From Bacteroidetes bacterium 43-93 (lineage in GTDB: Bacteria > Bacteroidota > Bacteroidia > Chitinophagales > Chitinophagaceae): 64,000 nucleotides of DNA. Positions within the stretch are counted from its first letter, which is position 1; each line of letters begins with the position of its first letter. Positions 1 through 64,000 of the stretch are shown here, piece by piece. Below the pieces are notes generated by a model. The model ran no database searches and had not been told where the DNA came from. It saw nothing but the letters and a program-made list of their open reading frames with translations. The position numbers and the translations under genes are program-made. The DNA lies in assembly GCA_001897855.1 (NCBI GenBank), contig MKUO01000011.1:1-64000 (forward strand), given 5' to 3'.

Positions 1-12
1 GCTAAGGGAGCG

Positions 13-43
13 CAAAGATAAGAGCCTTTTTTCTTTTCGCAAA
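13..43 (-). promoter_or_regulatory. Leftward Bacteroidota promoter (proximal)
   Basis: On the minus strand the -7 element reads TATCTTTG (plus 13-20) and the -33 element TTTG (plus 40-43), with exactly 19 bp between them. This is the consensus TTTG-N19-TAnnTTTG of the Bacteroidota primary sigma factor. Transcription would start near position 6 and leave the window on the left, so the target gene is not visible. Confidence 0.6.
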
Positions 44-162
44 ATTTATTTCGAAACTTTATTTTTCTAATGAATTTCTACTACTCTTACTTACCACACT
101 CTTCACTCTCTCACCCTCCGTTAACCGCTTTAAGAACTTACCCCTTTTCGTTGTTGGGAGTG

Positions 163-193
163 CAAAGATAAGCACGTTTTTCACTCTGCCAAA
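163..193 (-). promoter_or_regulatory. Leftward Bacteroidota promoter (distal, tandem)
   Basis: This is a second minus-strand promoter with the same design: TATCTTTG at plus 163-170, TTTG at plus 190-193 and a 19-bp spacer. The bases around the -7 element (gggagYgcaaagataag) match those at positions 6-22. Two strong tandem promoters 150 bp apart are typical of stable-RNA or other highly expressed operons. The target lies left of the window. Confidence 0.6.
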
Positions 194-265
194 AACTTTT
201 CAAAAATTCTTTTTCATGATATAAACTTCCTAACGAAAATCATAGCTTTATAGAAATACACAACC

Positions 266-688
266 ATGCGCAAATACACTATCCTAGCGGCTTTCATCGC
301 AAGCATCATTACAGTAAGCAGTTGCAAATACATGAGCAAGGAACCAAGCAACGAAGTAAATGCTGCTAACAATGAGAAGTTGAGAACTGAATTGAAAAAA
401 GCTTACCCAAGCCTGAACCAGGCATACATCGGTGCCGCGGTTATAGACTTCCATGACATCACCGTAAATCTTGGCGATAAAGAGCTCTATAATATGAGTG
501 AAGCACAGCAGCAGGAAGCCGCTAAAAACATAGCGCAAATAGTGTACAATATATACGATGCCAATAACTACCTGGATAAGGGTACTTTGATACTTACAGA
601 GTCTGAAACGGAAATGCCCAACGCAAGCATGCCCAGCAAAACATACGACCTGCATCTGGCAGAGATAGTTAAAGAGCACGAAAAGTAG
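266..688 (+). CDS. Small predicted lipoprotein
   Basis: This 140-aa protein is unrecognised. It starts with a lipoprotein signal: a charged start (MRKY), a hydrophobic stretch and a lipobox ending VSSC with Cys20 as the likely lipidation site. The mature part is hydrophilic, helix-prone and has no further Cys, which suggests a periplasm-facing membrane-anchored domain. The first 265 bases upstream carry promoters only for the opposite strand. The gene stands alone, 76 bp ahead of the outer-membrane barrel gene, with a hairpin between them. The function is unknown. Confidence 0.75.
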   Translation: MRKYTILAAFIASIITVSSCKYMSKEPSNEVNAANNEKLRTELKKAYPSLNQAYIGAAVIDFHDITVNLGDKELYNMSEAQQQEAAKNIAQIVYNIYDANNYLDKGTLILTESETEMPNASMPSKTYDLHLAEIVKEHEK

Positions 689-697
689 CGGCATGGT

Positions 698-731
698 TTT
701 ACTAAACGGTTTTGATTAAACCATTAGTAAA
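698..731. repeat. Interrupted inverted repeat between genes
   Basis: TTTACTAA (698-705) pairs with TTAGTAAA (724-731), and inside it GGTTT (708-712) pairs with AAACC (718-722) around a 5-nt loop. No T-run follows, so it is not a clear intrinsic terminator. It could be a 3' end signal of the lipoprotein gene or a leader structure of the gene at 765. Confidence 0.4.
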
Positions 732-764
732 CAAATAGCTCTAAGCATAGACAATTTCAGGCTC

Positions 765-3578
765 ATGAATTTACGAACGGCTATTCTACCCGTATTGCTA
801 TTGTGTGCTCAAATCATTCAGGCACAACCTTTTACAATATCCGGTACCTTCATTGATAATAAAGATAAAAGCGGCCTACCCGGCGTTACTGTCACCATTG
901 CACCGCAAAACGACAGCACCGGCAAGACAGGCTCCGTTAGCGATGTAGATGGTAATTATACACTAACGGTACCTGTAGCTGGTAAGTATGTTTTTAAAGC
1001 CAGCTACATAGGCTATGCAAACATCAGCAGGACCTTAGATGTAACCGGGAATGTAGCAATGGGACAAGTAGCTATGAGCCCAGCCTCCTCTACCCTGCAA
1101 AATGTAACCGTAGAAGCTAAGCAGATAAGGGGCGAACAACTGGGAGATACCAGCCAGTTCAATGCCAATGCTTTTAAAACCAACCCGGACGCTACAACGG
1201 AAGACTTGCTGAATAAAATGCCGGGGATATCTACACAGGATGGCACATTAAAGTCTAATGGGGAAGATGTGAAACAGGTACTGGTGGATGGCAAGCCTTT
1301 CTTTGGCGATGACCCTACAACAGCTATAAAAAACCTGCCTGCAGAGGTGATAGATAAGATACAGGTGTTTGACAAGCTAAGCGACCAGGCACAGTTTACA
1401 GGTTTTGACGACGGACAATCCACCAAAACAATCAACATCGTTACCAAACAGGGCAAAAACAATGGTCAATTCGGCAAGATATATGCGGGATATGGGACTG
1501 ATAACAAATACCTGGCGGGTGGTAATGTCAACTATTTTAAAGGCGATACTCGTTTATCGTTGATTGCCATGTTCAATAACGTAAACCAGCAGAATTTTGC
1601 GACAGACGACTTATTGGGTGTTGTAGGCAATTCCAGTGGACAAACTCGCGGCGGCGGTGGGTTTCAGCGCATGGGAGGAGGTGGCCCCGGTGGCAGAGCC
1701 GGTAGAGGTGGGCCGGGTGGCGGGAGCGACATAGGTAACTTCCTTGTAGGACAACAAGGCGGTATTACTACCACAAGCTCTGTAGGACTTAACTATAGCG
1801 ATAACTGGGGAAAGAAGATAAAAGTAAGCGGTAGCTATTTCTTTAATTCAACCGATAATGTCAATAATACAACACTTCGCAGGCAATACATCACTGCAAG
1901 AGACAGTAATTTGGTATATAACGAGGTGAGTAACACAGATCAGAAGAATATGAATCACCGTGCGAACCTGCGACTGGAATACACTATTGATTCTTCCAAC
2001 TCGATAATATTAGTACCACGCGTTAGTATTCAAAACAATACACTTACCAGCGCACTAACAGGCAATAACACCCTGCCGGTAGATGTAGCATATGGCAACA
2101 CTCAGACCAATAATACAGCCAACAATAATGGTTACAATTTCTCTAACAACCTGTTGTATCGCCATAAGTTTGCAAAACGCGGAAGGACCATATCCTTAAA
2201 CATCAACACACAATTCAATAATAAAACAGGTGATGGCAGCTATCAATCGCATAGCCAGCTACCTACAGACACCAGCATGTTAGATCAGCAGTATAACCTA
2301 TCATCAAATGGCTATACCATTGCTCCGAGCCTTAACTATACAGACCCCATTGGCAAGAAGAGCATCCTGCAGGCAAACTACTCCCCTTCCTATACCAGCA
2401 ATAAATCAGATAAAGAAACCTATGATAGAAATCCTGCTACAGGAACATATACAGATGCGGACACCTTACTGAGTAATAAGTATAATAACACTTATACCAA
2501 GCAACGTGGTGGCCTTGCCTATCGTTTCAACGACAAGAAGACCAGTTTTTCTCTAGGAGTAGATGCAGCTTACGCAACTTTAGACGGAGACCAGACATTT
2601 CCGCAGGCATTTACCTTGTCTAAAAACTATACAAACGTACTACCAAGCGCTATGTTCAACTACCGTTTTAGCAGAACACAAAACCTGCGGCTAATGTACC
2701 GGACAAGTACAGACGCACCCTCCATCAGCCAGTTGCAGAATGTGGTAGATGTAAGTAATCCTTTGTTATTAAAAACAGGTAATACGGATCTGCAACAATC
2801 ATATACACATACTTTAATAGCACGGTATGGTAACACCAATCCTAAGACTGCCCATACCTTCTTTGCATTTGCTTATGCCTCTCTTATAAACAACTATATT
2901 GGTAACGCCACATATATACCTGCACGCGATAGTATGGTAAATAACGTATTGGTGGGCAGAGGTAGCCAGATAAGCCTGCCTGTAAACCTGGATGGCAATG
3001 TGAATACGCGCACCTTTATTACCTATGGCCTGCCTATAAGCTTTATAAAAAGCAACCTGAATCTGAATGCAGGCTTTACATATAGCCGTACGCCGGGTTT
3101 GATCAACTACGCTAAAAACCTATCTGATAATTATACTGTAAACGGTGGTGTAACTATTAGCAGCAATATTAGCGAGAAGATCGACTTTACCATTAACTAT
3201 ACCGGTAATTATAATACCGTGAACAATACGATACAGACACAATCCAATACCTCTTATTATTCGCAAAATGCTTCTTTGAAAGTTAACTGGCTACCATATA
3301 AAGGTCTTGTATTGAATACCAACATCACTTACACATCTTATGCTGGTTTAACAGATAGTTACAATCAGAATTTTGTATTGTGGAATGCATCGATTGGCTA
3401 TAAATTCCTGAAAGACCGCTCGCTGGAGGCTAAGATATATGTTTATGATATCCTGAACCAAAACAGAAGTATATCAAGAAATGTAACGGAAACATACATT
3501 GAAGACAGCTATACCAATGTACTGAAACAATATTTCATGTTTAACCTTACATATACACTCAGGAGGTTTAAAAGTTAA
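765..3578 (+). CDS. Outer-membrane beta-barrel protein with carboxypeptidase-regulatory-like domain (TonB-receptor-like)
   Basis: This 937-aa protein starts with a signal peptide ending IQAQ. Residues about 22-105 form a CarboxypepD_reg-like beta-sandwich (FTISGTFIDNKDKSGLPGV). A plug-like region follows (about 130-230; DATTEDLLNKMPGI, VLVDGKPFFGDD, INIVTKQGKN), and the rest is a large beta-barrel. A very Gly/Arg-rich loop lies near residues 297-322. This is the layout of the Bacteroidota outer-membrane beta-barrel family related to SusC/TonB receptors. It lacks a clear partner SusD gene, so substrate and energy coupling cannot be told. It probably sits in the outer membrane and acts in uptake or surface display. 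Confidence 0.85.
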   Translation: MNLRTAILPVLLLCAQIIQAQPFTISGTFIDNKDKSGLPGVTVTIAPQNDSTGKTGSVSDVDGNYTLTVPVAGKYVFKASYIGYANISRTLDVTGNVAMGQVAMSPASSTLQNVTVEAKQIRGEQLGDTSQFNANAFKTNPDATTEDLLNKMPGISTQDGTLKSNGEDVKQVLVDGKPFFGDDPTTAIKNLPAEVIDKIQVFDKLSDQAQFTGFDDGQSTKTINIVTKQGKNNGQFGKIYAGYGTDNKYLAGGNVNYFKGDTRLSLIAMFNNVNQQNFATDDLLGVVGNSSGQTRGGGGFQRMGGGGPGGRAGRGGPGGGSDIGNFLVGQQGGITTTSSVGLNYSDNWGKKIKVSGSYFFNSTDNVNNTTLRRQYITARDSNLVYNEVSNTDQKNMNHRANLRLEYTIDSSNSIILVPRVSIQNNTLTSALTGNNTLPVDVAYGNTQTNNTANNNGYNFSNNLLYRHKFAKRGRTISLNINTQFNNKTGDGSYQSHSQLPTDTSMLDQQYNLSSNGYTIAPSLNYTDPIGKKSILQANYSPSYTSNKSDKETYDRNPATGTYTDADTLLSNKYNNTYTKQRGGLAYRFNDKKTSFSLGVDAAYATLDGDQTFPQAFTLSKNYTNVLPSAMFNYRFSRTQNLRLMYRTSTDAPSISQLQNVVDVSNPLLLKTGNTDLQQSYTHTLIARYGNTNPKTAHTFFAFAYASLINNYIGNATYIPARDSMVNNVLVGRGSQISLPVNLDGNVNTRTFITYGLPISFIKSNLNLNAGFTYSRTPGLINYAKNLSDNYTVNGGVTISSNISEKIDFTINYTGNYNTVNNTIQTQSNTSYYSQNASLKVNWLPYKGLVLNTNITYTSYAGLTDSYNQNFVLWNASIGYKFLKDRSLEAKIYVYDILNQNRSISRNVTETYIEDSYTNVLKQYFMFNLTYTLRRFKS

Positions 3579-3698
3579 TGGTTATACATTTAATCTATGC
3601 ACATAAACATATAGTCAACCATTTAACCATTTCATTATCAGTATAAAAGAAAAGAGATAATTTCAAGGCAGTTCTTATTTTTATATAAAATACTGTAC

Positions 3699-5309
3699 TT
3701 GAAAAATACTGCTACTACATCTAATAGTACTGCCAAATCTCTTGCGCAGAACAAACTACTGATCATATCTTTTATAGAAGGCTCCTGCGTAATGGTAGCA
3801 GAGCTGGCCGGCGGTAAAATGCTGGCGCCTTTCTACGGCACCTCTCTATATGTATGGGCATCTACCCTGGCACTTACATTAGGTGGTTTAACTATTGGTT
3901 ATTACCTGGGAGGAGAATTGAGTAAACGTGATCTTGAAAAAAGGCAGAAGGCCTTGTTTACCATACTGGCCATTGCATCTACATTGGTAATGATCATGCC
4001 CATGCTTGCGGATTTTATTATGAAGCGAACTATGGATATGAGCTTTCTTACGGGCGTCATTACTTCACAATTTATCTTCCTCCTGCCGCCCATAATGGGT
4101 ATGGGTATGGTAAGCCCCTTGCTTATTAGTATGATAGCCGAGCATAATGCCTCTGGCAAGGCGGCGGGATTAGTATATGCGGTGTCAACACTAGGAGGTG
4201 TTATCTCTACCCTGCTTACAGGCTTTTGGCTGGTACCCGTTGTGGGTATTTCCCTTCCCTGTATTGTAATAGGCGCTTTGCTGCTGATCCTTACACTCAT
4301 CATTTTAAGGCCGGGGAAAAAGAACTCTGCAGCTATGCTGTTGCTTGTTTTGCTGATTCCGTCTTTTTTTTTCTATAGTACAAGGGGGCAGCAGAATACA
4401 GACAAATATAAAGTGCTCTATCACACAGAGGGGATACTGGGCCAGGTAAAAGTGGTTGACTTTAACTACCAACTTCGCGACCGGGAAGTACCTGCACGTG
4501 TAATGCTTGTGAATCACAATTGGCAAACGTGGATAGACCGTACAAATCCTGATTTTAGCTTTTTGTACTATACACGTTTCACCCATGCAGTAATCTCTAA
4601 CCTTCCGCCGGGTAGCAGTGCGTTATTGATAGGTTTAGGTGGTGGTACGGTAGCACGCCAGCTGGAGCGGTATAATGTAAACTATGATGCGGTGGAAATA
4701 GATGGCCGCTTACCCAAACTGGCAGAGCAATACTTCGGGCTAAAACATGCAGTCGCTAATACTGCGGTAGATGACGGAAGACATTATATCAATATCTGCA
4801 AAAAAAGGTATGACCTCATTATCATAGATGCATTACTGGGCGATAATGTACCATCTCACCTGCTGAGTGAAGAATGCTTTACTGAAATGAAAGATCTCCT
4901 GACCAATAACGGTAAAATATTTGTAGAGTTTGATGGCATTACCGAAGAGGAAGATGGTACTGCTCAAAAGCTGCTTTACAATACCCTGGTCAAGGCAGGA
5001 TACAGCACACGCATATTTTCATCCTACCCACGCAAGGTCGATTATGACTGTATGTTTGTTGCTACCAAAGGAAAAGATAATAACTATGATACCGCTCAGG
5101 TTGTTACAGACACCTACTTCCCTATTAAGGGCGATCTTAAGAAATTTGAGATAACAGATATGCTCAATAACCCGCACGAAGAGATCATTACTGACAATAA
5201 TCCTGTGCTCGACTTTTACCTGAAAGACAGGGTTGTAGCTTTTCGCCACGATTATTTAGGTAAATACAATGCAGAGTTTATGGAAGACCAGATGTCTTTC
5301 TTCAAATAG
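3699..5309 (+). CDS. Membrane-fused spermidine synthase-like aminopropyltransferase
   Basis: This 536-aa protein joins an N-terminal polytopic membrane domain (about residues 20-225, about seven hydrophobic helices, MFS-like) to a C-terminal Rossmann domain of the spermidine synthase/aminopropyltransferase fold. Visible motifs are the nucleotide loop LLIGLGGGTVARQLE, an acidic ribose-binding residue in YDAVEID, DDGRHYI, and the catalytic-Asp region IIIDALLGDNVPSHL. The start given is TTG at 3699, because the first helix begins at once and the first ATG (3789) would cut it. No ribosome-binding site is evident, so the start is uncertain. No speD or other polyamine gene is nearby, and the substrate is open. 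Confidence 0.8.
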   Translation: MKNTATTSNSTAKSLAQNKLLIISFIEGSCVMVAELAGGKMLAPFYGTSLYVWASTLALTLGGLTIGYYLGGELSKRDLEKRQKALFTILAIASTLVMIMPMLADFIMKRTMDMSFLTGVITSQFIFLLPPIMGMGMVSPLLISMIAEHNASGKAAGLVYAVSTLGGVISTLLTGFWLVPVVGISLPCIVIGALLLILTLIILRPGKKNSAAMLLLVLLIPSFFFYSTRGQQNTDKYKVLYHTEGILGQVKVVDFNYQLRDREVPARVMLVNHNWQTWIDRTNPDFSFLYYTRFTHAVISNLPPGSSALLIGLGGGTVARQLERYNVNYDAVEIDGRLPKLAEQYFGLKHAVANTAVDDGRHYINICKKRYDLIIIDALLGDNVPSHLLSEECFTEMKDLLTNNGKIFVEFDGITEEEDGTAQKLLYNTLVKAGYSTRIFSSYPRKVDYDCMFVATKGKDNNYDTAQVVTDTYFPIKGDLKKFEITDMLNNPHEEIITDNNPVLDFYLKDRVVAFRHDYLGKYNAEFMEDQMSFFK

Positions 5310-5313
5310 AACA

Positions 5314-5673
5314 TTAAATACGCTCCATCAGTTCCAGCTTATTCTTCCACGGGTCTAATATAGAGACCCTGCGATAGCCCGGTATGGGTAATTCTTCTTT
5401 TACAGTAAGGCCTTTATCTGCAAGACGTTTCCTTATCTCGTCCAGTCCCTGCACTTCAAATGCGGGAAATCTTTTGGTAGGGTATATCTCTGGTTCAATG
5501 CCAAGGTGCAATTCGCTATTTCCTGCACGGTACCATACCCCTTCTATATTTTTGGGTTTGCTGATCTCTTCCATACCCAATATCCCTGTATAGAAAGCAC
5601 GGGCATCATTTTCAAAGCCTATGGGTATGCATATTTGTACATGGTGCAGCTTTATAAAATTGATCAGGGACAT
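5314..5673 (-). CDS. VOC family (glyoxalase/dioxygenase-fold) protein
   Basis: This 119-aa single-domain protein shows the paired beta-alpha-beta-beta-beta units of the vicinal oxygen chelate fold. It has LHHVQICIP at the start, FYTGILGM in the first unit, LHLGI in the middle, and VSILDPWKNKLELME at the end. The two His near residues 10-11 and the final Glu are the usual metal-ligand positions. It ends 4 bp from the converging aminopropyltransferase gene, with no room for a terminator. The substrate cannot be deduced; such proteins range from glyoxalase to antibiotic-binding roles. Confidence 0.8.
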   Translation of the reverse strand: MSLINFIKLHHVQICIPIGFENDARAFYTGILGMEEISKPKNIEGVWYRAGNSELHLGIEPEIYPTKRFPAFEVQGLDEIRKRLADKGLTVKEELPIPGYRRVSILDPWKNKLELMERI

Positions 5674-5696
5674 GAGGCATTATTTATATACGTAAG

Positions 5697-6227
5697 TTAA
5701 TACCTGTCTTTGATATTTGATACACCCTCTCCCCTGCTTACGATACCTTTTTTATATAATTCATCCATAAAAGCAATCAGCTCGTCTTTTTTATTAGTGC
5801 CTATCAATATTTTTTTACCTTCTTTAGTTACTAATTGCAGCCCCTTATCTCCAGATACATTGATGGCCTTGCCATTTTTAATACTGTACCGTAAACCCCA
5901 CCCTCCGTATTCCATTATAGGGTTGTATTTGCGAACATAGGCTTCTGCAACATCCTGCCATAATAACTGTTTAGGTTTATTACCAAAAAACACAAACCGA
6001 TACTTTACACCCGTTTCATCAATATCTGTCTCCATCCTCATAAACCATAACATAAAAAATACCAGCAAAGGAATGCCCAGTAACAACAATACCTGCCAGT
6101 GAAACACACCTGTTTTCTTATAGTCCATTAGCTCTATCAATGGGGAGGCCGATGTACTAATGAACGAAACTAAAAGCAGGGCCCATAACCAGCCCTGCCT
6201 GAAATTTTGTACTTCGTTATAATTCAT
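5697..6227 (-). CDS. Two-helix membrane protein with C-terminal PH-like region
   Basis: This 176-aa protein has two transmembrane helices (about residues 12-32 and 43-62). A soluble beta-rich part follows with the pattern ETGVKYRFVFFGNKPKQLLWQD, which resembles the bacterial PH-like domains found after paired helices. It starts 3 bp after the stop of the gene at 6231 and so is probably the last gene of a three-gene operon with the two secreted paralogues upstream. The role is unknown. Confidence 0.7.
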   Translation of the reverse strand: MNYNEVQNFRQGWLWALLLVSFISTSASPLIELMDYKKTGVFHWQVLLLLGIPLLVFFMLWFMRMETDIDETGVKYRFVFFGNKPKQLLWQDVAEAYVRKYNPIMEYGGWGLRYSIKNGKAINVSGDKGLQLVTKEGKKILIGTNKKDELIAFMDELYKKGIVSRGEGVSNIKDRY

Positions 6228-6230
6228 TTT

Positions 6231-6827
6231 CTATTCTTTGATATTGGGTACCGGCAATTCTGCACCAATCATTGTATTAATATCATTTATCCTTGTATCG
6301 CCTAAAGACCTTAGGAATGCTGTAATGTCATCCCCATAGCTCCTTTTCGAATATGCGTATAACAAAATACCCTTACTATCTCCTAATTGCACCTGCTTAT
6401 ATCTATAAATGATAAACTCAACGACTGTCATCTTATCATTAACGCTCTCTCCCAATAAACAATCAAGGATCATTTCTTTCCCGTCAGGGCTCTTCATCAG
6501 TTTGTAGTGACAAACAGGATCTGTCTTTTTGCGATTGTTAAGCTCAGCTACTTTTACAGCTACAGCATCGTCAACTGTCATTTCCTTTTTCAACAGATGT
6601 ATCGCCAACATTTGTTTGAAATGATCCGGGTCTTGCCCTTTAGGAAGATATTCCTGAACATAGTAATTAACATCAGGCTTATCTGACCACGCGAGGCTAA
6701 ATTGATCATTCGCAAAAGTTAGTGGGCCGGGTATCCCAATTCTTTCAGATACATTTTGTGAATATGTGTTGTACCCATAACCACAAAGGAGAAATGATAT
6801 GACTAATACCTTTCTTAGCAAATTCAT
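6231..6827 (-). CDS. Secreted protein, paralogue of the gene at 6870
   Basis: This 198-aa protein has an N-terminal signal peptide (cleavage near TYSQ). It aligns along its whole length with the next gene upstream. Shared blocks include IGIPGPLTF / LIGQPGPISF, YVQEYLPKG / YTQEYLPAK, a conserved MTVDDAV / MTVADAL and a KRSYG / MRSYG turn near the end. The family is not recognised. The tandem copy and the following membrane gene suggest a small envelope operon. Confidence 0.7.
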   Translation of the reverse strand: MNLLRKVLVISFLLCGYGYNTYSQNVSERIGIPGPLTFANDQFSLAWSDKPDVNYYVQEYLPKGQDPDHFKQMLAIHLLKKEMTVDDAVAVKVAELNNRKKTDPVCHYKLMKSPDGKEMILDCLLGESVNDKMTVVEFIIYRYKQVQLGDSKGILLYAYSKRSYGDDITAFLRSLGDTRINDINTMIGAELPVPNIKE

Positions 6828-6869
6828 ATTATATAGAGTTTATTATAAAAGAGCGGTCAGAAATACTAA

Positions 6870-7478
6870 TTATTGTTTTGTAGTAATAACGGGTAATGAC
6901 GCGGCCATCAGTTCGTTCATGTATTTACTGCGGTTGTCTTTTGCAGTTTTAAGAAATGGTGTAGTTGCCGTACCATAGCTGCGCATGGTAAACGTGTACA
7001 CCATCAATGCTTTCTTACCATCCACCATTACCTCTTTATAGCGAAATACATTTATTTCTGCCGAGGTAACGGCATTATTTTTTCGTTCACTATTAATAAA
7101 ACCTAATACCGATTCGTTACCAACAGGGCTATCTGTAACCAGGTAATCGCAGGAGGGATCATTTTGCTTTTTACGCTCAAGGTCTGCTGTTTTTCTTTTC
7201 AGCGCATCTGCTACGGTCATGTTATCGGCGACAAAAACATGTATGCCCATTTTCTGATTGAAATGCTCGAGCGTTTCTTTTGCAGGCAAGTACTCCTGCG
7301 TATAATAAAATGCTTTGGGATGGGTAGATGATACCAGTTGAAATTTTCTGTTGTTAAAAGATATAGGGCCCGGCTGGCCTATCAGGTCTTTCCCATCTGC
7401 GGCCCTCACCTGCCAAACTGCAGATAACAATAATACGATAGAAGCAAAAAGTTTTACGGTAGTGGTTGATCTGTTCAT
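6870..7478 (-). CDS. Secreted protein, tandem paralogue of the gene at 6231
   Basis: I place the start at 7478 (MNRSTTTVKL, 202 aa). A purine-rich AAGGAA lies about 9 bases ahead, the signal peptide then fits well (cleavage after VRA), and the longer frame to 7550 would run through the terminator of the neighbouring ileS transcript. The mature part is homologous to the product of 6231-6827. The function is unknown. It is probably the first gene of the operon 7478-5697. Confidence 0.7.
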   Translation of the reverse strand: MNRSTTTVKLFASIVLLLSAVWQVRAADGKDLIGQPGPISFNNRKFQLVSSTHPKAFYYTQEYLPAKETLEHFNQKMGIHVFVADNMTVADALKRKTADLERKKQNDPSCDYLVTDSPVGNESVLGFINSERKNNAVTSAEINVFRYKEVMVDGKKALMVYTFTMRSYGTATTPFLKTAKDNRSKYMNELMAASLPVITTKQ

Positions 7479-7528
7479 CAAATTATTCCTTTTATACATT
7501 AAACAATCGACTATGGGTAAAAATACAG

Positions 7529-7558
7529 AAAAAAAGCCCCTGCAGGTCAACAGAGGCT
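7529..7558 (-). terminator. Intrinsic terminator of the ileS-dksA-like transcript
   Basis: Read on the minus strand, AGCCTCTG pairs with CAGGGGCT (one G-U pair) around an 8-nt loop and is followed by seven T (plus 7529-7535). It lies 24 bp behind the stop of the gene at 7583. Confidence 0.8.
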
Positions 7559-7582
7559 ATTCTATTAAATGGTTTTAACTTA

Positions 7583-8803
7583 CTATTTATTGCTCATGAT
7601 CTTCTTAGCTTCGATGCTAAGAGTGGCATGTGGTACGGCACGCAGGCGAGCTTTATCTATCAGCTTACCGGTAACGCGGCATATACCATAAGTTTTGTTT
7701 TCGATACGGATCAGCGCTTTTTCCAGGTGGTTGATGAACTGGATCTGGCGGCTGGCGAGCTGCGCTAATTGTTCGCGCTCCATAGCACCACTGCCGTCTT
7801 CCATATTCATGTAGCGGTTTTCGGTATCTTCCGTACCTGCTTCATCTTTGCGGGTAATAAGCCCCTGCAGGTATACTAATTCTTTTCGTGCGCTTTCTAA
7901 GCGGCCTTGTATAAGGTCTTTAAATTCGTTGAGTTCTTCGTCACTATAACGGTACACTGGTCCTTGCATTTGTTCAGGTTCATCTAATATGGAACGCGTA
8001 AATTCCGGTTGGTAATTGATCATTGTTTTGCCGGCATCGTCTTTCGATTTGGCTTTGTTTTCCAAACGACGGTGGGCTACTATCACCTGTGGTTTCTTCT
8101 CTGCACCACGTACAGGTGTAGCCTGCTTGGTGGGCCCTGCCACAGATGCTGTTGCCGCAGATGCAGATGATGGCCTTGAAGGCAAGGCACCTTTTGCAAA
8201 TGTGGTAACGGTTTTAGTAATATGCGTTTTTGCTCCGCCCGACTTTTTAGCCGCTGGTTTTGCAGCTACCGGTGCCGGCTTTACAGGCTCTGCCTTTTTA
8301 GGAGCAGGTGCCGGTGCAGGTACCGGCTTGGGAGCTGGTGCTGCTTTCTTTACCGGTTCTGCTTTTTTAGCTGCCGCTTTAGGAGCGGGTGCCGGTTTAG
8401 CTGCCGCTTTTTTAGCAGGTGCCGCCTTAGGGGCAGGTGCTGCTTTTTTAGCCGCCGCTTTTGGGGCAGGTGTCGCTTTTTTTGTACTTGATACGGTCTT
8501 TTTCAATGAGTTAGCTTTTTTCGAGTCCACTTTTTTAGTGGCTGTCACCTTCTTGGCCGGGGCTGCAACCTTTTTAACAGGTTTTGCCTGGGCGGCCTTC
8601 TTAGCAACAACCTTTTTAGCAGGAGCCGCTTTTTTAGCGGGCGCTGCTTTCTTGATATTCTTTTGAGGCGTTGCCTTCTTCACGTTCTTATTCTTCCCGG
8701 CCACAGATTTGCTGGCAGCTGGCTTTGCTGCTGTCTTTTTTGCGTTTTTTGCAGGCGCTGTAGTTTTCTTTACTGGCTTGGCTGCCGCTTTTTTAGTGGC
8801 CAT
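7583..8803 (-). CDS. TraR/DksA-type protein with long Lys/Ala/Pro-rich N-terminal tail
   Basis: Residues 1 to about 210 of this 406-aa protein are an almost pure Lys/Ala/Pro tract made of KKAAPAKK-like repeats, as in histone-H1-like and AlgP tails. Residues about 270-406 are a DksA/TraR-type coiled coil plus finger. The finger is degenerate: only one Cys (Cys375, in GICRVTGKLI) and His392 remain of the usual four-Cys zinc site, as is common in Bacteroidota members. DksA-family proteins bind the RNA polymerase secondary channel, and the tail would be expected to bind nucleic acid. It follows ileS by 7 bp and shares its terminator. I infer a nucleoid- or polymerase-associated regulator. Confidence 0.85.
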   Translation of the reverse strand: MATKKAAAKPVKKTTAPAKNAKKTAAKPAASKSVAGKNKNVKKATPQKNIKKAAPAKKAAPAKKVVAKKAAQAKPVKKVAAPAKKVTATKKVDSKKANSLKKTVSSTKKATPAPKAAAKKAAPAPKAAPAKKAAAKPAPAPKAAAKKAEPVKKAAPAPKPVPAPAPAPKKAEPVKPAPVAAKPAAKKSGGAKTHITKTVTTFAKGALPSRPSSASAATASVAGPTKQATPVRGAEKKPQVIVAHRRLENKAKSKDDAGKTMINYQPEFTRSILDEPEQMQGPVYRYSDEELNEFKDLIQGRLESARKELVYLQGLITRKDEAGTEDTENRYMNMEDGSGAMEREQLAQLASRQIQFINHLEKALIRIENKTYGICRVTGKLIDKARLRAVPHATLSIEAKKIMSNK

Positions 8804-8810
8804 AGCGTGA

Positions 8811-11800
8811 TTAATTTTTATATATTAACACTTTAAGAACTGATTCATTTACCTCAATTTCAGTACCATCTGATATTGCAGGCACAATCTCTAACCTATC
8901 TGCCAAAATTTCCGTGCAAATATAATCCCTAAAATTTAATATGGCAGATTTTAATGGTTCGTGCTCTTCTATATTAACATTGATACGGTCTGTAAGTTCC
9001 AGTCCCGTTTCTTTACGTATTTTTTGAATACGATTCACCAGCTCACGTGCATTACCCTCATCCTGCAATTCGGGTGTCACGGTGATATCCAGAGCAACAG
9101 TTAAGTTACCTTTATTGGCTACTGACCAACCCGGTATATCTTCTGCTATGATCTCTACATCGTCCGTCCCTATGGTTACCTGCTCCCCATCTATGGTTAG
9201 CTGATAAGCTTTTTGTTTTTCCAGCTCTGCTATCTGGTGCTGGTCCATTTGGTTGATAGCAGCAGCCACAGCCTTCATCTTAGCACCCATACGGGCACCA
9301 AGCGACTTGAAGTTTGCCTTTATCTTCTTCTTTATAAATCCTTCTGTTTCAGTTAGATATTCAATTGACTTTACATTTACCTCACCTTTCACCAATTCTT
9401 CGATCAATTGCACCTGTCCTTTCATGTGCGCATCTAATACAGGTATCAATACCTTTTGCAACGGCTGGCGAACTTTGATATTCACCTTCTTACGCAGCGA
9501 CAATACCAGCGATGATATATCCTGTGCCAGTTGCATACGCTCTTCCAGCTCTGTATCTATAATGCTCTCATCCACATCAGGGAAGTCTGCCAGGTGTACT
9601 GACTGCGCTTCCAGGCGATGGGTAACTCCATTAAGATTGGTATATAACCAGTCTGCAAAGAATGGCGCTATCGGGGCCATCATGATAGAAAGTGTTTCCA
9701 AACATTCATATAACGTTTGATAAGCACATATCTTATCATGTTCATACTCTCCCTTCCAGAAACGGCGACGGCACAGGCGAACGTACCAGTTACTCAAGTG
9801 CTCATCGAGGAATGTTTCCATAACCCGGCCTGCCTGTGTAGGTTCGTAATCGTCCATATAACCTTCCACTTCCTTTGCGAGGCTTTCCAGCGACGACAAT
9901 ATCCAGCGGTCTATTTCCGGACGCTGATCGTGTGGTATATATTTCTCTTTAAACGTAAAACCATCGACGTTAGCATATAAAGCGAAGAACTGGTAGGTAT
10001 TGTACAATGTACCGAAATACTTCCGCTGAACCTCTCTAATTCCTTCTAAATCAAAACGTAAGCTATCCCACGGACTTGCATTGGTAATGAGATACCAACG
10101 GGTAGCATCTGCACTATATTGCTCTATGGTATCGAATGGATTGATGGTATTGCCGAGGCGTTTACTCATCTTATTGCCATTCTTATCCAGCACCAGGCCG
10201 TTGCTCACTACTGTCTTATAAGCCACGCTGTCAAACAGCATTACCCCCAGGGCATGGAGGGTATAGAACCATCCGCGTGTCTGATCCACACCCTCTGCAA
10301 TGAAATCTGCCGGGAAGTTGTGATGCAGGGTCTTATCTGCATGGTTCTCAAATGGATAATGCAATTGCGCATAAGGCATTGCTCCACTATCAAACCATAC
10401 ATCTATCAGGTCCGGTTCGCGGGTCATAGCCTTGCCGCTATCACTTACCAGCACTATCTGGTCTACATAAGGTTTATGCAGATCAGCAGCTAATGCTTCA
10501 GCATCCTGATTGATATTCAATAACTTATTAGCCCTACTTATCTCATCCTTCAATTCTTCTACACTACCTATTACACGTATTTCACTACCATCGTCAGTAG
10601 CCCACACAGGTAGTGGAGTACCCCAATAGCGACTGCGGCTCAGGTTCCAGTCTACCATGTTTTCCAGCCACTTACCAAACCTTCCTTCACCGGTAGTTTT
10701 AGGTTTCCAGTTGATGGTCTTGTTTAGTTCTATCATCCTGTCCTTAACGGCAGTAGTCTTGATGAACCATGCATCAAGTGGATAATAGATCACCGGCTTG
10801 TCGGTACGCCAGCAGTGTGGGTAGGTATGTTCATATTTTTCAACCTTAAAGGCTTTACCGTTTTTCTTTAATATATCAACGGCTATGATCACATCCGTAT
10901 CCTGCCAGTCAGGATTGTCTTTATAATTTTTTACATATCTGCCACTCAACTCGCCCATGTAGTCGGTAAACTTACCTTCCTTATCTACCATGGTGAGGAT
11001 GCCTATATTATTCTTTTTACCTACACGATAGTCGTCTGCACCAAAGGCAGGGGCTGTGTGTACAATACCGGTACCATCTTCCGTTGTAACGAAATCGCCT
11101 GTTATTACCCTCCACGGATCGCCGCCTGCTATCTCCGCTGTATTACCCTCGTAAGGCAGCAATTGCTCGTAACGGCAACCTTCTATATCTTTTCCTTTAA
11201 ACTCTTTAATGATCTTCCAGGGTATCAGTTTGGTTTCTGCATTATATCCTGCAAAGTCGCCATTCTCCCCTTCCTGCTTAAAGTATTTATGTAGCAATGC
11301 CTTTGCAAGTACCACATTTACAGGCTGATGTGTGTATTGGTTGTATGTGCTAACTAATACATAGTCTATATTGGCACCAACTGTAAGTCCGCAGTTGCTT
11401 GGCAGCGTCCACGGTGTAGTAGTCCATGCCAGGAAGTGTACCGGTGCGCCGTTCGTTGCTTCGAACAGGAACTCAGATTCCTTATTGCGGATAGCATGGA
11501 ACATAGCCACTATTGTAGTGTCCTTTACATCCTTATAAGTACCGGGCATGTTCAGTTCGGCATTACTCAGGCCAGTACCTGCTGCCGGGCTGTATGGTTG
11601 TATGCTGACACTTTTATATAAGTATCCCTTTTCATGCAATTGCTTCAGCGCCCACCAGAGTGTTTCTATATACTTGTTATCGAAGGTGATGTACGGGTCG
11701 TTCATATCTACCCAATACCCCATCTTCTCGGTAATATCCTCCCACTCCTTCTTATAACGCATTACCGCTTCGCGGCATTTCTTATTATAATCTTCTACAG

Positions 11801-12140
11801 ATATTTTTTTACCGATATCTTCCTTAGTGATGCCCAGTTCCTTTTCCACACCCAGCTCTACCGGCAGGCCATGGGTATCCCAGCCCGCCTTACGGCGCAC
11901 CTGATAGCCCTGCATGGTCTTATAACGACAGATCAGGTCTTTGAGCGTACGGGAAATAACGTGGTGAATACCGGGCATACCGTTGGCACTTGGCGGCCCT
12001 TCATAAAAAACGAAGGGGTTGGATGCGTTACGGCTTTCTACACTTTTCTTAAATATATCATTAGCCTTCCAGCGTTGCAGTACTTCCTGCTCTATGGATG
12101 GCATGTTTAAACCTTTATATTCTATATACTTATCGCTCAT
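8811..12140 (-). CDS. ileS: Isoleucyl-tRNA synthetase
   Basis: This class Ia synthetase charges tRNA-Ile in the cytoplasm. The signature regions are PSANGMPGIHHVISR (the HIGH-type site), the CP1 editing domain with TTTPWTLPSN, DVWFDSGAMPYAQ, and KMSKRLGN (KMSKS loop). The anticodon-binding part and a long C-terminus follow. At about 1109 aa it is the long, eukaryote-like form usual in Bacteroidota. I choose ATG at 12140 (MSDKYIEYKG) over the TTG four codons upstream. It is transcribed with the DksA-like gene. Confidence 0.95.
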   Translation of the reverse strand: MSDKYIEYKGLNMPSIEQEVLQRWKANDIFKKSVESRNASNPFVFYEGPPSANGMPGIHHVISRTLKDLICRYKTMQGYQVRRKAGWDTHGLPVELGVEKELGITKEDIGKKISVEDYNKKCREAVMRYKKEWEDITEKMGYWVDMNDPYITFDNKYIETLWWALKQLHEKGYLYKSVSIQPYSPAAGTGLSNAELNMPGTYKDVKDTTIVAMFHAIRNKESEFLFEATNGAPVHFLAWTTTPWTLPSNCGLTVGANIDYVLVSTYNQYTHQPVNVVLAKALLHKYFKQEGENGDFAGYNAETKLIPWKIIKEFKGKDIEGCRYEQLLPYEGNTAEIAGGDPWRVITGDFVTTEDGTGIVHTAPAFGADDYRVGKKNNIGILTMVDKEGKFTDYMGELSGRYVKNYKDNPDWQDTDVIIAVDILKKNGKAFKVEKYEHTYPHCWRTDKPVIYYPLDAWFIKTTAVKDRMIELNKTINWKPKTTGEGRFGKWLENMVDWNLSRSRYWGTPLPVWATDDGSEIRVIGSVEELKDEISRANKLLNINQDAEALAADLHKPYVDQIVLVSDSGKAMTREPDLIDVWFDSGAMPYAQLHYPFENHADKTLHHNFPADFIAEGVDQTRGWFYTLHALGVMLFDSVAYKTVVSNGLVLDKNGNKMSKRLGNTINPFDTIEQYSADATRWYLITNASPWDSLRFDLEGIREVQRKYFGTLYNTYQFFALYANVDGFTFKEKYIPHDQRPEIDRWILSSLESLAKEVEGYMDDYEPTQAGRVMETFLDEHLSNWYVRLCRRRFWKGEYEHDKICAYQTLYECLETLSIMMAPIAPFFADWLYTNLNGVTHRLEAQSVHLADFPDVDESIIDTELEERMQLAQDISSLVLSLRKKVNIKVRQPLQKVLIPVLDAHMKGQVQLIEELVKGEVNVKSIEYLTETEGFIKKKIKANFKSLGARMGAKMKAVAAAINQMDQHQIAELEKQKAYQLTIDGEQVTIGTDDVEIIAEDIPGWSVANKGNLTVALDITVTPELQDEGNARELVNRIQKIRKETGLELTDRINVNIEEHEPLKSAILNFRDYICTEILADRLEIVPAISDGTEIEVNESVLKVLIYKN

Positions 12141-12307
12141 CTTTGGTCTCAAAAACGCCCGGGTATAACATTCAGGATAGGAACACTACACCTTAAGCTA
12201 CTGAAAAATCAGGCGCGAAGTTAGGGAGAATTTTTGTGATTTGATAGTTATAAAGGGGGATTTATATATGTTACCGGAGCAGCTTTTACATTACCTTTAA
12301 GATTAAG

Positions 12308-12484
12308 ATGAAAAGGCTTTTCTACCTCGTTGTATCTATTGCCATCACCCTGGTGCTCATGGCCACATTTTTAAAGCCCTGGAAACGGCAGCTTACCACC
12401 GCAGCCATTATATTATTACTTATAAGCATGGGTATGTATTTTATATACCTGCTGCGGAACGGCAAACGTATTGATCGCAGTTAA
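12308..12484 (+). CDS. Small two-helix membrane protein (58 aa)
   Basis: This short frame begins MKRLFYLVVS and has two hydrophobic stretches (about residues 4-20 and 30-47) joined by the basic turn KPWKRQ, with a basic end GKRIDRS. The start ATG follows AAGATTAAG. A hexamer hairpin array begins about 6 bp behind its stop, as behind two other genes nearby, which supports it as a real gene. No family is recognised. Confidence 0.6.
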   Translation: MKRLFYLVVSIAITLVLMATFLKPWKRQLTTAAIILLLISMGMYFIYLLRNGKRIDRS

Positions 12485-12489
12485 GGAAG

Positions 12490-12776
12490 TGTTCAATAGT
12501 GTTCAACTGTTCAACATGTTCAACCAATTGAACATTTGAACACTGTGTTTACTCTGTTCACGGTGTTCACGATGTTCATCTTGTTTACGGTGTGAACATG
12601 AACAGAACTGTTCCGGGGTGTTCCAGTGTTCCAGGTGTTCCATGGTTGGAACGGTGGAACGGTTGGAACACTTTCCAGACTTTTCATCTTTCCAGGCTGG
12701 AAAATTGGAAAATGGATATTCTGTTTCACGTGTTTCATCTGTTTCATTAGTTTCGGGGTGAAACAGAGAAACAAGA
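12490..12776. repeat. Hexamer hairpin array, copy 1 (blocks A-B-C-D-E)
   Basis: Five consecutive blocks each hold several copies of one hexamer and then several copies of its reverse complement, spaced 1-4 nt apart. A: GTTCAA x4 then TTGAAC x2 (12491-12541). B: GTTCAC and variants, then GTGAAC/ATGAAC (12547-12606). C: GTTCCA-type x4 then TGGAAC x3 (12608-12671). D: TTTCCA then TGGAAA (12671-12713). E: GTTTCA-type x4 then TGAAAC/AGAAAC (12720-12775). Each block can fold as a hairpin in several registers. The array starts about 6 nt after the stop at 12484. Confidence 0.9.
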
Positions 12777-12862
12777 TGGTCTCACAAAACATGTAAACCT
12801 ATTCTTCCAATCATTTCACAACTTTCTTTCGGGTTCAAGTTCTGAAGTGTTAGCTTAGAGCA

Positions 12863-13603
12863 ATGTCCTACCGATCCAAACACATGCAAACTGGTTCTGT
12901 TTCTGTAAAGGATGCAATCAATGAAGGTCTTAAATCAGCTAAAAGACCCTTATATAGCATACCTATCCTACCTACGATCGTGTGTATTGTACTAATATAC
13001 TATACACACTCATTTGTATACTTATTACTTATTCCATTTAGCATAACATTATCTGTTTTCTATTCAAAAAAGGCTACCAACAAATGGAGGCTCTGGGCAT
13101 ACAGATATGTCAACGATATTCACCAATTGCAACGCTCAGCGGAATATGCAGGTTTACTACCTTATCAATCTTACAATAAACCAAACGCTTTGGCCACACA
13201 TACTGAAAAAGAAGAACTGAAGGAGTTACAGAAAAGATTTGAGGAGGCTGAAGGTTTCATTGATGATAAAACCATCCCGTCAGAAACAGTAATCACTCCA
13301 GGAGCTGATTTTACTAAGCAATTCCCAAAGGTTACATTGACCCAATCCGGAATTTTGCTTTATCCCGGCAAGCTGATACCATGGGATCATGTATATAACG
13401 AACGCATACCTTCTATAACCTATTTATACGCCTCAGCACGTACTGGTGGCTATAATAATTCTTCCTCTGAGCGGGTATTCAGATTCAATACAGATGACAA
13501 TTATTATGAATTTCAATTAGGGAGTCTTACTACTACGGTATGGATGCTTGATTTACTACTATATACTTACAGAGGGCGTTTCACAACCAAACAGTCTATG
13601 TAA
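12863..13603 (+). CDS. Two-helix membrane protein, YcxB-like C-terminus
   Basis: This 246-aa protein has a basic N-terminus, a paired hydrophobic segment (about residues 35-69), a charged helical linker and a C-terminal beta-rich region. That region carries TLTQSGILLYPGKLIPWDHV and an aromatic FRFNTDDNYYEFQLG. The two-helix plus soluble-domain layout and the PWDHV-type motif recall the YcxB-like family, but only weakly. It lies between hexamer arrays 1 and 2, so it is transcriptionally isolated. The function is unknown. Confidence 0.65.
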   Translation: MSYRSKHMQTGSVSVKDAINEGLKSAKRPLYSIPILPTIVCIVLIYYTHSFVYLLLIPFSITLSVFYSKKATNKWRLWAYRYVNDIHQLQRSAEYAGLLPYQSYNKPNALATHTEKEELKELQKRFEEAEGFIDDKTIPSETVITPGADFTKQFPKVTLTQSGILLYPGKLIPWDHVYNERIPSITYLYASARTGGYNNSSSERVFRFNTDDNYYEFQLGSLTTTVWMLDLLLYTYRGRFTTKQSM

Positions 13604-13837
13604 TTTTCCATTTTCCATTTTCCAGGCTGGAAAACGTGGAAAATCCTGTTTCATCTGTTTCACCATGAAACCATGAAACAGATGAAACCTGTGAAACACT
13701 ACTTTTAATATGTTCTGTTCACGTGTTCACTCTGTAAACACCATGAACATCGTGAACAAAGTGAACAGGGTAAACAACAGTGTTCAACTGTTCAATCGGT
13801 GGAACATATTGAACACTTGAACACCATTGAACACTTC
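13604..13837. repeat. Hexamer hairpin array, copy 2 (blocks D-E-B-A)
   Basis: The array starts at the base after the stop codon. D: TTTCCA x3 then TGGAAA x2. E: GTTTCA x2 then TGAAAC x4. B: GTTCAC x2 then ATGAAC and GTGAAC x2, flanked by GTAAAC variants. A: GTTCAA x2 then TTGAAC x3. Block C is missing except for a lone TGGAAC at 13799. The segments between blocks (such as ATATGTTCTGTTCACGT) are shared with copy 3. Confidence 0.9.
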
Positions 13838-13881
13838 CCTTTCTTTCTACGATATAAATATATTATCTTGATACATCTATC

Positions 13882-15168
13882 ATGATTAAAAAGCTGGCAT
13901 TACCATTATTACTTTGTTTCCAATTTGGAGTAGCTTACTCACAGTCGGCACATAATTCTGTATCAGATTATGATTATTACACTTTTGCTGACAGGGAACC
14001 AATTTACAGGGATGAGTTTAACGACACCAGCAAGAATAATAAAGAGTGGCTAAATACCAACGATACCTATTTCCTAATTAATATCTCGAATGGCTGTCTT
14101 GTTATCACAAATAACGGAACGGATTACACAGCATCAGACTATACACTTAAGTTTGAATATCTGAGAGATTTTGAACTGGAGATATCGGCTAAGGTAGAAA
14201 GTCCTAAACGCAGAGACAGGAGTGGCATCCTGTTTTGGGGTCGAGACTCAAGCATATCTAAATATAATGGGCAATTTTTATATTTCAGTCATGGGAAACA
14301 TATCCTATTCAACCAAACCGGAGCAGAAACAGAAAACTATAGATTACCCCTACCCGACTTTACATTCAATGACAAAAAAGACTTTAATATTTATACTATA
14401 AGAAAGGTGGATAATGACTATTATCTATTTATCAATCATATATTATATAAAAAATACCCTTACTTCCCGTTAAACGGACAGCTAATAGGACTGGGAGCAT
14501 CTTCTAACGGTTCAACAGCATATTACGACTATATACATATTGATTATCTCAACAGGCATGAACTGAATAATCCTACAGCAGAATTTAAAGCTGGCACCAT
14601 AGGTTTGAAAACTTTTTTAAATGACCGTTTAAGCTTTACACTTGGCGCAGCATATGAATGTATGAGAGGCAGATTCCTGGTGCGGTATCGTGTAGATATT
14701 ACCGGCAAAGTTGATAGCATTATATCGTTGAGTGCATATGATATACTGAACCAGCAAACAGTAAAAGCATTGAATGAAACCGGTAATGGCTGGATACCCG
14801 CACACCACAAAGGCACACCTATGGCCTCGTGGAATAAGATGATAGTTGAATTCAGGCTCAATAGTAAAGGCAATTGTCCCCAACCGGTTTATTATTATGA
14901 CTTGGCAATGAAGTATTACAAAGAAGATAATATACCAATGTCAATTGAGAACTTCAAAACGTCTATAGGCGAAGATTTTGCAGATATCAAATCACTATAC
15001 AACCTATCTATGATATACATCAATCAGCAGCAATATGACAGTGCAGCCATCTACCTGAACAGAATAAACGAATTGAGGTCGATACCGGAATTGGATATCA
15101 AACAGGTAAATGAACAAATTGCCAAGACAGATGCAGATATGTATATTAAACAGTATTGCAAGCAGTAA
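13882..15168 (+). CDS. Exported LamG-like / TonB_C-like / TPR fusion protein
   Basis: This 428-aa protein has a signal peptide (cleavage near AYSQ). Residues about 40-225 look like a concanavalin-type (LamG/DUF1080-like) jelly roll with YRDEFNDTS, SGILFWGRD and YDYIHIDYL. Residues about 260-325 resemble the TonB C-terminal domain (YRVDITGKVDSI, GNGWIPAHHKGTPM, MIVEFRL). Residues about 333-400 contain TPR-like helices (YYDLAMKYYKEDNIPMSIENF). The combination suggests a periplasmic or surface scaffold that binds a carbohydrate or protein ligand. Exact families are inferred by eye. It is flanked by hexamer arrays 2 and 3. Confidence 0.7.
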   Translation: MIKKLALPLLLCFQFGVAYSQSAHNSVSDYDYYTFADREPIYRDEFNDTSKNNKEWLNTNDTYFLINISNGCLVITNNGTDYTASDYTLKFEYLRDFELEISAKVESPKRRDRSGILFWGRDSSISKYNGQFLYFSHGKHILFNQTGAETENYRLPLPDFTFNDKKDFNIYTIRKVDNDYYLFINHILYKKYPYFPLNGQLIGLGASSNGSTAYYDYIHIDYLNRHELNNPTAEFKAGTIGLKTFLNDRLSFTLGAAYECMRGRFLVRYRVDITGKVDSIISLSAYDILNQQTVKALNETGNGWIPAHHKGTPMASWNKMIVEFRLNSKGNCPQPVYYYDLAMKYYKEDNIPMSIENFKTSIGEDFADIKSLYNLSMIYINQQQYDSAAIYLNRINELRSIPELDIKQVNEQIAKTDADMYIKQYCKQ

Positions 15169-15458
15169 TTTCCAATTTTCCATTTTTCCATTTTCCAGGC
15201 TGGAAACGTGGAAAATCCTGTTTCATCTGTTTCACCATGAAACAATGAAACACGTGAAACACTACTTCTGATATGTTCTGTTCACGTTCACACTATGAAC
15301 ATCGTGAACAAGATGAACAGGGTAAACAAGAGTGTTCAACTGTTCAATTTGTTGAACACCTTGAACACTTGAACACCATTGAACACCTCTACTGTTCCAA
15401 CCGTTCCACCGTTCCAACCATGGAACACATGGAACACATGGAACACTTTGGAACACCC
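15169..15458. repeat. Hexamer hairpin array, copy 3 (blocks D-E-B-A-C)
   Basis: The array begins directly at the stop codon of the preceding gene. D: TTTCCA x4 then TGGAAA x2. E: GTTTCA x2 then TGAAAC x3. B: GTTCAC x2 then ATGAAC/GTGAAC. A: GTTCAA x2 then TTGAAC x4. C: GTTCCA x3 then TGGAAC x4. The order matches copy 2 with block C added at the end, and differs from copy 1. Confidence 0.9.
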
Positions 15459-15548
15459 TGCTTTTTGGTATATATTTTGTTGTAACCTCACAAAACCCGC
15501 CTACCCTGTTTATCATGACATAATATTTCAATACTTTCACAGCACTCT

Positions 15549-16307
15549 ATGAAGCACTTACTACCTATATTGATATTGTTGCTCTCCTATTCGTCTTATG
15601 GTGCGGGCGATACCGTACATTATAGGTACAAGCACCCCAACCAGGCTTCCATCATACCCTTTATCAGCTACTGCCCCGGCGGGCCCGATATGCTGCCTGC
15701 AAAACATGGACTGGACGGTAGTTTTATTAACTATGCCGGACTTGGACTGCGCGGACAATCATCGCACAAATACTGGCAGGCGGGACTTGCGCTGGAAGTT
15801 GGCGGCACACAAGTAAAGGCTACTGTGAATAAGGGCTACCAGGATCCTGCAAGACATGCCTTCAGCACTCAACTGATGAATGATAATGTGTATTGCCGGG
15901 AACGTTATATCAGCTCTTACGTGTACCTGCATGGCAAGATCGGTTTCTTCCGTCAGCATGTGCAACTGTTCGCGGGTATCATGGGCAGCCTTTCTGTAAA
16001 TGGTGCTGCCAGCAATTACAGCTATTTTGAATATAACAGTCCTTCGGGCAAACTCTTATTAATGAGTGCCCCATCAAATGGCTTGCTACCGGGCTATGGC
16101 GGACAGGCGGGCATCGCCGTAAAACTTGCCAAAAAACTATATCTCGTTGCACAGGCGGAAGCTAGAAAAACCAGGGCCTATGCTTATGTACTCGATCCCC
16201 AAAGGGCTGATGATAGGTTTGATAACAACACCACCCTTCAATACGCACATTTTTATTATCACTATTGGTATTACCCGGTATCTATCGGTGTGAGGTTTTC
16301 GAGGTAG
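15549..16307 (+). CDS. Exported protein, probable small beta-barrel
   Basis: This 252-aa protein has a signal peptide (LLLSYSSYGAG). It then shows alternating aromatic and small residues, repeated strand-like segments (YAGLGLRGQSSHKYWQAGL, VQLFAGIMGSLSV) and a C-terminus YWYYPVSIGVRFSR with the end pattern of an outer-membrane barrel. No family is recognised. Seventeen bases separate its stop from the next gene, so the two are probably co-transcribed. Confidence 0.65.
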   Translation: MKHLLPILILLLSYSSYGAGDTVHYRYKHPNQASIIPFISYCPGGPDMLPAKHGLDGSFINYAGLGLRGQSSHKYWQAGLALEVGGTQVKATVNKGYQDPARHAFSTQLMNDNVYCRERYISSYVYLHGKIGFFRQHVQLFAGIMGSLSVNGAASNYSYFEYNSPSGKLLLMSAPSNGLLPGYGGQAGIAVKLAKKLYLVAQAEARKTRAYAYVLDPQRADDRFDNNTTLQYAHFYYHYWYYPVSIGVRFSR

Positions 16308-16324
16308 TGGCCTATATAACTAAA

Positions 16325-16990
16325 ATGAACAGACTACTATTAACAATTACTCTGCTGCTAACCTTAGCTATAACAGCACATGCCCAGTCAGATGCACTTA
16401 TTTACAGGTCTGTCCGGGATTTTTATAACAATAAGTATATGACTGCCAGCGTGTACCTCATCCAACACGATAACGGGGATGATGAGTGGATAGGCGCAAA
16501 TATCTATAAATTCAAAGCTGTTAAGAACAGGCACCTGACGATGGGCATCAAGGAAAGTTGTTTTGCTTTACAGTACCACGATTCTTTGTTTCTTAACTGT
16601 ATAGACCTGCTGCATGTAAACGGCTATGCCAATGTATTGATGCGTGCAGGGCCATACTTATTTTTTAATACTATAGCATCTAATGTGCGCGAACATAGGA
16701 AGTATATCCCTAAAGGGCCAAACAATAATGCTGCAGGAGCAATGATAGCAGGCGGACTGATCGGCGGAGCTGTTGTAGGTGCATTGTCCTCACCTGTTGC
16801 CGATCATGTAAGGGTAAACTACCTATATAATATGGATACCGGCGAAACAGATGTGATGACACCTGAATTGCTGGCAAGCATGTTATCTAAACGTACCGAT
16901 CTGCTGCAACTGTATCGAAACAGCGGTATGCCCGATGATGATGGTACTTATTATTGGTATTTATCAAGATTGTTTGGGATAGAAAAGTGA
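16325..16990 (+). CDS. Exported protein with glycine-zipper segment
   Basis: I set the start at ATG 16325 (MNRLLLTITL; 221 aa), because the frame upstream overlaps the preceding gene and this start gives a clean signal peptide ending AHAQ. Near residues 139-158 lies AGAMIAGGLIGGAVVGAL, a glycine-zipper membrane-inserting helix. The remainder is soluble and unrecognised. It probably forms a two-gene unit with 15549-16307. Confidence 0.7.
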   Translation: MNRLLLTITLLLTLAITAHAQSDALIYRSVRDFYNNKYMTASVYLIQHDNGDDEWIGANIYKFKAVKNRHLTMGIKESCFALQYHDSLFLNCIDLLHVNGYANVLMRAGPYLFFNTIASNVREHRKYIPKGPNNNAAGAMIAGGLIGGAVVGALSSPVADHVRVNYLYNMDTGETDVMTPELLASMLSKRTDLLQLYRNSGMPDDDGTYYWYLSRLFGIEK

Positions 16991-17100
16991 GTTGATAACC
17001 CTGTACCAAATAATAACTCCCGAATAATAATAAATTTACTATGCAATACCCAAGCTATTAGCTGTTTTTACCGTCTAATAATGTGTAATAACTGCATATC

Positions 17101-18381
17101 ATGAAAAAGCACCACTATCTGTTATTAATTTGTTCCATAATATTTTCCACTGCCTCCGCCTCAGGCAAAAAATTAAAAGTATTATTCCTTGGTAATAGCT
17201 ATACCTATGTAAATAACCTGCCGCAAATGACAGCCAATATTGCTGCATCAATGGGAGATACACTGGTATGGGATATAAATGCACCGGGCGGACAACAGAT
17301 CAGCGGACATTTTTCTGACCGGGTAAGTATAGGCAAAATAAAACAGGGAGGCTGGGATAATGTAGTGCTACAGTGTCAAAGCCAGGAAACTGCTCTGCCA
17401 GACAATTCAGTACAAACAGATGTATATCCCTATATCACTTTACTGGATAGTGTTATTAAACGTCATAATCCCTGCGCAGAAACCATATTATATATGACAT
17501 GGGGACGGAAAAATGGCGATGCCGATATGTGCGCAGCATATACACCTCAATGGCCCTACTTTTGCAGCTATCAGCAAATGGATAGCATCATAAGAGTACG
17601 CTATACCAAAATGGCTAACGATAATAAAAGTGTTGTTTCCCCGGTGGGCGCAGTAAAGCATTATGTACGGCTCAATTATCCATCTATAGAGTTGTACCAG
17701 TCTGATGAAAGCCACCCGAGCGTTGAGGGAACATACGCTGCGGCATGCGCATTCTACACTACTTTATTTGGTAAAGACGCCTCAGCAGCAAAATATGATG
17801 GTGGCTTAAGTGCATCTGTAGCCGCCAATATACGCACCGCAGCAAAGAAAGTAGCATATGATAGCCTTAGCTACTGGAACATTGGCAAGTATAAACTCAG
17901 AGCAGACTTTAGTTATACAGCAATAGGACAGCAAGTCAGTTTTAAGAACAATTCTGCCAATGCCATCTCCTATAACTGGGACCTGGGCGATGGACAAACT
18001 TCCACCTTATCAGCCCCATCACACACGTATGCTAATCCCGGTACATATATCGTACGTATGATAGCTACCAACACAACGTGTGCCGATACTACTTATACAA
18101 CCCTGCAGCTAAACCCTACAGAAATAAAGGGCCCCTCCTCTATCGACGACCTGGTATTCCCCAATCCGGCGCATGACGAATTGAATATTGCCAACATGAT
18201 GTTTGTGAATGGCGACTGTACGATTACTATTTTAGATAATATTGGCAAACTCGTGTACAGGCAACCGGGCAAGCCACAGCTAATACAAAAAATAAATATC
18301 GCACATCTTTCAGCCGGTATTTATTACCTGCAGGTATCCAACACTAATACCCGGAAGACATTTACATTCATAAAAGAGTAA
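17101..18381 (+). CDS. SGNH-hydrolase-like protein with PKD domain and T9SS sorting domain
   Basis: This 426-aa protein has a signal peptide, then an SGNH-like domain (about residues 24-235) with the nucleophile region FLGNSYTYVNNLP, the block WDNVVLQCQSQE and the Asp/His region DESHPSVEGTY. A PKD domain (about 265-340; YNWDLGDGQTSTL) and a T9SS type A sorting domain (LVFPNPAHDELNI to TFTFIKE) follow. I infer a surface-attached or secreted esterase-like enzyme, perhaps acting on polysaccharide. The substrate is not deducible. Confidence 0.8.
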   Translation: MKKHHYLLLICSIIFSTASASGKKLKVLFLGNSYTYVNNLPQMTANIAASMGDTLVWDINAPGGQQISGHFSDRVSIGKIKQGGWDNVVLQCQSQETALPDNSVQTDVYPYITLLDSVIKRHNPCAETILYMTWGRKNGDADMCAAYTPQWPYFCSYQQMDSIIRVRYTKMANDNKSVVSPVGAVKHYVRLNYPSIELYQSDESHPSVEGTYAAACAFYTTLFGKDASAAKYDGGLSASVAANIRTAAKKVAYDSLSYWNIGKYKLRADFSYTAIGQQVSFKNNSANAISYNWDLGDGQTSTLSAPSHTYANPGTYIVRMIATNTTCADTTYTTLQLNPTEIKGPSSIDDLVFPNPAHDELNIANMMFVNGDCTITILDNIGKLVYRQPGKPQLIQKINIAHLSAGIYYLQVSNTNTRKTFTFIKE

Positions 18382-18442
18382 CAGCCACGCCGTCAGTAAT
18401 ACAAGATGCTATAACCGGGATAGCTATTATATTTGTCCCCTG

Positions 18443-19327
18443 ATGAAGTATAGTGCTTTACTGATAATTATCGCATTGTTTTGCAGTTCTATGGGCTGCT
18501 CTACCTCTAAAAACCTCCAACGCGATCAACCCTATTCTATTAGCTGGAGCGATGATCCTGTTTGGGGAGAGCCGGTAAGCTTCTACAGTGATGCCCCTAT
18601 CACCAGTACTTATCTTTGGGACTTGGGCAATGGCCGCACATCTACCCTGATGCAGCCAAAATATACTTATGGCAAAGCCGGCAACTATACTATATCACTG
18701 ACATTAGATCATAAAAAAAGGAAGAAGATATCTAAGCAGATACATATAGGCAATATGCCTGTGTATAGATTTTACACCATAGCCACCAATACCGATACCG
18801 TACAGTTTACATCTACAGCAGATAGTGGCAGTACCTATCACTGGGATTTTGGAGATGGCAACACATCTACCTTGCCCAATCCGGCACATGTATTTACACA
18901 ACCCGGTGTGTACAATATTACATTGAAGGTGAATAGCCGCACCGCATTTTGTAATAATCCGGTGTTACATGTAGCACAAGACCCATTATATACTTTTAAA
19001 ATATCAGGCAAGAGAATATTTTATGGCAGTACCAACATTACCATTGCGCAAAAAAATACAATAACACCTGTCAGCAAAGCTGCATACACTATAGGCTACA
19101 CAGATAAGCTAACATTGATCACGCCAAAGTTTAGCGAGCAGTTTTTTTCAGAGCCTGTTATGTATAATCCTATATTCTCTGCCGGCAATATACTCACCTA
19201 CACAAGTGCCAATACCACACTGCGCTACGATACCAGGGCCGATACAGTGTATATAGAACAACACTATGTGCAGGTGCCTGGCAAAGACACAATTCGTGCC
19301 TTCAATACAGCGCATACTGCTAAATAA
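18443..19327 (+). CDS. PKD-domain lipoprotein
   Basis: This 294-aa protein has a lipoprotein signal with a Cys near residue 19 (SSMGCS). Two PKD domains follow, with YLWDLGNGRTSTL near residue 55 and YHWDFGDGNTSTL near 132. The C-terminal third is beta-rich without a T9SS domain, so the lipid anchor rather than sorting would hold it. It follows the SGNH-PKD gene by 61 bp and its first PKD resembles the one there. A joint surface role is plausible. Confidence 0.75.
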   Translation: MKYSALLIIIALFCSSMGCSTSKNLQRDQPYSISWSDDPVWGEPVSFYSDAPITSTYLWDLGNGRTSTLMQPKYTYGKAGNYTISLTLDHKKRKKISKQIHIGNMPVYRFYTIATNTDTVQFTSTADSGSTYHWDFGDGNTSTLPNPAHVFTQPGVYNITLKVNSRTAFCNNPVLHVAQDPLYTFKISGKRIFYGSTNITIAQKNTITPVSKAAYTIGYTDKLTLITPKFSEQFFSEPVMYNPIFSAGNILTYTSANTTLRYDTRADTVYIEQHYVQVPGKDTIRAFNTAHTAK

Positions 19328-19419
19328 TATTGAGCAACATCAGCATTTGGTGTGACCATCATCATTTTCCTGCTACACAGTCCACGGTACCTTAGCATTG
19401 TAATTAAAACATACTCGTC

Positions 19420-19674
19420 ATGAGAAACACAGGCAAGGCACTATTAGGATTGGCAGCAGCATTTGCTGCAGGTGCAACAATAGGTGTTCTTTACGCACCG
19501 GATAAGGGCGACCGTACCCGCAGAAGGCTGACACGCAAGGGACGGCTGATGTATGATGACATGCAGAACGCCTATGAAGAAGGCAAGGACACCCTCGAAG
19601 ACCTGCGCGACACCCTGAAGGACAACCTGGAGAGGGTGAATGACGAGATCAGCAGATTAAAAAAGTGCAATTAG
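19420..19674 (+). CDS. YtxH-domain protein
   Basis: This 84-aa protein starts with a hydrophobic Gly/Ala helix (ALLGLAAAFAAGATIGVLYAPDKG). It continues with a basic RTRRRLTRKGR stretch and a long acidic coiled coil. This is the YtxH layout: an N-terminal membrane helix whose end reads YAPDKGxxTR. YtxH proteins are linked to stress response, but their mechanism is unsettled. An intrinsic terminator follows. Confidence 0.85.
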   Translation: MRNTGKALLGLAAAFAAGATIGVLYAPDKGDRTRRRLTRKGRLMYDDMQNAYEEGKDTLEDLRDTLKDNLERVNDEISRLKKCN

Positions 19675-19785
19675 ACATAACAAACAGGTAGCCACCTCGG
19701 AACGGCTCAATTTCCGACACAGCTAAATTTTTCATCTTCTCTCATATACTGAGGTACGTTACCAACAATGACAGACAAGGCAGAG

Positions 19786-19816
19786 ATAGCTCTCGTAATG
19801 GGGAGCTATTTTTTTT
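19786..19816 (+). terminator. Intrinsic terminator after the YtxH gene
   Basis: ATAGCTC (19786-19792) pairs with GAGCTAT (19803-19809) across a 10-nt loop and runs into eight T (19809-19816). It ends right at the stop codon of the converging minus-strand gene. Confidence 0.8.
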
Positions 19817-21733
19817 ATTCCTTTATCACTTTCTGATTATACCTGTTCCCATTACTATCAGTAATTTGTACCAGGTAAGTACCGGGTAACCAGTCTGCAG
19901 CTGCGATCTGTTCTGTTTGGTTTGTTGCAGTAAGCTGAATGATCTTCCTGCCATATAGGTCATAAATAACAACAAATGCACTGGCCTGCAAGCCATCAAG
20001 GGTAAGCATATCGTTTACCGGGTTAGGGTATAGCTTATATCACCTGCAGACAGAACGTTGGCAATGCTGTTAGGGAAAAGATATACCTGCCTGCAATAAG
20101 TATTATCCCCGCAACTGTTCGTGACCTTTAGGCATACTATATAACTACCACTGTCTTTATAATTATGGGTTGGGCTTGCTGTTGTGGCAGTATCCCCATC
20201 CCCAAAATCCCATCTGTAAGTACTGATACCCGACGAACCTGTGTAGGTAAAATTGGCTGTTTGCCCTGTCTTAGTCATACTAAACTGTGGCTCGGGAATA
20301 TTGGTGCAGTTGCAATTGCTATGACCATACTTGGCTAGATACCAGTCCGATTCTCCACCAACTTTAACAAGGGTATTGCCTGCAACAGTAAGTGTAGTAT
20401 AGAAATTACCACCTATATACACATTGTCCCTGCCATCAGAAACGGTCGCATATTCTTCACATCCCGATGCAGGTAACTGATCAATACCAAGCACCTTGCC
20501 CGTAGTAGTATTGAACCTTGTTATAAATGGACGATATCCGCTATTCTTCGGAAGGTTGAAGGAATCATCATAATCCTGCCATTTTAAAAGACCGGGAAAT
20601 TTACCATGTAATAACACTTCGCCGCTATTACGCAGGGTTATGCCGCCATCCACAAAAGTAGCAGCGTTGGTTTTTGCTTCCACACCCCATAATACATTGC
20701 CATTGCTGTCCATCTTTATTACAGTAGGACTTATATATATGCTAGACAATTTATCCTTAAATCCATTAAATGTTTCTCCAACATCCAGCAACATGGCGGC
20801 ATATATACTGCCTTCGCCATCAATACCCAGAGTACCTGCAACACCTCCAACATCACCTGCATCCCCCTGCTTGCACCATATATATTTACCTGTTTTATCG
20901 AAAGCAGCTATGTACTTACTGCTAATAAGTGGAACGCCATTCACGTTCATAGTTGATGTATTTCCGTACCCTGCATAATAGAATCGTCCGGACCTTTTAT
21001 CTCTTGTCATATGTCCAACACCCACCAGCGATTTCAGATCAAGTGTTTTCACGCTATTTCCGTAGCGATCATATTCTAAAATATAGTCGTTCATAGCAGA
21101 CACAACCAAACCTCCGTTCAGATATTCGCCGGGATACATTTGCCACATCCAGTATATAGTACCTGAACTGTCTACGCTTAATCCAAGGTCCAGCGAATTT
21201 ATTCTACCCGTTGGTCCAATGGTGTCTGATTGGGGTTGGCGCATCCATTTGTAATTACCTGCTGTATCGTACTTTATCAATGTAATGCCTTTATATATTT
21301 TACCTGCTGTTGTAAAGCTGGTATCTGTGTCAATATTGATCGTGGTGTTAGACTGGCTCCTATCCAGTAAACAGCTTATGTAGACGCCATCCAACTTATC
21401 TGTACACACTTCAAAACCATAATCTTTACTTGGCCCTCCTATTACTTTCCACCACCTTAATGATCCATGGCAGTCAAAGCTTGCTAATACTACATCAAAT
21501 GCTCCATTACCATTTTTTACATCACCATCTACATTTACACTTGCCTGTGCCACATGCCCAACGGCATATACATTACCATGCACATCCACAGCCATACTGT
21601 TTACATGTTCCCATTCGCTGCCACCAGTTGTTTGCGCACTGCCTGCACGTTTGCCCCATTGAAAGGATTGGGCATATCCCCTGCTAAATAATAACAGCAG
21701 CATAAACAGCAAATATGTAATGGCCCCTTTCAA
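19815..21733 (-). pseudogene. Frameshifted propeller-PKD-T9SS surface protein (tandem copy)
   Basis: Read as one gene this is a near twin of the intact protein encoded at 21738-23654. It has a signal peptide (SRGYAQ), a beta-propeller-like region with repeated DVHGNVYAVGH-type blades, and a PKD domain (YRWDFGDGDTATT). One base is missing near 20031-20040 compared with the twin, so the frame stops at 20015 and the T9SS sorting domain (19815-20009) falls out of frame. Restoring one base would give an RLYPNPVND-type start of that domain. The product would lack its sorting signal and should stay in the periplasm. A sequencing error is the alternative. Confidence 0.75.
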
Positions 21734-21737
21734 TTTT

Positions 21738-23654
21738 TTATTCCTTTATCACTTTCTGATTATACCTGTTCCCATTACTATCAGTAATTTGTACCAAGTA
21801 GGTTCCTGGCGACCAGTCAGTAGTATTGATATGTTCCGTCTTACCTTCAGCAATCAGTTGTATAATTTTTCTACCATAAACATCGTACACAGTAACAGAT
21901 ACTCCTTGTTGAACACCATCAAGAGTAAGCATATCCTTTACAGGGTTAGGATATATCCTTAGATCTCCTGCCGATAAAACATTATAGATACTATTAGGAA
22001 ATAAATATACCTGCCTGCAGTAAGTATTATCCCCGCAACTGTTCGTGACCTTTAGGCATACTATATAACTACCGCTGTCTTTATAATTATGGATTGGGCT
22101 TGCTGTTGTAGCAGTATCTCCATCCCCAAAATCCCATCTGTAAGTACTAATGCCCGAGGAACCTGTGTAGGTAAAATTGGCTGTTTGCCCTGTCTTAGTC
22201 ATACTAAACTGTGGCTCAGGGATATTGGTGCAGTTGCAGTTGCTATGGCCATACTTGGCTATATACCAGTCAGATTCTCCACCAACTTTAGCAAGGGTAT
22301 TACCCGCAACCGTAAGTGTAGTATAGAAATTACCACCTATATACACATTATTCCTGCCATCAGAAACTGTAGCGTATTCCTCGCAGCCCGATGCAGGTAA
22401 TTGATCAATACCAAGCACCTTCCCGGTAGTAGTATTGAACCTGGTAATAAACGGGCGATAACCGCTATTAAATGGAAGGCTGAAAGAATCATTAAAGTTC
22501 TGCCATTTTAAAAGACCCGGAAATTTACCATGTAACACCACTTCACCGCTATTACGCAGGGTTATGCCGCCATCCACAAAAGTAGCAGCGTTGGTTTTTG
22601 CTTCCACACCCCATAATACATTGCCATTGCTGTCCATCTTTATTACAGTAGGACTTATATATATGCTAGACAATTTATCCTTAAATCCATTAAATGTTTC
22701 TCCAACATCCAGCAACATGGCGGCATATATACTGCCTTCGCCATCAATACCCAGAGTACCTGCAACACCTCCTACATCACCTGCATCCCCCTGTTTGCAC
22801 CATATATATTTGCCTGTTTTATCGAAAGCAGCTATGTACTTACTGCTACTAAGTGGAACGCCATTCACGTTCATAGTTGATGTATTTCCGTACCCTGCAT
22901 AGTAAAACCTACCTGATCTTGTATCCCTTGTTAGCCGGCCACCTGCAACCATCGATTTTAGATTCAACGCGCTGTTAAAATTTCCGGATCTATCATATTG
23001 CAAAATATAATCACTAGTCTGAGGCACATTAAGCGTTCCATAAAAATATACGCTAGCCGCCATTTGCAGCATCCAATATACATTGCCTGCACTATCAACA
23101 TTTAGCCCCAGATCACCTGTATTAATATATGTATTGAGGCTTATTGTATCTGCCTGGGGGGCGCTCAACCATTTATAATTTCCAGCAGTATCGTACTTGA
23201 TCAAGGACAGGCACTTATTCGTTTTACCTGAAAAAGTAGTATCACTATCTATATGTATCGTATTGCCTCCCTGGCTCCTATCCAGTAAACAGCTTATGTA
23301 GACGCCATCCAACTTATCTGTACACACTTCAAAACCATAATCTTTACTTGGCCCTCCTATTACTTTCCACCACCTTAATGATCCATGGCAGTCAAAGCTT
23401 GCTAATACTACATCAAATGCTCCATTACCATTTTTTACATCACCATCTACATTTACACTTGCCTGCGCTACATGGCCTACCGCATACACGTTACCATGTA
23501 CATCCACGGCCATACTGTTTACATGCTCCCATTCGCTGCCACCAGTTGTTTGCGCACTGCCTGCACGCCTGCCCCATTGAAAGGATTGGGCAAAAGAAAC
23601 ATTACAAAAAAGAAATAATATCAGTGAAAAATGAAAAGAGTAGTTTTTTTTCAT
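21738..23654 (-). CDS. Propeller-PKD-T9SS surface protein (intact copy)
   Basis: This 638-aa protein has a signal peptide (NVSFAQ). Residues about 25-470 hold propeller-like blades (SMAVDVHGNVYAVGH, LGLNVDSAGNVYWML, LGIDGEGSIYAAML). A PKD domain lies near 480-555 and a T9SS type A sorting domain at the end (LRIYPNPVKDMLTLD to YNQKVIKE). It should be exported through T9SS and fixed to or released from the surface. The next gene downstream is its frameshifted duplicate, 4 bp away. Confidence 0.85.
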   Translation of the reverse strand: MKKNYSFHFSLILFLFCNVSFAQSFQWGRRAGSAQTTGGSEWEHVNSMAVDVHGNVYAVGHVAQASVNVDGDVKNGNGAFDVVLASFDCHGSLRWWKVIGGPSKDYGFEVCTDKLDGVYISCLLDRSQGGNTIHIDSDTTFSGKTNKCLSLIKYDTAGNYKWLSAPQADTISLNTYINTGDLGLNVDSAGNVYWMLQMAASVYFYGTLNVPQTSDYILQYDRSGNFNSALNLKSMVAGGRLTRDTRSGRFYYAGYGNTSTMNVNGVPLSSSKYIAAFDKTGKYIWCKQGDAGDVGGVAGTLGIDGEGSIYAAMLLDVGETFNGFKDKLSSIYISPTVIKMDSNGNVLWGVEAKTNAATFVDGGITLRNSGEVVLHGKFPGLLKWQNFNDSFSLPFNSGYRPFITRFNTTTGKVLGIDQLPASGCEEYATVSDGRNNVYIGGNFYTTLTVAGNTLAKVGGESDWYIAKYGHSNCNCTNIPEPQFSMTKTGQTANFTYTGSSGISTYRWDFGDGDTATTASPIHNYKDSGSYIVCLKVTNSCGDNTYCRQVYLFPNSIYNVLSAGDLRIYPNPVKDMLTLDGVQQGVSVTVYDVYGRKIIQLIAEGKTEHINTTDWSPGTYLVQITDSNGNRYNQKVIKE

Positions 23655-23700
23655 GATGTCGCATATTGGGTTATTACAATTTAATCATAAAATATTAAAT

Positions 23701-23732
23701 AACCATAGCAAGCTTTTACACCTGCTATGGTT
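23701..23732 (-). terminator. Strong hairpin behind the 1607-aa PKD gene
   Basis: AACCATAGCA (23701-23710) pairs perfectly with TGCTATGGTT (23723-23732) around a 12-nt loop. On the minus strand an AT-rich tract follows rather than a pure T-run. It lies 28 bp behind the stop at 23760 and separates that gene from the propeller pair. Confidence 0.7.
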
Positions 23733-23759
23733 ATTATTCTTAGACATTACACGCAAAGA

Positions 23760-26700
23760 CTATTTTACAATACTCAACTTACTGTTAAGCACTGCTTTAC
23801 CGTCTTGCTTCATTACTACCTGGTAAACACCTGGTGCAAAATCATCCAGCGATAATTGCCAGCTTCCCTTAGCGCCTTGTGCATCCCTGCGCTGCATCAT
23901 CCTGCCGGTAATATCATACACTTCCAGGCAGCGGTTTTTGCCCTCACCTGTCCATGTATAATCTATCCTCGTACTGTTGTTAGCCGGGTTAGGGGCAATC
24001 AGCAACTTCAATGGGCCTGAACTTACGATCGTTTGATCACCATCATGTGATAATGAAGTAGTTCCTTCTTTGCCTTGAGGGTTACATCCTGTTGTAGTCA
24101 CATACATATCGCCGCTGGTAGCATTACACCAACCGTTATCCAAATACAAGTTGAATGTACCAGGTGCATCAATGTTCAGGTTCGGATAGTCAATCGGAAT
24201 ACCTCCGCCTGCCCATACAGGCAAGCCATTTTTCAGGTATTTCCATTGTACAAAAGACCATATAGGACCTGTGATCAGGTAAGTCTTCTTCGGACAAATT
24301 TCCCAGCATCCTGTAGGGAATATCCACAGGTACTCTTTCGGATCTTTTGGCACCCAAAGTGTATTCCTGCTTACGCATCCGTACTGGTCTGTAAATGTGA
24401 CTTGGTATTTACCACCTGCATACACAGATACCGGTGTACCACTCTGGCCCGTATTCCAGTTAAACGTACCCGGTCCACCGGCAGTGGCAGATAGCTGCAC
24501 TTCATAGGTAGTGCAATTAACAATACTGAACGACGGATTTGGTGGCGCCGGAGTTCCATGTACGATTACATTAAATATTGCACTTGTTTTGGTACAGTAT
24601 CCTCCTAATCCATCAGGAACAGAAACAGTTACCTGGTAGGTATGTGTACCCGGACTGCTGTAGATGTCCGTATAGCTTGGAGTTGTAATCGCTGTTGGCG
24701 AACCGTCAACGGTCCAGCTATAAGTGATATTAGGATCGCTACCAGCATAACCGTTCAATGTATAGCCAACATTTTCGCATTGATCGCTATCACCTGTAAT
24801 CACTGCGTCGGGAACTTGTACTACTACTAACGTGTCTCCCAAAGTACTCTCCACACAGCCATACTGATCCTCTACGTGTACCCAGTAATACCCGGATTCA
24901 AACACATTAAATGGACGATATGTGGTATGTGCCATCAATGTATTATCATTATACCAATCGTAATAAGGTGGAACCGGTAATACCGTACCTGCATTAGGAG
25001 CATAGTCGAGCGTTACTGTACTTCCCTCACATGCGTGATTTGTTGACAATGCTGTTCTACCCTTCAGATCATCTGGTACAATACGGATACGTTTGGTAAT
25101 GGAAGCTACACAACCATAGTCGTCGGTTACTGTAAGTCGCACGTTGTACAAACCGGCAGCACCATATACCCTGTAAGGGTTGTACTGGTTATTACCACTC
25201 AGGTCGCCAAAATCCCAATCAGCAAACATACCTGAAGGCGTACTCGTATTGGTAAACTGTACAGATGCCTCTTGTTCACACGTAACTGGCCTGTAGAAAG
25301 AGAAAGATGCTACAGGCAACGCCGGCACATTAATAACCACTGTAGTGGTACAGTTTGCATACGGCGACAAAGACTGTATCACATTGATCGTATGTGGCCC
25401 CGGAGTAAGGAAGCCTGAATAGGTCTGCGAAGAACCTGACGAAGTTGGCGGTCCGGTAACAGGCACATCTATATAGAAGGCATAGTTAGTACCAACAATA
25501 CCTGGTCCTGCAGTAAGTGTCACGCCGCGTCCGCCACCAGAGCTGGTACAATTGTAATCTTCCTTCAGGTCTGGTTTATATGGAATGATAACAGTTGTAT
25601 CATGGCACACGGTACAGGTATCGCCTACCATATCATCATATGTAGCGCAGTAGCGTATGGTATGATTTCCATAGTCAAAACTATTGGTCATACTAAACTC
25701 AGTACCACCCAAGCCATAAGAACTGAAACCTACGATCTCGCTCCATGTATAGCTACCCGGTATATAACCTGTAGCGGTATGGGTTGAGTTGAAGGTGTAT
25801 GTTTGGCAAGAGCCGTTAACTGCAGATGTAATACCCGTAGAAGCCGGTATCATCAGGTTACAAGGACATACATTCAATATGAACAAGGTATCCGTCATTG
25901 CCGGGCAACCGTTGGATGAGGTTATCTGCACTGTGTAATAACCAAATGCACTTGCCGTATAAGTAGAACTTGTAGCACCGGATATTGGAGCGCCGTTAAA
26001 ATACCACTGGAATGACGAAGCAACAGGTCCACTCACATACGTGGCTGTAAGCAATTGCGAGAATGTGTTACAGAAACTGATACGTCCATAGCTGCCCCAT
26101 GGAGATATACCATACCTCGATATCGGCTTCACCAAAATACTATCGATCACACTGTCTTTACCGGGACAGGTGTAAGGATTGTAAATGATGGCCTTGACAG
26201 TTTTATATACGTTAACTGTGTTGTATATATCATAGGTGTAATCTACACTGGCATCATCAGTGAATGACGGCCGTCCATCGCCAAAATTCCACAATACAGA
26301 TGTACCACCTGTGTTCAATGTTGCAGTGAACTGTGTACTATCACAAATAGTGGCAGGTAATGTTACAAAGAATGGCGGCGGGAATTGCCCGATATGTATC
26401 AGTATAGAATCCTGGTAGGTATCAAAGCAACGCCTCATTTTACAACGCAGCCATACCGTGCCCGAGGTCTTATTAAATAAGATAGTCGGATTCGGAGTAC
26501 CATCGCCACTGGCAACACTGGCCATCAGTGGGTTAGAAAGTGTCCACTCATATGTTTCACCGGTTGTATAGGTAGCAAAGTAGCCATGATAGCTGCTTGG
26601 ACAAACACTATCCGGCCCTGTAACTGCGAGGTTCACAATTAGTGGATGCACCGTATCTGTGATGGTATCAGAAGGACAGTAAGGCATTTCCTTGCTTGTC

Positions 26701-28583
26701 CTCCAGGAATAGATCACAAACGGGCCTGATGAAGAAAGATTCATCTTAATGAAACTTTGCTTACCGCTACCCGCATTTACTGTACCATTGAGCATGCCCC
26801 AGTTATATAAAGTACCAGGCAGGTCATTACCTGCTATAAACTTCATCTCTACCCCTTTACAGAAGTATTTAGGCCCTATGATCGTATCCGGTGGTGCCGG
26901 TAACGAATCTACTTTTATATATAAAGGAGAAGGAGGGCAGAAACTTGTACCACTTACCTCCAGCTTATATATACCTACTTCATCAAAGTACGCAGGGAAA
27001 CTGCTGGTTGATGTAGCCGTTTGCGTGGCGGTACTTGGTTTGGTCAGTATCCAGTTGCCCGGATGCCCATATAGTGTATTATATGTTACCGTAGAACCAA
27101 AACATGCTTTGTCCGGACCGTCAATCGATTCAGGATCCAACACGTTAATGTTGATGGTAGCCTTGCCACCACATCCAAGTAATGTATTTTTATAAATACA
27201 TGTAATAGTTACCGGCCCTCCAACAGATGTATTCAGCACTATTTCATTAGGCTGATCCGTAGTGCCCAATGTGGCACCTGTACCGGTAGAAATGCTCCAG
27301 TTGAATTTGGTAGTTGGCCATTGCGGCAACCTGTATATGTATTGGCTGTTAGGGCATACAATAGTTGGCCCTACAATCGTACCGATATTCATTACAATAG
27401 GCACTTTAGCAACGGAGAATGCACACGGCAAGCCACAACCGGATGCGTCAAACATCACATAGCCAAAGCCATCAGGGCCCGGGGTATCCCATTTTATCTG
27501 AACCGTGGTAGGGGTTGCCGAAACGATGGTACCTCCTATTACAGACCATGCTCCCGGGCAAGTCGATGCAACACTGTAGTTTGCAACTTCATTCTGGCAC
27601 ACCACCCTTGGGCATTCTATCTTCATACGCACATTCGGATCTACTTTTATCAGGATAGAATCCGTTGTAGAGCATCCACAAGCATTGGTTACCGTAAGCT
27701 TAGCCCAATAAGATGTAGGCATACTACCAATAGTAGTGTACTGATGCGTTATTGGTGTTAAGAAACCTCCCACAGCATTGCTGAATGTTCCATCACCAAA
27801 ATCCCATCTCCAGGATACTATCGGAGACCCGGCCGGTGCCATAGAACCGTCAAGAAATACGATCTCTGTACTATCACATACATTGAGCACCCGCATATTA
27901 GTATCGGGCAGTGCTATGATATGCGCAATGGGAGCATCTATTACGTCAATACATACGGTCTTTGTACCCTGGCATCCATTAACGGTAGTTTCATTAACGG
28001 TAATAGAAGCAGACCCTGCACCACCCCAGCAGATACGGGCGCTGTCCCCATCAGGGTCAAGCGGAGTAATGCTAACTGAACCTGAAGCAGACCAGGCGAA
28101 CGTACTGCCTGCTGCCCCCCATGCGTGGTAAACAACACAACTATAGGCACAAACCTTTATACAGCCCGTATCATCAAACTCTGGTTTAGGAACCCTGTTA
28201 TCAAACACGGTATCACCCAGGTGTTGGCAGGCAACCCTGGTGTCTGTGGTTATCAACGGCTTTGGCGTCGGATACACGGTAACCGATAAGATGCCGGAAT
28301 CTATTGGAGCACCGGCGGCATTATGCATTACTACTTTTACATTATCTGTACCTGCGAGCCCCCAATAGATAGTAGCGCTGCTGCTACTACTGGTAAGCAC
28401 GGTACCAAGAGATCCGGATGTCCATGTGTAAGTAAAACCAGGCGTTGGTGTAATGGTGTAGGTGTGGCTTGTCTTCTGGCAAACATTAACGTCTCCGCTA
28501 ATGACCGGTGTCTGTCCCCGCGCCACACTAAGGCAAAAGAACATCATTGCACCGATGAGGGCAACAATTGGATTGTTTTTCAT
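23760..28583 (-). CDS. Large multi-PKD surface protein with T9SS sorting domain
   Basis: This 1607-aa protein starts with a signal peptide (SVARGQ) and is built of many PKD and PKD-like immunoglobulin-type modules. Examples are WRWDFGDGTFSNAVGG near residue 260, VLWNFGDGRPSF near 770 and ADWDFGDLSGNN near 1130. It ends with a T9SS type A domain (LLIAPNPANNSTRIDY, VYDITGRMM, GVYQVVMKQDGK). Many Cys pairs suggest disulphide-stabilised modules. Proteins of this type are cell-surface adhesins or structural proteins in gliding or biofilm-forming Bacteroidota. No catalytic domain is seen. Confidence 0.85.
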   Translation of the reverse strand: MKNNPIVALIGAMMFFCLSVARGQTPVISGDVNVCQKTSHTYTITPTPGFTYTWTSGSLGTVLTSSSSSATIYWGLAGTDNVKVVMHNAAGAPIDSGILSVTVYPTPKPLITTDTRVACQHLGDTVFDNRVPKPEFDDTGCIKVCAYSCVVYHAWGAAGSTFAWSASGSVSITPLDPDGDSARICWGGAGSASITVNETTVNGCQGTKTVCIDVIDAPIAHIIALPDTNMRVLNVCDSTEIVFLDGSMAPAGSPIVSWRWDFGDGTFSNAVGGFLTPITHQYTTIGSMPTSYWAKLTVTNACGCSTTDSILIKVDPNVRMKIECPRVVCQNEVANYSVASTCPGAWSVIGGTIVSATPTTVQIKWDTPGPDGFGYVMFDASGCGLPCAFSVAKVPIVMNIGTIVGPTIVCPNSQYIYRLPQWPTTKFNWSISTGTGATLGTTDQPNEIVLNTSVGGPVTITCIYKNTLLGCGGKATININVLDPESIDGPDKACFGSTVTYNTLYGHPGNWILTKPSTATQTATSTSSFPAYFDEVGIYKLEVSGTSFCPPSPLYIKVDSLPAPPDTIIGPKYFCKGVEMKFIAGNDLPGTLYNWGMLNGTVNAGSGKQSFIKMNLSSSGPFVIYSWRTSKEMPYCPSDTITDTVHPLIVNLAVTGPDSVCPSSYHGYFATYTTGETYEWTLSNPLMASVASGDGTPNPTILFNKTSGTVWLRCKMRRCFDTYQDSILIHIGQFPPPFFVTLPATICDSTQFTATLNTGGTSVLWNFGDGRPSFTDDASVDYTYDIYNTVNVYKTVKAIIYNPYTCPGKDSVIDSILVKPISRYGISPWGSYGRISFCNTFSQLLTATYVSGPVASSFQWYFNGAPISGATSSTYTASAFGYYTVQITSSNGCPAMTDTLFILNVCPCNLMIPASTGITSAVNGSCQTYTFNSTHTATGYIPGSYTWSEIVGFSSYGLGGTEFSMTNSFDYGNHTIRYCATYDDMVGDTCTVCHDTTVIIPYKPDLKEDYNCTSSGGGRGVTLTAGPGIVGTNYAFYIDVPVTGPPTSSGSSQTYSGFLTPGPHTINVIQSLSPYANCTTTVVINVPALPVASFSFYRPVTCEQEASVQFTNTSTPSGMFADWDFGDLSGNNQYNPYRVYGAAGLYNVRLTVTDDYGCVASITKRIRIVPDDLKGRTALSTNHACEGSTVTLDYAPNAGTVLPVPPYYDWYNDNTLMAHTTYRPFNVFESGYYWVHVEDQYGCVESTLGDTLVVVQVPDAVITGDSDQCENVGYTLNGYAGSDPNITYSWTVDGSPTAITTPSYTDIYSSPGTHTYQVTVSVPDGLGGYCTKTSAIFNVIVHGTPAPPNPSFSIVNCTTYEVQLSATAGGPGTFNWNTGQSGTPVSVYAGGKYQVTFTDQYGCVSRNTLWVPKDPKEYLWIFPTGCWEICPKKTYLITGPIWSFVQWKYLKNGLPVWAGGGIPIDYPNLNIDAPGTFNLYLDNGWCNATSGDMYVTTTGCNPQGKEGTTSLSHDGDQTIVSSGPLKLLIAPNPANNSTRIDYTWTGEGKNRCLEVYDITGRMMQRRDAQGAKGSWQLSLDDFAPGVYQVVMKQDGKAVLNSKLSIVK

Positions 28584-28960
28584 GATTCGTGTATTTTAAG
28601 GTGAAAGAAAACTTTATTGATATAATGCACTTATATCACAGATCGATCTTCTTATCGGGGTTCACAGGAATCGATGAAACTATTGTATCCTATAGGGAGG
28701 ACATAAGGATGCTTACGGCAGATTCCAATGAAGGAACCGTTTGGATATCCTAATATTGAAGACGGGAAAAGAGTAGCGCGAACGCATGGTTTGTAGTGTG
28801 TATAATGCTTTCATGTTGGTGTGTTTTAAAGATGGTTGGGATAGCTGCATCACATTTTTTGTGATACGTTACAAAGTTTCAGAATATTATTTCACAAAAA
28901 CAACCGTTAAAACACCCATTTTTTGATAATTTATTTTACACGCTTTTTAACCTGATAAAT
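28584..28960. other. Intergenic region without a gene
   Basis: This stretch is AT-rich towards the right and has no convincing coding frame, RNA gene or repeat. It must hold the promoter and leader of the 1607-aa gene, but I find no clear TTTG/TAnnTTTG pair. Confidence 0.5.
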
Positions 28961-28992
28961 AAAAAAGGCACTGCAAAATGAATTGCAGTGCC
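28961..28992 (-). terminator. Intrinsic terminator behind the beta-barrel gene
   Basis: GGCACTGCAA (28967-28976) pairs perfectly with TTGCAGTGCC (28983-28992) around a 6-nt loop. On the minus strand six T follow (plus 28961-28966). It ends the transcript of 29017-36431. Confidence 0.9.
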
Positions 28993-29016
28993 AATTATCA
29001 AAAATAGATAGTTTTA

Positions 29017-30015
29017 CTAGAACATAAAGCTAATACCAAGGGTACCACCATAACTAACTTGCTGGTTCTTGATAGTGTTGTTCAGTACAGAATTATACGT
29101 GCCAATTTTATCCGTTAGACGTGTATTCCAGTTATCAGAGCTGTTACTAAAATTTTGGTACATATAATAGCCGCCCACCTGCAATCCTATATGATTGCTA
29201 AGCCTAAAGGTTACCTGTGGCTGAAATATAACACCGATTGTACCGTTTTTATAATTAAACGTTCCGGATGCCCCGGCCGATTCATTTAAGCCAACATTAT
29301 ATCCTTGTGCTTTAAAGCTGTTAAAATAAGCTACCTGGCCACCATCGCCTTTAGTACGATTGTATTGGTCTTCAGTAATCAACCAGTCAGATCGGTCAGG
29401 AACAGGCGAGTTGTCATACACGGTAGTATATCCATCTCCTGTTTGCGCATACTTGTAGGCTGCTTCATAATTAAAGGTGCCGCTACCGGTATAGTCCACT
29501 TTGGTTTGCACACTATAAGTAATGCCCGCGTCTATCATAATACCAACCACTTTCGATAGCTGCGTGCGGTATTTAACCACAACCGGTATCGCAATGTTAG
29601 TAGTCTTTAGTGATTCCTTCACAGGCCCTTGGGCGGTGATCATTTGCCTGTAGGTCGCGTTTTGGAAATCTGTTGACTGGTATTGCACCGCCCAATTGTT
29701 AAGACTTAGGTCGCCATCGTGGGTAGCATACATTACACCGGTTGCTATGCCCCACTCCCTGCGCTTATCAAAGAAGAACCCTATCTGCAGGCTACCGCCA
29801 TAGGAGGTCTTGTTATCAAAGCTGGTACTTTCAGGCACCCTGTTGTAGATAGCATTGGTATAGTTCAAGCCTGTGGTACGCATGCTCATCTTTTCCCATA
29901 CACCACCTATCATACCATTGACGCCTATATACCACCTGCCTATGTGCGCATTACTCTGTGCGTTGGCTGCAACAGCCAGGCTCATTATTCCTATTATATT
30001 CAGAAGCTTTTTCAT
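29017..30015 (-). CDS. Outer-membrane beta-barrel protein next to the SprB-like adhesin
   Basis: This 332-aa protein has a signal peptide (AVAANAQ). Amphipathic strands follow (WYIGVNGMIGG, YGGSLQIGFFFDK, IGLQVGGYYMYQNF) and it ends GGTLGISFMF with a C-terminal Phe, as outer-membrane barrels do. It begins 14 bp behind the giant adhesin gene and shares its terminator, so the two are one operon. In gliding Bacteroidota the adhesin SprB is followed by the barrel SprF, which it needs for export. This protein takes that place, though I do not see the PorP/SprF signature itself. Confidence 0.75.
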   Translation of the reverse strand: MKKLLNIIGIMSLAVAANAQSNAHIGRWYIGVNGMIGGVWEKMSMRTTGLNYTNAIYNRVPESTSFDNKTSYGGSLQIGFFFDKRREWGIATGVMYATHDGDLSLNNWAVQYQSTDFQNATYRQMITAQGPVKESLKTTNIAIPVVVKYRTQLSKVVGIMIDAGITYSVQTKVDYTGSGTFNYEAAYKYAQTGDGYTTVYDNSPVPDRSDWLITEDQYNRTKGDGGQVAYFNSFKAQGYNVGLNESAGASGTFNYKNGTIGVIFQPQVTFRLSNHIGLQVGGYYMYQNFSNSSDNWNTRLTDKIGTYNSVLNNTIKNQQVSYGGTLGISFMF

Positions 30016-30029
30016 AAGCGAAATTCTCT

Positions 30030-33000
30030 TTAGTTTTTAATGAAACGAGATGTATTTACCCTTGTACCATTTTGCAGCACAGTTACCATATAAACCCCTG
30101 CAGATATATCAGAAATATCTACTTGCGCTCCTTTATTGATAAATGTGCCAGACTTGATGCGTTTACCCGATACATCATATACCTCATAGCTAAGGTCATT
30201 TACAACTCCGCTAACTTCAATGTTCACCATTTCTGTTGCAGGGTTTGGATAAACACGAACAGTGGTTGCTTCTTCGTTTATCGACTGTATGCCGGTAGCC
30301 ATGTTATAATAGCTCTTCTGCTGGCAACCATTTTTCATGGTCATCACCCAATAGTTCCTGTTAACGAAATCGGGGTTCGGATTGTAATAATCCTGGCCTG
30401 TCTCTTTAGCTATTATTGCAGAGTCAAGTGTAGTAACATCATCATAGCCCCACACGTAAGCATCCACATCGTTTTGCAGGCATACAAACCTGTTGTTTAT
30501 GTAGATCACTTTAGGATTTTGGGCATCATTAGCACCTACAGTTACTGTATAGGTAGCCTTACTACGGCAACCGGTACTGGTAATAGTAGAAGTGAGGGTA
30601 ATAACACTCATTCCTTCTTTCGGGAAGCTGATCAATGCATTTTGTGCGCGATTACTACTTTGCGCCCAAACTATTGCATTACTGGCCGTCCAGATATAAC
30701 TGCTACCTGCAGGTGCCGGCAATGAAGCACCAAAGTTTTGATACATAGTTTGCTCGCAAACCGTGTTTGCAGGTTTTACTGATATTGTAGCAATTACCGG
30801 TGTTGGATGCACAGTTAATACTACATTCTGGGTATTGCTGCAACCATTGGCAGTTAATGTATACACATAAGTAACATTAATATCCTGTGCAGTTGAGTTG
30901 GTCAGCACTTCATTGATAGCACCCTTGCCGGAAGAAGTGGCTGGTGTAATACCTGAAACCTGGGCACGTGTCCATGTCACAGTGGTGCCTGGCGTTGCAC
31001 TTGCAGGATTATACACAAACGCATCATCGCTACATATAACACCTGTGAGTGACGTACTTAATTGCGGTGTTGGGTTCACCACCAAAGTAAAGCTTTGGGT
31101 GTTAGTACAGCCATTCGCGATAAGTGTATAGTTATAAGTAACAGTTACCGGTAATGGTGTAGTATTGGTCAATGTCTCAGATATAGAACCGGTACCACTG
31201 CTTGCCGGGGTACTGATACCCGTTACTGCGGCACGTGTCCAGGAGAAGCTGGTACCCGCAGTAGCACTTGTTGGCGTATAAGAGGCCAATGTGTTGTTAC
31301 AAATTGGACTTACGACAAGTGGTGAGCTCAACTTCGGAGTAGGATTAACAATCACCGTTACATCCTGGGTGTTAGTACAGCCATTGGCATCCAGCGTATA
31401 AGTATATATTACACTGATTGGATCCGCAGTAGTATTTTCCAATGATTCATTAGGATCATTTACACCATTTGCCGCAGGATTAGAAATGCCTGTGATGGCA
31501 GCACGGCTCCAGCTAAAGCTGGTACCCGTCGTTGCGCTTGCAGGCAAATAGGTAAACAGATCGTTATTACATATTGGTGCAGGCGTCAGTGTAGTTGACA
31601 ACTTCGGAGTAGGATTTACCGTATAAGTAAATGTACCTGTATTTCCTACACAGCTATTAGCGGTTGGTGTTACGGTCACGGTTGCTACCACCGGAGCAGT
31701 AGTTATGTTAGTTGCAAGGAACGATGCTATATTACCTGATCCGGAGGCCGCAAGGCCAATTGATGTTGTGTTATTGGTCCAGGCAAAGGAGGTTCCAGTT
31801 ACAGAGCCGGCAAAGTTTACCGCGCTTGTGCTGGAATTATTACACAAAACCTGGTTAGCAACCACATTCACATCAGGTGTTGGATTTACCGTATAGGTAA
31901 ATGTACCTGTGTTACCTATACAACTATTAGCGCTTGGTGTAACAGTTACTGTAGCCACAACAGGAACACTGGTAGTATTGGTTGCAGTGAATGCACCGAT
32001 ATTGCCATTACCCGTTGCTGCAAGGCCAATGGAAGTTGTGTTGTTTGTCCATGCATAAGCTGTACCACTTACCGATCCGCTAAAGCTTACAGAGTTTGTG
32101 GTAGCACCGTTACATAATGTTTGGTTAGCCACTGTATTTACAGTTGGAGTTGGATTTACGGTAATAATAAAGCTCTTGTTACTGCCTACGCAACTGTTAG
32201 CACTTGGCGTTACCGTAACGGTAGCAAGTACAGGCACATTCGTGCTGGCAGTTGCGGTAAACGAAGCTATATTACCGGTGCCTGAAGCCGCAAGGCCTAT
32301 AGATGTAGTACTGTTAACCCATGCATAGCTGGTGCCACTTACAGATCCTGTAAAGTTCACTGCCGTAGTTGCCGCATTATTACAAACCGTTTGATTTGCT
32401 ATGGCATTAACATCAGGAGTAGGATTAACTGTTATATTAAACGACTTACTGCTACCTATGCAACTATTTGCAGATGGCGTAACAGTAACAGTAGCAATAA
32501 CAGGCGCACTGGTAATATTGGTAGCTGTAAATGCAGCAATATTACCCGTTCCTGAAGCCGCAAGCCCAATCGAGGTTGCGCTATTGATCCATGAATAAGT
32601 AGTACCACTTACAGAACCGCTGAAATTTATTGCAGTTGTAGTAGCACCGTTACATAATGCCTGGTTTAAAATAGTATTCACATCAGGTATTGGGTTAATA
32701 ACCACTGTAGCACTGCTCAACATAGAGCGGGTACACGTGGTAGTAGTGTTCGTTGCTATCACTGTATAAATCCCCGCTGCAGTTTGGTTACCAAAGCTTA
32801 TAGCAAAACCGGTGCCTGTTACTGGGCTGCCTGTAGCTACAACGCCATTATATAGCTGATAAGTAGTATTTGTTTCGCTACCACTTAACCCGATTGCTAC
32901 GCCTGCCCCGCCTGCGCAATATGCGCCACCACCGGTTACACTGTATTGCACAATAGCTGGTGGCTGTGTAATGGTATATGTTTTATTTGCAGTACAACTA

Positions 33001-36000
33001 TTAGCATCCGTTACAGTTACTGTATAAGCACCGGCTACAAGGCCACTGGCTGTAGCGCCCGTACCGCCGCTTGGCGACCAGGAATAAGTATAACCCGGTG
33101 TACCGCCTGTTGGAGTGACAGTGGCACTACCGTTAGCTAATCCGAAACAGGAAACATTTGTTTGAGAACCTGTTGACAAGCTAATAGCAGTAGGTTGGGT
33201 TACTGTGAAGTTCTTATTCAGTGTACAAGCATTAGCATCTGTAATAGTAACCGTGTAAGCACCCGCAGTAAGGCCGGTTGCTGTGGCTGCAATACCTCCA
33301 GTCGGAGACCATGAATATGTATAACCCGGTGTACCACCGCTAACTACTACTGCAGCTGTACCATTGCTACCGCCATTACAGCTAACATTGGTTTGAGAGG
33401 TAGATGCAGTTAATGCAGTTGGCTGCGTTAATGTAAAGTTTTTGGTTAGCTGACAAGTATTCGCATCTGTTATCGTTACTGTATAGCTACCTGCAACAAG
33501 GCCGGTTGCTGAAGCCGCAGTACCGCCGCTTGGAGACCAGGAATAAGCATAACCCGGTGTTCCACCGCTAACCACGACACTGGCTGCACCATTACTACCT
33601 CCATTGCAGGAAATATTGGTTTGGGAAGTGCTGGCAGTCAGAGCTGTTGGTTGTGTTATAGTAAAGTTTTTAGTTAAAATACAAGTGTTACCATCCGTAA
33701 CGGTTACTGTATAGCTGCCGGCAGTCAAACCTGTTGCTGTTGCAGCCGTGCCGCCACTTGGAGACCATGAGTAATTATATGGGCCGGTGCCACCTGTCAC
33801 ATTTACACCTGCAGTACCATTGCTGCCACCATTACAGCTCACGTTAGTTTGAGAAGTTGATGCAGCAAGTGCTGTTGGCTCGGTAATAGTGCAATTTTTC
33901 GTAATAGCACATGCATTAGCATCTGTAACTGTAACTGTATAAGTACCTGCTACAAGGCCGGTTGCTGTGGCTGCTATGCCGCCACTCGGCGCCCATGAAT
34001 AGGTATACCCGGGAGTTCCTCCGCTTACGGTTACCGTCGCTGTACCGTTGCTGCCACCGTTACAGCTCACGTTTGTCTGAGACGTAGACGCACTTAATGC
34101 CGTAGGCTCTGTTATGGTAAATGTTTTGGTCATGGTACAGCTGTTGGCGTCAGTAATAGTTACTGTATAAGTACCAGCAGCAAGCCCAGTAGCCGTTGCT
34201 GCAGTACCGCCACTTGGAGACCATGAGTATGTATAACCAGGTGTACCGCCACTAACTACTACACTCGCAGTACCATTGCTGCCGCCATTACAACTCACAT
34301 TTGTTTGAGAAGTAGATGCGCTTAATGCGGTAGGTTCTGTTATAATAAAGTTTTTAGTAGAAGTACAACTATTAGCATCTGTAATAGTTACCGTATAGCT
34401 ACCAACAGAAAGCCCGGAAGCTGTAGCAGCAGTGCCGCCACTCGGAGACCAGGAATAGGTATAACCCGGTGTACCGCCGGTTACAACTACAGCCGCAGAA
34501 CCAGTGCTGCCGCCATTACAAGCAACATTTGTTTGAGATGTGCTGGCTGTTATTGCAGAAGATTGAACTAGTGTAGCATTTTTAGTTGTGGTACAACCGT
34601 TAGCATCGGTGGCCGTAACTGTGTAAATACCTGCTGAAAGGCCGGTTGCTGTTGCAGCCGTGCCACCACTTGGCGACCAGGAATACGTATATCCCGGTGT
34701 GCCGCCTGTTACAGATACAGTTGCCGCACCTGTACTACCACCATTACATGCAATATTTGTTTGTGAGGTTATTGTTGCAGTCATTCCCGACGAGGGCTGT
34801 GTCAAAGTAGCGTTTGCAGTTGCTGTACAGCCATTATTATCTGTTACCGTTGCTGTATAACTACCCGCTGACAAGCTTGTGGCTGTTGCAAAACTGCCGC
34901 CGGTTGGCGACCAGGAATAACTATAAGGAGCAGTACCCCCACTACCTGCAACCGTAGCCGAACCGGTACTGCCACCGTAACATGCAAGGTTTGTCTGGGC
35001 TGTTATAGAAGCTGACAAAGATGCTGCCGGCTGGGTAATTGTAAAGTTTCTTGTTGTCTGGCAGGTATTATTATCGGTGATCGTCACTGTATAGCTACCT
35101 GCAGCAAGGCCTGTAGCAGTAGCTGCTGTACCACCGCTGGGCGACCAGGAATAACTATAAGGCGAAGTGCCGCCACTTACGCTTACTGTAGCGGTACCAT
35201 TGCTTCCACCACGACAGCTTACATTTGTTTGAGAACTTGTTGCAGATATTGCAGGGGGCTGTGTTATGGTAAAATTCTTAGTAGCGGTACATGCGTTGGC
35301 ATCTGTAATAGTTACAGTATAATTACCGGCAGCAAGGCCGGTTGCAGTAGCTGCTGTACCACCACTTGGCGACCAGGAATAAGTATATCCGGGAGTCCCT
35401 CCGCTTACGCTTACTGTAGCTGTACCGTTACTACCACCATTACAACTTACATTATTCTGAGATGTAGTAGCTGATATTGCTGAAGGTTGAGTGATGGTAT
35501 AATTACGTGTAGCAGTGCAGCCTTTGTTACTGGTAACTGTAACTGTATAGCTACCCGCACTGAGCCCGGTTGCCGTTGCAGCAGTGCCTCCACTTGGCGA
35601 CCAGGAATAAGTATATGGCGTTGTACCGCCACTTGGCGTAACAGTAGCGCTACCATTACTACCACCATTACAGGATACATTGGTCAGGGAACCACTTGTA
35701 GAGACTGTTTCAACTGTTAATGTAGCTGAGGTGGTAGTTGCAGCAGGACTAACAGCACCTGTAGCAACCATTCTGTAAGAATAGCCATCCATACCCGATG
35801 TAGCACCTGTAATAGTAAGTGTAGTACTAGTGGCACCGGAGTATACCCCGCCGTTGCTGATATTTCCAAAACCTAATCCCTGGTTCACCTGCCATTGGTA
35901 GCTGGTAGCATTACTGGCCGCTGCTGTAAATGAAGTATTACCACCGGAGCAAGCAGTTTTGTTACTCGGGTTTGTGGTTATAGATGGTGCTGATGCTGAC

Positions 36001-36431
36001 CCCGTTACCGTATAGGTCATTGTCCATGAAGAACCTGTAGAAAAGTTGGCGAATACCAGTGTAGTTACGGGCCCACTTAAAGGATAGGATGCATAGCTAC
36101 CGGGAATGCTGCCCGAACCTGCACCCGGCCCATTGTAATCGCCAACGCCTACCACGCTTACGCCACCGCTAAATCCACCACCGGATATGCTATAGCTAAT
36201 ACCGGTGATCTGCAGACCAGAGGAAAGGCTGATCGTGAACCAATCCTGCCCATCAGCTGTAGTAGCCAATGTACCGCTTACTGTGTATGTACCGGCAGAT
36301 GAGATGCTCAGGCTATTACCCGGCGAACTGTTTGAAAGATCTGTACCTTCAGAATAAAGTACAGTAGCCCGTCCCGCCAGGCTTGCTGAAAGTAGGAATA
36401 GTAACAGGACAAATGATTTCCTGACGTTCAT
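30030..36431 (-). CDS. Giant SprB-like repeat adhesin with T9SS sorting domain
   Basis: The frame opens at 36461, but ATG 36431 (MNVRKSFVLL) gives a clean signal peptide ending LAGRA, so about 2133 aa are expected. After an N-terminal globular region and an Ig-like domain (GGNTSFTAAASNATSYQW), twelve SprB repeats of about 75 aa follow. Each has TNVSCNGGSNG, YSWSPSGG, a GLxAGxYTVTxTD block and an ITQP end. Four PKD-like modules (PDVNxxxNQxxCN), three of a second type (PKLSxxLxxxxICN), a last PKD-like module and a T9SS domain (VRVYPNPATEMVNIEV) complete it. The family role is mobile surface adhesion or gliding. It heads the operon with the barrel gene at 29017. Confidence 0.9.
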   Translation of the reverse strand: MNVRKSFVLLLFLLSASLAGRATVLYSEGTDLSNSSPGNSLSISSAGTYTVSGTLATTADGQDWFTISLSSGLQITGISYSISGGGFSGGVSVVGVGDYNGPGAGSGSIPGSYASYPLSGPVTTLVFANFSTGSSWTMTYTVTGSASAPSITTNPSNKTACSGGNTSFTAAASNATSYQWQVNQGLGFGNISNGGVYSGATSTTLTITGATSGMDGYSYRMVATGAVSPAATTTSATLTVETVSTSGSLTNVSCNGGSNGSATVTPSGGTTPYTYSWSPSGGTAATATGLSAGSYTVTVTSNKGCTATRNYTITQPSAISATTSQNNVSCNGGSNGTATVSVSGGTPGYTYSWSPSGGTAATATGLAAGNYTVTITDANACTATKNFTITQPPAISATSSQTNVSCRGGSNGTATVSVSGGTSPYSYSWSPSGGTAATATGLAAGSYTVTITDNNTCQTTRNFTITQPAASLSASITAQTNLACYGGSTGSATVAGSGGTAPYSYSWSPTGGSFATATSLSAGSYTATVTDNNGCTATANATLTQPSSGMTATITSQTNIACNGGSTGAATVSVTGGTPGYTYSWSPSGGTAATATGLSAGIYTVTATDANGCTTTKNATLVQSSAITASTSQTNVACNGGSTGSAAVVVTGGTPGYTYSWSPSGGTAATASGLSVGSYTVTITDANSCTSTKNFIITEPTALSASTSQTNVSCNGGSNGTASVVVSGGTPGYTYSWSPSGGTAATATGLAAGTYTVTITDANSCTMTKTFTITEPTALSASTSQTNVSCNGGSNGTATVTVSGGTPGYTYSWAPSGGIAATATGLVAGTYTVTVTDANACAITKNCTITEPTALAASTSQTNVSCNGGSNGTAGVNVTGGTGPYNYSWSPSGGTAATATGLTAGSYTVTVTDGNTCILTKNFTITQPTALTASTSQTNISCNGGSNGAASVVVSGGTPGYAYSWSPSGGTAASATGLVAGSYTVTITDANTCQLTKNFTLTQPTALTASTSQTNVSCNGGSNGTAAVVVSGGTPGYTYSWSPTGGIAATATGLTAGAYTVTITDANACTLNKNFTVTQPTAISLSTGSQTNVSCFGLANGSATVTPTGGTPGYTYSWSPSGGTGATASGLVAGAYTVTVTDANSCTANKTYTITQPPAIVQYSVTGGGAYCAGGAGVAIGLSGSETNTTYQLYNGVVATGSPVTGTGFAISFGNQTAAGIYTVIATNTTTTCTRSMLSSATVVINPIPDVNTILNQALCNGATTTAINFSGSVSGTTYSWINSATSIGLAASGTGNIAAFTATNITSAPVIATVTVTPSANSCIGSSKSFNITVNPTPDVNAIANQTVCNNAATTAVNFTGSVSGTSYAWVNSTTSIGLAASGTGNIASFTATASTNVPVLATVTVTPSANSCVGSNKSFIITVNPTPTVNTVANQTLCNGATTNSVSFSGSVSGTAYAWTNNTTSIGLAATGNGNIGAFTATNTTSVPVVATVTVTPSANSCIGNTGTFTYTVNPTPDVNVVANQVLCNNSSTSAVNFAGSVTGTSFAWTNNTTSIGLAASGSGNIASFLATNITTAPVVATVTVTPTANSCVGNTGTFTYTVNPTPKLSTTLTPAPICNNDLFTYLPASATTGTSFSWSRAAITGISNPAANGVNDPNESLENTTADPISVIYTYTLDANGCTNTQDVTVIVNPTPKLSSPLVVSPICNNTLASYTPTSATAGTSFSWTRAAVTGISTPASSGTGSISETLTNTTPLPVTVTYNYTLIANGCTNTQSFTLVVNPTPQLSTSLTGVICSDDAFVYNPASATPGTTVTWTRAQVSGITPATSSGKGAINEVLTNSTAQDINVTYVYTLTANGCSNTQNVVLTVHPTPVIATISVKPANTVCEQTMYQNFGASLPAPAGSSYIWTASNAIVWAQSSNRAQNALISFPKEGMSVITLTSTITSTGCRSKATYTVTVGANDAQNPKVIYINNRFVCLQNDVDAYVWGYDDVTTLDSAIIAKETGQDYYNPNPDFVNRNYWVMTMKNGCQQKSYYNMATGIQSINEEATTVRVYPNPATEMVNIEVSGVVNDLSYEVYDVSGKRIKSGTFINKGAQVDISDISAGVYMVTVLQNGTRVNTSRFIKN
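30790..32700 (-). repeat. Seven tandem PKD-like coding repeats in two classes
   Basis: Four units of about 90 residues begin with PDVN/PTVN and carry GSVSGTxYxWxNxTxSIGLAASG (32700 to about 31620). Three units of a second class begin with PKLS/PQLS and carry GTSFSWxRAAxTGI (about 31610 to 30790). Both end TVNPTP-like, so they are tandem immunoglobulin-fold modules forming a stalk between the SprB repeats and the sorting domain. Confidence 0.75.
32955..35705 (-). repeat. Twelve tandem SprB-type coding repeats (about 225 bp each)
   Basis: Consecutive units encode about 75 residues each, with two Cys per unit (SCNGGSNG and a second Cys in the ITDANxC stretch). Units 7-11 are the most alike (ALSASTSQTNVSCNGG and close variants), while units 1, 4 and 12 are the most divergent. 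That pattern is expected of arrays expanding from the middle. Confidence 0.85.
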
Positions 36432-36622
36432 GGGAATACGTCTGACGTAAAAGTGCATCATAGCAATTTTTGTGTTAATGAATGAATATCGGATCAGCCG
36501 GTATGGTGATCTAATGTGACCTCTATTGTAACTAGCGACAAATATCTAAAATACTTACTACAAATGAAAGGGTGAAAAACACCGGAACTCCATAAATCTT
36601 TTAGAGAACGTAATTTAGCTTC

Positions 36623-37114
36623 ATGCATGTACCGGATAATTCCTTAAAAACCAGCTCCTATCATTTCTTTAAAGGTTCCTGGAGCTTTAATCGTGACATC
36701 AAAATTGATAACGGAATAACAATATATGGAACAGCTACCGGCAACGCTGTTTTTGAACCTAAAACAGAATTTACAGACTGCAATACACTTATTTACTCCG
36801 AAAAAGGTATGCTTACTATCAGTCAAACCCAGGTAACATCCACTTTCCACAGAAGCTTCAGATATGTTTTTGCTGATACGATGGCGGTTTATTTCAATGA
36901 TGGGGTGGATATAGGTAAACTATACCAGGAATACCGGTCAGATGAAAACAAACAAACATTTACTTCATCAGATGCACATCTTTGTGTAGCAGACAATTAT
37001 AATGCAGAATACAAGATTTTTGACGACAAGAGCTTTCGGTTAATACAATCTATACAAGGGCCTAAAAAAGACTTCCTAATTATTACTGACTTCCAAAAAA
37101 GCATTATTAAATAG
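36623..37114 (+). CDS. DUF6314-like protein
   Basis: This 163-aa protein has no signal peptide. Its pattern matches my recollection of the DUF6314 family: FKGSWSFNRDIKI at the start, TGNAVFEP, YSEKGMLTI, FRYVFADTMAVYFNDG, then SDAHLCVADNYNAEY and a final FRLIQSIQGPKKDFLI. The fold is probably a small lipocalin-like barrel and the function is unknown. It precedes the his promoter and is likely transcribed separately. Confidence 0.6.
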   Translation: MHVPDNSLKTSSYHFFKGSWSFNRDIKIDNGITIYGTATGNAVFEPKTEFTDCNTLIYSEKGMLTISQTQVTSTFHRSFRYVFADTMAVYFNDGVDIGKLYQEYRSDENKQTFTSSDAHLCVADNYNAEYKIFDDKSFRLIQSIQGPKKDFLIITDFQKSIIK

Positions 37115-37146
37115 CAAAAACACATTGTTGTTTACAAAATATTTTT

Positions 37147-37177
37147 TTTGCTGATAAAAAATATTGCTCTTACTTTG
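37147..37177 (+). promoter_or_regulatory. Promoter of the histidine operon
   Basis: TTTG (37147-37150), a 19-bp spacer and TTACTTTG (37170-37177) fit the Bacteroidota consensus TTTG-N19-TAnnTTTG with one mismatch. Transcription should begin about 37183-37186, roughly 10 nt ahead of the leader peptide start. Confidence 0.75.
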
Positions 37178-37195
37178 CATCACAATACGGTAATT

Positions 37196-37252
37196 ATGTT
37201 ATTCAATCAGCTGCATCATCATCATTTCCATACCTCGCACAGGCGGGCATGA
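37196..37252 (+). CDS. hisL: His-rich leader peptide of the histidine operon
   Basis: The 18-codon frame encodes MLFNQLHHHHFHTSHRRA. Six of its codons are His: four in a row at 37214-37225, then two more. It starts just behind the his promoter and ends 31 nt before a terminator hairpin. This is the classical attenuation leader: charged tRNA-His lets the ribosome reach the stop, while shortage stalls it on the His run. Confidence 0.9.
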   Translation: MLFNQLHHHHFHTSHRRA

Positions 37253-37317
37253 AATGACATGCAGTTAAGCTAAATATCTTTCACAGCCGCCTGAGTATCT
37301 CGGGCGGCTGTTTCTTT
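37240..37317 (+). terminator. Attenuator of the histidine operon (terminator and antiterminator)
   Basis: The terminator stem ACAGCCGCC (37283-37291) pairs with GGCGGCTGT (37303-37311), with TTCTTTT behind it. CAGGCGG (37240-37246), at the end of the leader frame, is the exact complement of CCGCCTG (37287-37293). A ribosome stalled on the His run leaves it free to trap the left arm of the terminator. A ribosome at the stop codon covers it and the terminator forms. A small hairpin, GCATG/CATGC (37247-37262), lies between. Confidence 0.88.
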
Positions 37318-37355
37318 TACTCCAACTGGTTTACTCGGGCATCAACATCCTCAAA

Positions 37356-38213
37356 ATGAGTAAACTAAAGATCGCAATTCAAAAAAATGGCCGCCTGAGT
37401 GAAAAATCACTGCAGATGCTTGCAGAATGTGGGTTAAGGTTATCAAACTACGACAGGAAACTAAAAGCTGAGGCTTCAAATTTCCCAGCCGAGGTATTAT
37501 TTCTCCGCGACGATGATATACCTCAGTACGTAGAAGATGGCGTAGCAGACATCGGCATTGTTGGTGAAAACCTTGTAGCCGAAAAATCAAAAAACATATC
37601 GGTTGTCCGCAAGCTGGCCTTTGCACAATGCAGGTTATCTCTTGCTATTCCCAAAGATGAGCCTTATGAAGGATTACATTATTTTCAAAATAAGAAAATC
37701 GCCACCAGCTACCCTAATACCCTGAAAAACTATCTCGACAAGCAGGGCATCAAGGCACAGATAGAAGAAATTGGCGGCAGTGTAGAGATAGCTCCGGGCA
37801 TCGGCCTGTCACAAGGGATATTCGATATAGTAGGCACCGGAAGTACATTATTGATGAATGGGCTGAAAGAAGTAGCCGTTGTGATGCAAAGCGAGGCAGT
37901 CCTGATTGCTAATACCAACCTGCAACCCTCCAAACAACAAATACTCGATCAGCTCCTTTTCAGGATAAAGGCTGTAAAGGATGCAGCTTGCAACAAATAC
38001 ATATTGCTTAATGTGCCTGACAATTGCCTCTCGCAGGTAATCTCCTTATTGCCGGGCATAAAAAGTCCTACGGTTATGCCGCTTGCTATACCCGGTTGGA
38101 GCAGTGTGCACACGGTTATCAAAGAACAGGCGTTCTGGGAGGTAATCTCTCAACTGAAAGAAGCGGGTGCAGAAGGCATTCTTGTATTAGATATAGAAAA
38201 AATGATAGCATAA
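37356..38213 (+). CDS. hisG: ATP phosphoribosyltransferase (long form)
   Basis: This is the first step of histidine synthesis: ATP plus PRPP gives phosphoribosyl-ATP. At 285 aa it is the long HisG form, with two periplasmic-binding-like lobes (AIQKNGRLSEKSL, VADIGIVGENLV) and the PRPP loop GIFDIVGTGSTLLMNGL. The C-terminal ACT-like domain (about 205-285) carries feedback inhibition by His. The long form needs no HisZ, and none is present. It follows the attenuator by 39 bp and lies one base before hisD. Confidence 0.97.
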   Translation: MSKLKIAIQKNGRLSEKSLQMLAECGLRLSNYDRKLKAEASNFPAEVLFLRDDDIPQYVEDGVADIGIVGENLVAEKSKNISVVRKLAFAQCRLSLAIPKDEPYEGLHYFQNKKIATSYPNTLKNYLDKQGIKAQIEEIGGSVEIAPGIGLSQGIFDIVGTGSTLLMNGLKEVAVVMQSEAVLIANTNLQPSKQQILDQLLFRIKAVKDAACNKYILLNVPDNCLSQVISLLPGIKSPTVMPLAIPGWSSVHTVIKEQAFWEVISQLKEAGAEGILVLDIEKMIA

Positions 38214-38214
38214 A

Positions 38215-39504
38215 ATGAAACAGGTGAACTATCCTAAAAGGGAAGAATGGAATGATCTGTTCTTGCGCCCCGTACAAGAGCAGGAAGAGCTGGGCAATAC
38301 CATTAGACAGGTATTCAGAACCATTGCGCAAGATGGAGACGCAGGTGTTTTGAAATACACACAACAGTACGACTACCCGGAAGCTAAAGTAATCTCAACC
38401 GTTTCCCTGGCCGATGCGGGTAATAAACTATCCGACGAACTTAAAAATGCCATACAACTGGCCCAAAATAATATAAGCAAATTCCATAGCACACAGATAG
38501 AACACCCTATAAAATTAGATACTATGCCGGGTGTAACCTGTTGGCGTGAAAGCAGGCCTATTGATCGAATTGGAATATACATCCCCGGCGGCAGTGCTCC
38601 TCTTTTTTCTACTGTACTGATGCTTGCTATCCCTGCACAACTGGCAGGATGCAGAGATGTGATACTTTGTACCCCACCCGACCGTAATGGCAACATAGAC
38701 CCTGCCATACTATATGCGGCATATATTACCGGGGTTTCTAAAGTCTTTGCGATAGGCGGTGCACAAGCCATAGCAGCAATGGCAATAGGTACGTCAACTA
38801 TATCACGGGTAGATAAAATATTTGGCCCCGGCAACCAATATGTTACTGCTGCCAAAACCTATGCCCAGCAATTAGGCATAGCCATTGATATGCCGGCAGG
38901 CCCCAGCGAAGTACTGATCATCGCAGATAAACATGCAAACCCGGCTTTCGTAGCAGCAGACCTGTTGTCGCAGGCAGAGCACGGAGCAGACAGCCAGGCA
39001 ATTTTACTATCCGACAGCAAAGACACTATAGACAATGTGCTAAGCGAGTTAAGTATTCAATTATCATTACTGCCGCGAAAAGCAATAGCACAACAGGCAT
39101 TACAAAATAGCCGGGCAATATTATTAAGCAACCTGGATGAATGCATCGATTTCAGTAATGGATATGCCCCGGAGCACTTAATAATCGCAACAGAGAATGC
39201 TGAAGAACTGGCGGACAAGGTGAATAACGCAGGTTCTGTATTCATCGGCAAATACAGCTGCGAAAGCGCCGGGGACTATGCAAGCGGCACTAACCATACA
39301 TTGCCCACCAACGGTTATGCACGTAACTATAGCGGTGTATCTGTAGACAGTTTTTTAAAGAAGATCACATTTCAGCGAATTACTGCAGAAGGCATTTTCA
39401 ATATTGGTCCGGCTATAGAAACACTTGCTGCAGCAGAGGGACTGATAGCCCACAAAGAGGCCGTAACCATAAGGTTAAACGCATTAAACAACATTAAAAA
39501 ATAA
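38215..39504 (+). CDS. hisD: Histidinol dehydrogenase
   Basis: This zinc enzyme does the last two oxidations, histidinol to histidine with NAD. Typical blocks in the 429 aa are IGIYIPGGSAPLFSTVLM, VDKIFGPGNQYVTAAK, MPAGPSEVLIIAD, the zinc and catalytic region LLSQAEHGADSQA, and GYAPEHLIIATENAEE. The ATG lies one base behind the hisG stop, so translation is coupled. Confidence 0.97.
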   Translation: MKQVNYPKREEWNDLFLRPVQEQEELGNTIRQVFRTIAQDGDAGVLKYTQQYDYPEAKVISTVSLADAGNKLSDELKNAIQLAQNNISKFHSTQIEHPIKLDTMPGVTCWRESRPIDRIGIYIPGGSAPLFSTVLMLAIPAQLAGCRDVILCTPPDRNGNIDPAILYAAYITGVSKVFAIGGAQAIAAMAIGTSTISRVDKIFGPGNQYVTAAKTYAQQLGIAIDMPAGPSEVLIIADKHANPAFVAADLLSQAEHGADSQAILLSDSKDTIDNVLSELSIQLSLLPRKAIAQQALQNSRAILLSNLDECIDFSNGYAPEHLIIATENAEELADKVNNAGSVFIGKYSCESAGDYASGTNHTLPTNGYARNYSGVSVDSFLKKITFQRITAEGIFNIGPAIETLAAAEGLIAHKEAVTIRLNALNNIKK

Positions 39505-39512
39505 TTCAAGCT

Positions 39513-40538
39513 ATGCGAAGCCTGTCTTCATTAGTACGACCAAATATTTTATCGCTCGCACCCTACTCCAGTGCCAGAAGCGAATATTCAGGGAAAGGAA
39601 GCGTTTTCTTAGACGCAAACGAAAATCCATTTGGCATATATAATCGCTACCCCGATCCGATGCAAAAAGCATTAAAGGAGGAGCTGTCTGGCATCAAAAA
39701 TATAAACCCGGAAAGCATATTTATCGGTAATGGCAGCGATGAAGTAATTGATTTGTGTTATAGGATATTCTGCCGCCCCGGCGTCGACAATGCCATTACC
39801 ATAATTCCATCGTATGGAATGTATGACGTTTCAGCGGCCATTAATGATATCAATCTTATTAAAATTCCATTAGATCAAAACTTTCAGCTCGATGCCAACA
39901 TGCTATTACCATACAATAATGATGAGAATACAAAGCTCCTGATCTTATGTTCGCCTAATAACCCAACCGGCAACCTGCTGGAAAACATAGATGATGTTAT
40001 CAATAATTTCGAGGGCATTGTATTAGTAGATGAGGCTTACATAGACTTTGCAGGAAGCCTATCCTATATTCAGAAATTGGCTACACACCCCAACCTCATT
40101 GTCACACAAACCCTGAGCAAAGCATATGGCTTAGCTGCAGCACGTGTTGGCATAGCCTATGCTTCCCGCGAAATTATTCGCTTGTTCAACAAGGTAAAGC
40201 CGCCTTACAATGTCAGTGCCCTGAACCAATCCGCAGCCCTCACTGCCTTGAAAGAAAGGGAAGAGTATGAAAACCAGAAGCAATTACTACTCACAGAACG
40301 TAAGCGTGTTGCAGAGGTGCTGATCAATGCTCCTGCTGTAAAAAAAGTATATCCGTCAGATGCCAATTTTTTACTGATAGCAGTGGATGGTGCTAACGAA
40401 TTATATCAATATCTCTTAAATCTTGGCATCATCACACGCAATAGGAATACGCAAATACCCGGCTGTATTCGTATCACTATCGGCACGCCAACAGAAAACG
40501 ATGAATTATTGAACGCCATTCTGCAATTCTCAATTTGA
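39513..40538 (+). CDS. hisC: Histidinol-phosphate aminotransferase
   Basis: This PLP enzyme makes histidinol phosphate from imidazole acetol phosphate and glutamate. The 341-aa fold type I protein shows FLDANENPFG, IFIGNGSDEVIDL, LCSPNNPTGNLL, VLVDEAYIDF, and the PLP lysine in TLSKAYGLAAARVG (about Lys203). It starts 8 bp behind hisD. Confidence 0.96.
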   Translation: MRSLSSLVRPNILSLAPYSSARSEYSGKGSVFLDANENPFGIYNRYPDPMQKALKEELSGIKNINPESIFIGNGSDEVIDLCYRIFCRPGVDNAITIIPSYGMYDVSAAINDINLIKIPLDQNFQLDANMLLPYNNDENTKLLILCSPNNPTGNLLENIDDVINNFEGIVLVDEAYIDFAGSLSYIQKLATHPNLIVTQTLSKAYGLAAARVGIAYASREIIRLFNKVKPPYNVSALNQSAALTALKEREEYENQKQLLLTERKRVAEVLINAPAVKKVYPSDANFLLIAVDGANELYQYLLNLGIITRNRNTQIPGCIRITIGTPTENDELLNAILQFSI

Positions 40539-40547
40539 TATATAACA

Positions 40548-41639
40548 ATGAAAAAAGTATTATTCATAGATCGCGACGGAACATTGATCATTGAACCACC
40601 AACAGATTACCAGGTAGACAGCCTGGAAAAACTGGAATTCTATCCACAGGTATTCAGGTATCTCTCCATGATAGCTGAAGAGCTGGATTACGAACTGGTG
40701 ATGGTAACCAACCAGGACGGGCTGGGCACTTCTTCCTTTCCTGAAGCGGCCTTTTGGCCGGCACACAACAAAATGATGGATGCATTTGCAAAAGAAGGCA
40801 TCCGGTTTTCAGATATTTTAATAGATCGTAGCCTGCCGGTTGATAATGCCCCTACGAGAAAACCGGGCACTGCAATGCTTGGCAGATACCTTACAAGCGA
40901 TTATGACCTGTCACGTTCCTTCGTCATTGGAGATCGCATCACAGACGTACAATTAGCCCAAAATCTGGGTGCTAATGCTATATACTTAGGCAACGAACTA
41001 CAGGCATCGGCTATACTATCCACTACAAGCTGGAAAGACATCTACCATCTCCTGAAGAAACTCAACAGAACCAGCAAGACCGTACGCAAGACAACGGAGA
41101 CGAATATAGAAGCACAGGTAAACCTCGATGGCAATGGGCAATATAATATTAAAACAGGTGTTGGCTTTTTCGACCACATGCTGGAACAGGTTGCCAAACA
41201 CAGTAGTATAGACATTTCCATTTCGGTACAAGGAGATCTCCACATCGACGAGCACCACACTATAGAGGATACCGGCCTTGTATTAGGTACTGCCATTAAG
41301 GAAGCATTAGGTAAAAAAACAGGTATAGAACGCTATGGCTTTTTATTACCAATGGATGATTGCCTGGCTCGGGTAGCAATAGATTTTAGTGGCCGTCCAT
41401 GGCTGGTTTGGGATGCGCCATTCCTACGTGAAAAGATTGGCGATATGCCTACAGAAATGCTGTTTCATTTTTTCAAATCGTTTAGCGATGCTGCAGGATG
41501 CAATCTGAATATCACTGCAACAGGCAACAATGAACACCACAAGGCAGAAGCCATTTTTAAAGGATTCGCAAAGGCAATAAAAATGGCAGTAAAGCAGACG
41601 GGCGAACAAACCATTCCAAGTACAAAAGGTTCTATATGA
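40548..41639 (+). CDS. hisB: Bifunctional histidinol-phosphatase / imidazoleglycerol-phosphate dehydratase
   Basis: Residues 1 to about 165 are a HAD phosphatase with the nucleophile motif DRDGT (Asp8, Asp10), KPGTAML and [13 protein letters not shown]. Residues about 168-363 are the IGP dehydratase with the metal-binding HDH-type motifs [18 protein letters not shown] and [10 protein letters not shown]. This fusion is the enterobacterial-type HisB also common in Bacteroidota. Its last 4 bases overlap hisH. Confidence 0.97.
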
Positions 41640-42211
41640 TAGCTATCATTCAATACGGTGCAGGTAATACAGGCTCGGTGCAGAATGCCCTAAATAGACT
41701 TGGTGTGCAAAGCATCATAACTGACGATGCTGCTACTATAAAAAATGCGGAAAAGGTGATCCTCCCCGGTGTTGGTGAGGCAAGTACAGCTATGCAGTCC
41801 TTGGCTACCACAGGGCTCGACAAACTAATTCCAACACTCAGGCAACCTGTATTAGGCATTTGCCTGGGTATGCAATTGCTTTGTAACAGATCTGAAGAAG
41901 GTGACACCACTTGTCTTGGAGTATTTGATGCGGATGTAATAAAATTTCCAACAGGCCACATCGTACCGCATATGGGTTGGAATAATATAACAGACATAAA
42001 AGGAGAGCTGTTACTGGGCGCGAACGATGCCGATGTATACTTTGTACATAGCTACTATGTACCTGTATGCGCAGATACCATTGCCACCTGCAACTATATC
42101 CTGCCCTTTAGCGCAGCTATGCAGAAGAATAATTTTTATGCAACACAGTTCCACCCCGAAAAATCTGGCGGTATTGGCGAGCAGATATTAAATAACTTTT
42201 CAGCTATATGA
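41636..42211 (+). CDS. hisH: Imidazole glycerol phosphate synthase, glutaminase subunit
   Basis: This class I glutamine amidotransferase of 191 aa supplies ammonia to HisF. The triad is visible: Cys76 in [10 protein letters not shown], and His173 with Glu175 in QFHPEKSGG. It overlaps hisB and hisA by 4 bp each, a sign of tight coupling. Confidence 0.96.
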
Positions 42212-42948
42212 ATATTATACCCGCTATAGATATCATCAACGGCAAATGTGTACGTCTGCAGCAAGGAGATTACAACAAAGTAACCACCTACCTCGCAGAT
42301 CCACTCGATATCGCATTACAATACCGGGATCATGGGCTGCAATACCTGCACCTTGTAGACCTGGACGGAGCTAAAAACGGGAAGGTGACGAATCACAGGG
42401 TATTAGAGCAAATTGCCCGTGCTACTGATCTCATCATAGATTTTGGTGGTGGCATCCGTACAGATGCGGATATACAACTTGCATTTGACAGTGGTGCTAG
42501 CAAAATAACACTCGGCAGCATTGCCATCAAAAAACCTGCTACAGTAATAACATGGCAAAAGAAATATGGTAGTGACAAGTTAATACTCGGTGCCGATTGC
42601 AACAATGGAAAGATCGCCATTAATGGATGGGAGGAAACAACGTCTATAGGCATTAATTCTTTTATACAAGGATATAAAGAATACGGTCTTACACAAGTGA
42701 TGTGTACCGACATAGCCTGCGACGGTATGCTGGCAGGCGCGTCTGCAGAACTATACAAAGCCATACTGGCAGAAAATATCGATATACAGCTTATAGCAAG
42801 TGGCGGTATTCGCTCCATAGACGACGTAAATACATTAAAACAAATTGGTTGCGACGGTGCCATTATTGGCAAAGCCATCTACGAAGGCTTTATCCAACTA
42901 AACGAACTAAGAAACTATGTTGAAGAAACGAATAATACCTTGTCTTGA
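42208..42948 (+). CDS. hisA: Phosphoribosylformimino-AICAR-phosphate isomerase
   Basis: This (beta/alpha)8 barrel of 246 aa performs the Amadori rearrangement of ProFAR. The general acid/base Asp8 is in IPAIDIINGKCVRL and the second Asp in CTDIACDGMLAG. Phosphate-binding glycines lie in FGGGIRTD and ASGGIRSIDD. It shares an internal barrel-half repeat with HisF. It overlaps hisF by 32 bp. Confidence 0.96.
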   Translation: MNIIPAIDIINGKCVRLQQGDYNKVTTYLADPLDIALQYRDHGLQYLHLVDLDGAKNGKVTNHRVLEQIARATDLIIDFGGGIRTDADIQLAFDSGASKITLGSIAIKKPATVITWQKKYGSDKLILGADCNNGKIAINGWEETTSIGINSFIQGYKEYGLTQVMCTDIACDGMLAGASAELYKAILAENIDIQLIASGGIRSIDDVNTLKQIGCDGAIIGKAIYEGFIQLNELRNYVEETNNTLS

Positions 42949-43669
42949 TATAAAGGACGGTCGAACAGTAAAAGGCACCGGATTTATAGACTTAAAAGAT
43001 GCCGGCGACCCGGTAGAGTTGGCTCAAAAATATGCTTTGCAGGGCGCAGATGAGTTGGTATTCCTGGACATAACTGCCACCGTTGAGAACCGCAAGACAT
43101 TGTGCGAACTGGTAGAAAAGATAGCAACCGCCATCAACATCCCATTTACGGTAGGCGGTGGCATACGTACCGTTGATGATGCTGCACTGCTTATCAGGTC
43201 CGGAGCAGATAAGGTGAGCATTAATTCTGCTGCATATAACAACCCGGCGCTGATACAAGACATCGCTACACGTTTTGGCACCCAATGCGTAGTAGTGGCA
43301 ATCGATGCAAAGCAGATTGACAATATATGGAATGTATTTACCAATGGCGGACGGACCGATACGGGATGTGAAGTGACAGTATGGGCACAGAAAGCGGTAG
43401 GCTATGGAGCAGGCGAGATATTGCTCACCTCTATGGATAACGATGGTGCGCGAAATGGATATGCCATCAGCCTGACAAATGCTGTTTGTGATACCGTCTC
43501 TATCCCCGTTATAGCATCAGGTGGTGCAGGATGCGAAGAAGATTTTTCTACTCTGTTCAAAACCACCAAAGCAAGTGCCGCACTCGCTGCAGGTATTTTC
43601 CACTATAATAAGCTATCCATCCCCCAACTAAAAGACTATTTAAAAACCAACCAAATACCGGTAAGATGA
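42917..43669 (+). CDS. hisF: Imidazole glycerol phosphate synthase, cyclase subunit
   Basis: This barrel partner of HisH forms IGP and AICAR from PRFAR and ammonia. Catalytic Asp11 is in IPCLDIKDGRTVKG and the second Asp in LLTSMDNDGARNGY. Further blocks are VGGGIRTVDDA and IASGGAGCEEDF. The start at 42917 lies inside hisA, giving an unusually long 32-bp overlap. A later start would lose the catalytic strand, so the overlap is real. Confidence 0.96.
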   Translation: MLKKRIIPCLDIKDGRTVKGTGFIDLKDAGDPVELAQKYALQGADELVFLDITATVENRKTLCELVEKIATAINIPFTVGGGIRTVDDAALLIRSGADKVSINSAAYNNPALIQDIATRFGTQCVVVAIDAKQIDNIWNVFTNGGRTDTGCEVTVWAQKAVGYGAGEILLTSMDNDGARNGYAISLTNAVCDTVSIPVIASGGAGCEEDFSTLFKTTKASAALAAGIFHYNKLSIPQLKDYLKTNQIPVR

Positions 43670-44253
43670 AACCAGATTTTAATAAAGGGAACGGGTTACT
43701 ACCCGCCATCATACAAGATGCCTACACCATGCAGGTTTTGATGCTTGGGTATATGAACGAAGAAGCACTTACCCAAACCCAGGCTACCGGCTTAGTAACA
43801 TTTTATAGCCGCAGCAAGCAACGCTTATGGACCAAAGGTGAGACTTCCGGCAACACTTTATCGGTGGTCGATATAAGCCAGGATTGCGACGCAGATACCA
43901 TTTTAATAAAAGCCAAACCCTATGGACCTGTTTGCCACAAAGGCAGCCAATCATGTTTTGGTGATGAAACCAATAAGGGTTTCCTATACCAGTTAGAGCA
44001 AACTATTAACCAACGCATCAACGAAAAAAATCAAGCCTCTTATACTAATAAGTTATTCGAAAGAGGAATCAATAAAATAGCGCAGAAAGTAGGAGAAGAA
44101 GCAATAGAACTTGTTATCGAAGCAAAAGACGACAATATTGATCTCTTCAAAAACGAAGCGGCAGACCTCCTCTACCACATGCTGATATTATTCAAAGCCA
44201 AAGGGATTAACCTGGAAGATGTAGAGGCGATTTTGAAGGAACGGAGGAAGTGA
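43666..44253 (+). CDS. hisI: Bifunctional phosphoribosyl-AMP cyclohydrolase / phosphoribosyl-ATP pyrophosphatase
   Basis: This 195-aa fusion (HisIE) does steps 2 and 3. The HisI part (1 to about 105) has MLGYMNEEAL, TFYSRSKQRLWTKGETSGN and the zinc residues in DISQDCDADT and GPVCHKGSQSC. The HisE part (about 110-195) has the MazG-like helices KVGEEAIELVIEAK and NEAADLLYHML. It is the last gene of the operon, and no clear forward terminator follows. Confidence 0.96.
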   Translation: MKPDFNKGNGLLPAIIQDAYTMQVLMLGYMNEEALTQTQATGLVTFYSRSKQRLWTKGETSGNTLSVVDISQDCDADTILIKAKPYGPVCHKGSQSCFGDETNKGFLYQLEQTINQRINEKNQASYTNKLFERGINKIAQKVGEEAIELVIEAKDDNIDLFKNEAADLLYHMLILFKAKGINLEDVEAILKERRK

Positions 44254-44324
44254 TAAGACATCTTAGGCATGACTGGTGTATTGAACCGCTACCCAGCTCC
44301 TGTCTTCATACTGAAAGCCGCGTC

Positions 44325-44362
44325 CTTAAAAGAAAAAGGGTTGCTCTTAATCGAGCAACCCT
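44325..44362 (-). terminator. Intrinsic terminator of the tRNA locus
   Basis: AGGGTTGCTC (44337-44346) pairs perfectly with GAGCAACCCT (44353-44362) around a 6-nt loop. On the minus strand TTTTTCTTTT follows. It lies about 30 bp behind the tRNA 3' end at 44391 and is the original terminator of that tRNA gene. The hairpin may also stop readthrough from hisI, but it has no T-run on that strand. Confidence 0.85.
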
Positions 44363-44390
44363 CTGGAATTTCTAAAGAAATTCCCGTCAG

Positions 44391-44437
44391 TAGCGAAGAC
44401 GGGAGTTGAACCCGTGACCTCAGGGTTATGAATCCTG
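44391..44437 (-). other. 3' part of a CAU-anticodon tRNA gene; probable attachment site
   Basis: On the minus strand the sequence runs from the anticodon arm to the discriminator base. It contains the loop TTCATAA (anticodon CAT), stem arm CCCTG, a variable loop, a T-arm ACGGG-TTCAACT-CCCGT, the acceptor strand CTTCGCT and A73. CCA is not encoded. The 5' half (D-arm and acceptor 5' strand) is absent: the bases beyond 44440 do not form it. Tyrosine recombinases often use the anticodon or T-arm of tRNA genes, and one lies next door. I read this as an att end left by integration. Met or Ile2 identity cannot be told. Confidence 0.75.
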
Positions 44438-44569
44438 CGGCAAATGATTTTATATGGATTAATATGGGCTAAAAGTACCTATTTAAATGCATTTTGTGGA
44501 TAACTCATTTCGTAAAAATACAGCGAAAACCACCAAATGTTGTAGTATTGTTGTAGTAATTTTTTTACC

Positions 44570-45778
44570 GTGGCAAGCATAAAAATCGTACTTCGAAAAG
44601 AAATAAAAAAGGATGGCACATCACCACTCGCAATCCGTATCACGAAAGATCGCAAGACTTCGTACATCTACCTTGAGTACAGTATCCCTCAGAATGACTG
44701 GGATGCTAAAGCAGAGCGCGTAAAGAAATCGCATAGTAATTCCACACGGCTTAATAACTACCTACTGGCAAAAAAGGCCGAAGCAAATAATGAAAGCCTC
44801 GAATTGGAAACGATACAAAAACACGTCAGCGCGCAGACAGTGCGTAAACGCATCAAGCCGACCGCTCAAGGCTCAGTATTCGCACAGGCCGATCTGTATA
44901 TTGAGCGCCTGAAGCAAGACAGAAAATACAACCGGTATAAAGCAGATAAGCCTCGCGTAGAGCGACTAAAAGAGTTTTTGAAATATGACATAACATTCCC
45001 AGATCTCACAATTGCATTGATAAGACGTTTTAAAGCCTGGTTGAAAGCTGAACATCAAGTGTCAGAGCGCACTGCTATGAACTACCTTGTTGTAGTTCGT
45101 TCTATATTTAGTCAGGCAATCGGTGAAAAGGTTTGCGATTATAAATACTATCCATTTGGAAAGGGAAAAGTTCAGATTAAGTTTCCTGAAAGCTTGAAGA
45201 AGGGCGCTACAGCTGAAGATGTAGTTGCAATAGAAGAGCTGGACTTGTCTGGTAAACCACTATTGAATCATGCCCGAAATGTCTGGCTATTTTCATTCTA
45301 CTTTGCAGGCATGCGGGTATCAGATCTGTTTCGCCTTAAATGGTCCGATTTCCATGCCAAGCGCCTCTATTATTCGATGGGCAAGAACAACAAAGGTGAT
45401 AGCATTAAAATTCCAGAAAAAGCAGAACACATTCTAGCACAGTATGCCTCGCAAAGGGATAAAACTGACCTTGTATTTCCAGAATTGAAGGGGCTAGACT
45501 CACTGGACGATTTATTTCTCGTACAAATGCGCATCAAAACTAAGTTGAAGGTGATCAATAAAGCGCTTAAAGAAGTTGCTCGAACTGCCTCTGTAAGCAC
45601 CCCAATAACAATGCATATTTCGCGACACACTTTTGGTAGTCTTTCCGGTGACCGTATCCCAATCCAGATGCTCCAAAAACTGTATCGTCATAGCAGTGTT
45701 TCTACGACTATTGGCTATCAGGCCAGCTTTATTCACAAGGATGCAGATGAGGCTTTGGAAGCAGTAATTGGCAAATAG
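44570..45778 (+). CDS. Tyrosine recombinase (Bacteroidota-type integrase)
   Basis: This 402-aa protein has an arm-binding N-terminal domain (SIKIVLRKEIKKDGTSPLAI), a SAM-like core-binding domain (about 105-200) and a catalytic domain. The catalytic residues are Arg in FAGMRVSDLFRLKW, the HxxR pair in HISRHTFGSL and the nucleophile Tyr383 in STTIGYQ. The start is GTG. It reads away from the tRNA fragment 130 bp to its left, as expected for an integrase next to its attachment site. Confidence 0.9.
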   Translation: MASIKIVLRKEIKKDGTSPLAIRITKDRKTSYIYLEYSIPQNDWDAKAERVKKSHSNSTRLNNYLLAKKAEANNESLELETIQKHVSAQTVRKRIKPTAQGSVFAQADLYIERLKQDRKYNRYKADKPRVERLKEFLKYDITFPDLTIALIRRFKAWLKAEHQVSERTAMNYLVVVRSIFSQAIGEKVCDYKYYPFGKGKVQIKFPESLKKGATAEDVVAIEELDLSGKPLLNHARNVWLFSFYFAGMRVSDLFRLKWSDFHAKRLYYSMGKNNKGDSIKIPEKAEHILAQYASQRDKTDLVFPELKGLDSLDDLFLVQMRIKTKLKVINKALKEVARTASVSTPITMHISRHTFGSLSGDRIPIQMLQKLYRHSSVSTTIGYQASFIHKDADEALEAVIGK

Positions 45779-46098
45779 TATGACCACTCCATGGAATATC
45801 TATTTTCTTCACTCCACAATTACACCAGGAAATTCCGTATAAAGGCTTCAAAGCAAGGAAGTGACCGCATAGTGTATTACATAAGTTATTTTACTACTGG
45901 GCGAATATTAAATCTATGTTTATAGTCTTCTTTTTCAAACCATTCTTTACCAGTTATCTATATTAGGTTGTATTATTGGCAATCAGGCTTCCCCAGTCGC
46001 CAATATTTGGAATGCCCATTACAAAATTTTATCGATTTGGAAACTCGAACGTCCAAAATCATTTACTACTGATAAATAACTTAGGGTTATAGACGCAT
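45779..46098. other. Intergenic region without a gene
   Basis: This AT-rich stretch lies between the intact integrase and the first integrase relic. No frame, hairpin or repeat stands out. It may include unrecognisable remains of the relic's N-terminal half. Confidence 0.4.
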
Positions 46099-46559
46099 GG
46101 AATGAACTATAGTGACATGGCATTTCATATCAAAAAAGACATAAAAGACGGACGCATAACCTATCGAAGACGGAAAACAAGCAAGCTGTATGACACAAAA
46201 TAACAGAGAGTTTATTTCAGATTTTAAACTATTATGTTAATTCAAATCCTGATAGTGCTTTCGTTTTTCCAATCATAAAACACGATAACCCTATGTTTCA
46301 ATATAAAGATATCCAATGGTCTAGAAAGGTCTACAATAAAAAGCTAAAACAATTAGCTGATCTCTGTAACATTAATAAAAATCTGACAAGCTATGTAAGA
46401 AAGCATTCTTTCGCAACACAGGCAATGTTAAATGACGTTCCATTGAATGCTATCATCAGCATGTTAGGCCATTCTGATTTAAAAACGACTCAAGTTTATT
46501 TAAAATCTCTTCCGGAAAATATGTTAGATCAGTACAGCGATAAAATCCTGAACCTATAG
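46099..46559 (+). pseudogene. Decayed tyrosine recombinase, relic 1
   Basis: Codons from 46099 read GMNYSDMAFHIKKDIKDG and RRRKTSKLYDTK, the usual follow-on to the first catalytic Arg, and then hit a stop near 46203. In another frame the C-terminal part continues with NPDSAFVFPI, the open stretch from 46293 containing SYVRKHSFATQAM (HxxR region), ISMLGHSDLKTTQVYLKSL with the nucleophile Tyr, and a stop at 46559. The N-terminal domains are missing. It is a different lineage from the intact integrase. Confidence 0.8.
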
Positions 46560-46587
46560 GTTTTATCTCTTATTGCACGCATCTCAC

Positions 46588-46832
46588 CACGGCTCACGTA
46601 AGCGATTTAACAAAAAGCTAAAAGTAATTGCTGAACTCTGTGGCATCGAAACTAACTTAACTAGCTATGTTAGCAGGCATTCATTCGCAACACAGGCACG
46701 TTTGGAAAGTGTACCTGTGGACGTATTAGTGTGATGCGTGGCCACTCTAGTATCAAGAAAACCCAAGTTTATTTGGCGAGCCTACTAAATAATATTTTGG
46801 ATGACTACAACTCGATGGTGCAAATCTCATAG
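46588..46832 (+). pseudogene. Decayed tyrosine recombinase, relic 2
   Basis: The frame from 46588 reads GSRKRFNKKLKVIAELCGI and SYVSRHSFATQARL, stops near 46735, and resumes one frame over as MRGHSSIKKTQVYLASL before the stop at 46832. It parallels relic 1 position by position (NKKLKxxAxLC, SYVxxHSFATQA, TQVYLxSL), so relics 1 and 2 are tandem fragments of related recombinases. Confidence 0.75.
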
Positions 46833-46841
46833 GGGTTAAGG

Positions 46842-49800
46842 TTAGTTTGGATTGATATAATTGAATAACCAGTCTCGCCTGCTGTCCTGTACTGCAATCT
46901 GAAACTCATTAACAATAATTTGCATCAAATGTTGTAAGGCATTCGGATCTGTGTTATTTACCATTTCAAGTTTTGACAAAAGCAAAGATAATCGCTCCGC
47001 CGTAGCCTGCTTTCTTGCATAGTTTGCACACACACTTCTAACAAATGGAATTAAGACATACTTTATAACAGCTGACTGTTTGTCAATTGTACGCTCTATG
47101 TACGGGACTATATTCATTAATTGTATTATGCTCCGTTCGTCATCTTTTATCTTTGTGAAAGTACCAGCTAGTGCAAGTAGTTGTAGATGCTTTTCCTCGT
47201 CGATCGTTGAATAGCTGTTAGCGATGTTTACTAAAGCGTCGATGTCGCAACTATCGGAAAAACTCTTTTGAACAATTTCAACAATTTTCTCCCACCGCAC
47301 CTTATCAGATGCAGCTGGTAGATAGCCCGTTACTAGATTGATAAGAGACTGCTTTAATTTGTCGTAATCATGATAGTTATCTAAGTACGCCGTGTTAACC
47401 TGTAGCATCATCGGTATTAAGCAAAATGCAATAATCGTATCCTCAGCGGTGTTCCAGTATTCGCTAGGCTTATCGTCTTGAATTTCGTCAAAAGATACTT
47501 TTGTAAGAGAGTTATAGCGATCTATGCCAGTGCGAGTAAAATAAGCAGCCAAAAGCCCGTTTGTCAAATACTGTTCAAATGCAGTTTCAAACTTTTTATT
47601 TATTAAGGGATACTGACTACAGGAAATTGAAACTAGTTGCATGACACCAATGTCATCAGCTGCCCTTGCTGTGTCAAAGGCTTTGTTTGCCCAAAATTCT
47701 GCTTCTTCCGCAGAGCCAAGCCTACTTGCTAAGTCGGCAAGATGCACAAACATCAAACAGTCATTTTTCGCGTTATAGCGATCACGATGTTTGTCATCAT
47801 TGTTATTTACAGTAAAAATTCCAACCGTTGGGACGAGCTCGTGAAATTCAGGATGTGAAACCCAAGATAGAATGTGACCAGTAAAGCCAAAAATTCGATA
47901 CCATTTAGGATCTACTTCCCCTTTGGCTTTTATGCTGAGTAACATTTCAACTACTTCGCCAAACTCATTTAATGCTTCCAAAGCGTAGTCATTCAACCAA
48001 TAAGCTAGCGCTAACTCAGCTTTATATTGGAGATGATCGGTTTCAAATGGGCTTATTATTTGGATTAGGTCATAAGCCGTTTTCACCATCGTTAGTGCAA
48101 AGCTTTTATTTTCTGCTGCAACTATGGATGCGTTGTAAACTAATGTTTCAGGGAAAGTATGCTGTTTATAGCAATTCAGCGCGACAGCTTCGCTAATCAG
48201 TGAATGTGAGACTTCGTTCGGATAAAGTGCCTTGCCAATGGTTGAAACTAATAGGTACTTTGAAGTAGGGTTTTGATATGCATCCTCCATTGATTGAATT
48301 TCTGCCAACATGGATTCCTTATCGGTAGAAAAATAATAGCGTATTCTAAAAATTTCCGCCTCGACGATCGCTGCAAGATCTCCGTTATAATCCTGCAAAA
48401 ACTCTTTCAGTCGGATAAGCTGTTCGAGAATACTCGCTCTATAATCTTCGTTTGTCTCAATCTGCTTTGAATCGCTAACAATCCTACTTTTTAGTACAGA
48501 TATGCCACTCGAAAAATCATCATAGCCACCTTCAAGTATGTTTACACCTAATTCCCTCTTTGTTCTCGCAACTGCACTCATCCACATATCCACTTGATCG
48601 GCGGTTCTTATAAACTGCACTGGAGACCATAATACCAACCCAAGAATTTTCAAATCTAACTTGAGATCGCCCTTCAGTTCTAATACTGATATATGATCGA
48701 GCACAAAATTATAATACTCGAAAAACTCTTCTGAATTGGTATCGAAGCCAGAAAGTATTGAGATAGCCAAGAAGAACTTTTCCTGGCTTGAATTGCTAAC
48801 TTTGTATAGCATTTTTAAGTCTTGTACAAAGCGACTGTAGTCTTTGCCAAGCATTTGATTTAAACGTCTTTGCTCAGTTCTAACAATTGTTTTTATTCCG
48901 ATGCTCATATTTACGGGCAGAGGCATTTCTGACCATATGGCCAAGTAACCCCATTCTTCAGCATACTTCGCATCTTCTATAGTTGTCGCTGAACTTAGAA
49001 CCATCGCTAGTACACGCCCTGCTTCATTCACATCTTCAGCCTGTACATATAGATTGATTACTCTGTAGGCAGAGATCTGATCTAATTTTTTGTCCTTAAG
49101 TAAAACCACAGCAGCAGCGTTATACACCTGTCTGACTTTTTCGGCCGAGAGATTTTTCTTGCCGATATCGAATATAAGAGGCGAAGTAAGGTAATTCTTA
49201 CCTTGAGTCTGTATCCATATATTAACAAGCTGGGACAGGCGTTCACTAGGAAAATCAATACCAACTTGCACCTCACCAATTGTTTGCACCATATCGAAGG
49301 GGTATTCCCAATGGATTAAACTCAATCGATAAAGTAACTCACGTGAACTTGGATCCTGGATATAATTAGCTATTGTCTCTTGTGCATCATCCAATATCTC
49401 TTCGGTTATCTCTCTATCAAGTATAGCTTGAACTGCTTCTTCATCTGTCTCTACAGGAAGGTCGCGGAGGTGATAAATGACTGATGTAATTAATCGTGGA
49501 TTTCTTCGTGTTTTTGTAGAGATGAAACCAATATGCGGATAGTAAATTTCCTTTATGCCGCTGTTACGCATGTACTCCAAAATCTCCGCATCAGTGAAAC
49601 TCAGATCATCATATGTAACTAAGGTATCAGCAAGCACGTACTCACGGACTGGTCGAGCAACGTTGTGATTACTTGTTGTTAGAAAGTGACAACTAGCAGA
49701 CTTTGCTTCAGTTGCGATAGCTGAAAGCAGAATTGCTAGTTGGCTGGAATTAGTCAAACTTGGAAGATCATTAACGACAATAATACTATTACTAGGCAAT

Positions 49801-51074
49801 GATGATATTATCTGTGCCAGCCAGTCTTCTGAGGGTAGCTCCCTATTTTTGCTTACGCTGTTTGCTAGAAACGATTGAAGTACTAATAGCGCTTGCGCTT
49901 CGGTATTGAATGATCGTAAATCGAGCCAATGCACATTTTGATATCGTGCTGCCACCAAGGCAGCCAATTGCGTTTTTCCAGTGCCATTTATGCCTTGGAG
50001 ATTAACCCAACTACTGCGGGTAAATAAGTATATTACTGAATCAACTTTTCTTTTGCGCTGTGAGGCATTATTCACTAATTGTGGGGGTGCAATAGAAAAT
50101 GGAAGCTGCTGATAATTATAAACCGCATCTATCTTTTCAGACAAGTCGGCTCTTGCAATCAGTCCAGACAAGAGGTTCCTTTGCTCGCCTAGCTCTCTCT
50201 TTATGTTTGCGATTTCCTCGGAAACTAAATTGAGGATACCGAGAATAACTTTCAAAAGTTGCTCATCCTTTCCGTCGAGCTTAGGTAGCGTTAATTGTTG
50301 TTGAAACTCCTCTCTCCCGAGATATTTTTCTCCTTTTTGGCAAAGTATTTTAAAAACGTGTAGAAATAGTCTTGCGTACAAATCATTGATGTCTATGTCT
50401 TCCGTTATAAGGATTTCTATTAGTTGCGCTTTTACTTCTTCGGCTACAGAGTGTTCGCTACCACTGCTAAAGCTCCATTGAAATGATCTAACAAAATCAT
50501 GAAAGAAGTCTACATCTTCCATTTGTTTCACCATTTCCTCGTAAAATTCTATACTAGCTTCGTCCTTCTCGTCTTTATCTTTTTTTGCTTGCACTTTTTC
50601 CTTGCTGGCTTGGAACTTACTTATTATGTGAGACTGAATCTTCTTTAGGGTTTCATTGCCATCGTCTTTTTGCGTTCCATTATGGATGCCTATCCATTTT
50701 TTTATCCCTGCTTCGCTTTTTTTAAAGATAGCGGGACGTTCTACTCCATACTTAGTATTTGTCACAAATCGGAAACGCAACTTAAGTGTTGGATTGTTCT
50801 TTCGATGCTGATAGAAATTGACGATACTTTCCAACGTCGTTTCAGATGTAAGTGTTAAGTTTTCATCTCTATGCTTTACTTGTCCAAGCTCGCGATCTAC
50901 TTCCCCACCTTCAATAGTTTGTTTAACAATGTCAAAGTCTTCTCCTTTCTCAAGCTCCAGTCTTTCGTTTTCTTCTAATTTAATCCATTGAAGAATTGTG
51001 GTATCAACTTGATATACGTAGCCCCTGATTGTACTCCAGGCATCCCTATTTTTTATTTCCTTAAAGTCTTTCAT
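46842..51074 (-). CDS. Avs-like STAND NTPase with N-terminal Cap4/DUF4297-like nuclease domain
   Basis: This 1410-aa protein is a defence candidate. Residues about 10-215 resemble the Cap4/DUF4297 nuclease: STIRGYVYQ, an acidic EDFD (45-48) and QVKH (65-68), the pattern D-(Q/E)xK of PD-(D/E)XK enzymes. A linker with a Lys-rich coiled stretch follows (about 155-175). The P-loop is GINGTGKT (361-368) and the Walker B-like strand IIVVNDLP (431-438), as in STAND/NB-ARC ATPases. Residues about 600-1410 are helical and repeat-like, the usual sensor part. Antiviral STAND (Avs) proteins sense phage proteins, oligomerise and trigger their nuclease. Function here is inferred. It follows the 282-aa gene by 24 bp. 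Confidence 0.75.
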   Translation of the reverse strand: MKDFKEIKNRDAWSTIRGYVYQVDTTILQWIKLEENERLELEKGEDFDIVKQTIEGGEVDRELGQVKHRDENLTLTSETTLESIVNFYQHRKNNPTLKLRFRFVTNTKYGVERPAIFKKSEAGIKKWIGIHNGTQKDDGNETLKKIQSHIISKFQASKEKVQAKKDKDEKDEASIEFYEEMVKQMEDVDFFHDFVRSFQWSFSSGSEHSVAEEVKAQLIEILITEDIDINDLYARLFLHVFKILCQKGEKYLGREEFQQQLTLPKLDGKDEQLLKVILGILNLVSEEIANIKRELGEQRNLLSGLIARADLSEKIDAVYNYQQLPFSIAPPQLVNNASQRKRKVDSVIYLFTRSSWVNLQGINGTGKTQLAALVAARYQNVHWLDLRSFNTEAQALLVLQSFLANSVSKNRELPSEDWLAQIISSLPSNSIIVVNDLPSLTNSSQLAILLSAIATEAKSASCHFLTTSNHNVARPVREYVLADTLVTYDDLSFTDAEILEYMRNSGIKEIYYPHIGFISTKTRRNPRLITSVIYHLRDLPVETDEEAVQAILDREITEEILDDAQETIANYIQDPSSRELLYRLSLIHWEYPFDMVQTIGEVQVGIDFPSERLSQLVNIWIQTQGKNYLTSPLIFDIGKKNLSAEKVRQVYNAAAVVLLKDKKLDQISAYRVINLYVQAEDVNEAGRVLAMVLSSATTIEDAKYAEEWGYLAIWSEMPLPVNMSIGIKTIVRTEQRRLNQMLGKDYSRFVQDLKMLYKVSNSSQEKFFLAISILSGFDTNSEEFFEYYNFVLDHISVLELKGDLKLDLKILGLVLWSPVQFIRTADQVDMWMSAVARTKRELGVNILEGGYDDFSSGISVLKSRIVSDSKQIETNEDYRASILEQLIRLKEFLQDYNGDLAAIVEAEIFRIRYYFSTDKESMLAEIQSMEDAYQNPTSKYLLVSTIGKALYPNEVSHSLISEAVALNCYKQHTFPETLVYNASIVAAENKSFALTMVKTAYDLIQIISPFETDHLQYKAELALAYWLNDYALEALNEFGEVVEMLLSIKAKGEVDPKWYRIFGFTGHILSWVSHPEFHELVPTVGIFTVNNNDDKHRDRYNAKNDCLMFVHLADLASRLGSAEEAEFWANKAFDTARAADDIGVMQLVSISCSQYPLINKKFETAFEQYLTNGLLAAYFTRTGIDRYNSLTKVSFDEIQDDKPSEYWNTAEDTIIAFCLIPMMLQVNTAYLDNYHDYDKLKQSLINLVTGYLPAASDKVRWEKIVEIVQKSFSDSCDIDALVNIANSYSTIDEEKHLQLLALAGTFTKIKDDERSIIQLMNIVPYIERTIDKQSAVIKYVLIPFVRSVCANYARKQATAERLSLLLSKLEMVNNTDPNALQHLMQIIVNEFQIAVQDSRRDWLFNYINPN

Positions 51075-51098
51075 GTGTTTCTAGTCGTTGGTAATAGA

Positions 51099-51947
51099 TC
51101 AAGGAGAATTTCTTTTGCTAACACTACTTACAGAGTAGGTGTCGGAATTTGCTTCGTGATGAAATACAAATTTAATTATTCGCTTGGGTCCAACAGGCAT
51201 ATCAGCAACCCAAAAAGGCTTGTCTCGCCTTTCTTCGTAGAGCTCGCAGAAAAAAAAGCCATTAATTAGATAGCGAAAAATTTGTGACGGATGGCTTAGA
51301 CTATAATTTTCTTTGACAGTAGAAAGAGCTACACCTTTATACGTGAAGTGCTTGTAAGCATGAAAGACGCCACTGGTAAATTCAGATACACCTTTGGGGT
51401 CGGGATCAATTTGGCGGAAGAATGTAACTCTTAAAAGTTTCCCTACCGGCTTCCCATTTCTAAGTTCAGTGATATAGGCAAAATTATCGATGCCTAAAAA
51501 ATCATCAAAGGCTTCTCTTGACCCTTCCGGTACTGTTTCATAAAGAGCATCTAAAACATCCTTCGCATTACGCGTTCCAAATTTTTCTTTGTGTAGTTCT
51601 ATCGCTCTTGGTAATGTGCTATGTATTACATCATAGAATACTCTAGTTGCGCCTATTGCGAATATTCTTTTTTTATAAAAGATCAAATGCCATTTATCTC
51701 GTGATAAACCTATATGTGCATGTGTCTGCTTTTTGTGCTGTGGGTTCTTCTTATGGACATTATTTTCATGATTGAATAATGCCTCTGATTTTTTCTCAAT
51801 GTATTCGTGTAGCTTTTCAAAGTCAGCATCATCTATTCGCTTTTTAAACTTGATTTTATGATATGAATACCGATCAGAAATGTAGAAGCATACTTCCGAA
51901 CAGACATCCAACAACCGCTGCCATAGCTGTATTATTATAGTTTTCAT
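51099..51947 (-). CDS. Unknown protein, first gene of the defence-like operon
   Basis: I do not recognise this 282-aa protein. It has no signal peptide or clear membrane helix. The N-terminal third is basic and aromatic, with many His and Lys (HENNVHKKNPQHKKQTHAH). The middle has VFYDVIHSTLPRAIELHKEKFG and acidic helices, and the C-terminus is beta-rich (GFFFCELYEE, IIKFVFHHEANSDTYSV). It is read 24 bp ahead of the STAND nuclease gene from one promoter, so the two probably act together, as regulator, effector or target mimic. Confidence 0.7.
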   Translation of the reverse strand: MKTIIIQLWQRLLDVCSEVCFYISDRYSYHKIKFKKRIDDADFEKLHEYIEKKSEALFNHENNVHKKNPQHKKQTHAHIGLSRDKWHLIFYKKRIFAIGATRVFYDVIHSTLPRAIELHKEKFGTRNAKDVLDALYETVPEGSREAFDDFLGIDNFAYITELRNGKPVGKLLRVTFFRQIDPDPKGVSEFTSGVFHAYKHFTYKGVALSTVKENYSLSHPSQIFRYLINGFFFCELYEERRDKPFWVADMPVGPKRIIKFVFHHEANSDTYSVSSVSKRNSP

Positions 51948-51970
51948 TTTTGTGACATGCTTGCATTTTA

Positions 51971-52010
51971 CAAAGCTAAATATATAACTCTAAAAACGCG
52001 ATGTTTTAGA
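51971..52010 (-). promoter_or_regulatory. Promoter and possible operator of the defence-like operon
   Basis: A perfect -7 element TAGCTTTG (plus 51971-51978) puts the start about 18 nt before the ATG at 51947. No TTTG lies at the -33 distance. Instead an inverted repeat TCTAAAA (51989-51995) / TTTTAGA (52004-52010) with an 8-bp spacer covers that region, where a regulator could act. Confidence 0.5.
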
Positions 52011-52824
52011 TTTCAAATATTCCAGTCGGAAACATGCCTTGATGCGCTCGATATAACGGCCGAAGAGTTTTTCTAACATTGTAACGATAAATGCCAGGTG
52101 CACTATAAGCATCAGTAAAAAACATGATTAAGTATATCTTCTACCGCTGTTGAAATCTATACGAGAATCACTCATAATGCAAATTTAATCCGAATATGGC
52201 TGATCAGTAAAATTTTACAGATTTATTGTTTCAGTAAATTAACACAAGGTATATTATAACTCATGCCTCCTATAGAATATCCTCATTTCTTGTTATCAAA
52301 CAATTGTATTGTAAAGTTATATAAACCCGAATTCCAATTGTGATCTACTGAATATGAGAATACTGAATAATACTTCTATCTAATTATTTTTTACAAAAAT
52401 GTGGCTGGTTGAAATATTTTTTTACATTAGCTGCGAAATACGAATGTCCTTATTGGCATTCTTGTACATTCTATCGTTTGTTGTTTTTTTAACAATACCT
52501 ACCACGAATAATAACGTAATTTGCACCTATAAATCAATTATGAATATTGCCGGTATATACGATAAAATACAAGCCTGTCTCATTACAGGTATTGCCGGTA
52601 TGCATACTAATAACGAAAATTCAATTCTCGGTAAGGTCTATTATTTCTCAAGTTTCAAAGACTTTAACACTATTTCCCGGGCCTGTATTTAACCTAGGTT
52701 CGGGTTTGCTTCCACACCATCCAAATATTTTTGTATCCATCAAAGGCTAGCTGAAATGTTTGAGCCGCCATTTACATTCGGCCGGCTATAATTAAGTTTT
52801 ATTAAAATCTAAAACTGTATAGTT
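52011..52824. other. Long gene-poor AT-rich stretch
   Basis: No convincing gene lies here. One 97-codon frame (52399-52692, + strand) encodes a hydrophobic N-terminus, but its composition looks like chance AT-rich translation and no start signal is seen. The stretch may hold decayed element ends and the promoter of the gene at 52825. Confidence 0.4.
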
Positions 52825-53211
52825 ATGAATACACGTGCTAAAAATCCAGTTATTGTTACCGAGGAGGATTACCAGCTACTGAAAGGGTATATCAATCCTG
52901 ATCTTGACAGAGAAGATGAACTGACATTAAGCGGTGAACTCAAAAGAGCTGTCATTGTAAGTAACGATGCATTTCCTTCACATAACGTTCGACTTAATTC
53001 GAGGGTATCAGTATTGAATTTAGAAACAAACAAAGTTATTGAGTTCACACTCGTAATGCCCGCCCATGCTGATATGCAAAAGAATAAAGTGTCTATCCTT
53101 ACACCAATGGGTGCAGCGTTGATAGGATTTCGAAAAGGTGAGGAAGTTCAGCTGAAAGTTCCGGGAGGACTTAAAAGATTCAGGATATTGGATGTTTGTA
53201 ATAATAAGTAG
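52825..53211 (+). CDS. GreA/GreB-family C-terminal domain protein (Rnk-like)
   Basis: This 128-aa protein lacks the N-terminal coiled coil of GreA. It keeps the FKBP-like C-terminal domain, with VRLNSRVSVLNLETNKVIEFTLV, KVSILTPMGAALIGFRKGE and a VQLKVPGG end. The short N-terminal helix and ILTPMGAALIG block match Rnk-type regulators (nucleoside diphosphate kinase regulators) that bind RNA polymerase. In Bacteroidota such genes often occur in stress loci. It has its own terminator. Confidence 0.85.
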   Translation: MNTRAKNPVIVTEEDYQLLKGYINPDLDREDELTLSGELKRAVIVSNDAFPSHNVRLNSRVSVLNLETNKVIEFTLVMPAHADMQKNKVSILTPMGAALIGFRKGEEVQLKVPGGLKRFRILDVCNNK

Positions 53212-53233
53212 TTTTTACATCTGCATATATTGC

Positions 53234-53266
53234 AAGCTGCCTTTCCAGGCAGCTTTATTATTTTTT
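53234..53266 (+). terminator. Intrinsic terminator after the GreA/Rnk-like gene
   Basis: AAGCTGCCT (53234-53242) pairs perfectly with AGGCAGCTT (53247-53255) around the 4-nt loop TTCC. It is followed by TATTATTTTTT. Confidence 0.9.
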
Positions 53267-53708
53267 CTTAATACATCTAAATCTAATTTCCATGTCTTGT
53301 ACAATACAGACAAAATGTCAAAAATCCTTTGAAAGGACTCTTTTATTTCTATTTTCAAAACATACTGTTTGCTTCTATATTTGTTACAAAGCATGGGGAA
53401 TGTTAAATGTTTTCCCATGTTTATTGTGCATCTTTAAAAAATAATTATTATAAACCGTCAAAAAATTCAGCGATGATCTCTCCGTTTGTTCAAAAGGATC
53501 GTAGTCAATTTGATAAAAGAAATATACCCACAATCAGATTATGTTCGACGATGTCGTGAAGAACATATTGACGAATTTGATCGTTAAGGCTGTGGATAAT
53601 AATCTGAGTTTCATAAAGGATATTTAAAAGATGAATAGACCAGTGCCCCAATTATTAATATTAAATAATGCTATCTCCAACGAAACAAAAACATATTTAA
53701 AATATTAT
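53267..53708. other. Intergenic region without a gene
   Basis: This AT-rich space lies between two convergent genes. The longest plausible frame is a 28-codon stretch near 53543 without a start signal. Nothing structural stands out. Confidence 0.4.
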
Positions 53709-54143
53709 CTATATATTAATGAGATACGCGAGGTTATCATTAATAGCCTCACACAGTTCACTAATTTTCCTTCGGTTACAAAGCTGTTTGAATGAATCTC
53801 TGATTACTTTATAATCATCATGTATAGGGCATGGATGAGAGGCCGAGCATTTACTTAACCCAAGTCCGCATTGGTTGAATACCTCGTCGCCATCAATAGC
53901 TTGTACAATAACAATGATCTTCTTTTCCCGCTGCTTATCAGTAATATAAAATCCTCCGTTAGGGCCTTTTACACTATTAATAATATTTTCTTTCACCAGC
54001 TTCTGCAGAAGTTTGCCTACTGTATGCTCACTCTCATCTATGTATTGGGCTATCTCCTTTATGCCTGATCTTGCATTGGCATCCTTTTGAGAGCCTATAT
54101 ATATTACCGCTTTAATAGCTGCCTTGCATGTTACGCTCAACAT
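53709..54143 (-). CDS. Rrf2-family regulator, NsrR-like
   Basis: This 144-aa protein has an N-terminal winged helix (GIKEIAQYIDESEHTVGKLLQKLV, then SVKGPNGGFYI, the Rrf2 wing). The cluster-binding loop has Cys92, Cys99 and Cys105 (QCGLGLSKCSASHPCPIHDDY). This three-Cys loop is that of the [Fe-S] sensors NsrR/IscR, and the CGLG...HPCPIHD form resembles NO-sensing NsrR. It lies 75 bp behind the Fe-S/NO operon on the same strand and probably regulates it. IscR-like control of cluster assembly is the alternative. Confidence 0.85.
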   Translation of the reverse strand: MLSVTCKAAIKAVIYIGSQKDANARSGIKEIAQYIDESEHTVGKLLQKLVKENIINSVKGPNGGFYITDKQREKKIIVIVQAIDGDEVFNQCGLGLSKCSASHPCPIHDDYKVIRDSFKQLCNRRKISELCEAINDNLAYLINI

Positions 54144-54218
54144 ATTGCTACATTACTGTTCATCAACAATATTATACTTTAATCATGAATTTCTATGGAT
54201 GACTTTAGTTGCCACAGT

Positions 54219-54542
54219 TTAATGACCTAAAAATTGCTTCCCCCTTTCAGATATCCTTTCATAACTCCATGGCGGATCAAAAACTAAATCTACTTCTACG
54301 CCAAAACCCGGGAAGCTGCCCTCAAGGCTCCTGATAACGTTGTCCCTGATGCTTTCACCCATTGGGCAAAACTGCGTTGTCAGGGTCATCGCGCAAAAAA
54401 TCTTTCCATTCACTTCATCAAAATCCACCTGGTATATTAAGCCCAGATCAACAACGTTTAATCCTATCTCCGGATCATACACATGCTCCAGTGCGGAAAG
54501 CGCCAATGCGCATTGATCGTTATTGTTAGTTATCATTTCCAT
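54219..54542 (-). CDS. MIP18/DUF59-type Fe-S cluster assembly factor
   Basis: This 107-aa single-domain protein has YDPEIGLNVVDLGLIYQVDF and MTLTTQFCPMGESIRDNV, the hallmark DPE(I/L)xxNIVDLGLxY and TxxxCP motifs, with the Cys used in cluster transfer. Its start overlaps the preceding membrane-protein gene by 17 bp, so it is translated with it. It may repair or load clusters damaged by NO. Confidence 0.9.
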   Translation of the reverse strand: MEMITNNNDQCALALSALEHVYDPEIGLNVVDLGLIYQVDFDEVNGKIFCAMTLTTQFCPMGESIRDNVIRSLEGSFPGFGVEVDLVFDPPWSYERISERGKQFLGH

Positions 54543-55824
54543 TTTCAGCTTTGTGTTGCATAATTGATAGTACGTTTACAGCATACATTACAGATGTGAT
54601 GATGAGCAACACAGCCCCACTCTGCAGCAATAATACGGTTGATGTTAAAATGCCTATCGAAAAAACCGCGAATCCCAGCAAATAGGCAACACTCATTATT
54701 CTGAAATTCTTATGATTGAATATATCCTTTGGGCTGGGCGTTTTGCCCGATACACTTCTTTGATGATACACTTTGTTCCATACAATGAAAGGAAGGGTTT
54801 TGAAGGTCATTCCGAGAATAATTGCAGTTATCCATCCAAAGAAAATAGTAAACCCATATGTGGTAATGATTGTTGACTGCTTTTTAGTAAGTCCCGACAG
54901 GATTATAATAAGTAACAGCAATAGCACAGGGAGCAGCATCATTAAGACGGATAGCAGAGATACCTTCACCTGGTTATCTATCTGTTTGCGGATCCTCTGT
55001 TTTGCTGACTTATAACAATAATAAATAAATCCGGTTACTGCTGATAAGAACAACACGGCAGGCACTATTATTAACACTTCTTTGGCCTGCAATAAAAACA
55101 ATATCGTATAGCAGAGCAAGGCGCCGTTTATCAACCCATAGATCCACCACAACAATCGGGTATTGGTGTACTTAGATATCATAAACATAGGTATCAGCCG
55201 GGAGCCCACGCCCGTTATCAGCAGGAAAAACCAGCCTATAATCCCTAAATGTGCGTGCAGTGGCAAATACCTGATCGAATCCTCAGGCAGCAGGATATGG
55301 ATAAAGTTTAGCAAAAGTATAAACCCCAATGTAACTGTAAACAATAACCAGCCAGTTGCAGTCAACACAAATATTGCATGCACATTTTCGTTGTGGCTTT
55401 CTGAGATGCTTAGCGCAATATTGATCAGAAAACTAAGTACCGACAAAACGATGAGGCTGCCCCCCACTATAGCCGGGGCGCCCATGTTAAAAAAAAAGAA
55501 AGCATACACGAGCAAGGGAATACCTATTGCAGCCAAAATAAAGGAGGCATAGGCTAATCTTTCGCTATATAGCCGTCCTTCAATAATTACCGGAACAAGC
55601 TGATGGCTTGCACCTAGTATGATCATGGTACCCCATCCCAGTGCCATTGTATGGGTAGTAGCAAGCACCCGTGGCTGAAAGTAATGATGCAAAAGTGTGC
55701 CGGACGAAAAGAAAAGCATGATCGTTGCCACGACAAAAGATAATGCAGCGTACATATAAAATGGAAGAACAACTTTGTAGGACGTTGTTTTTACTGCGGC
55801 ATTATTTGTATTCGGAGCAAACAT
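54526..55824 (-). CDS. NnrS / heme-copper-oxidase-subunit-I-like membrane protein
   Basis: This 432-aa protein has about twelve transmembrane helices. Conserved His residues lie in the helix pairs TLLHHYFQPRVLATTHTMALGWG, GASHQLVPVII and LHAHLGIIGWFFLLITGVGSRLIPMF. The pattern resembles the heme-binding NnrS family and distant subunit-I-like proteins annotated in Bacteroidota as cytochrome oxidase subunit I. NnrS proteins protect against NO. It lies one base from the DUF1858/DUF2249 gene in the operon. Confidence 0.7.
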   Translation of the reverse strand: MFAPNTNNAAVKTTSYKVVLPFYMYAALSFVVATIMLFFSSGTLLHHYFQPRVLATTHTMALGWGTMIILGASHQLVPVIIEGRLYSERLAYASFILAAIGIPLLVYAFFFFNMGAPAIVGGSLIVLSVLSFLINIALSISESHNENVHAIFVLTATGWLLFTVTLGFILLLNFIHILLPEDSIRYLPLHAHLGIIGWFFLLITGVGSRLIPMFMISKYTNTRLLWWIYGLINGALLCYTILFLLQAKEVLIIVPAVLFLSAVTGFIYYCYKSAKQRIRKQIDNQVKVSLLSVLMMLLPVLLLLLIIILSGLTKKQSTIITTYGFTIFFGWITAIILGMTFKTLPFIVWNKVYHQRSVSGKTPSPKDIFNHKNFRIMSVAYLLGFAVFSIGILTSTVLLLQSGAVLLIITSVMYAVNVLSIMQHKAENGNDN

Positions 55825-55825
55825 A

Positions 55826-56641
55826 TCATGCTTTGAAAATGATCAGATGCACTTCGCTATCGCTTATCTCCTTTATACGGTAATCGAATTTTCTCTCCTG
55901 CAACTCAGGCAGTAGAAAAACAGGTATTCGCTTATGAAACACGTATAAGGCTTTATCGGCAAGAAGATGCTCCAGTTCACTAAGTATAGTCAGCATAGGT
56001 TGCGGCATTTCCATATGCCTGACGTCAATCGTCACCAGGGCGTTTTCATATTTTCCAACAATACCGCCCCAGTCTCCTCCGGTGTTTGACTGCGGCTGTT
56101 TGAACACCGCTTCGGTTTCCTTATAGAAATAAGTATGCACCTCGTTATCGTCAATTGTTTCCACGTAATATTCATACCCTTCCTTCTTCAATATTTGTAT
56201 CAGCGGTGTTGGTTCAAAACTATTGATCAGTTTTAATACTTCTCCCTTTGCCAGCTTCTTAAGCCTTTCTACAATATTCTTAAAAGGATCTTTACCACCT
56301 TCAATTACAGGGCGTACATCCAGTTCTTCTACACGGATACAACCGATGCGCAACATAAAATCAGGCTTCGTGATATCTTCTTCCTTCTCTTCTGCAGAAG
56401 TCCTGTCAATTACAAATCCCAGTGGCTGAAGTTTACTGAAAAACACATCTATATCACAACCACCCGCTTTGCTTGCCATTTTTATGGTTGTTCGGGCAGC
56501 CATAATTCTTCGCAATACGGGGTTTCTAAGCTTTTCAAACCTGGGTGTAATACTAATGATGGCCTCCAGCGCCGCGGGATTGGATTTTATAATGGTGGCC
56601 AGCTTTGTATTGGCATTAATAACGTTAGGTGATTTATTCAT
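55826..56641 (-). CDS. DUF1858 / DUF2249 multidomain protein
   Basis: Of 271 aa, residues about 5-75 fit DUF1858 (NANTKLATIIKSNPAALEAI, then a basic helix and GGCDIDVFF). Residues about 100-170 are a DUF2249 domain (LDVRPVIEGGKDPFKNIVERL, LINSFEPTPLIQILKKEGY). A second, more divergent DUF2249-like half follows (VTIDVRHMEMPQPMLTILSEL). These TusA-like folds occur in clusters with hemerythrins and NO reductases. A role in Fe or NO chemistry is inferred. Confidence 0.8.
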   Translation of the reverse strand: MNKSPNVINANTKLATIIKSNPAALEAIISITPRFEKLRNPVLRRIMAARTTIKMASKAGGCDIDVFFSKLQPLGFVIDRTSAEEKEEDITKPDFMLRIGCIRVEELDVRPVIEGGKDPFKNIVERLKKLAKGEVLKLINSFEPTPLIQILKKEGYEYYVETIDDNEVHTYFYKETEAVFKQPQSNTGGDWGGIVGKYENALVTIDVRHMEMPQPMLTILSELEHLLADKALYVFHKRIPVFLLPELQERKFDYRIKEISDSEVHLIIFKA

Positions 56642-56678
56642 TTGTTTGTTGCTATTAGTTTTCCTTAACCGGGTGTAT

Positions 56679-57101
56679 TTATGCCTTATCCAATTGCTGT
56701 AGTTCCTGTTCTATTTTGGTTACGTCCAGACCTTTCTCGGCACAAACCTCTTTTACGGTCTTTTTGCCCTCGCAACTAAAATCCAATCCATATTTTTTGA
56801 AAACTTCTGCCTTGCGCAGATCTTTTGCAGCTATTTCGCCAAGTGTTTCATCGCTGTCGCTCATTCGGCGTTTGCTTATTTTTACCTTCCACCATTCCGG
56901 GCCTTGCTCCTGGTACTCCCAGATAAATATATTACCACGTTCTCCTATCAGCTGATAATACAGAGGCTTAGGATCATGATCGTTGTGTAGGATCAAACTT
57001 TCACCTTCGTGCAGCTTGTCAAATTCGGCAAAAATGGTAGGATGTTTTTGCCTTGGCTCAAGCAATGTTACGTTCAAAATGTTCTCTGCTGTTGCGTTCA
57101 T
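56679..57101 (-). CDS. DUF2249 plus ScdA_N (DUF542) protein
   Basis: Residues about 8-78 of the 140 aa are DUF2249 (VTLLEPRQKHPTIFAEFDKL, LILHNDHDPKPLYYQL). Residues about 90-138 are the DUF542 / ScdA N-terminal domain (KAEVFKKYGLDFSCEGKKTV and a second Cys in VKEVCAEKG), which precedes the di-iron domain in RIC proteins. It heads the operon 57101-54219, behind an NsrR-like palindrome. Confidence 0.85.
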   Translation of the reverse strand: MNATAENILNVTLLEPRQKHPTIFAEFDKLHEGESLILHNDHDPKPLYYQLIGERGNIFIWEYQEQGPEWWKVKISKRRMSDSDETLGEIAAKDLRKAEVFKKYGLDFSCEGKKTVKEVCAEKGLDVTKIEQELQQLDKA

Positions 57102-57129
57102 TTTTGATGTTTTTAGTTAACTGTATATG

Positions 57130-57173
57130 CAAAAGTACAAATAACCTCCAAATAAAGGTATTTAAATACTTTT
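57130..57173 (-). promoter_or_regulatory. Promoter with NsrR-like palindrome
   Basis: On the minus strand TACTTTTG (plus 57130-57137) is a perfect -7 element about 30 bp ahead of the ATG at 57101. About 17 bp upstream lies GTATTTAAATAC (57158-57169), a perfect 12-bp palindrome. With flanks it extends to 20 bp with one mismatch (AAAGGTATTT/AAATACTTTT, 57154-57173). The core ATTTAAAT with outer purine/pyrimidine arms resembles NsrR operators. It covers the -33 region, so binding should repress. Confidence 0.55.
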
Positions 57174-57201
57174 TTTATTTGAAAGCTCTTTTTATACTAA
57201 T

Positions 57202-57231
57202 AAAAAACGAAGGGCATTGAATTCCCTTCGT
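57202..57231 (-). terminator. Intrinsic terminator of the oxidase subunit I gene
   Basis: ACGAAGGG (57207-57214) pairs with CCCTTCGT (57224-57231) around a 9-nt loop. On the minus strand six T follow (plus 57202-57207). It isolates the oxidase gene from the downstream DUF2249 operon. Confidence 0.9.
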
Positions 57232-57255
57232 CAAATAATAGCCCCAATCTGTAAA

Positions 57256-59064
57256 CTAATGCGCCTCTTCGTCCTTTTGTAGTGGTACTGTTTGGTGTAT
57301 AAAATCACCTCCCTTTCCATCGTCTTTGTAGTCATAAGGCCAGCGGTAGACCTCCGGTATCTCATCTTCCCAATTACCGTGCGGAGGTACTACCGGCGTC
57401 GTCCATTCGAGTGTGGTAGCATTCCATGGATTTTGCGTAGTTACTTTCTTACCTCTGAAAATGCTGACAAAGAAATTAATGATGAACAGGAATTGACTAA
57501 TGAACACGAAGACAACAATAATACTTATAAATGTATTTAATCCCTGGAATGGCCGGAAGGTTTCCCAGGCACTATAATCGTAATAACGTCGGGGCATCCC
57601 TGCAATACCCTCGTAATGCATCGGCCAGAATATCAAATATGCACCGGCAAACGTTATGAAAAAATGAATGTAGCCTAGTGTATTATTCATAAACCGACCA
57701 AACATTTTTGGAAACCAATGGTATATTCCCGCAAACATTCCCATAAAGGCAGATACTCCCATAACTATATGGAAATGCGCAATGACAAAATAGGTGTCAT
57801 GAAGATGGATATCCAAAATAGAATTACCTACCCAAATGCCTGTGAGCCCCCCTGATATGAAAGTGGAAACAAATCCCAGCGCAAACATCATAGGGACGGT
57901 AAATTTTATATTACCTCTCCATATCGTTGTAAGCCAATTGAAGACCTTTATTGCGGAGGGTACTGCTATTATCAAAGTCATAAGAGTAAAGATGGAGCCA
58001 AGGAAAGGACTCATACCCGATACAAACATATGGTGCGCCCATACCAGAAACGATAAAAACATAATCGCCGCTAATGATATGATCATCGCGTAATATCCAA
58101 AAATGGGTTTCCGGCTATTTATCGCAAGCACTTCAGAAACTATGCCCATAGCAGGCAAAATAATTATGTACACTTCCGGATGTCCAAGAAACCAAAACAA
58201 ATGCTGATAAAGAATTGGCGAACCTCCGATATTAGATAACGCTTTGCCACCAATAAAAACCTCAGACAGATAAAAACTGGTACCAAAATTTCTGTCAAAG
58301 ATCAAGAGAACGAATGAAGACAATAATACAGGAAATGACAGTATCCCGATAACAGCTGTAAAGAGGAACGCCCAAATTGTCAGAGGCATCCGACGCATAT
58401 ACATGCCCTTCGTCCGCATGTTTAGTATAGTGCTTACATAATTCAATCCGCCTAGTAATGTAGATACGACAAACAGAGCCAAACTGATAAGCCAAAGATC
58501 CATTCCTAGTCCCGATCCGAGCGAGGCCTCTTTTAATGCACTAAGTGGCGGATAGGCAGTCCAACCGCCGGACGCAGGACCTGTCTGTACGAATAAGGAT
58601 GCGAACATAACAACGCTTGCTGCGAAAAAGAACCAGTACGAAAGCATGTTCATAAAAGGAGACGCCATATCCCGTGCGCCAATCTGCAGGGGTATAAGCA
58701 AATTGCTGAATGTTCCGCTTAATCCCGCAGTTAATACAAAAAAGATCAGAATTGTACCATGCATCGTAACAAGCGCGTAGTAGAATTCCGGACTTAATTT
58801 TCCACCCTTGGCCCAGTCGCCCAAGAACTTTTCCATTATCGGGAAACTATCATTCGGGAAGCCCAGTTGCAATCGAAAAAAAACAGAAAAAAGCCCTCCA
58901 ATTACCGCCCATATAATCCCTGTTATTAAAAACTGCTTTGAAATGATTTTATGATCCTGGCTAAAGATATACTTTGAAATAAAGTGCAGCTCTTTATGAT
59001 TGTGTTCCTGTCCGGCTTCTGCGCTTTCTGTTTTAGTAACTTCAAGAATGTCAATATTACTCAT
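57256..59064 (-). CDS. Cytochrome c oxidase subunit I (aa3-type, orphan)
   Basis: This 602-aa heme-copper oxidase core has twelve or more helices. It contains the CuB and cross-link helix FWFLGHPEVYIIILP, the double His WAHHMFVSGM, the heme ligands in HDTYFVIAHFHIVMG, and the low-spin heme ligand in VTMHGTILIFFVLTAG. The C-terminus has an unusual acidic/Gly tail. No subunit II, III or cytochrome c gene is next to it, unlike a standard cta operon. It sits with NO-stress genes, so it may be a stress-induced alternative subunit. It has its own promoter and terminator. Confidence 0.9.
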   Translation of the reverse strand: MSNIDILEVTKTESAEAGQEHNHKELHFISKYIFSQDHKIISKQFLITGIIWAVIGGLFSVFFRLQLGFPNDSFPIMEKFLGDWAKGGKLSPEFYYALVTMHGTILIFFVLTAGLSGTFSNLLIPLQIGARDMASPFMNMLSYWFFFAASVVMFASLFVQTGPASGGWTAYPPLSALKEASLGSGLGMDLWLISLALFVVSTLLGGLNYVSTILNMRTKGMYMRRMPLTIWAFLFTAVIGILSFPVLLSSFVLLIFDRNFGTSFYLSEVFIGGKALSNIGGSPILYQHLFWFLGHPEVYIIILPAMGIVSEVLAINSRKPIFGYYAMIISLAAIMFLSFLVWAHHMFVSGMSPFLGSIFTLMTLIIAVPSAIKVFNWLTTIWRGNIKFTVPMMFALGFVSTFISGGLTGIWVGNSILDIHLHDTYFVIAHFHIVMGVSAFMGMFAGIYHWFPKMFGRFMNNTLGYIHFFITFAGAYLIFWPMHYEGIAGMPRRYYDYSAWETFRPFQGLNTFISIIVVFVFISQFLFIINFFVSIFRGKKVTTQNPWNATTLEWTTPVVPPHGNWEDEIPEVYRWPYDYKDDGKGGDFIHQTVPLQKDEEAH

Positions 59065-59070
59065 TTTTAA

Positions 59071-59153
59071 TTCTTAATTAAGAAATTGTGGAAGTGGTTA
59101 GCGTTTCTCAACGCGTATCAAAAAAACAATTGAGATATCGCGCAACAAAATTA
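59071..59153 (-). promoter_or_regulatory. Promoter and palindrome upstream of the oxidase gene
   Basis: TAATTTTG on the minus strand (plus 59146-59153) is a perfect -7 element, with ATTG 17 bp upstream. Between it and the ATG lies the perfect 14-bp palindrome TTCTTAATTAAGAA (59071-59084), only 6 bp ahead of the start codon, where a bound protein would block translation or elongation. Confidence 0.45.
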
Positions 59154-59231
59154 GCAGCAATCATATCGCTCAATTTTATCTAATTGGACAAGTATTTATT
59201 CATACCAGCCAATCCTTCTGATTGAATAGCT

Positions 59232-59933
59232 TTACCACAACATTGCTTCCAGCTCGATGCTGCGGGGGAAAAGTATATTGTTCTCAAGGTGAATACAGAA
59301 TGTCACCTCTTCCTCAAATACTTCCAGTAATGCGCACGTAAGGTGATAAAGGTTATCATGTTCAGAGACAAGACTATCTTTACTTAACTTCCCTATCTTA
59401 TTAAAGCATTCAATACAAAATCTGTGCTTCCAGGTTATTTTGCTGGTAATCTTCTCGCCATAGCACGCGAAGGCCTGATTTACAAGACCTACTCGCTTTT
59501 CCTGATCACACATTGCAACAATGTATGGGAACAATCCTGATTCCTCATATTTCAAACAAGCCCGCAAAGAATCTGTTAAACATTCAAACAATCTTCGTAT
59601 CCTTCCGGAATTATAGGCACCGTTTATTTCGAAAACCTTTTCAACGTAACTGGCTAAAATAGGTATCCGGGTCAGTATAGAACTGTGATATCTCTTCCTT
59701 ATGTGCTGGACGAGTACATCAAGCGGCCACACAACGTAATCGCTGGCTAGAGTATCCTTTGAAAAACTACATTCAAAAATCAATGAAAGTTCTTTTTGCA
59801 GTCGCTCATCACATACTTCTTTAACCAATCTATTACCGTCGCATGAAAAATTAATATTGCATTTCCTGAAGATCACCGCTGTACGATAATCTGCGACAAC
59901 GACATCGCTGATGGTACAATATCCAATATCCAT
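59232..59933 (-). CDS. RIC/YtfE/ScdA-like di-iron protein with an altered ligand
   Basis: This 233-aa protein fits the iron-sulfur cluster repair family. Residues about 16-42 are a DUF542 domain (FRKCNINFSCDGNRLVKEVC). The hemerythrin-like part has His77 and His83 (LVQHIRKRYH), Glu130-Glu131 (KYEESGLFP), His192 (SEHDNLYH), and His215 with Glu217 (HLENNILFPR). The ligand His that normally stands four residues before the EE pair is Cys126 here. It is probably induced with the neighbouring NO-stress genes. The di-iron site may be changed or lost. Confidence 0.75.
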   Translation of the reverse strand: MDIGYCTISDVVVADYRTAVIFRKCNINFSCDGNRLVKEVCDERLQKELSLIFECSFSKDTLASDYVVWPLDVLVQHIRKRYHSSILTRIPILASYVEKVFEINGAYNSGRIRRLFECLTDSLRACLKYEESGLFPYIVAMCDQEKRVGLVNQAFACYGEKITSKITWKHRFCIECFNKIGKLSKDSLVSEHDNLYHLTCALLEVFEEEVTFCIHLENNILFPRSIELEAMLW

Positions 59934-59943
59934 TACCGTGTTA

Positions 59944-59958
59944 TCTTAAAACTTAAGA
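59944..59958 (-). promoter_or_regulatory. Inverted repeat ahead of the di-iron protein gene
   Basis: TCTTAA (59944-59949) and TTAAGA (59953-59958) form an inverted repeat with a 3-bp spacer, 10 bp ahead of the ATG at 59933. The same half-site forms the 14-bp palindrome ahead of the oxidase gene at 59071, so the two may share a regulator. Confidence 0.35.
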
Positions 59959-59962
59959 ACAA

Positions 59963-60229
59963 TCATTTAGCTGAGGCGCGATGCCTGATTTGCCCGTTTT
60001 TCTTCTTCTTTATATCATGTTGCGTAACATCCTTTTCTATAGCAGATTTTGACCTGATATAAAAAAAGAATAGAAACAAACAGATAAGAAACACTATTAC
60101 CGGAAAAAATGAAGGAATATCGGAATCTTCAGATTGGGCATTTGCACATGCTGGCATTAGAGACAATATGCTGATACAAACAAATGTACGGGTCGATACA
60201 AATTTCAACTTCAAGATCTGCATACTCAA
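59963..60229 (-). CDS. Small exported or membrane protein
   Basis: This 88-aa protein has a hydrophobic signal-like N-terminus (cleavage near ANAQ), a short acidic spacer, one strong transmembrane helix (about residues 40-59) and a very basic cytoplasmic tail (KKKKNGQIRHRASAK). No family is seen. It precedes the di-iron protein gene by 29 bp and may be co-transcribed. Confidence 0.55.
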   Translation of the reverse strand: MSMQILKLKFVSTRTFVCISILSLMPACANAQSEDSDIPSFFPVIVFLICLFLFFFYIRSKSAIEKDVTQHDIKKKKNGQIRHRASAK

Positions 60230-60318
60230 TTTTTTACAGTAAAATTAAATATGCGGTGAGGATACTGCTTTTGTAAAATAGCCAACTATTTAATCATTCC
60301 GGCCATGCATGAAATACA

Positions 60319-61104
60319 TCAGCTTTTTCGAAAGTCGGACGGACGGGATTGGGTAAACAAATAGAACGCATTGCTGAATGCTCCGACAGAATCGTATCCA
60401 ACCTGGAAAGCTATGTCGCCAATAGGTTTTTGTGTTTTTACAATCATCTCGATAGCCTTCACCATACGAAGCGTTTTAAGATATTGCAGGAAGGAGATAT
60501 GCAAATGCGACTGAAACATTCGCGACATCGACCGCTCGCTAAGATTGAAATGCTTACTTAAATATTTTAGGCTTATCGGTTCTGCAATATTCTTTTCAAG
60601 AAATCTTATTATTTGCTGCATTCGTTCGTCATCAGTGATTGGTAAAACAATTGGCAACGCATTATTATTCAGCTGCGGGAGTAATTTTTTTAACGATACT
60701 AAAAAGTCAAAATTGTAGTTTTTACTGTTTACATGGATGCCATCCCACTTCTCCGTATAATTGATCATTTGAATCAATAGTTCATTCGCGGGATAGATAC
60801 CAAGCTTATCATAAAAAGGATCATCCTTATCATCTGAAGAATAAAAATACAGGGACCTCAGTACAGTAGCAGAATGCCCGATCCTCAATATATGGGGCAT
60901 ACCTTTAGGAATCCAGAAATAATGCCGGGCAGGCACTACATAGGTTTTATAATTGACCGTTATGTACGCAATGCCACCCTCAACATAACTAAGCTGCCCT
61001 TTTTTGTGTGTATGCAAGGGTATCAGTTTTTCTGATTTTTCATGCATTACGAAGACAGATTGCAATTGTCTGTCAATATCGGGCAATGAAGCGATAAGTC
61101 CCAT
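60319..61104 (-). CDS. AraC-family transcriptional regulator
   Basis: Residues about 15-100 of the 261 aa form a cupin-like ligand domain (LIPLHTHKKGQLSYVEGG, HYFWIPKGMPHIL). Residues about 165-261 are the AraC double helix-turn-helix (LKYLSKHFNLSERSMSRMF and IGDIAFQVGYDSVGAFSNAF, with SRPSDFRKS at the end). It is divergent from the efflux operon at 61288 and is its likely regulator. Confidence 0.9.
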   Translation of the reverse strand: MGLIASLPDIDRQLQSVFVMHEKSEKLIPLHTHKKGQLSYVEGGIAYITVNYKTYVVPARHYFWIPKGMPHILRIGHSATVLRSLYFYSSDDKDDPFYDKLGIYPANELLIQMINYTEKWDGIHVNSKNYNFDFLVSLKKLLPQLNNNALPIVLPITDDERMQQIIRFLEKNIAEPISLKYLSKHFNLSERSMSRMFQSHLHISFLQYLKTLRMVKAIEMIVKTQKPIGDIAFQVGYDSVGAFSNAFYLFTQSRPSDFRKS

Positions 61105-61162
61105 ATAGTCTGGCGCTACGTATTAAAAAGATCGATGGCGCTTTTCGCGCTACATCCTAACT

Positions 61163-61170
61163 CAAAGATA
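61163..61170 (-). promoter_or_regulatory. -7 element of the AraC gene
   Basis: TATCTTTG on the minus strand matches TAnnTTTG perfectly and lies 59 bp ahead of the ATG at 61104. No good TTTG is present at the -33 distance, as expected of an activator-dependent promoter. Confidence 0.4.
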
Positions 61171-61287
61171 ATTATAACATAGTGGCCTTAGTACATTTGG
61201 CCGGATTGAATAAAAATATGGCTATTATAATAAACTAACGTACCTCGGCCTCCTGTACCTTCGCACTCCAAATTTTCTATATACAAT

Positions 61288-62619
61288 ATGCGCAAGATGA
61301 AGTTAGTTATACTCTTGCACCTTATCTCTAATTTTTCTTTTGCTAATACCGGCGTATCAGCTACCGCCCAGGCCGATACTTTGCGCATTTCCCTAAAAGA
61401 AGCCTGGCAGAAAGCGGAAGAGTATAACCGGCTATTTGAAATTAAAAGGAAAACGGTTGCTGTTCACCAGGAAGAAGTTAGAAATAGCCAGTTAGAACGT
61501 ATTCCGGAAGTCGGCGTAATGGGAAGCGCGGAAAAAGCAACAAATATTCCCATCTATGATAATGGTCTGTTTTCTAAGCCAAGTCAGCATGAGATAATCC
61601 ATACTTTATATCGTGTTGGAGCAGATCTATATTTAAATATCTACAACGGCAACAAGCTTAACCTGAAAATTGAGCAGGAAAAAACGCTGCATCAGATCAG
61701 CGAGATCGAACGGGACCAAACCTTATCGGATATACATTACAAAACGGCTGCACTATATCTCGACCTGCAAAAATCCATCATATTCAAAAATTTGATCGAA
61801 GAGGATATTGCAGATCAGGAAAAACAATTGAAAGAAATAAAGGCATTTCACAAAAACGGAACAACACTCAAGAGTGATGTGTTACGTGTAGAACTCGACC
61901 TGTCGAAACGTAAAATGGCGCTGGTAACAGTAAACAATGACATCTTAATTGCAACTCAAAAGCTGAATATAATGATTGGCGAGCCCGACGAAACGATTTT
62001 GCTGCCAATAGACATACTTGCCGAACAGGATAAAAACACATCCTATGAGCAATATCTTACAGAAGCCTTACAGCATTCATTTTCTTATCACATATCCGAA
62101 AAGCAAACGGATCTTACCAGGATACATCTGAAACAGATCAAAGCAAACGTTCGGCCAAAGCTCGGCATATACGGAGATTTTTATTATGCCAATCCCCAGA
62201 TATTTCTTTACCCATACAATCCCTTTTGGTATTCATTAGGAATAGCAGGAGTAAAAGCATCTTTCCCTTTATCTGAATTATACCTGAATGTGCACAAAAG
62301 AAGAGCTGCCCAACTGGAATTAGAAAAAGAAGAAGAACAACACAGAGACACCGGGGATAAAGTACGGCAGCAGGTAAAAGAGGCTTACCTCCGATATGGG
62401 GAGTCACTGGTAAGAATACAGGTTGCCGAGGTAAATGTTCAACAGGCGGAAGAGAACGCGCGCATCATAAAAAACACCTATTTCAACCAGACATCGTTGA
62501 TCACTGACCTGCTTGATGCCGACATACAGTTATTGCAAACCCATTTTGAACTGGAAGCTGCACGTATTATGGCAAACGATAAATATTATTTACTACAAAA
62601 CATTGTGGGTACTCTTTAG
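61288..62619 (+). CDS. TolC-family outer-membrane efflux protein
   Basis: This 443-aa protein has a signal peptide (about residues 1-29, ending in ATAQA) and the duplicated helical hairpins of TolC-type channels. Examples are LRISLKEAWQKAEEYNRLFEI, YKTAALYLDLQKS and a C-terminal repeat KEAYLRYGESLVRIQVAEVN. It forms the outer-membrane exit of a tripartite pump with the next two genes. A second ATG lies three codons downstream and cannot be excluded as start. Confidence 0.9.
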   Translation: MRKMKLVILLHLISNFSFANTGVSATAQADTLRISLKEAWQKAEEYNRLFEIKRKTVAVHQEEVRNSQLERIPEVGVMGSAEKATNIPIYDNGLFSKPSQHEIIHTLYRVGADLYLNIYNGNKLNLKIEQEKTLHQISEIERDQTLSDIHYKTAALYLDLQKSIIFKNLIEEDIADQEKQLKEIKAFHKNGTTLKSDVLRVELDLSKRKMALVTVNNDILIATQKLNIMIGEPDETILLPIDILAEQDKNTSYEQYLTEALQHSFSYHISEKQTDLTRIHLKQIKANVRPKLGIYGDFYYANPQIFLYPYNPFWYSLGIAGVKASFPLSELYLNVHKRRAAQLELEKEEEQHRDTGDKVRQQVKEAYLRYGESLVRIQVAEVNVQQAEENARIIKNTYFNQTSLITDLLDADIQLLQTHFELEAARIMANDKYYLLQNIVGTL

Positions 62620-62623
62620 ATAA

Positions 62624-63688
62624 ATGAAAAAAAAATATTCAGTTACAGACAGGCTGATTACAAGGATAACCGGGTGGATAGCGGGAGTGATTGTCATAAC
62701 ACTAGCTATCTGGGGCATATACACTCTCTGGGGATATTATATATACGAACAAACAAACGACGCCCAGGTCGAGGAATATGTCAACCCGGTTATTTCCAGA
62801 GCCGGAGGGTTTATCGTTGCAGTCAAGTTCGAAGAAAATGAGCATGTTAAAAAAGGAGATACACTTTTGATCATCGACAACCGGGAATATATATTACAAC
62901 AACAACAAACTGAGGCTTCGATCAAAAAAGCGGAAGGGCAGCTAAGTGTATTGGAAAGTAATATCCACACGCTGGAAAGGTCGGCGGCAGCTTCGCAGGC
63001 GCAAATAACAGCAACAAATGCAAAGGTATGGAAGCAGCAACTTGATTTTGATCGCTATAAACAATTATACAACGAGGAATCTGCCACTAAGCAGCAACTT
63101 GAAAACATGCAGGCAACACTTGATATTAATAAAAGCGATCACAAGTCTGCGCAGGAAAACTACGATGCCGCCATTTCACGGATAAACGATATACGCGCAG
63201 AAAAAACAGTTGTATCGGCTGAACTTGCGCGGCTGAATGCCTTGCTTGACAGGAACAAACTGGATGTAAGCTATACGATCATTACGGCACCTTATTCGGG
63301 AAGAATGGGGAGGCGCACGGTAGAAGTAGGACAAATGATAGACGCAGGCCAGGCACTTGCGTTTATTGTGAATAACGAAACCGACAAATGGGTGGTAGCT
63401 AATTACAAAGAAACGCAGGTTGCCCATATGCATATAGGTGATTCCGTTAAAGTTGTTGCTGACGCCTATCCCGGCAAAGAATTTAAAGGAACTATCATTT
63501 CCCTGTCACCCGCTACAGGTTCCAGCTTCTCACTGCTGCCACCCGATAATTCTACAGGCAACTATGTAAAAATCGTTCAAAGAATTCCTGTGCGGATACG
63601 TATCGATGGCAACCGAAGGGATAATGAGGTGCTGAAGGTGGGTATGAATGTTAACGTATATGTACCTAAGGGGCAACACAATGGATAG
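62624..63688 (+). CDS. HlyD/EmrA-type membrane fusion protein
   Basis: This 354-aa protein has one N-terminal transmembrane helix (about 18-38) and a biotinyl-lipoyl-like half (YVNPVISRAGGFIVAVKFEENEHVKKGDTLLII). An alpha-hairpin (about 75-200) and a beta-barrel with YTIITAPYSGRMGRRTVEVGQ follow. The DAQV motif after the helix is EmrA-like. It bridges the inner-membrane MFS pump and TolC, and it overlaps the next gene by 8 bp. Confidence 0.93.
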   Translation: MKKKYSVTDRLITRITGWIAGVIVITLAIWGIYTLWGYYIYEQTNDAQVEEYVNPVISRAGGFIVAVKFEENEHVKKGDTLLIIDNREYILQQQQTEASIKKAEGQLSVLESNIHTLERSAAASQAQITATNAKVWKQQLDFDRYKQLYNEESATKQQLENMQATLDINKSDHKSAQENYDAAISRINDIRAEKTVVSAELARLNALLDRNKLDVSYTIITAPYSGRMGRRTVEVGQMIDAGQALAFIVNNETDKWVVANYKETQVAHMHIGDSVKVVADAYPGKEFKGTIISLSPATGSSFSLLPPDNSTGNYVKIVQRIPVRIRIDGNRRDNEVLKVGMNVNVYVPKGQHNG

Positions 63689-64000
63689 CGCTATTCCGAT
63701 ATTCAAAAATTGGGCACCGGAATGGTTGATACGTATCATTCTTTTTTCCCTGCTGCTTCCAAGCATTGTTCTGTTCTTTTTACCGCTGGCAAATATCAAT
63801 GCCGCTGCCGGTTACTATGGCAGTGAGCCGGCAGATATACAGTTTTCAGTCGCCCTGTTCTATGCGGGCTATGTTGGATTTTACAGCCTGGAACGCCGTT
63901 TCTTTACTTACCTGGCTACTAAAGAGTATTTCATAGTATTCACATTCTTACAAATCCTTACCAGTTTCATTTGCTATCATACACATGAATTATATATTCT
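63681..64000 (+). CDS. MFS drug exporter, EmrB/DHA2-like (partial, cut by the window edge)
   Basis: The first 106 codons are visible, starting MDSAIPIFKNWAPEWLIRII, with two or three hydrophobic helices. The ATG overlaps the end of the HlyD gene (ATGGATAG). In EmrAB-TolC-type operons this position holds the 14-helix MFS pump. The region seen is too short to show the family motifs, so the call rests mainly on position and hydrophobicity. Confidence 0.65.
   Translation, partial: MDSAIPIFKNWAPEWLIRIILFSLLLPSIVLFFLPLANINAAAGYYGSEPADIQFSVALFYAGYVGFYSLERRFFTYLATKEYFIVFTFLQILTSFICYHTHELYI

Follow-up and report, generated by a model that had tools for sequence, protein, structure and literature searches.

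Helicase/primase initiator modules that have a DNA-binding domain and short repeats near the rep genes are represented by P4 alpha with its ori and by SGI1 rep with its oriV. P4 alpha has, besides its Toprim primase and helicase, a domain for binding to repeats at ori (PMC4234260), and in SGI1 oriV is located immediately downstream of rep (PMC7433901). The hairpins described here, whose arms are made of short repeated words, are organised in a similar manner, but helicase and primase are two different proteins, the words are 5-7 nt long with a spacing of ~9 nt, a single hairpin is made from the two orientations, and the word varies from element to element with the helix of the helicase HTH. 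Also in contrast to P4 and SGI1, the arrays of the window under study stand without the module, and an origin function at the home site of these hairpins is putative. In pRN1, a stem-loop next to the replication genes is conserved in structure but not in sequence, and there are no iterons (PMC4234260). Both its location by replication genes and the conservation of structure over sequence are shared with the present hairpins, in which, however, the two arms consist of repeated words. Precedents for the initiator-site role proposed below are the pRN1 stem-loop origin and the SGI1 oriV next to rep.

The mobilizable transposon Tn4555 and its relatives from Bacteroides carry the same helicase (AAA) and DUF6371 genes as the elements considered here, together with a GTCCC word-hairpin. 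Unlike them, the arrays of the genus place cargo between paired hairpins, and at most chromosomal sites the module has been lost. REP/BIME sequences with their RAYT, as well as MITEs, are likewise intergenic palindromes, sometimes in inverted pairs. The present arrays differ from them because a fixed head tetranucleotide and a high copy number are lacking, no transposase was seen, and words are repeated within each arm and are private to each locus. Finally, integron attC cassettes are also swappable genes with a folded terminal site, but here the sites are inverted instead of direct, the arms consist of repeated words, and no integron integrase was noticed nearby. In the literature searched on such arrays, on DUF6371 and on the origin of Tn4555, no description was found.

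The three arrays of the window

The window is the whole stretch of DNA that was analysed, 64 kb of contig C11 of genome G000 (3.99 Mb). Its arrays and the genes around them are listed below, with the copies of each word given before the plus sign and those of its reverse complement after it.

12308..12484, + strand: 58-aa ORF, read from the sequence, with its stop codon 6 nt before array 1
12486..12776, no strand: array 1, blocks A B C D E, inverted with respect to arrays 2 and 3
12490..12544: array 1 block A, GTTCAA 4+2, inverted copy of 13777-13838 (90%)
12546..12608: array 1 block B, TGTTCA(C) 3+2; its 24-nt string TGTTCACGGTGTTCACGATGTTCA is also found in a helicase-linked hairpin (L475)
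12609..12671: array 1 block C, GTTCCA 3+3, inverted copy of 15393-15437 (98%)
12672..12716: array 1 block D, TTTCCA 2+2
12722..12773: array 1 block E, TGTTTCA 3+2, with the word core of the hairpin beside the L480 helicase
12863..13603, + strand: geneX, 246 aa, no Pfam match
13604..13836, no strand: array 2, blocks D E B A, directly 3' of the geneX stop codon
13882..15168, + strand: geneY, 428 aa, weak TPR and TonB_C matches
15167..15459, no strand: array 3, blocks D E B A C, directly 3' of the geneY stop codon

The first-pass annotation had described five word families and their reverse complements in three arrays, and this anatomy was recovered: 300 bp of arrays 1, 2 and 3 contain 23, 22 and 27 exact words, respectively, whereas no more than 7 occur in any of 50 shuffled versions of the window. 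Block B of array 3 departs from its statement that each block holds two to four copies in each direction, as the exact words there are only 2+1. A detector that requires at least 2 copies of a hexamer followed by at least 2 of its reverse complement within 75 bp returned 13 blocks in the window, all of them inside the three arrays, versus none in shuffled windows, and none in ~288 kb of other G000 sequence. The multi-family, hairpin-capable design that had been proposed is real: for every block, folding surpasses that of its dinucleotide shuffles by 2 to 6 SD. The words are spaced 8.5 ± 0.85 nt apart.

Other features go beyond that annotation, namely the inversion of array 1, the adjacency to stop codons, the exchange of cargo and the helicase/primase home. 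Arrays 2 and 3 are direct copies with 85-90% identity, while array 1 is an inverted copy of both. All three start 0-6 nt 3' of a stop codon, array 1 at 6 nt from that of the 58-aa ORF and the other two at ~1 nt from those of geneX and geneY. DNA matches to the arrays in G000 are limited to this locus, and a search with a TGTTCR-hairpin pattern adds a second one, an inverted TGTTCG/TGCCCA pair at C17:112.9-113.5 kb.

An assembly artefact is ruled out by the sister genome G014, which was assembled independently and contains array 1, a geneY orthologue and array 3 at the same site. Both geneX and array 2 are missing from that locus, indicating that they were gained or lost as a unit. Neither geneX nor geneY is a recognisable defence gene. 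The idea that the cargo is the ancestral partner of the arrays was discarded, as the geneX homologues found at other places in the genus (37-45% identity) and a geneY homologue of G005 (33% identical), which adjoins ileS, are free of arrays. At the ileS-upstream site that corresponds to that of the window, G004 carries a hairpin, an OLD-like gene, two more hairpins and a helicase gene; no helicase or primase gene is present inside the 64-kb window. Next to ileS, positions 7583-8803 of the window encode a protein of 406 aa in which a long repeat region is rich in lysine, alanine and proline and the C-terminal part looks DksA/TraR-like by eye.

Home site of the word-hairpins and the helix-to-word code

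The home of the word-hairpins is the gap between the DnaB-like helicase and Toprim primase (DUF6371) genes of Bacteroidota mobilizable elements, including Tn4555, which has a GTCCC word-hairpin at the junction of its helicase (AAA) and DUF6371 genes. The hairpin is located within the helicase gene or immediately behind it. At three loci (L334, L057 and L059), cargo is flanked by the helicase gene (AAA_25) and the DUF6371 gene, and at two others (L050 and L116) it lies after the helicase gene, while in other families (L364 and L366) a single cargo-free hairpin separates the helicase and DUF6371 genes. Among ten plasmid, Tn4555 and gut-contig loci, a detector block precedes DUF6371 directly in eight; the remaining two (L377 and L379) show by eye a weaker TTGTCG hairpin. 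In viral contigs, in which a single DUF6371 query gave no match and an alignment query recovered the loci, a block lies at most 300 bp upstream of the DUF6371 relative in 15 of 72 loci, versus 0.75 expected, and the gene order is integrase, small HTH gene, helicase, hairpin and DUF6371. Word spacing at home (8.9 nt) is close to that of the window. At four loci (L378:4657-4960, L383:1485-1724, L405 and L406), two GTCCC hairpins surround an ORF of ~30 codons between the helicase and primase genes, the first of them lying within the helicase reading frame, at its 3' end.

DUF6371 contains a zinc ribbon and a Toprim motif, and its structure, predicted with moderate confidence, matches the DnaG and T7 gp4 primases. 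The helicase consists of a DnaB/RecA core and a C-terminal HTH, and its model matches DnaB and T7 gp4. A word-hairpin adjoins 28 of the 30 helicase matches collected by profile, the two exceptions being truncated or without the HTH. As is characteristic of iteron-type origins, repeats are found near initiator genes at home (15/72 viral loci and 28/30 helicases), but not at the window arrays, since no helicase is encoded within the window.

The word varies together with seven residues of the recognition helix of the HTH. Helices of the types S[LV]GxVN or SVATVN occur with GTTCA, SVS[ST]VN with GTTCG, KSTV[ANS]R with GTCCC, SH[MQ]xx[SK]R with GTAAC, EGAVRK with CGTAC, and SFSTVKR with TTTCA. Given the identity of the helicase body, helix identity correlates with word identity with a partial r of 0.65 (reached in 0 of 5000 permutations), while the best of 93 other helicase segments gives 0.23. 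In leave-one-out prediction by nearest neighbour, the helix recovers the word in 20.8 of 23 cases, compared with 12 of 23 for the body. Five loci read after the pattern had been noticed (L468, L469, L472, L475 and L117) all fit the code. The helicases of L116 and L334 share 72% identity, but the word (GTCCC) and the helix (KSTV) of L116 are those of Tn4555, a distant element.

The simplest reading of this covariation is that the C-terminal HTH of the helicase most likely reads the word, so that an initiator would recognise the repeat, as far as sequence covariation can indirectly indicate. The words are thus most likely iteron-like sites of the element helicase, and probably origin sites. Among the roles guessed at in the first-pass annotation, a multi-site protein platform comes nearest to this evidence. 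It is proposed that, at home, the HTH would bind the words as iterons, the helicase would load at the hairpin on the unpaired loop or strand, and the DUF6371 primase would prime, starting the replication of the excised or transferred element. The code would link replicative helicases to their DNA sites in a readable way across a large group of Bacteroidota mobile elements, including a resistance transposon (Tn4555), and offers a candidate origin for elements whose replication start has no description in the literature searched.

Within the window, the GTTCA core of helicase-linked hairpins is found in families A and B, and the TTTCA core in family E. No cognate helicase was found for the words of families C (GTTCCA) and D (TTTCCA), and pattern scans of viral contigs with families A, C, D and E gave no cognate helicase among the matches listed, which were mostly unrelated contigs. 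Several intergenic GTTCAA-type word-hairpins per contig were observed in phage-like IMG/VR contigs (L893, L900, L916 and L927) without the helicase described here, indicating that the word-hairpin is not exclusive to it. These hairpins are possibly an independent use of the same design.

Paired arrays and exchanged cargo in the genus

As the first-pass annotation had suggested looking for in relatives, the arrays recur: the TGTTCR-hairpin pattern is present in 12 of 15 genomes of the genus, including the C17 locus of G000, while the reversed-pattern control gave 0 in all of them. Copies per genome are few, and a family-wide search with one array terminus, in which two candidates were scored per genome, retrieved two members of the genus only. 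In 787 kb of contigs from three species, picked for carrying arrays, there are five block clusters, each with blocks on either side of cargo. Among pairs of homologous blocks separated by more than 300 bp, 32 are inverted and 12 direct, and among those less than 300 bp apart none is inverted and five are direct, these pairs being non-independent; at three loci of the genus, cargo is flanked by direct pairs only.

The cargo between the same arrays changes from genome to genome. At the FdhD-MobA site, unrelated genes are found in four sister species, G009 (203 aa), G006 (ApeA), G002 (428 aa) and G012 (TonB_C), and at the PhoH site there is a HEPN-like gene in G006 and a 145-aa membrane protein in both G009 and G002. 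Among cargo chosen for its defence-like look, the confirmed defence genes are bSEFIR, OLD/Gabija-like ATPases, SIR2, ThsA-like SIR2, ApeA, GmrSD and FRG. About half of all cargo, including geneX and geneY, has no recognised function. Defence genes are frequent among the cargo, and word-hairpins offer a sequence signature for a class of cargo sites with anti-phage genes in Chitinophagaceae, so that such islands may be found by their hairpins alone.

Taking together the shared word cores and spacing, the 24-nt string and the helicase at the ileS site of G004, the arrays of the window are best read as orphan copies of helicase sites. We consider it probable that they are orphan multi-word hairpins of the helicase/primase-site kind, framing geneX and geneY. 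According to this model, hairpin copies in the genus would have left the helicase/primase home and settled at chromosomal hot spots, where pairs of them, nested and usually inverted, frame single accessory genes and the cargo in between is exchanged; in the window, three multi-word arrays would remain as an orphan site with no helicase or primase left. Several observations count against it: the lack of a helicase or primase in the window and of a cognate for GTTCCA and TTTCCA, the fact that geneX and geneY are not recognisable defence genes, the GTTCAA hairpins of phage-like contigs without the helicase, and the three loci with direct pairs only.

An unlikely alternative is that the pairs mark the ends of cargo cassettes, as inverted terminal arrays for recombination or transposition that an enzyme cuts or exchanges in trans, and have no role in replication. 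The excess of inverted over direct pairs and the different cargo at one site speak in its favour, as do an identical 42-bp block at non-orthologous loci of two species and the fact that arrays of five loci from three species fall into a single alignment register once both ends point at the cargo. Inverted repeats at the ends of cargo are indeed what a MITE or IS would show, but no transposase is found among the cargo, no transposase or recombinase was seen in any pair, and no clean empty site with a target duplication was identified. In addition, the few copies per genome do not resemble a family of dispersed ends, a single helicase-primase hairpin requires no end function, and the word follows the helicase and not a recombinase. 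Plain transposon ends were considered unlikely, given the few copies and with no transposase or clean empty site seen, and REP/BIME were rejected for the absence of many dispersed copies, with only two loci in G000. The earlier view that the arrays lie outside REP, BIME, CRISPR, ERIC and MITE is supported, in the sense that this is not an ordinary MITE.

It has also been considered, as a quite unlikely function, that the orphan arrays are multi-specificity origin-site decoys that would bind or misdirect the helicases of incoming mobile elements, as well as docking arms for the exchange of defence cassettes. Words of several element families would stand side by side for this purpose, turning iteron-type incompatibility into defence.

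Conservation and pairing of the words

Between G000 and G014, the words are 97% identical, the spacers 81-82% and geneY 77% (nucleotide), a comparison in which words were defined from one sequence and are somewhat favoured. Gaps are far commoner in spacers than in words, and the copy number of the words differs between orthologous arrays. Paralogous blocks with the words TGTTCA, TGTTCG, TGCTCA, TGTCCA and TGCCCA share a common loop and spacers, and their word copies change jointly. In an alignment whose rows were selected for forming blocks, which favours pairing, 98% of the arm cells are paired, and double-sided changes number 35, versus at most 5 in slid-arm controls.

These compensatory changes, the strong predicted RNA folds and the array starts right behind stop codons would be consistent with RNA elements, that is, post-stop hairpins that stabilise transcripts, tune the translation of the next gene or end transcription. 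Such a role is nevertheless very unlikely as the explanation of the arrays. On the transcript strand, wobble-type departures do not exceed A-C-type departures (10 vs 10, a small sample), giving no support to action at the RNA level, including the transcript stabilisation suggested in the first-pass annotation. Termination, suggested there as well, is disfavoured by the count of intrinsic terminator-like sites in the region (0) and by the T-runs at hairpin ends (13/218, 6%, versus 4% in the control). Moreover, array 1 is inverted with respect to the other two despite the co-directional genes, an RNA hairpin would not explain the link to the recognition helix of the helicase, and a known RNA family was discarded, as Rfam gave one sub-threshold match only (E 0.18, 17.9 bits vs 65 required). 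Within the operon at home, an RNA role is conceivable, since the hairpin lies within or right behind the helicase gene.

Least probable of all are function-free selfish or neutral palindromes arising by hairpin-templated slippage, for although the variable copy number between orthologous arrays and the REP-like repeats gathered at the same sites speak in their favour, and slippage, as proposed earlier, explains the changes in copy number, the retention of words over spacers and neighbouring coding sequence, the fixed spacing, the absence of blocks in ~288 kb elsewhere in G000 and the link between word and helix speak against this reading. The interpretation as orphan helicase sites is preferred.

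Other palindromes were observed in the course of the analysis. REP-like palindromes of the CGTCATTGCGAGGAACGAAGCAATC type and of a second type, read as LNLIQHL, gather together at word-hairpin sites (L049, L052 at the FdhD-MobA site, and L332:7000-7540). Hairpins with other words were seen in Niastella (GGCAGA, L220:14627-14689) and in Flavisolibacter and Longitalea (ATTAGC, L228 and L235). In another family (L356-L360, from G423 and G445), single TGTTCACGG-type hairpins occupy several intergenic places, one of them adjoining Vsr-like endonuclease and HTH genes and another a KilA-N-like gene.
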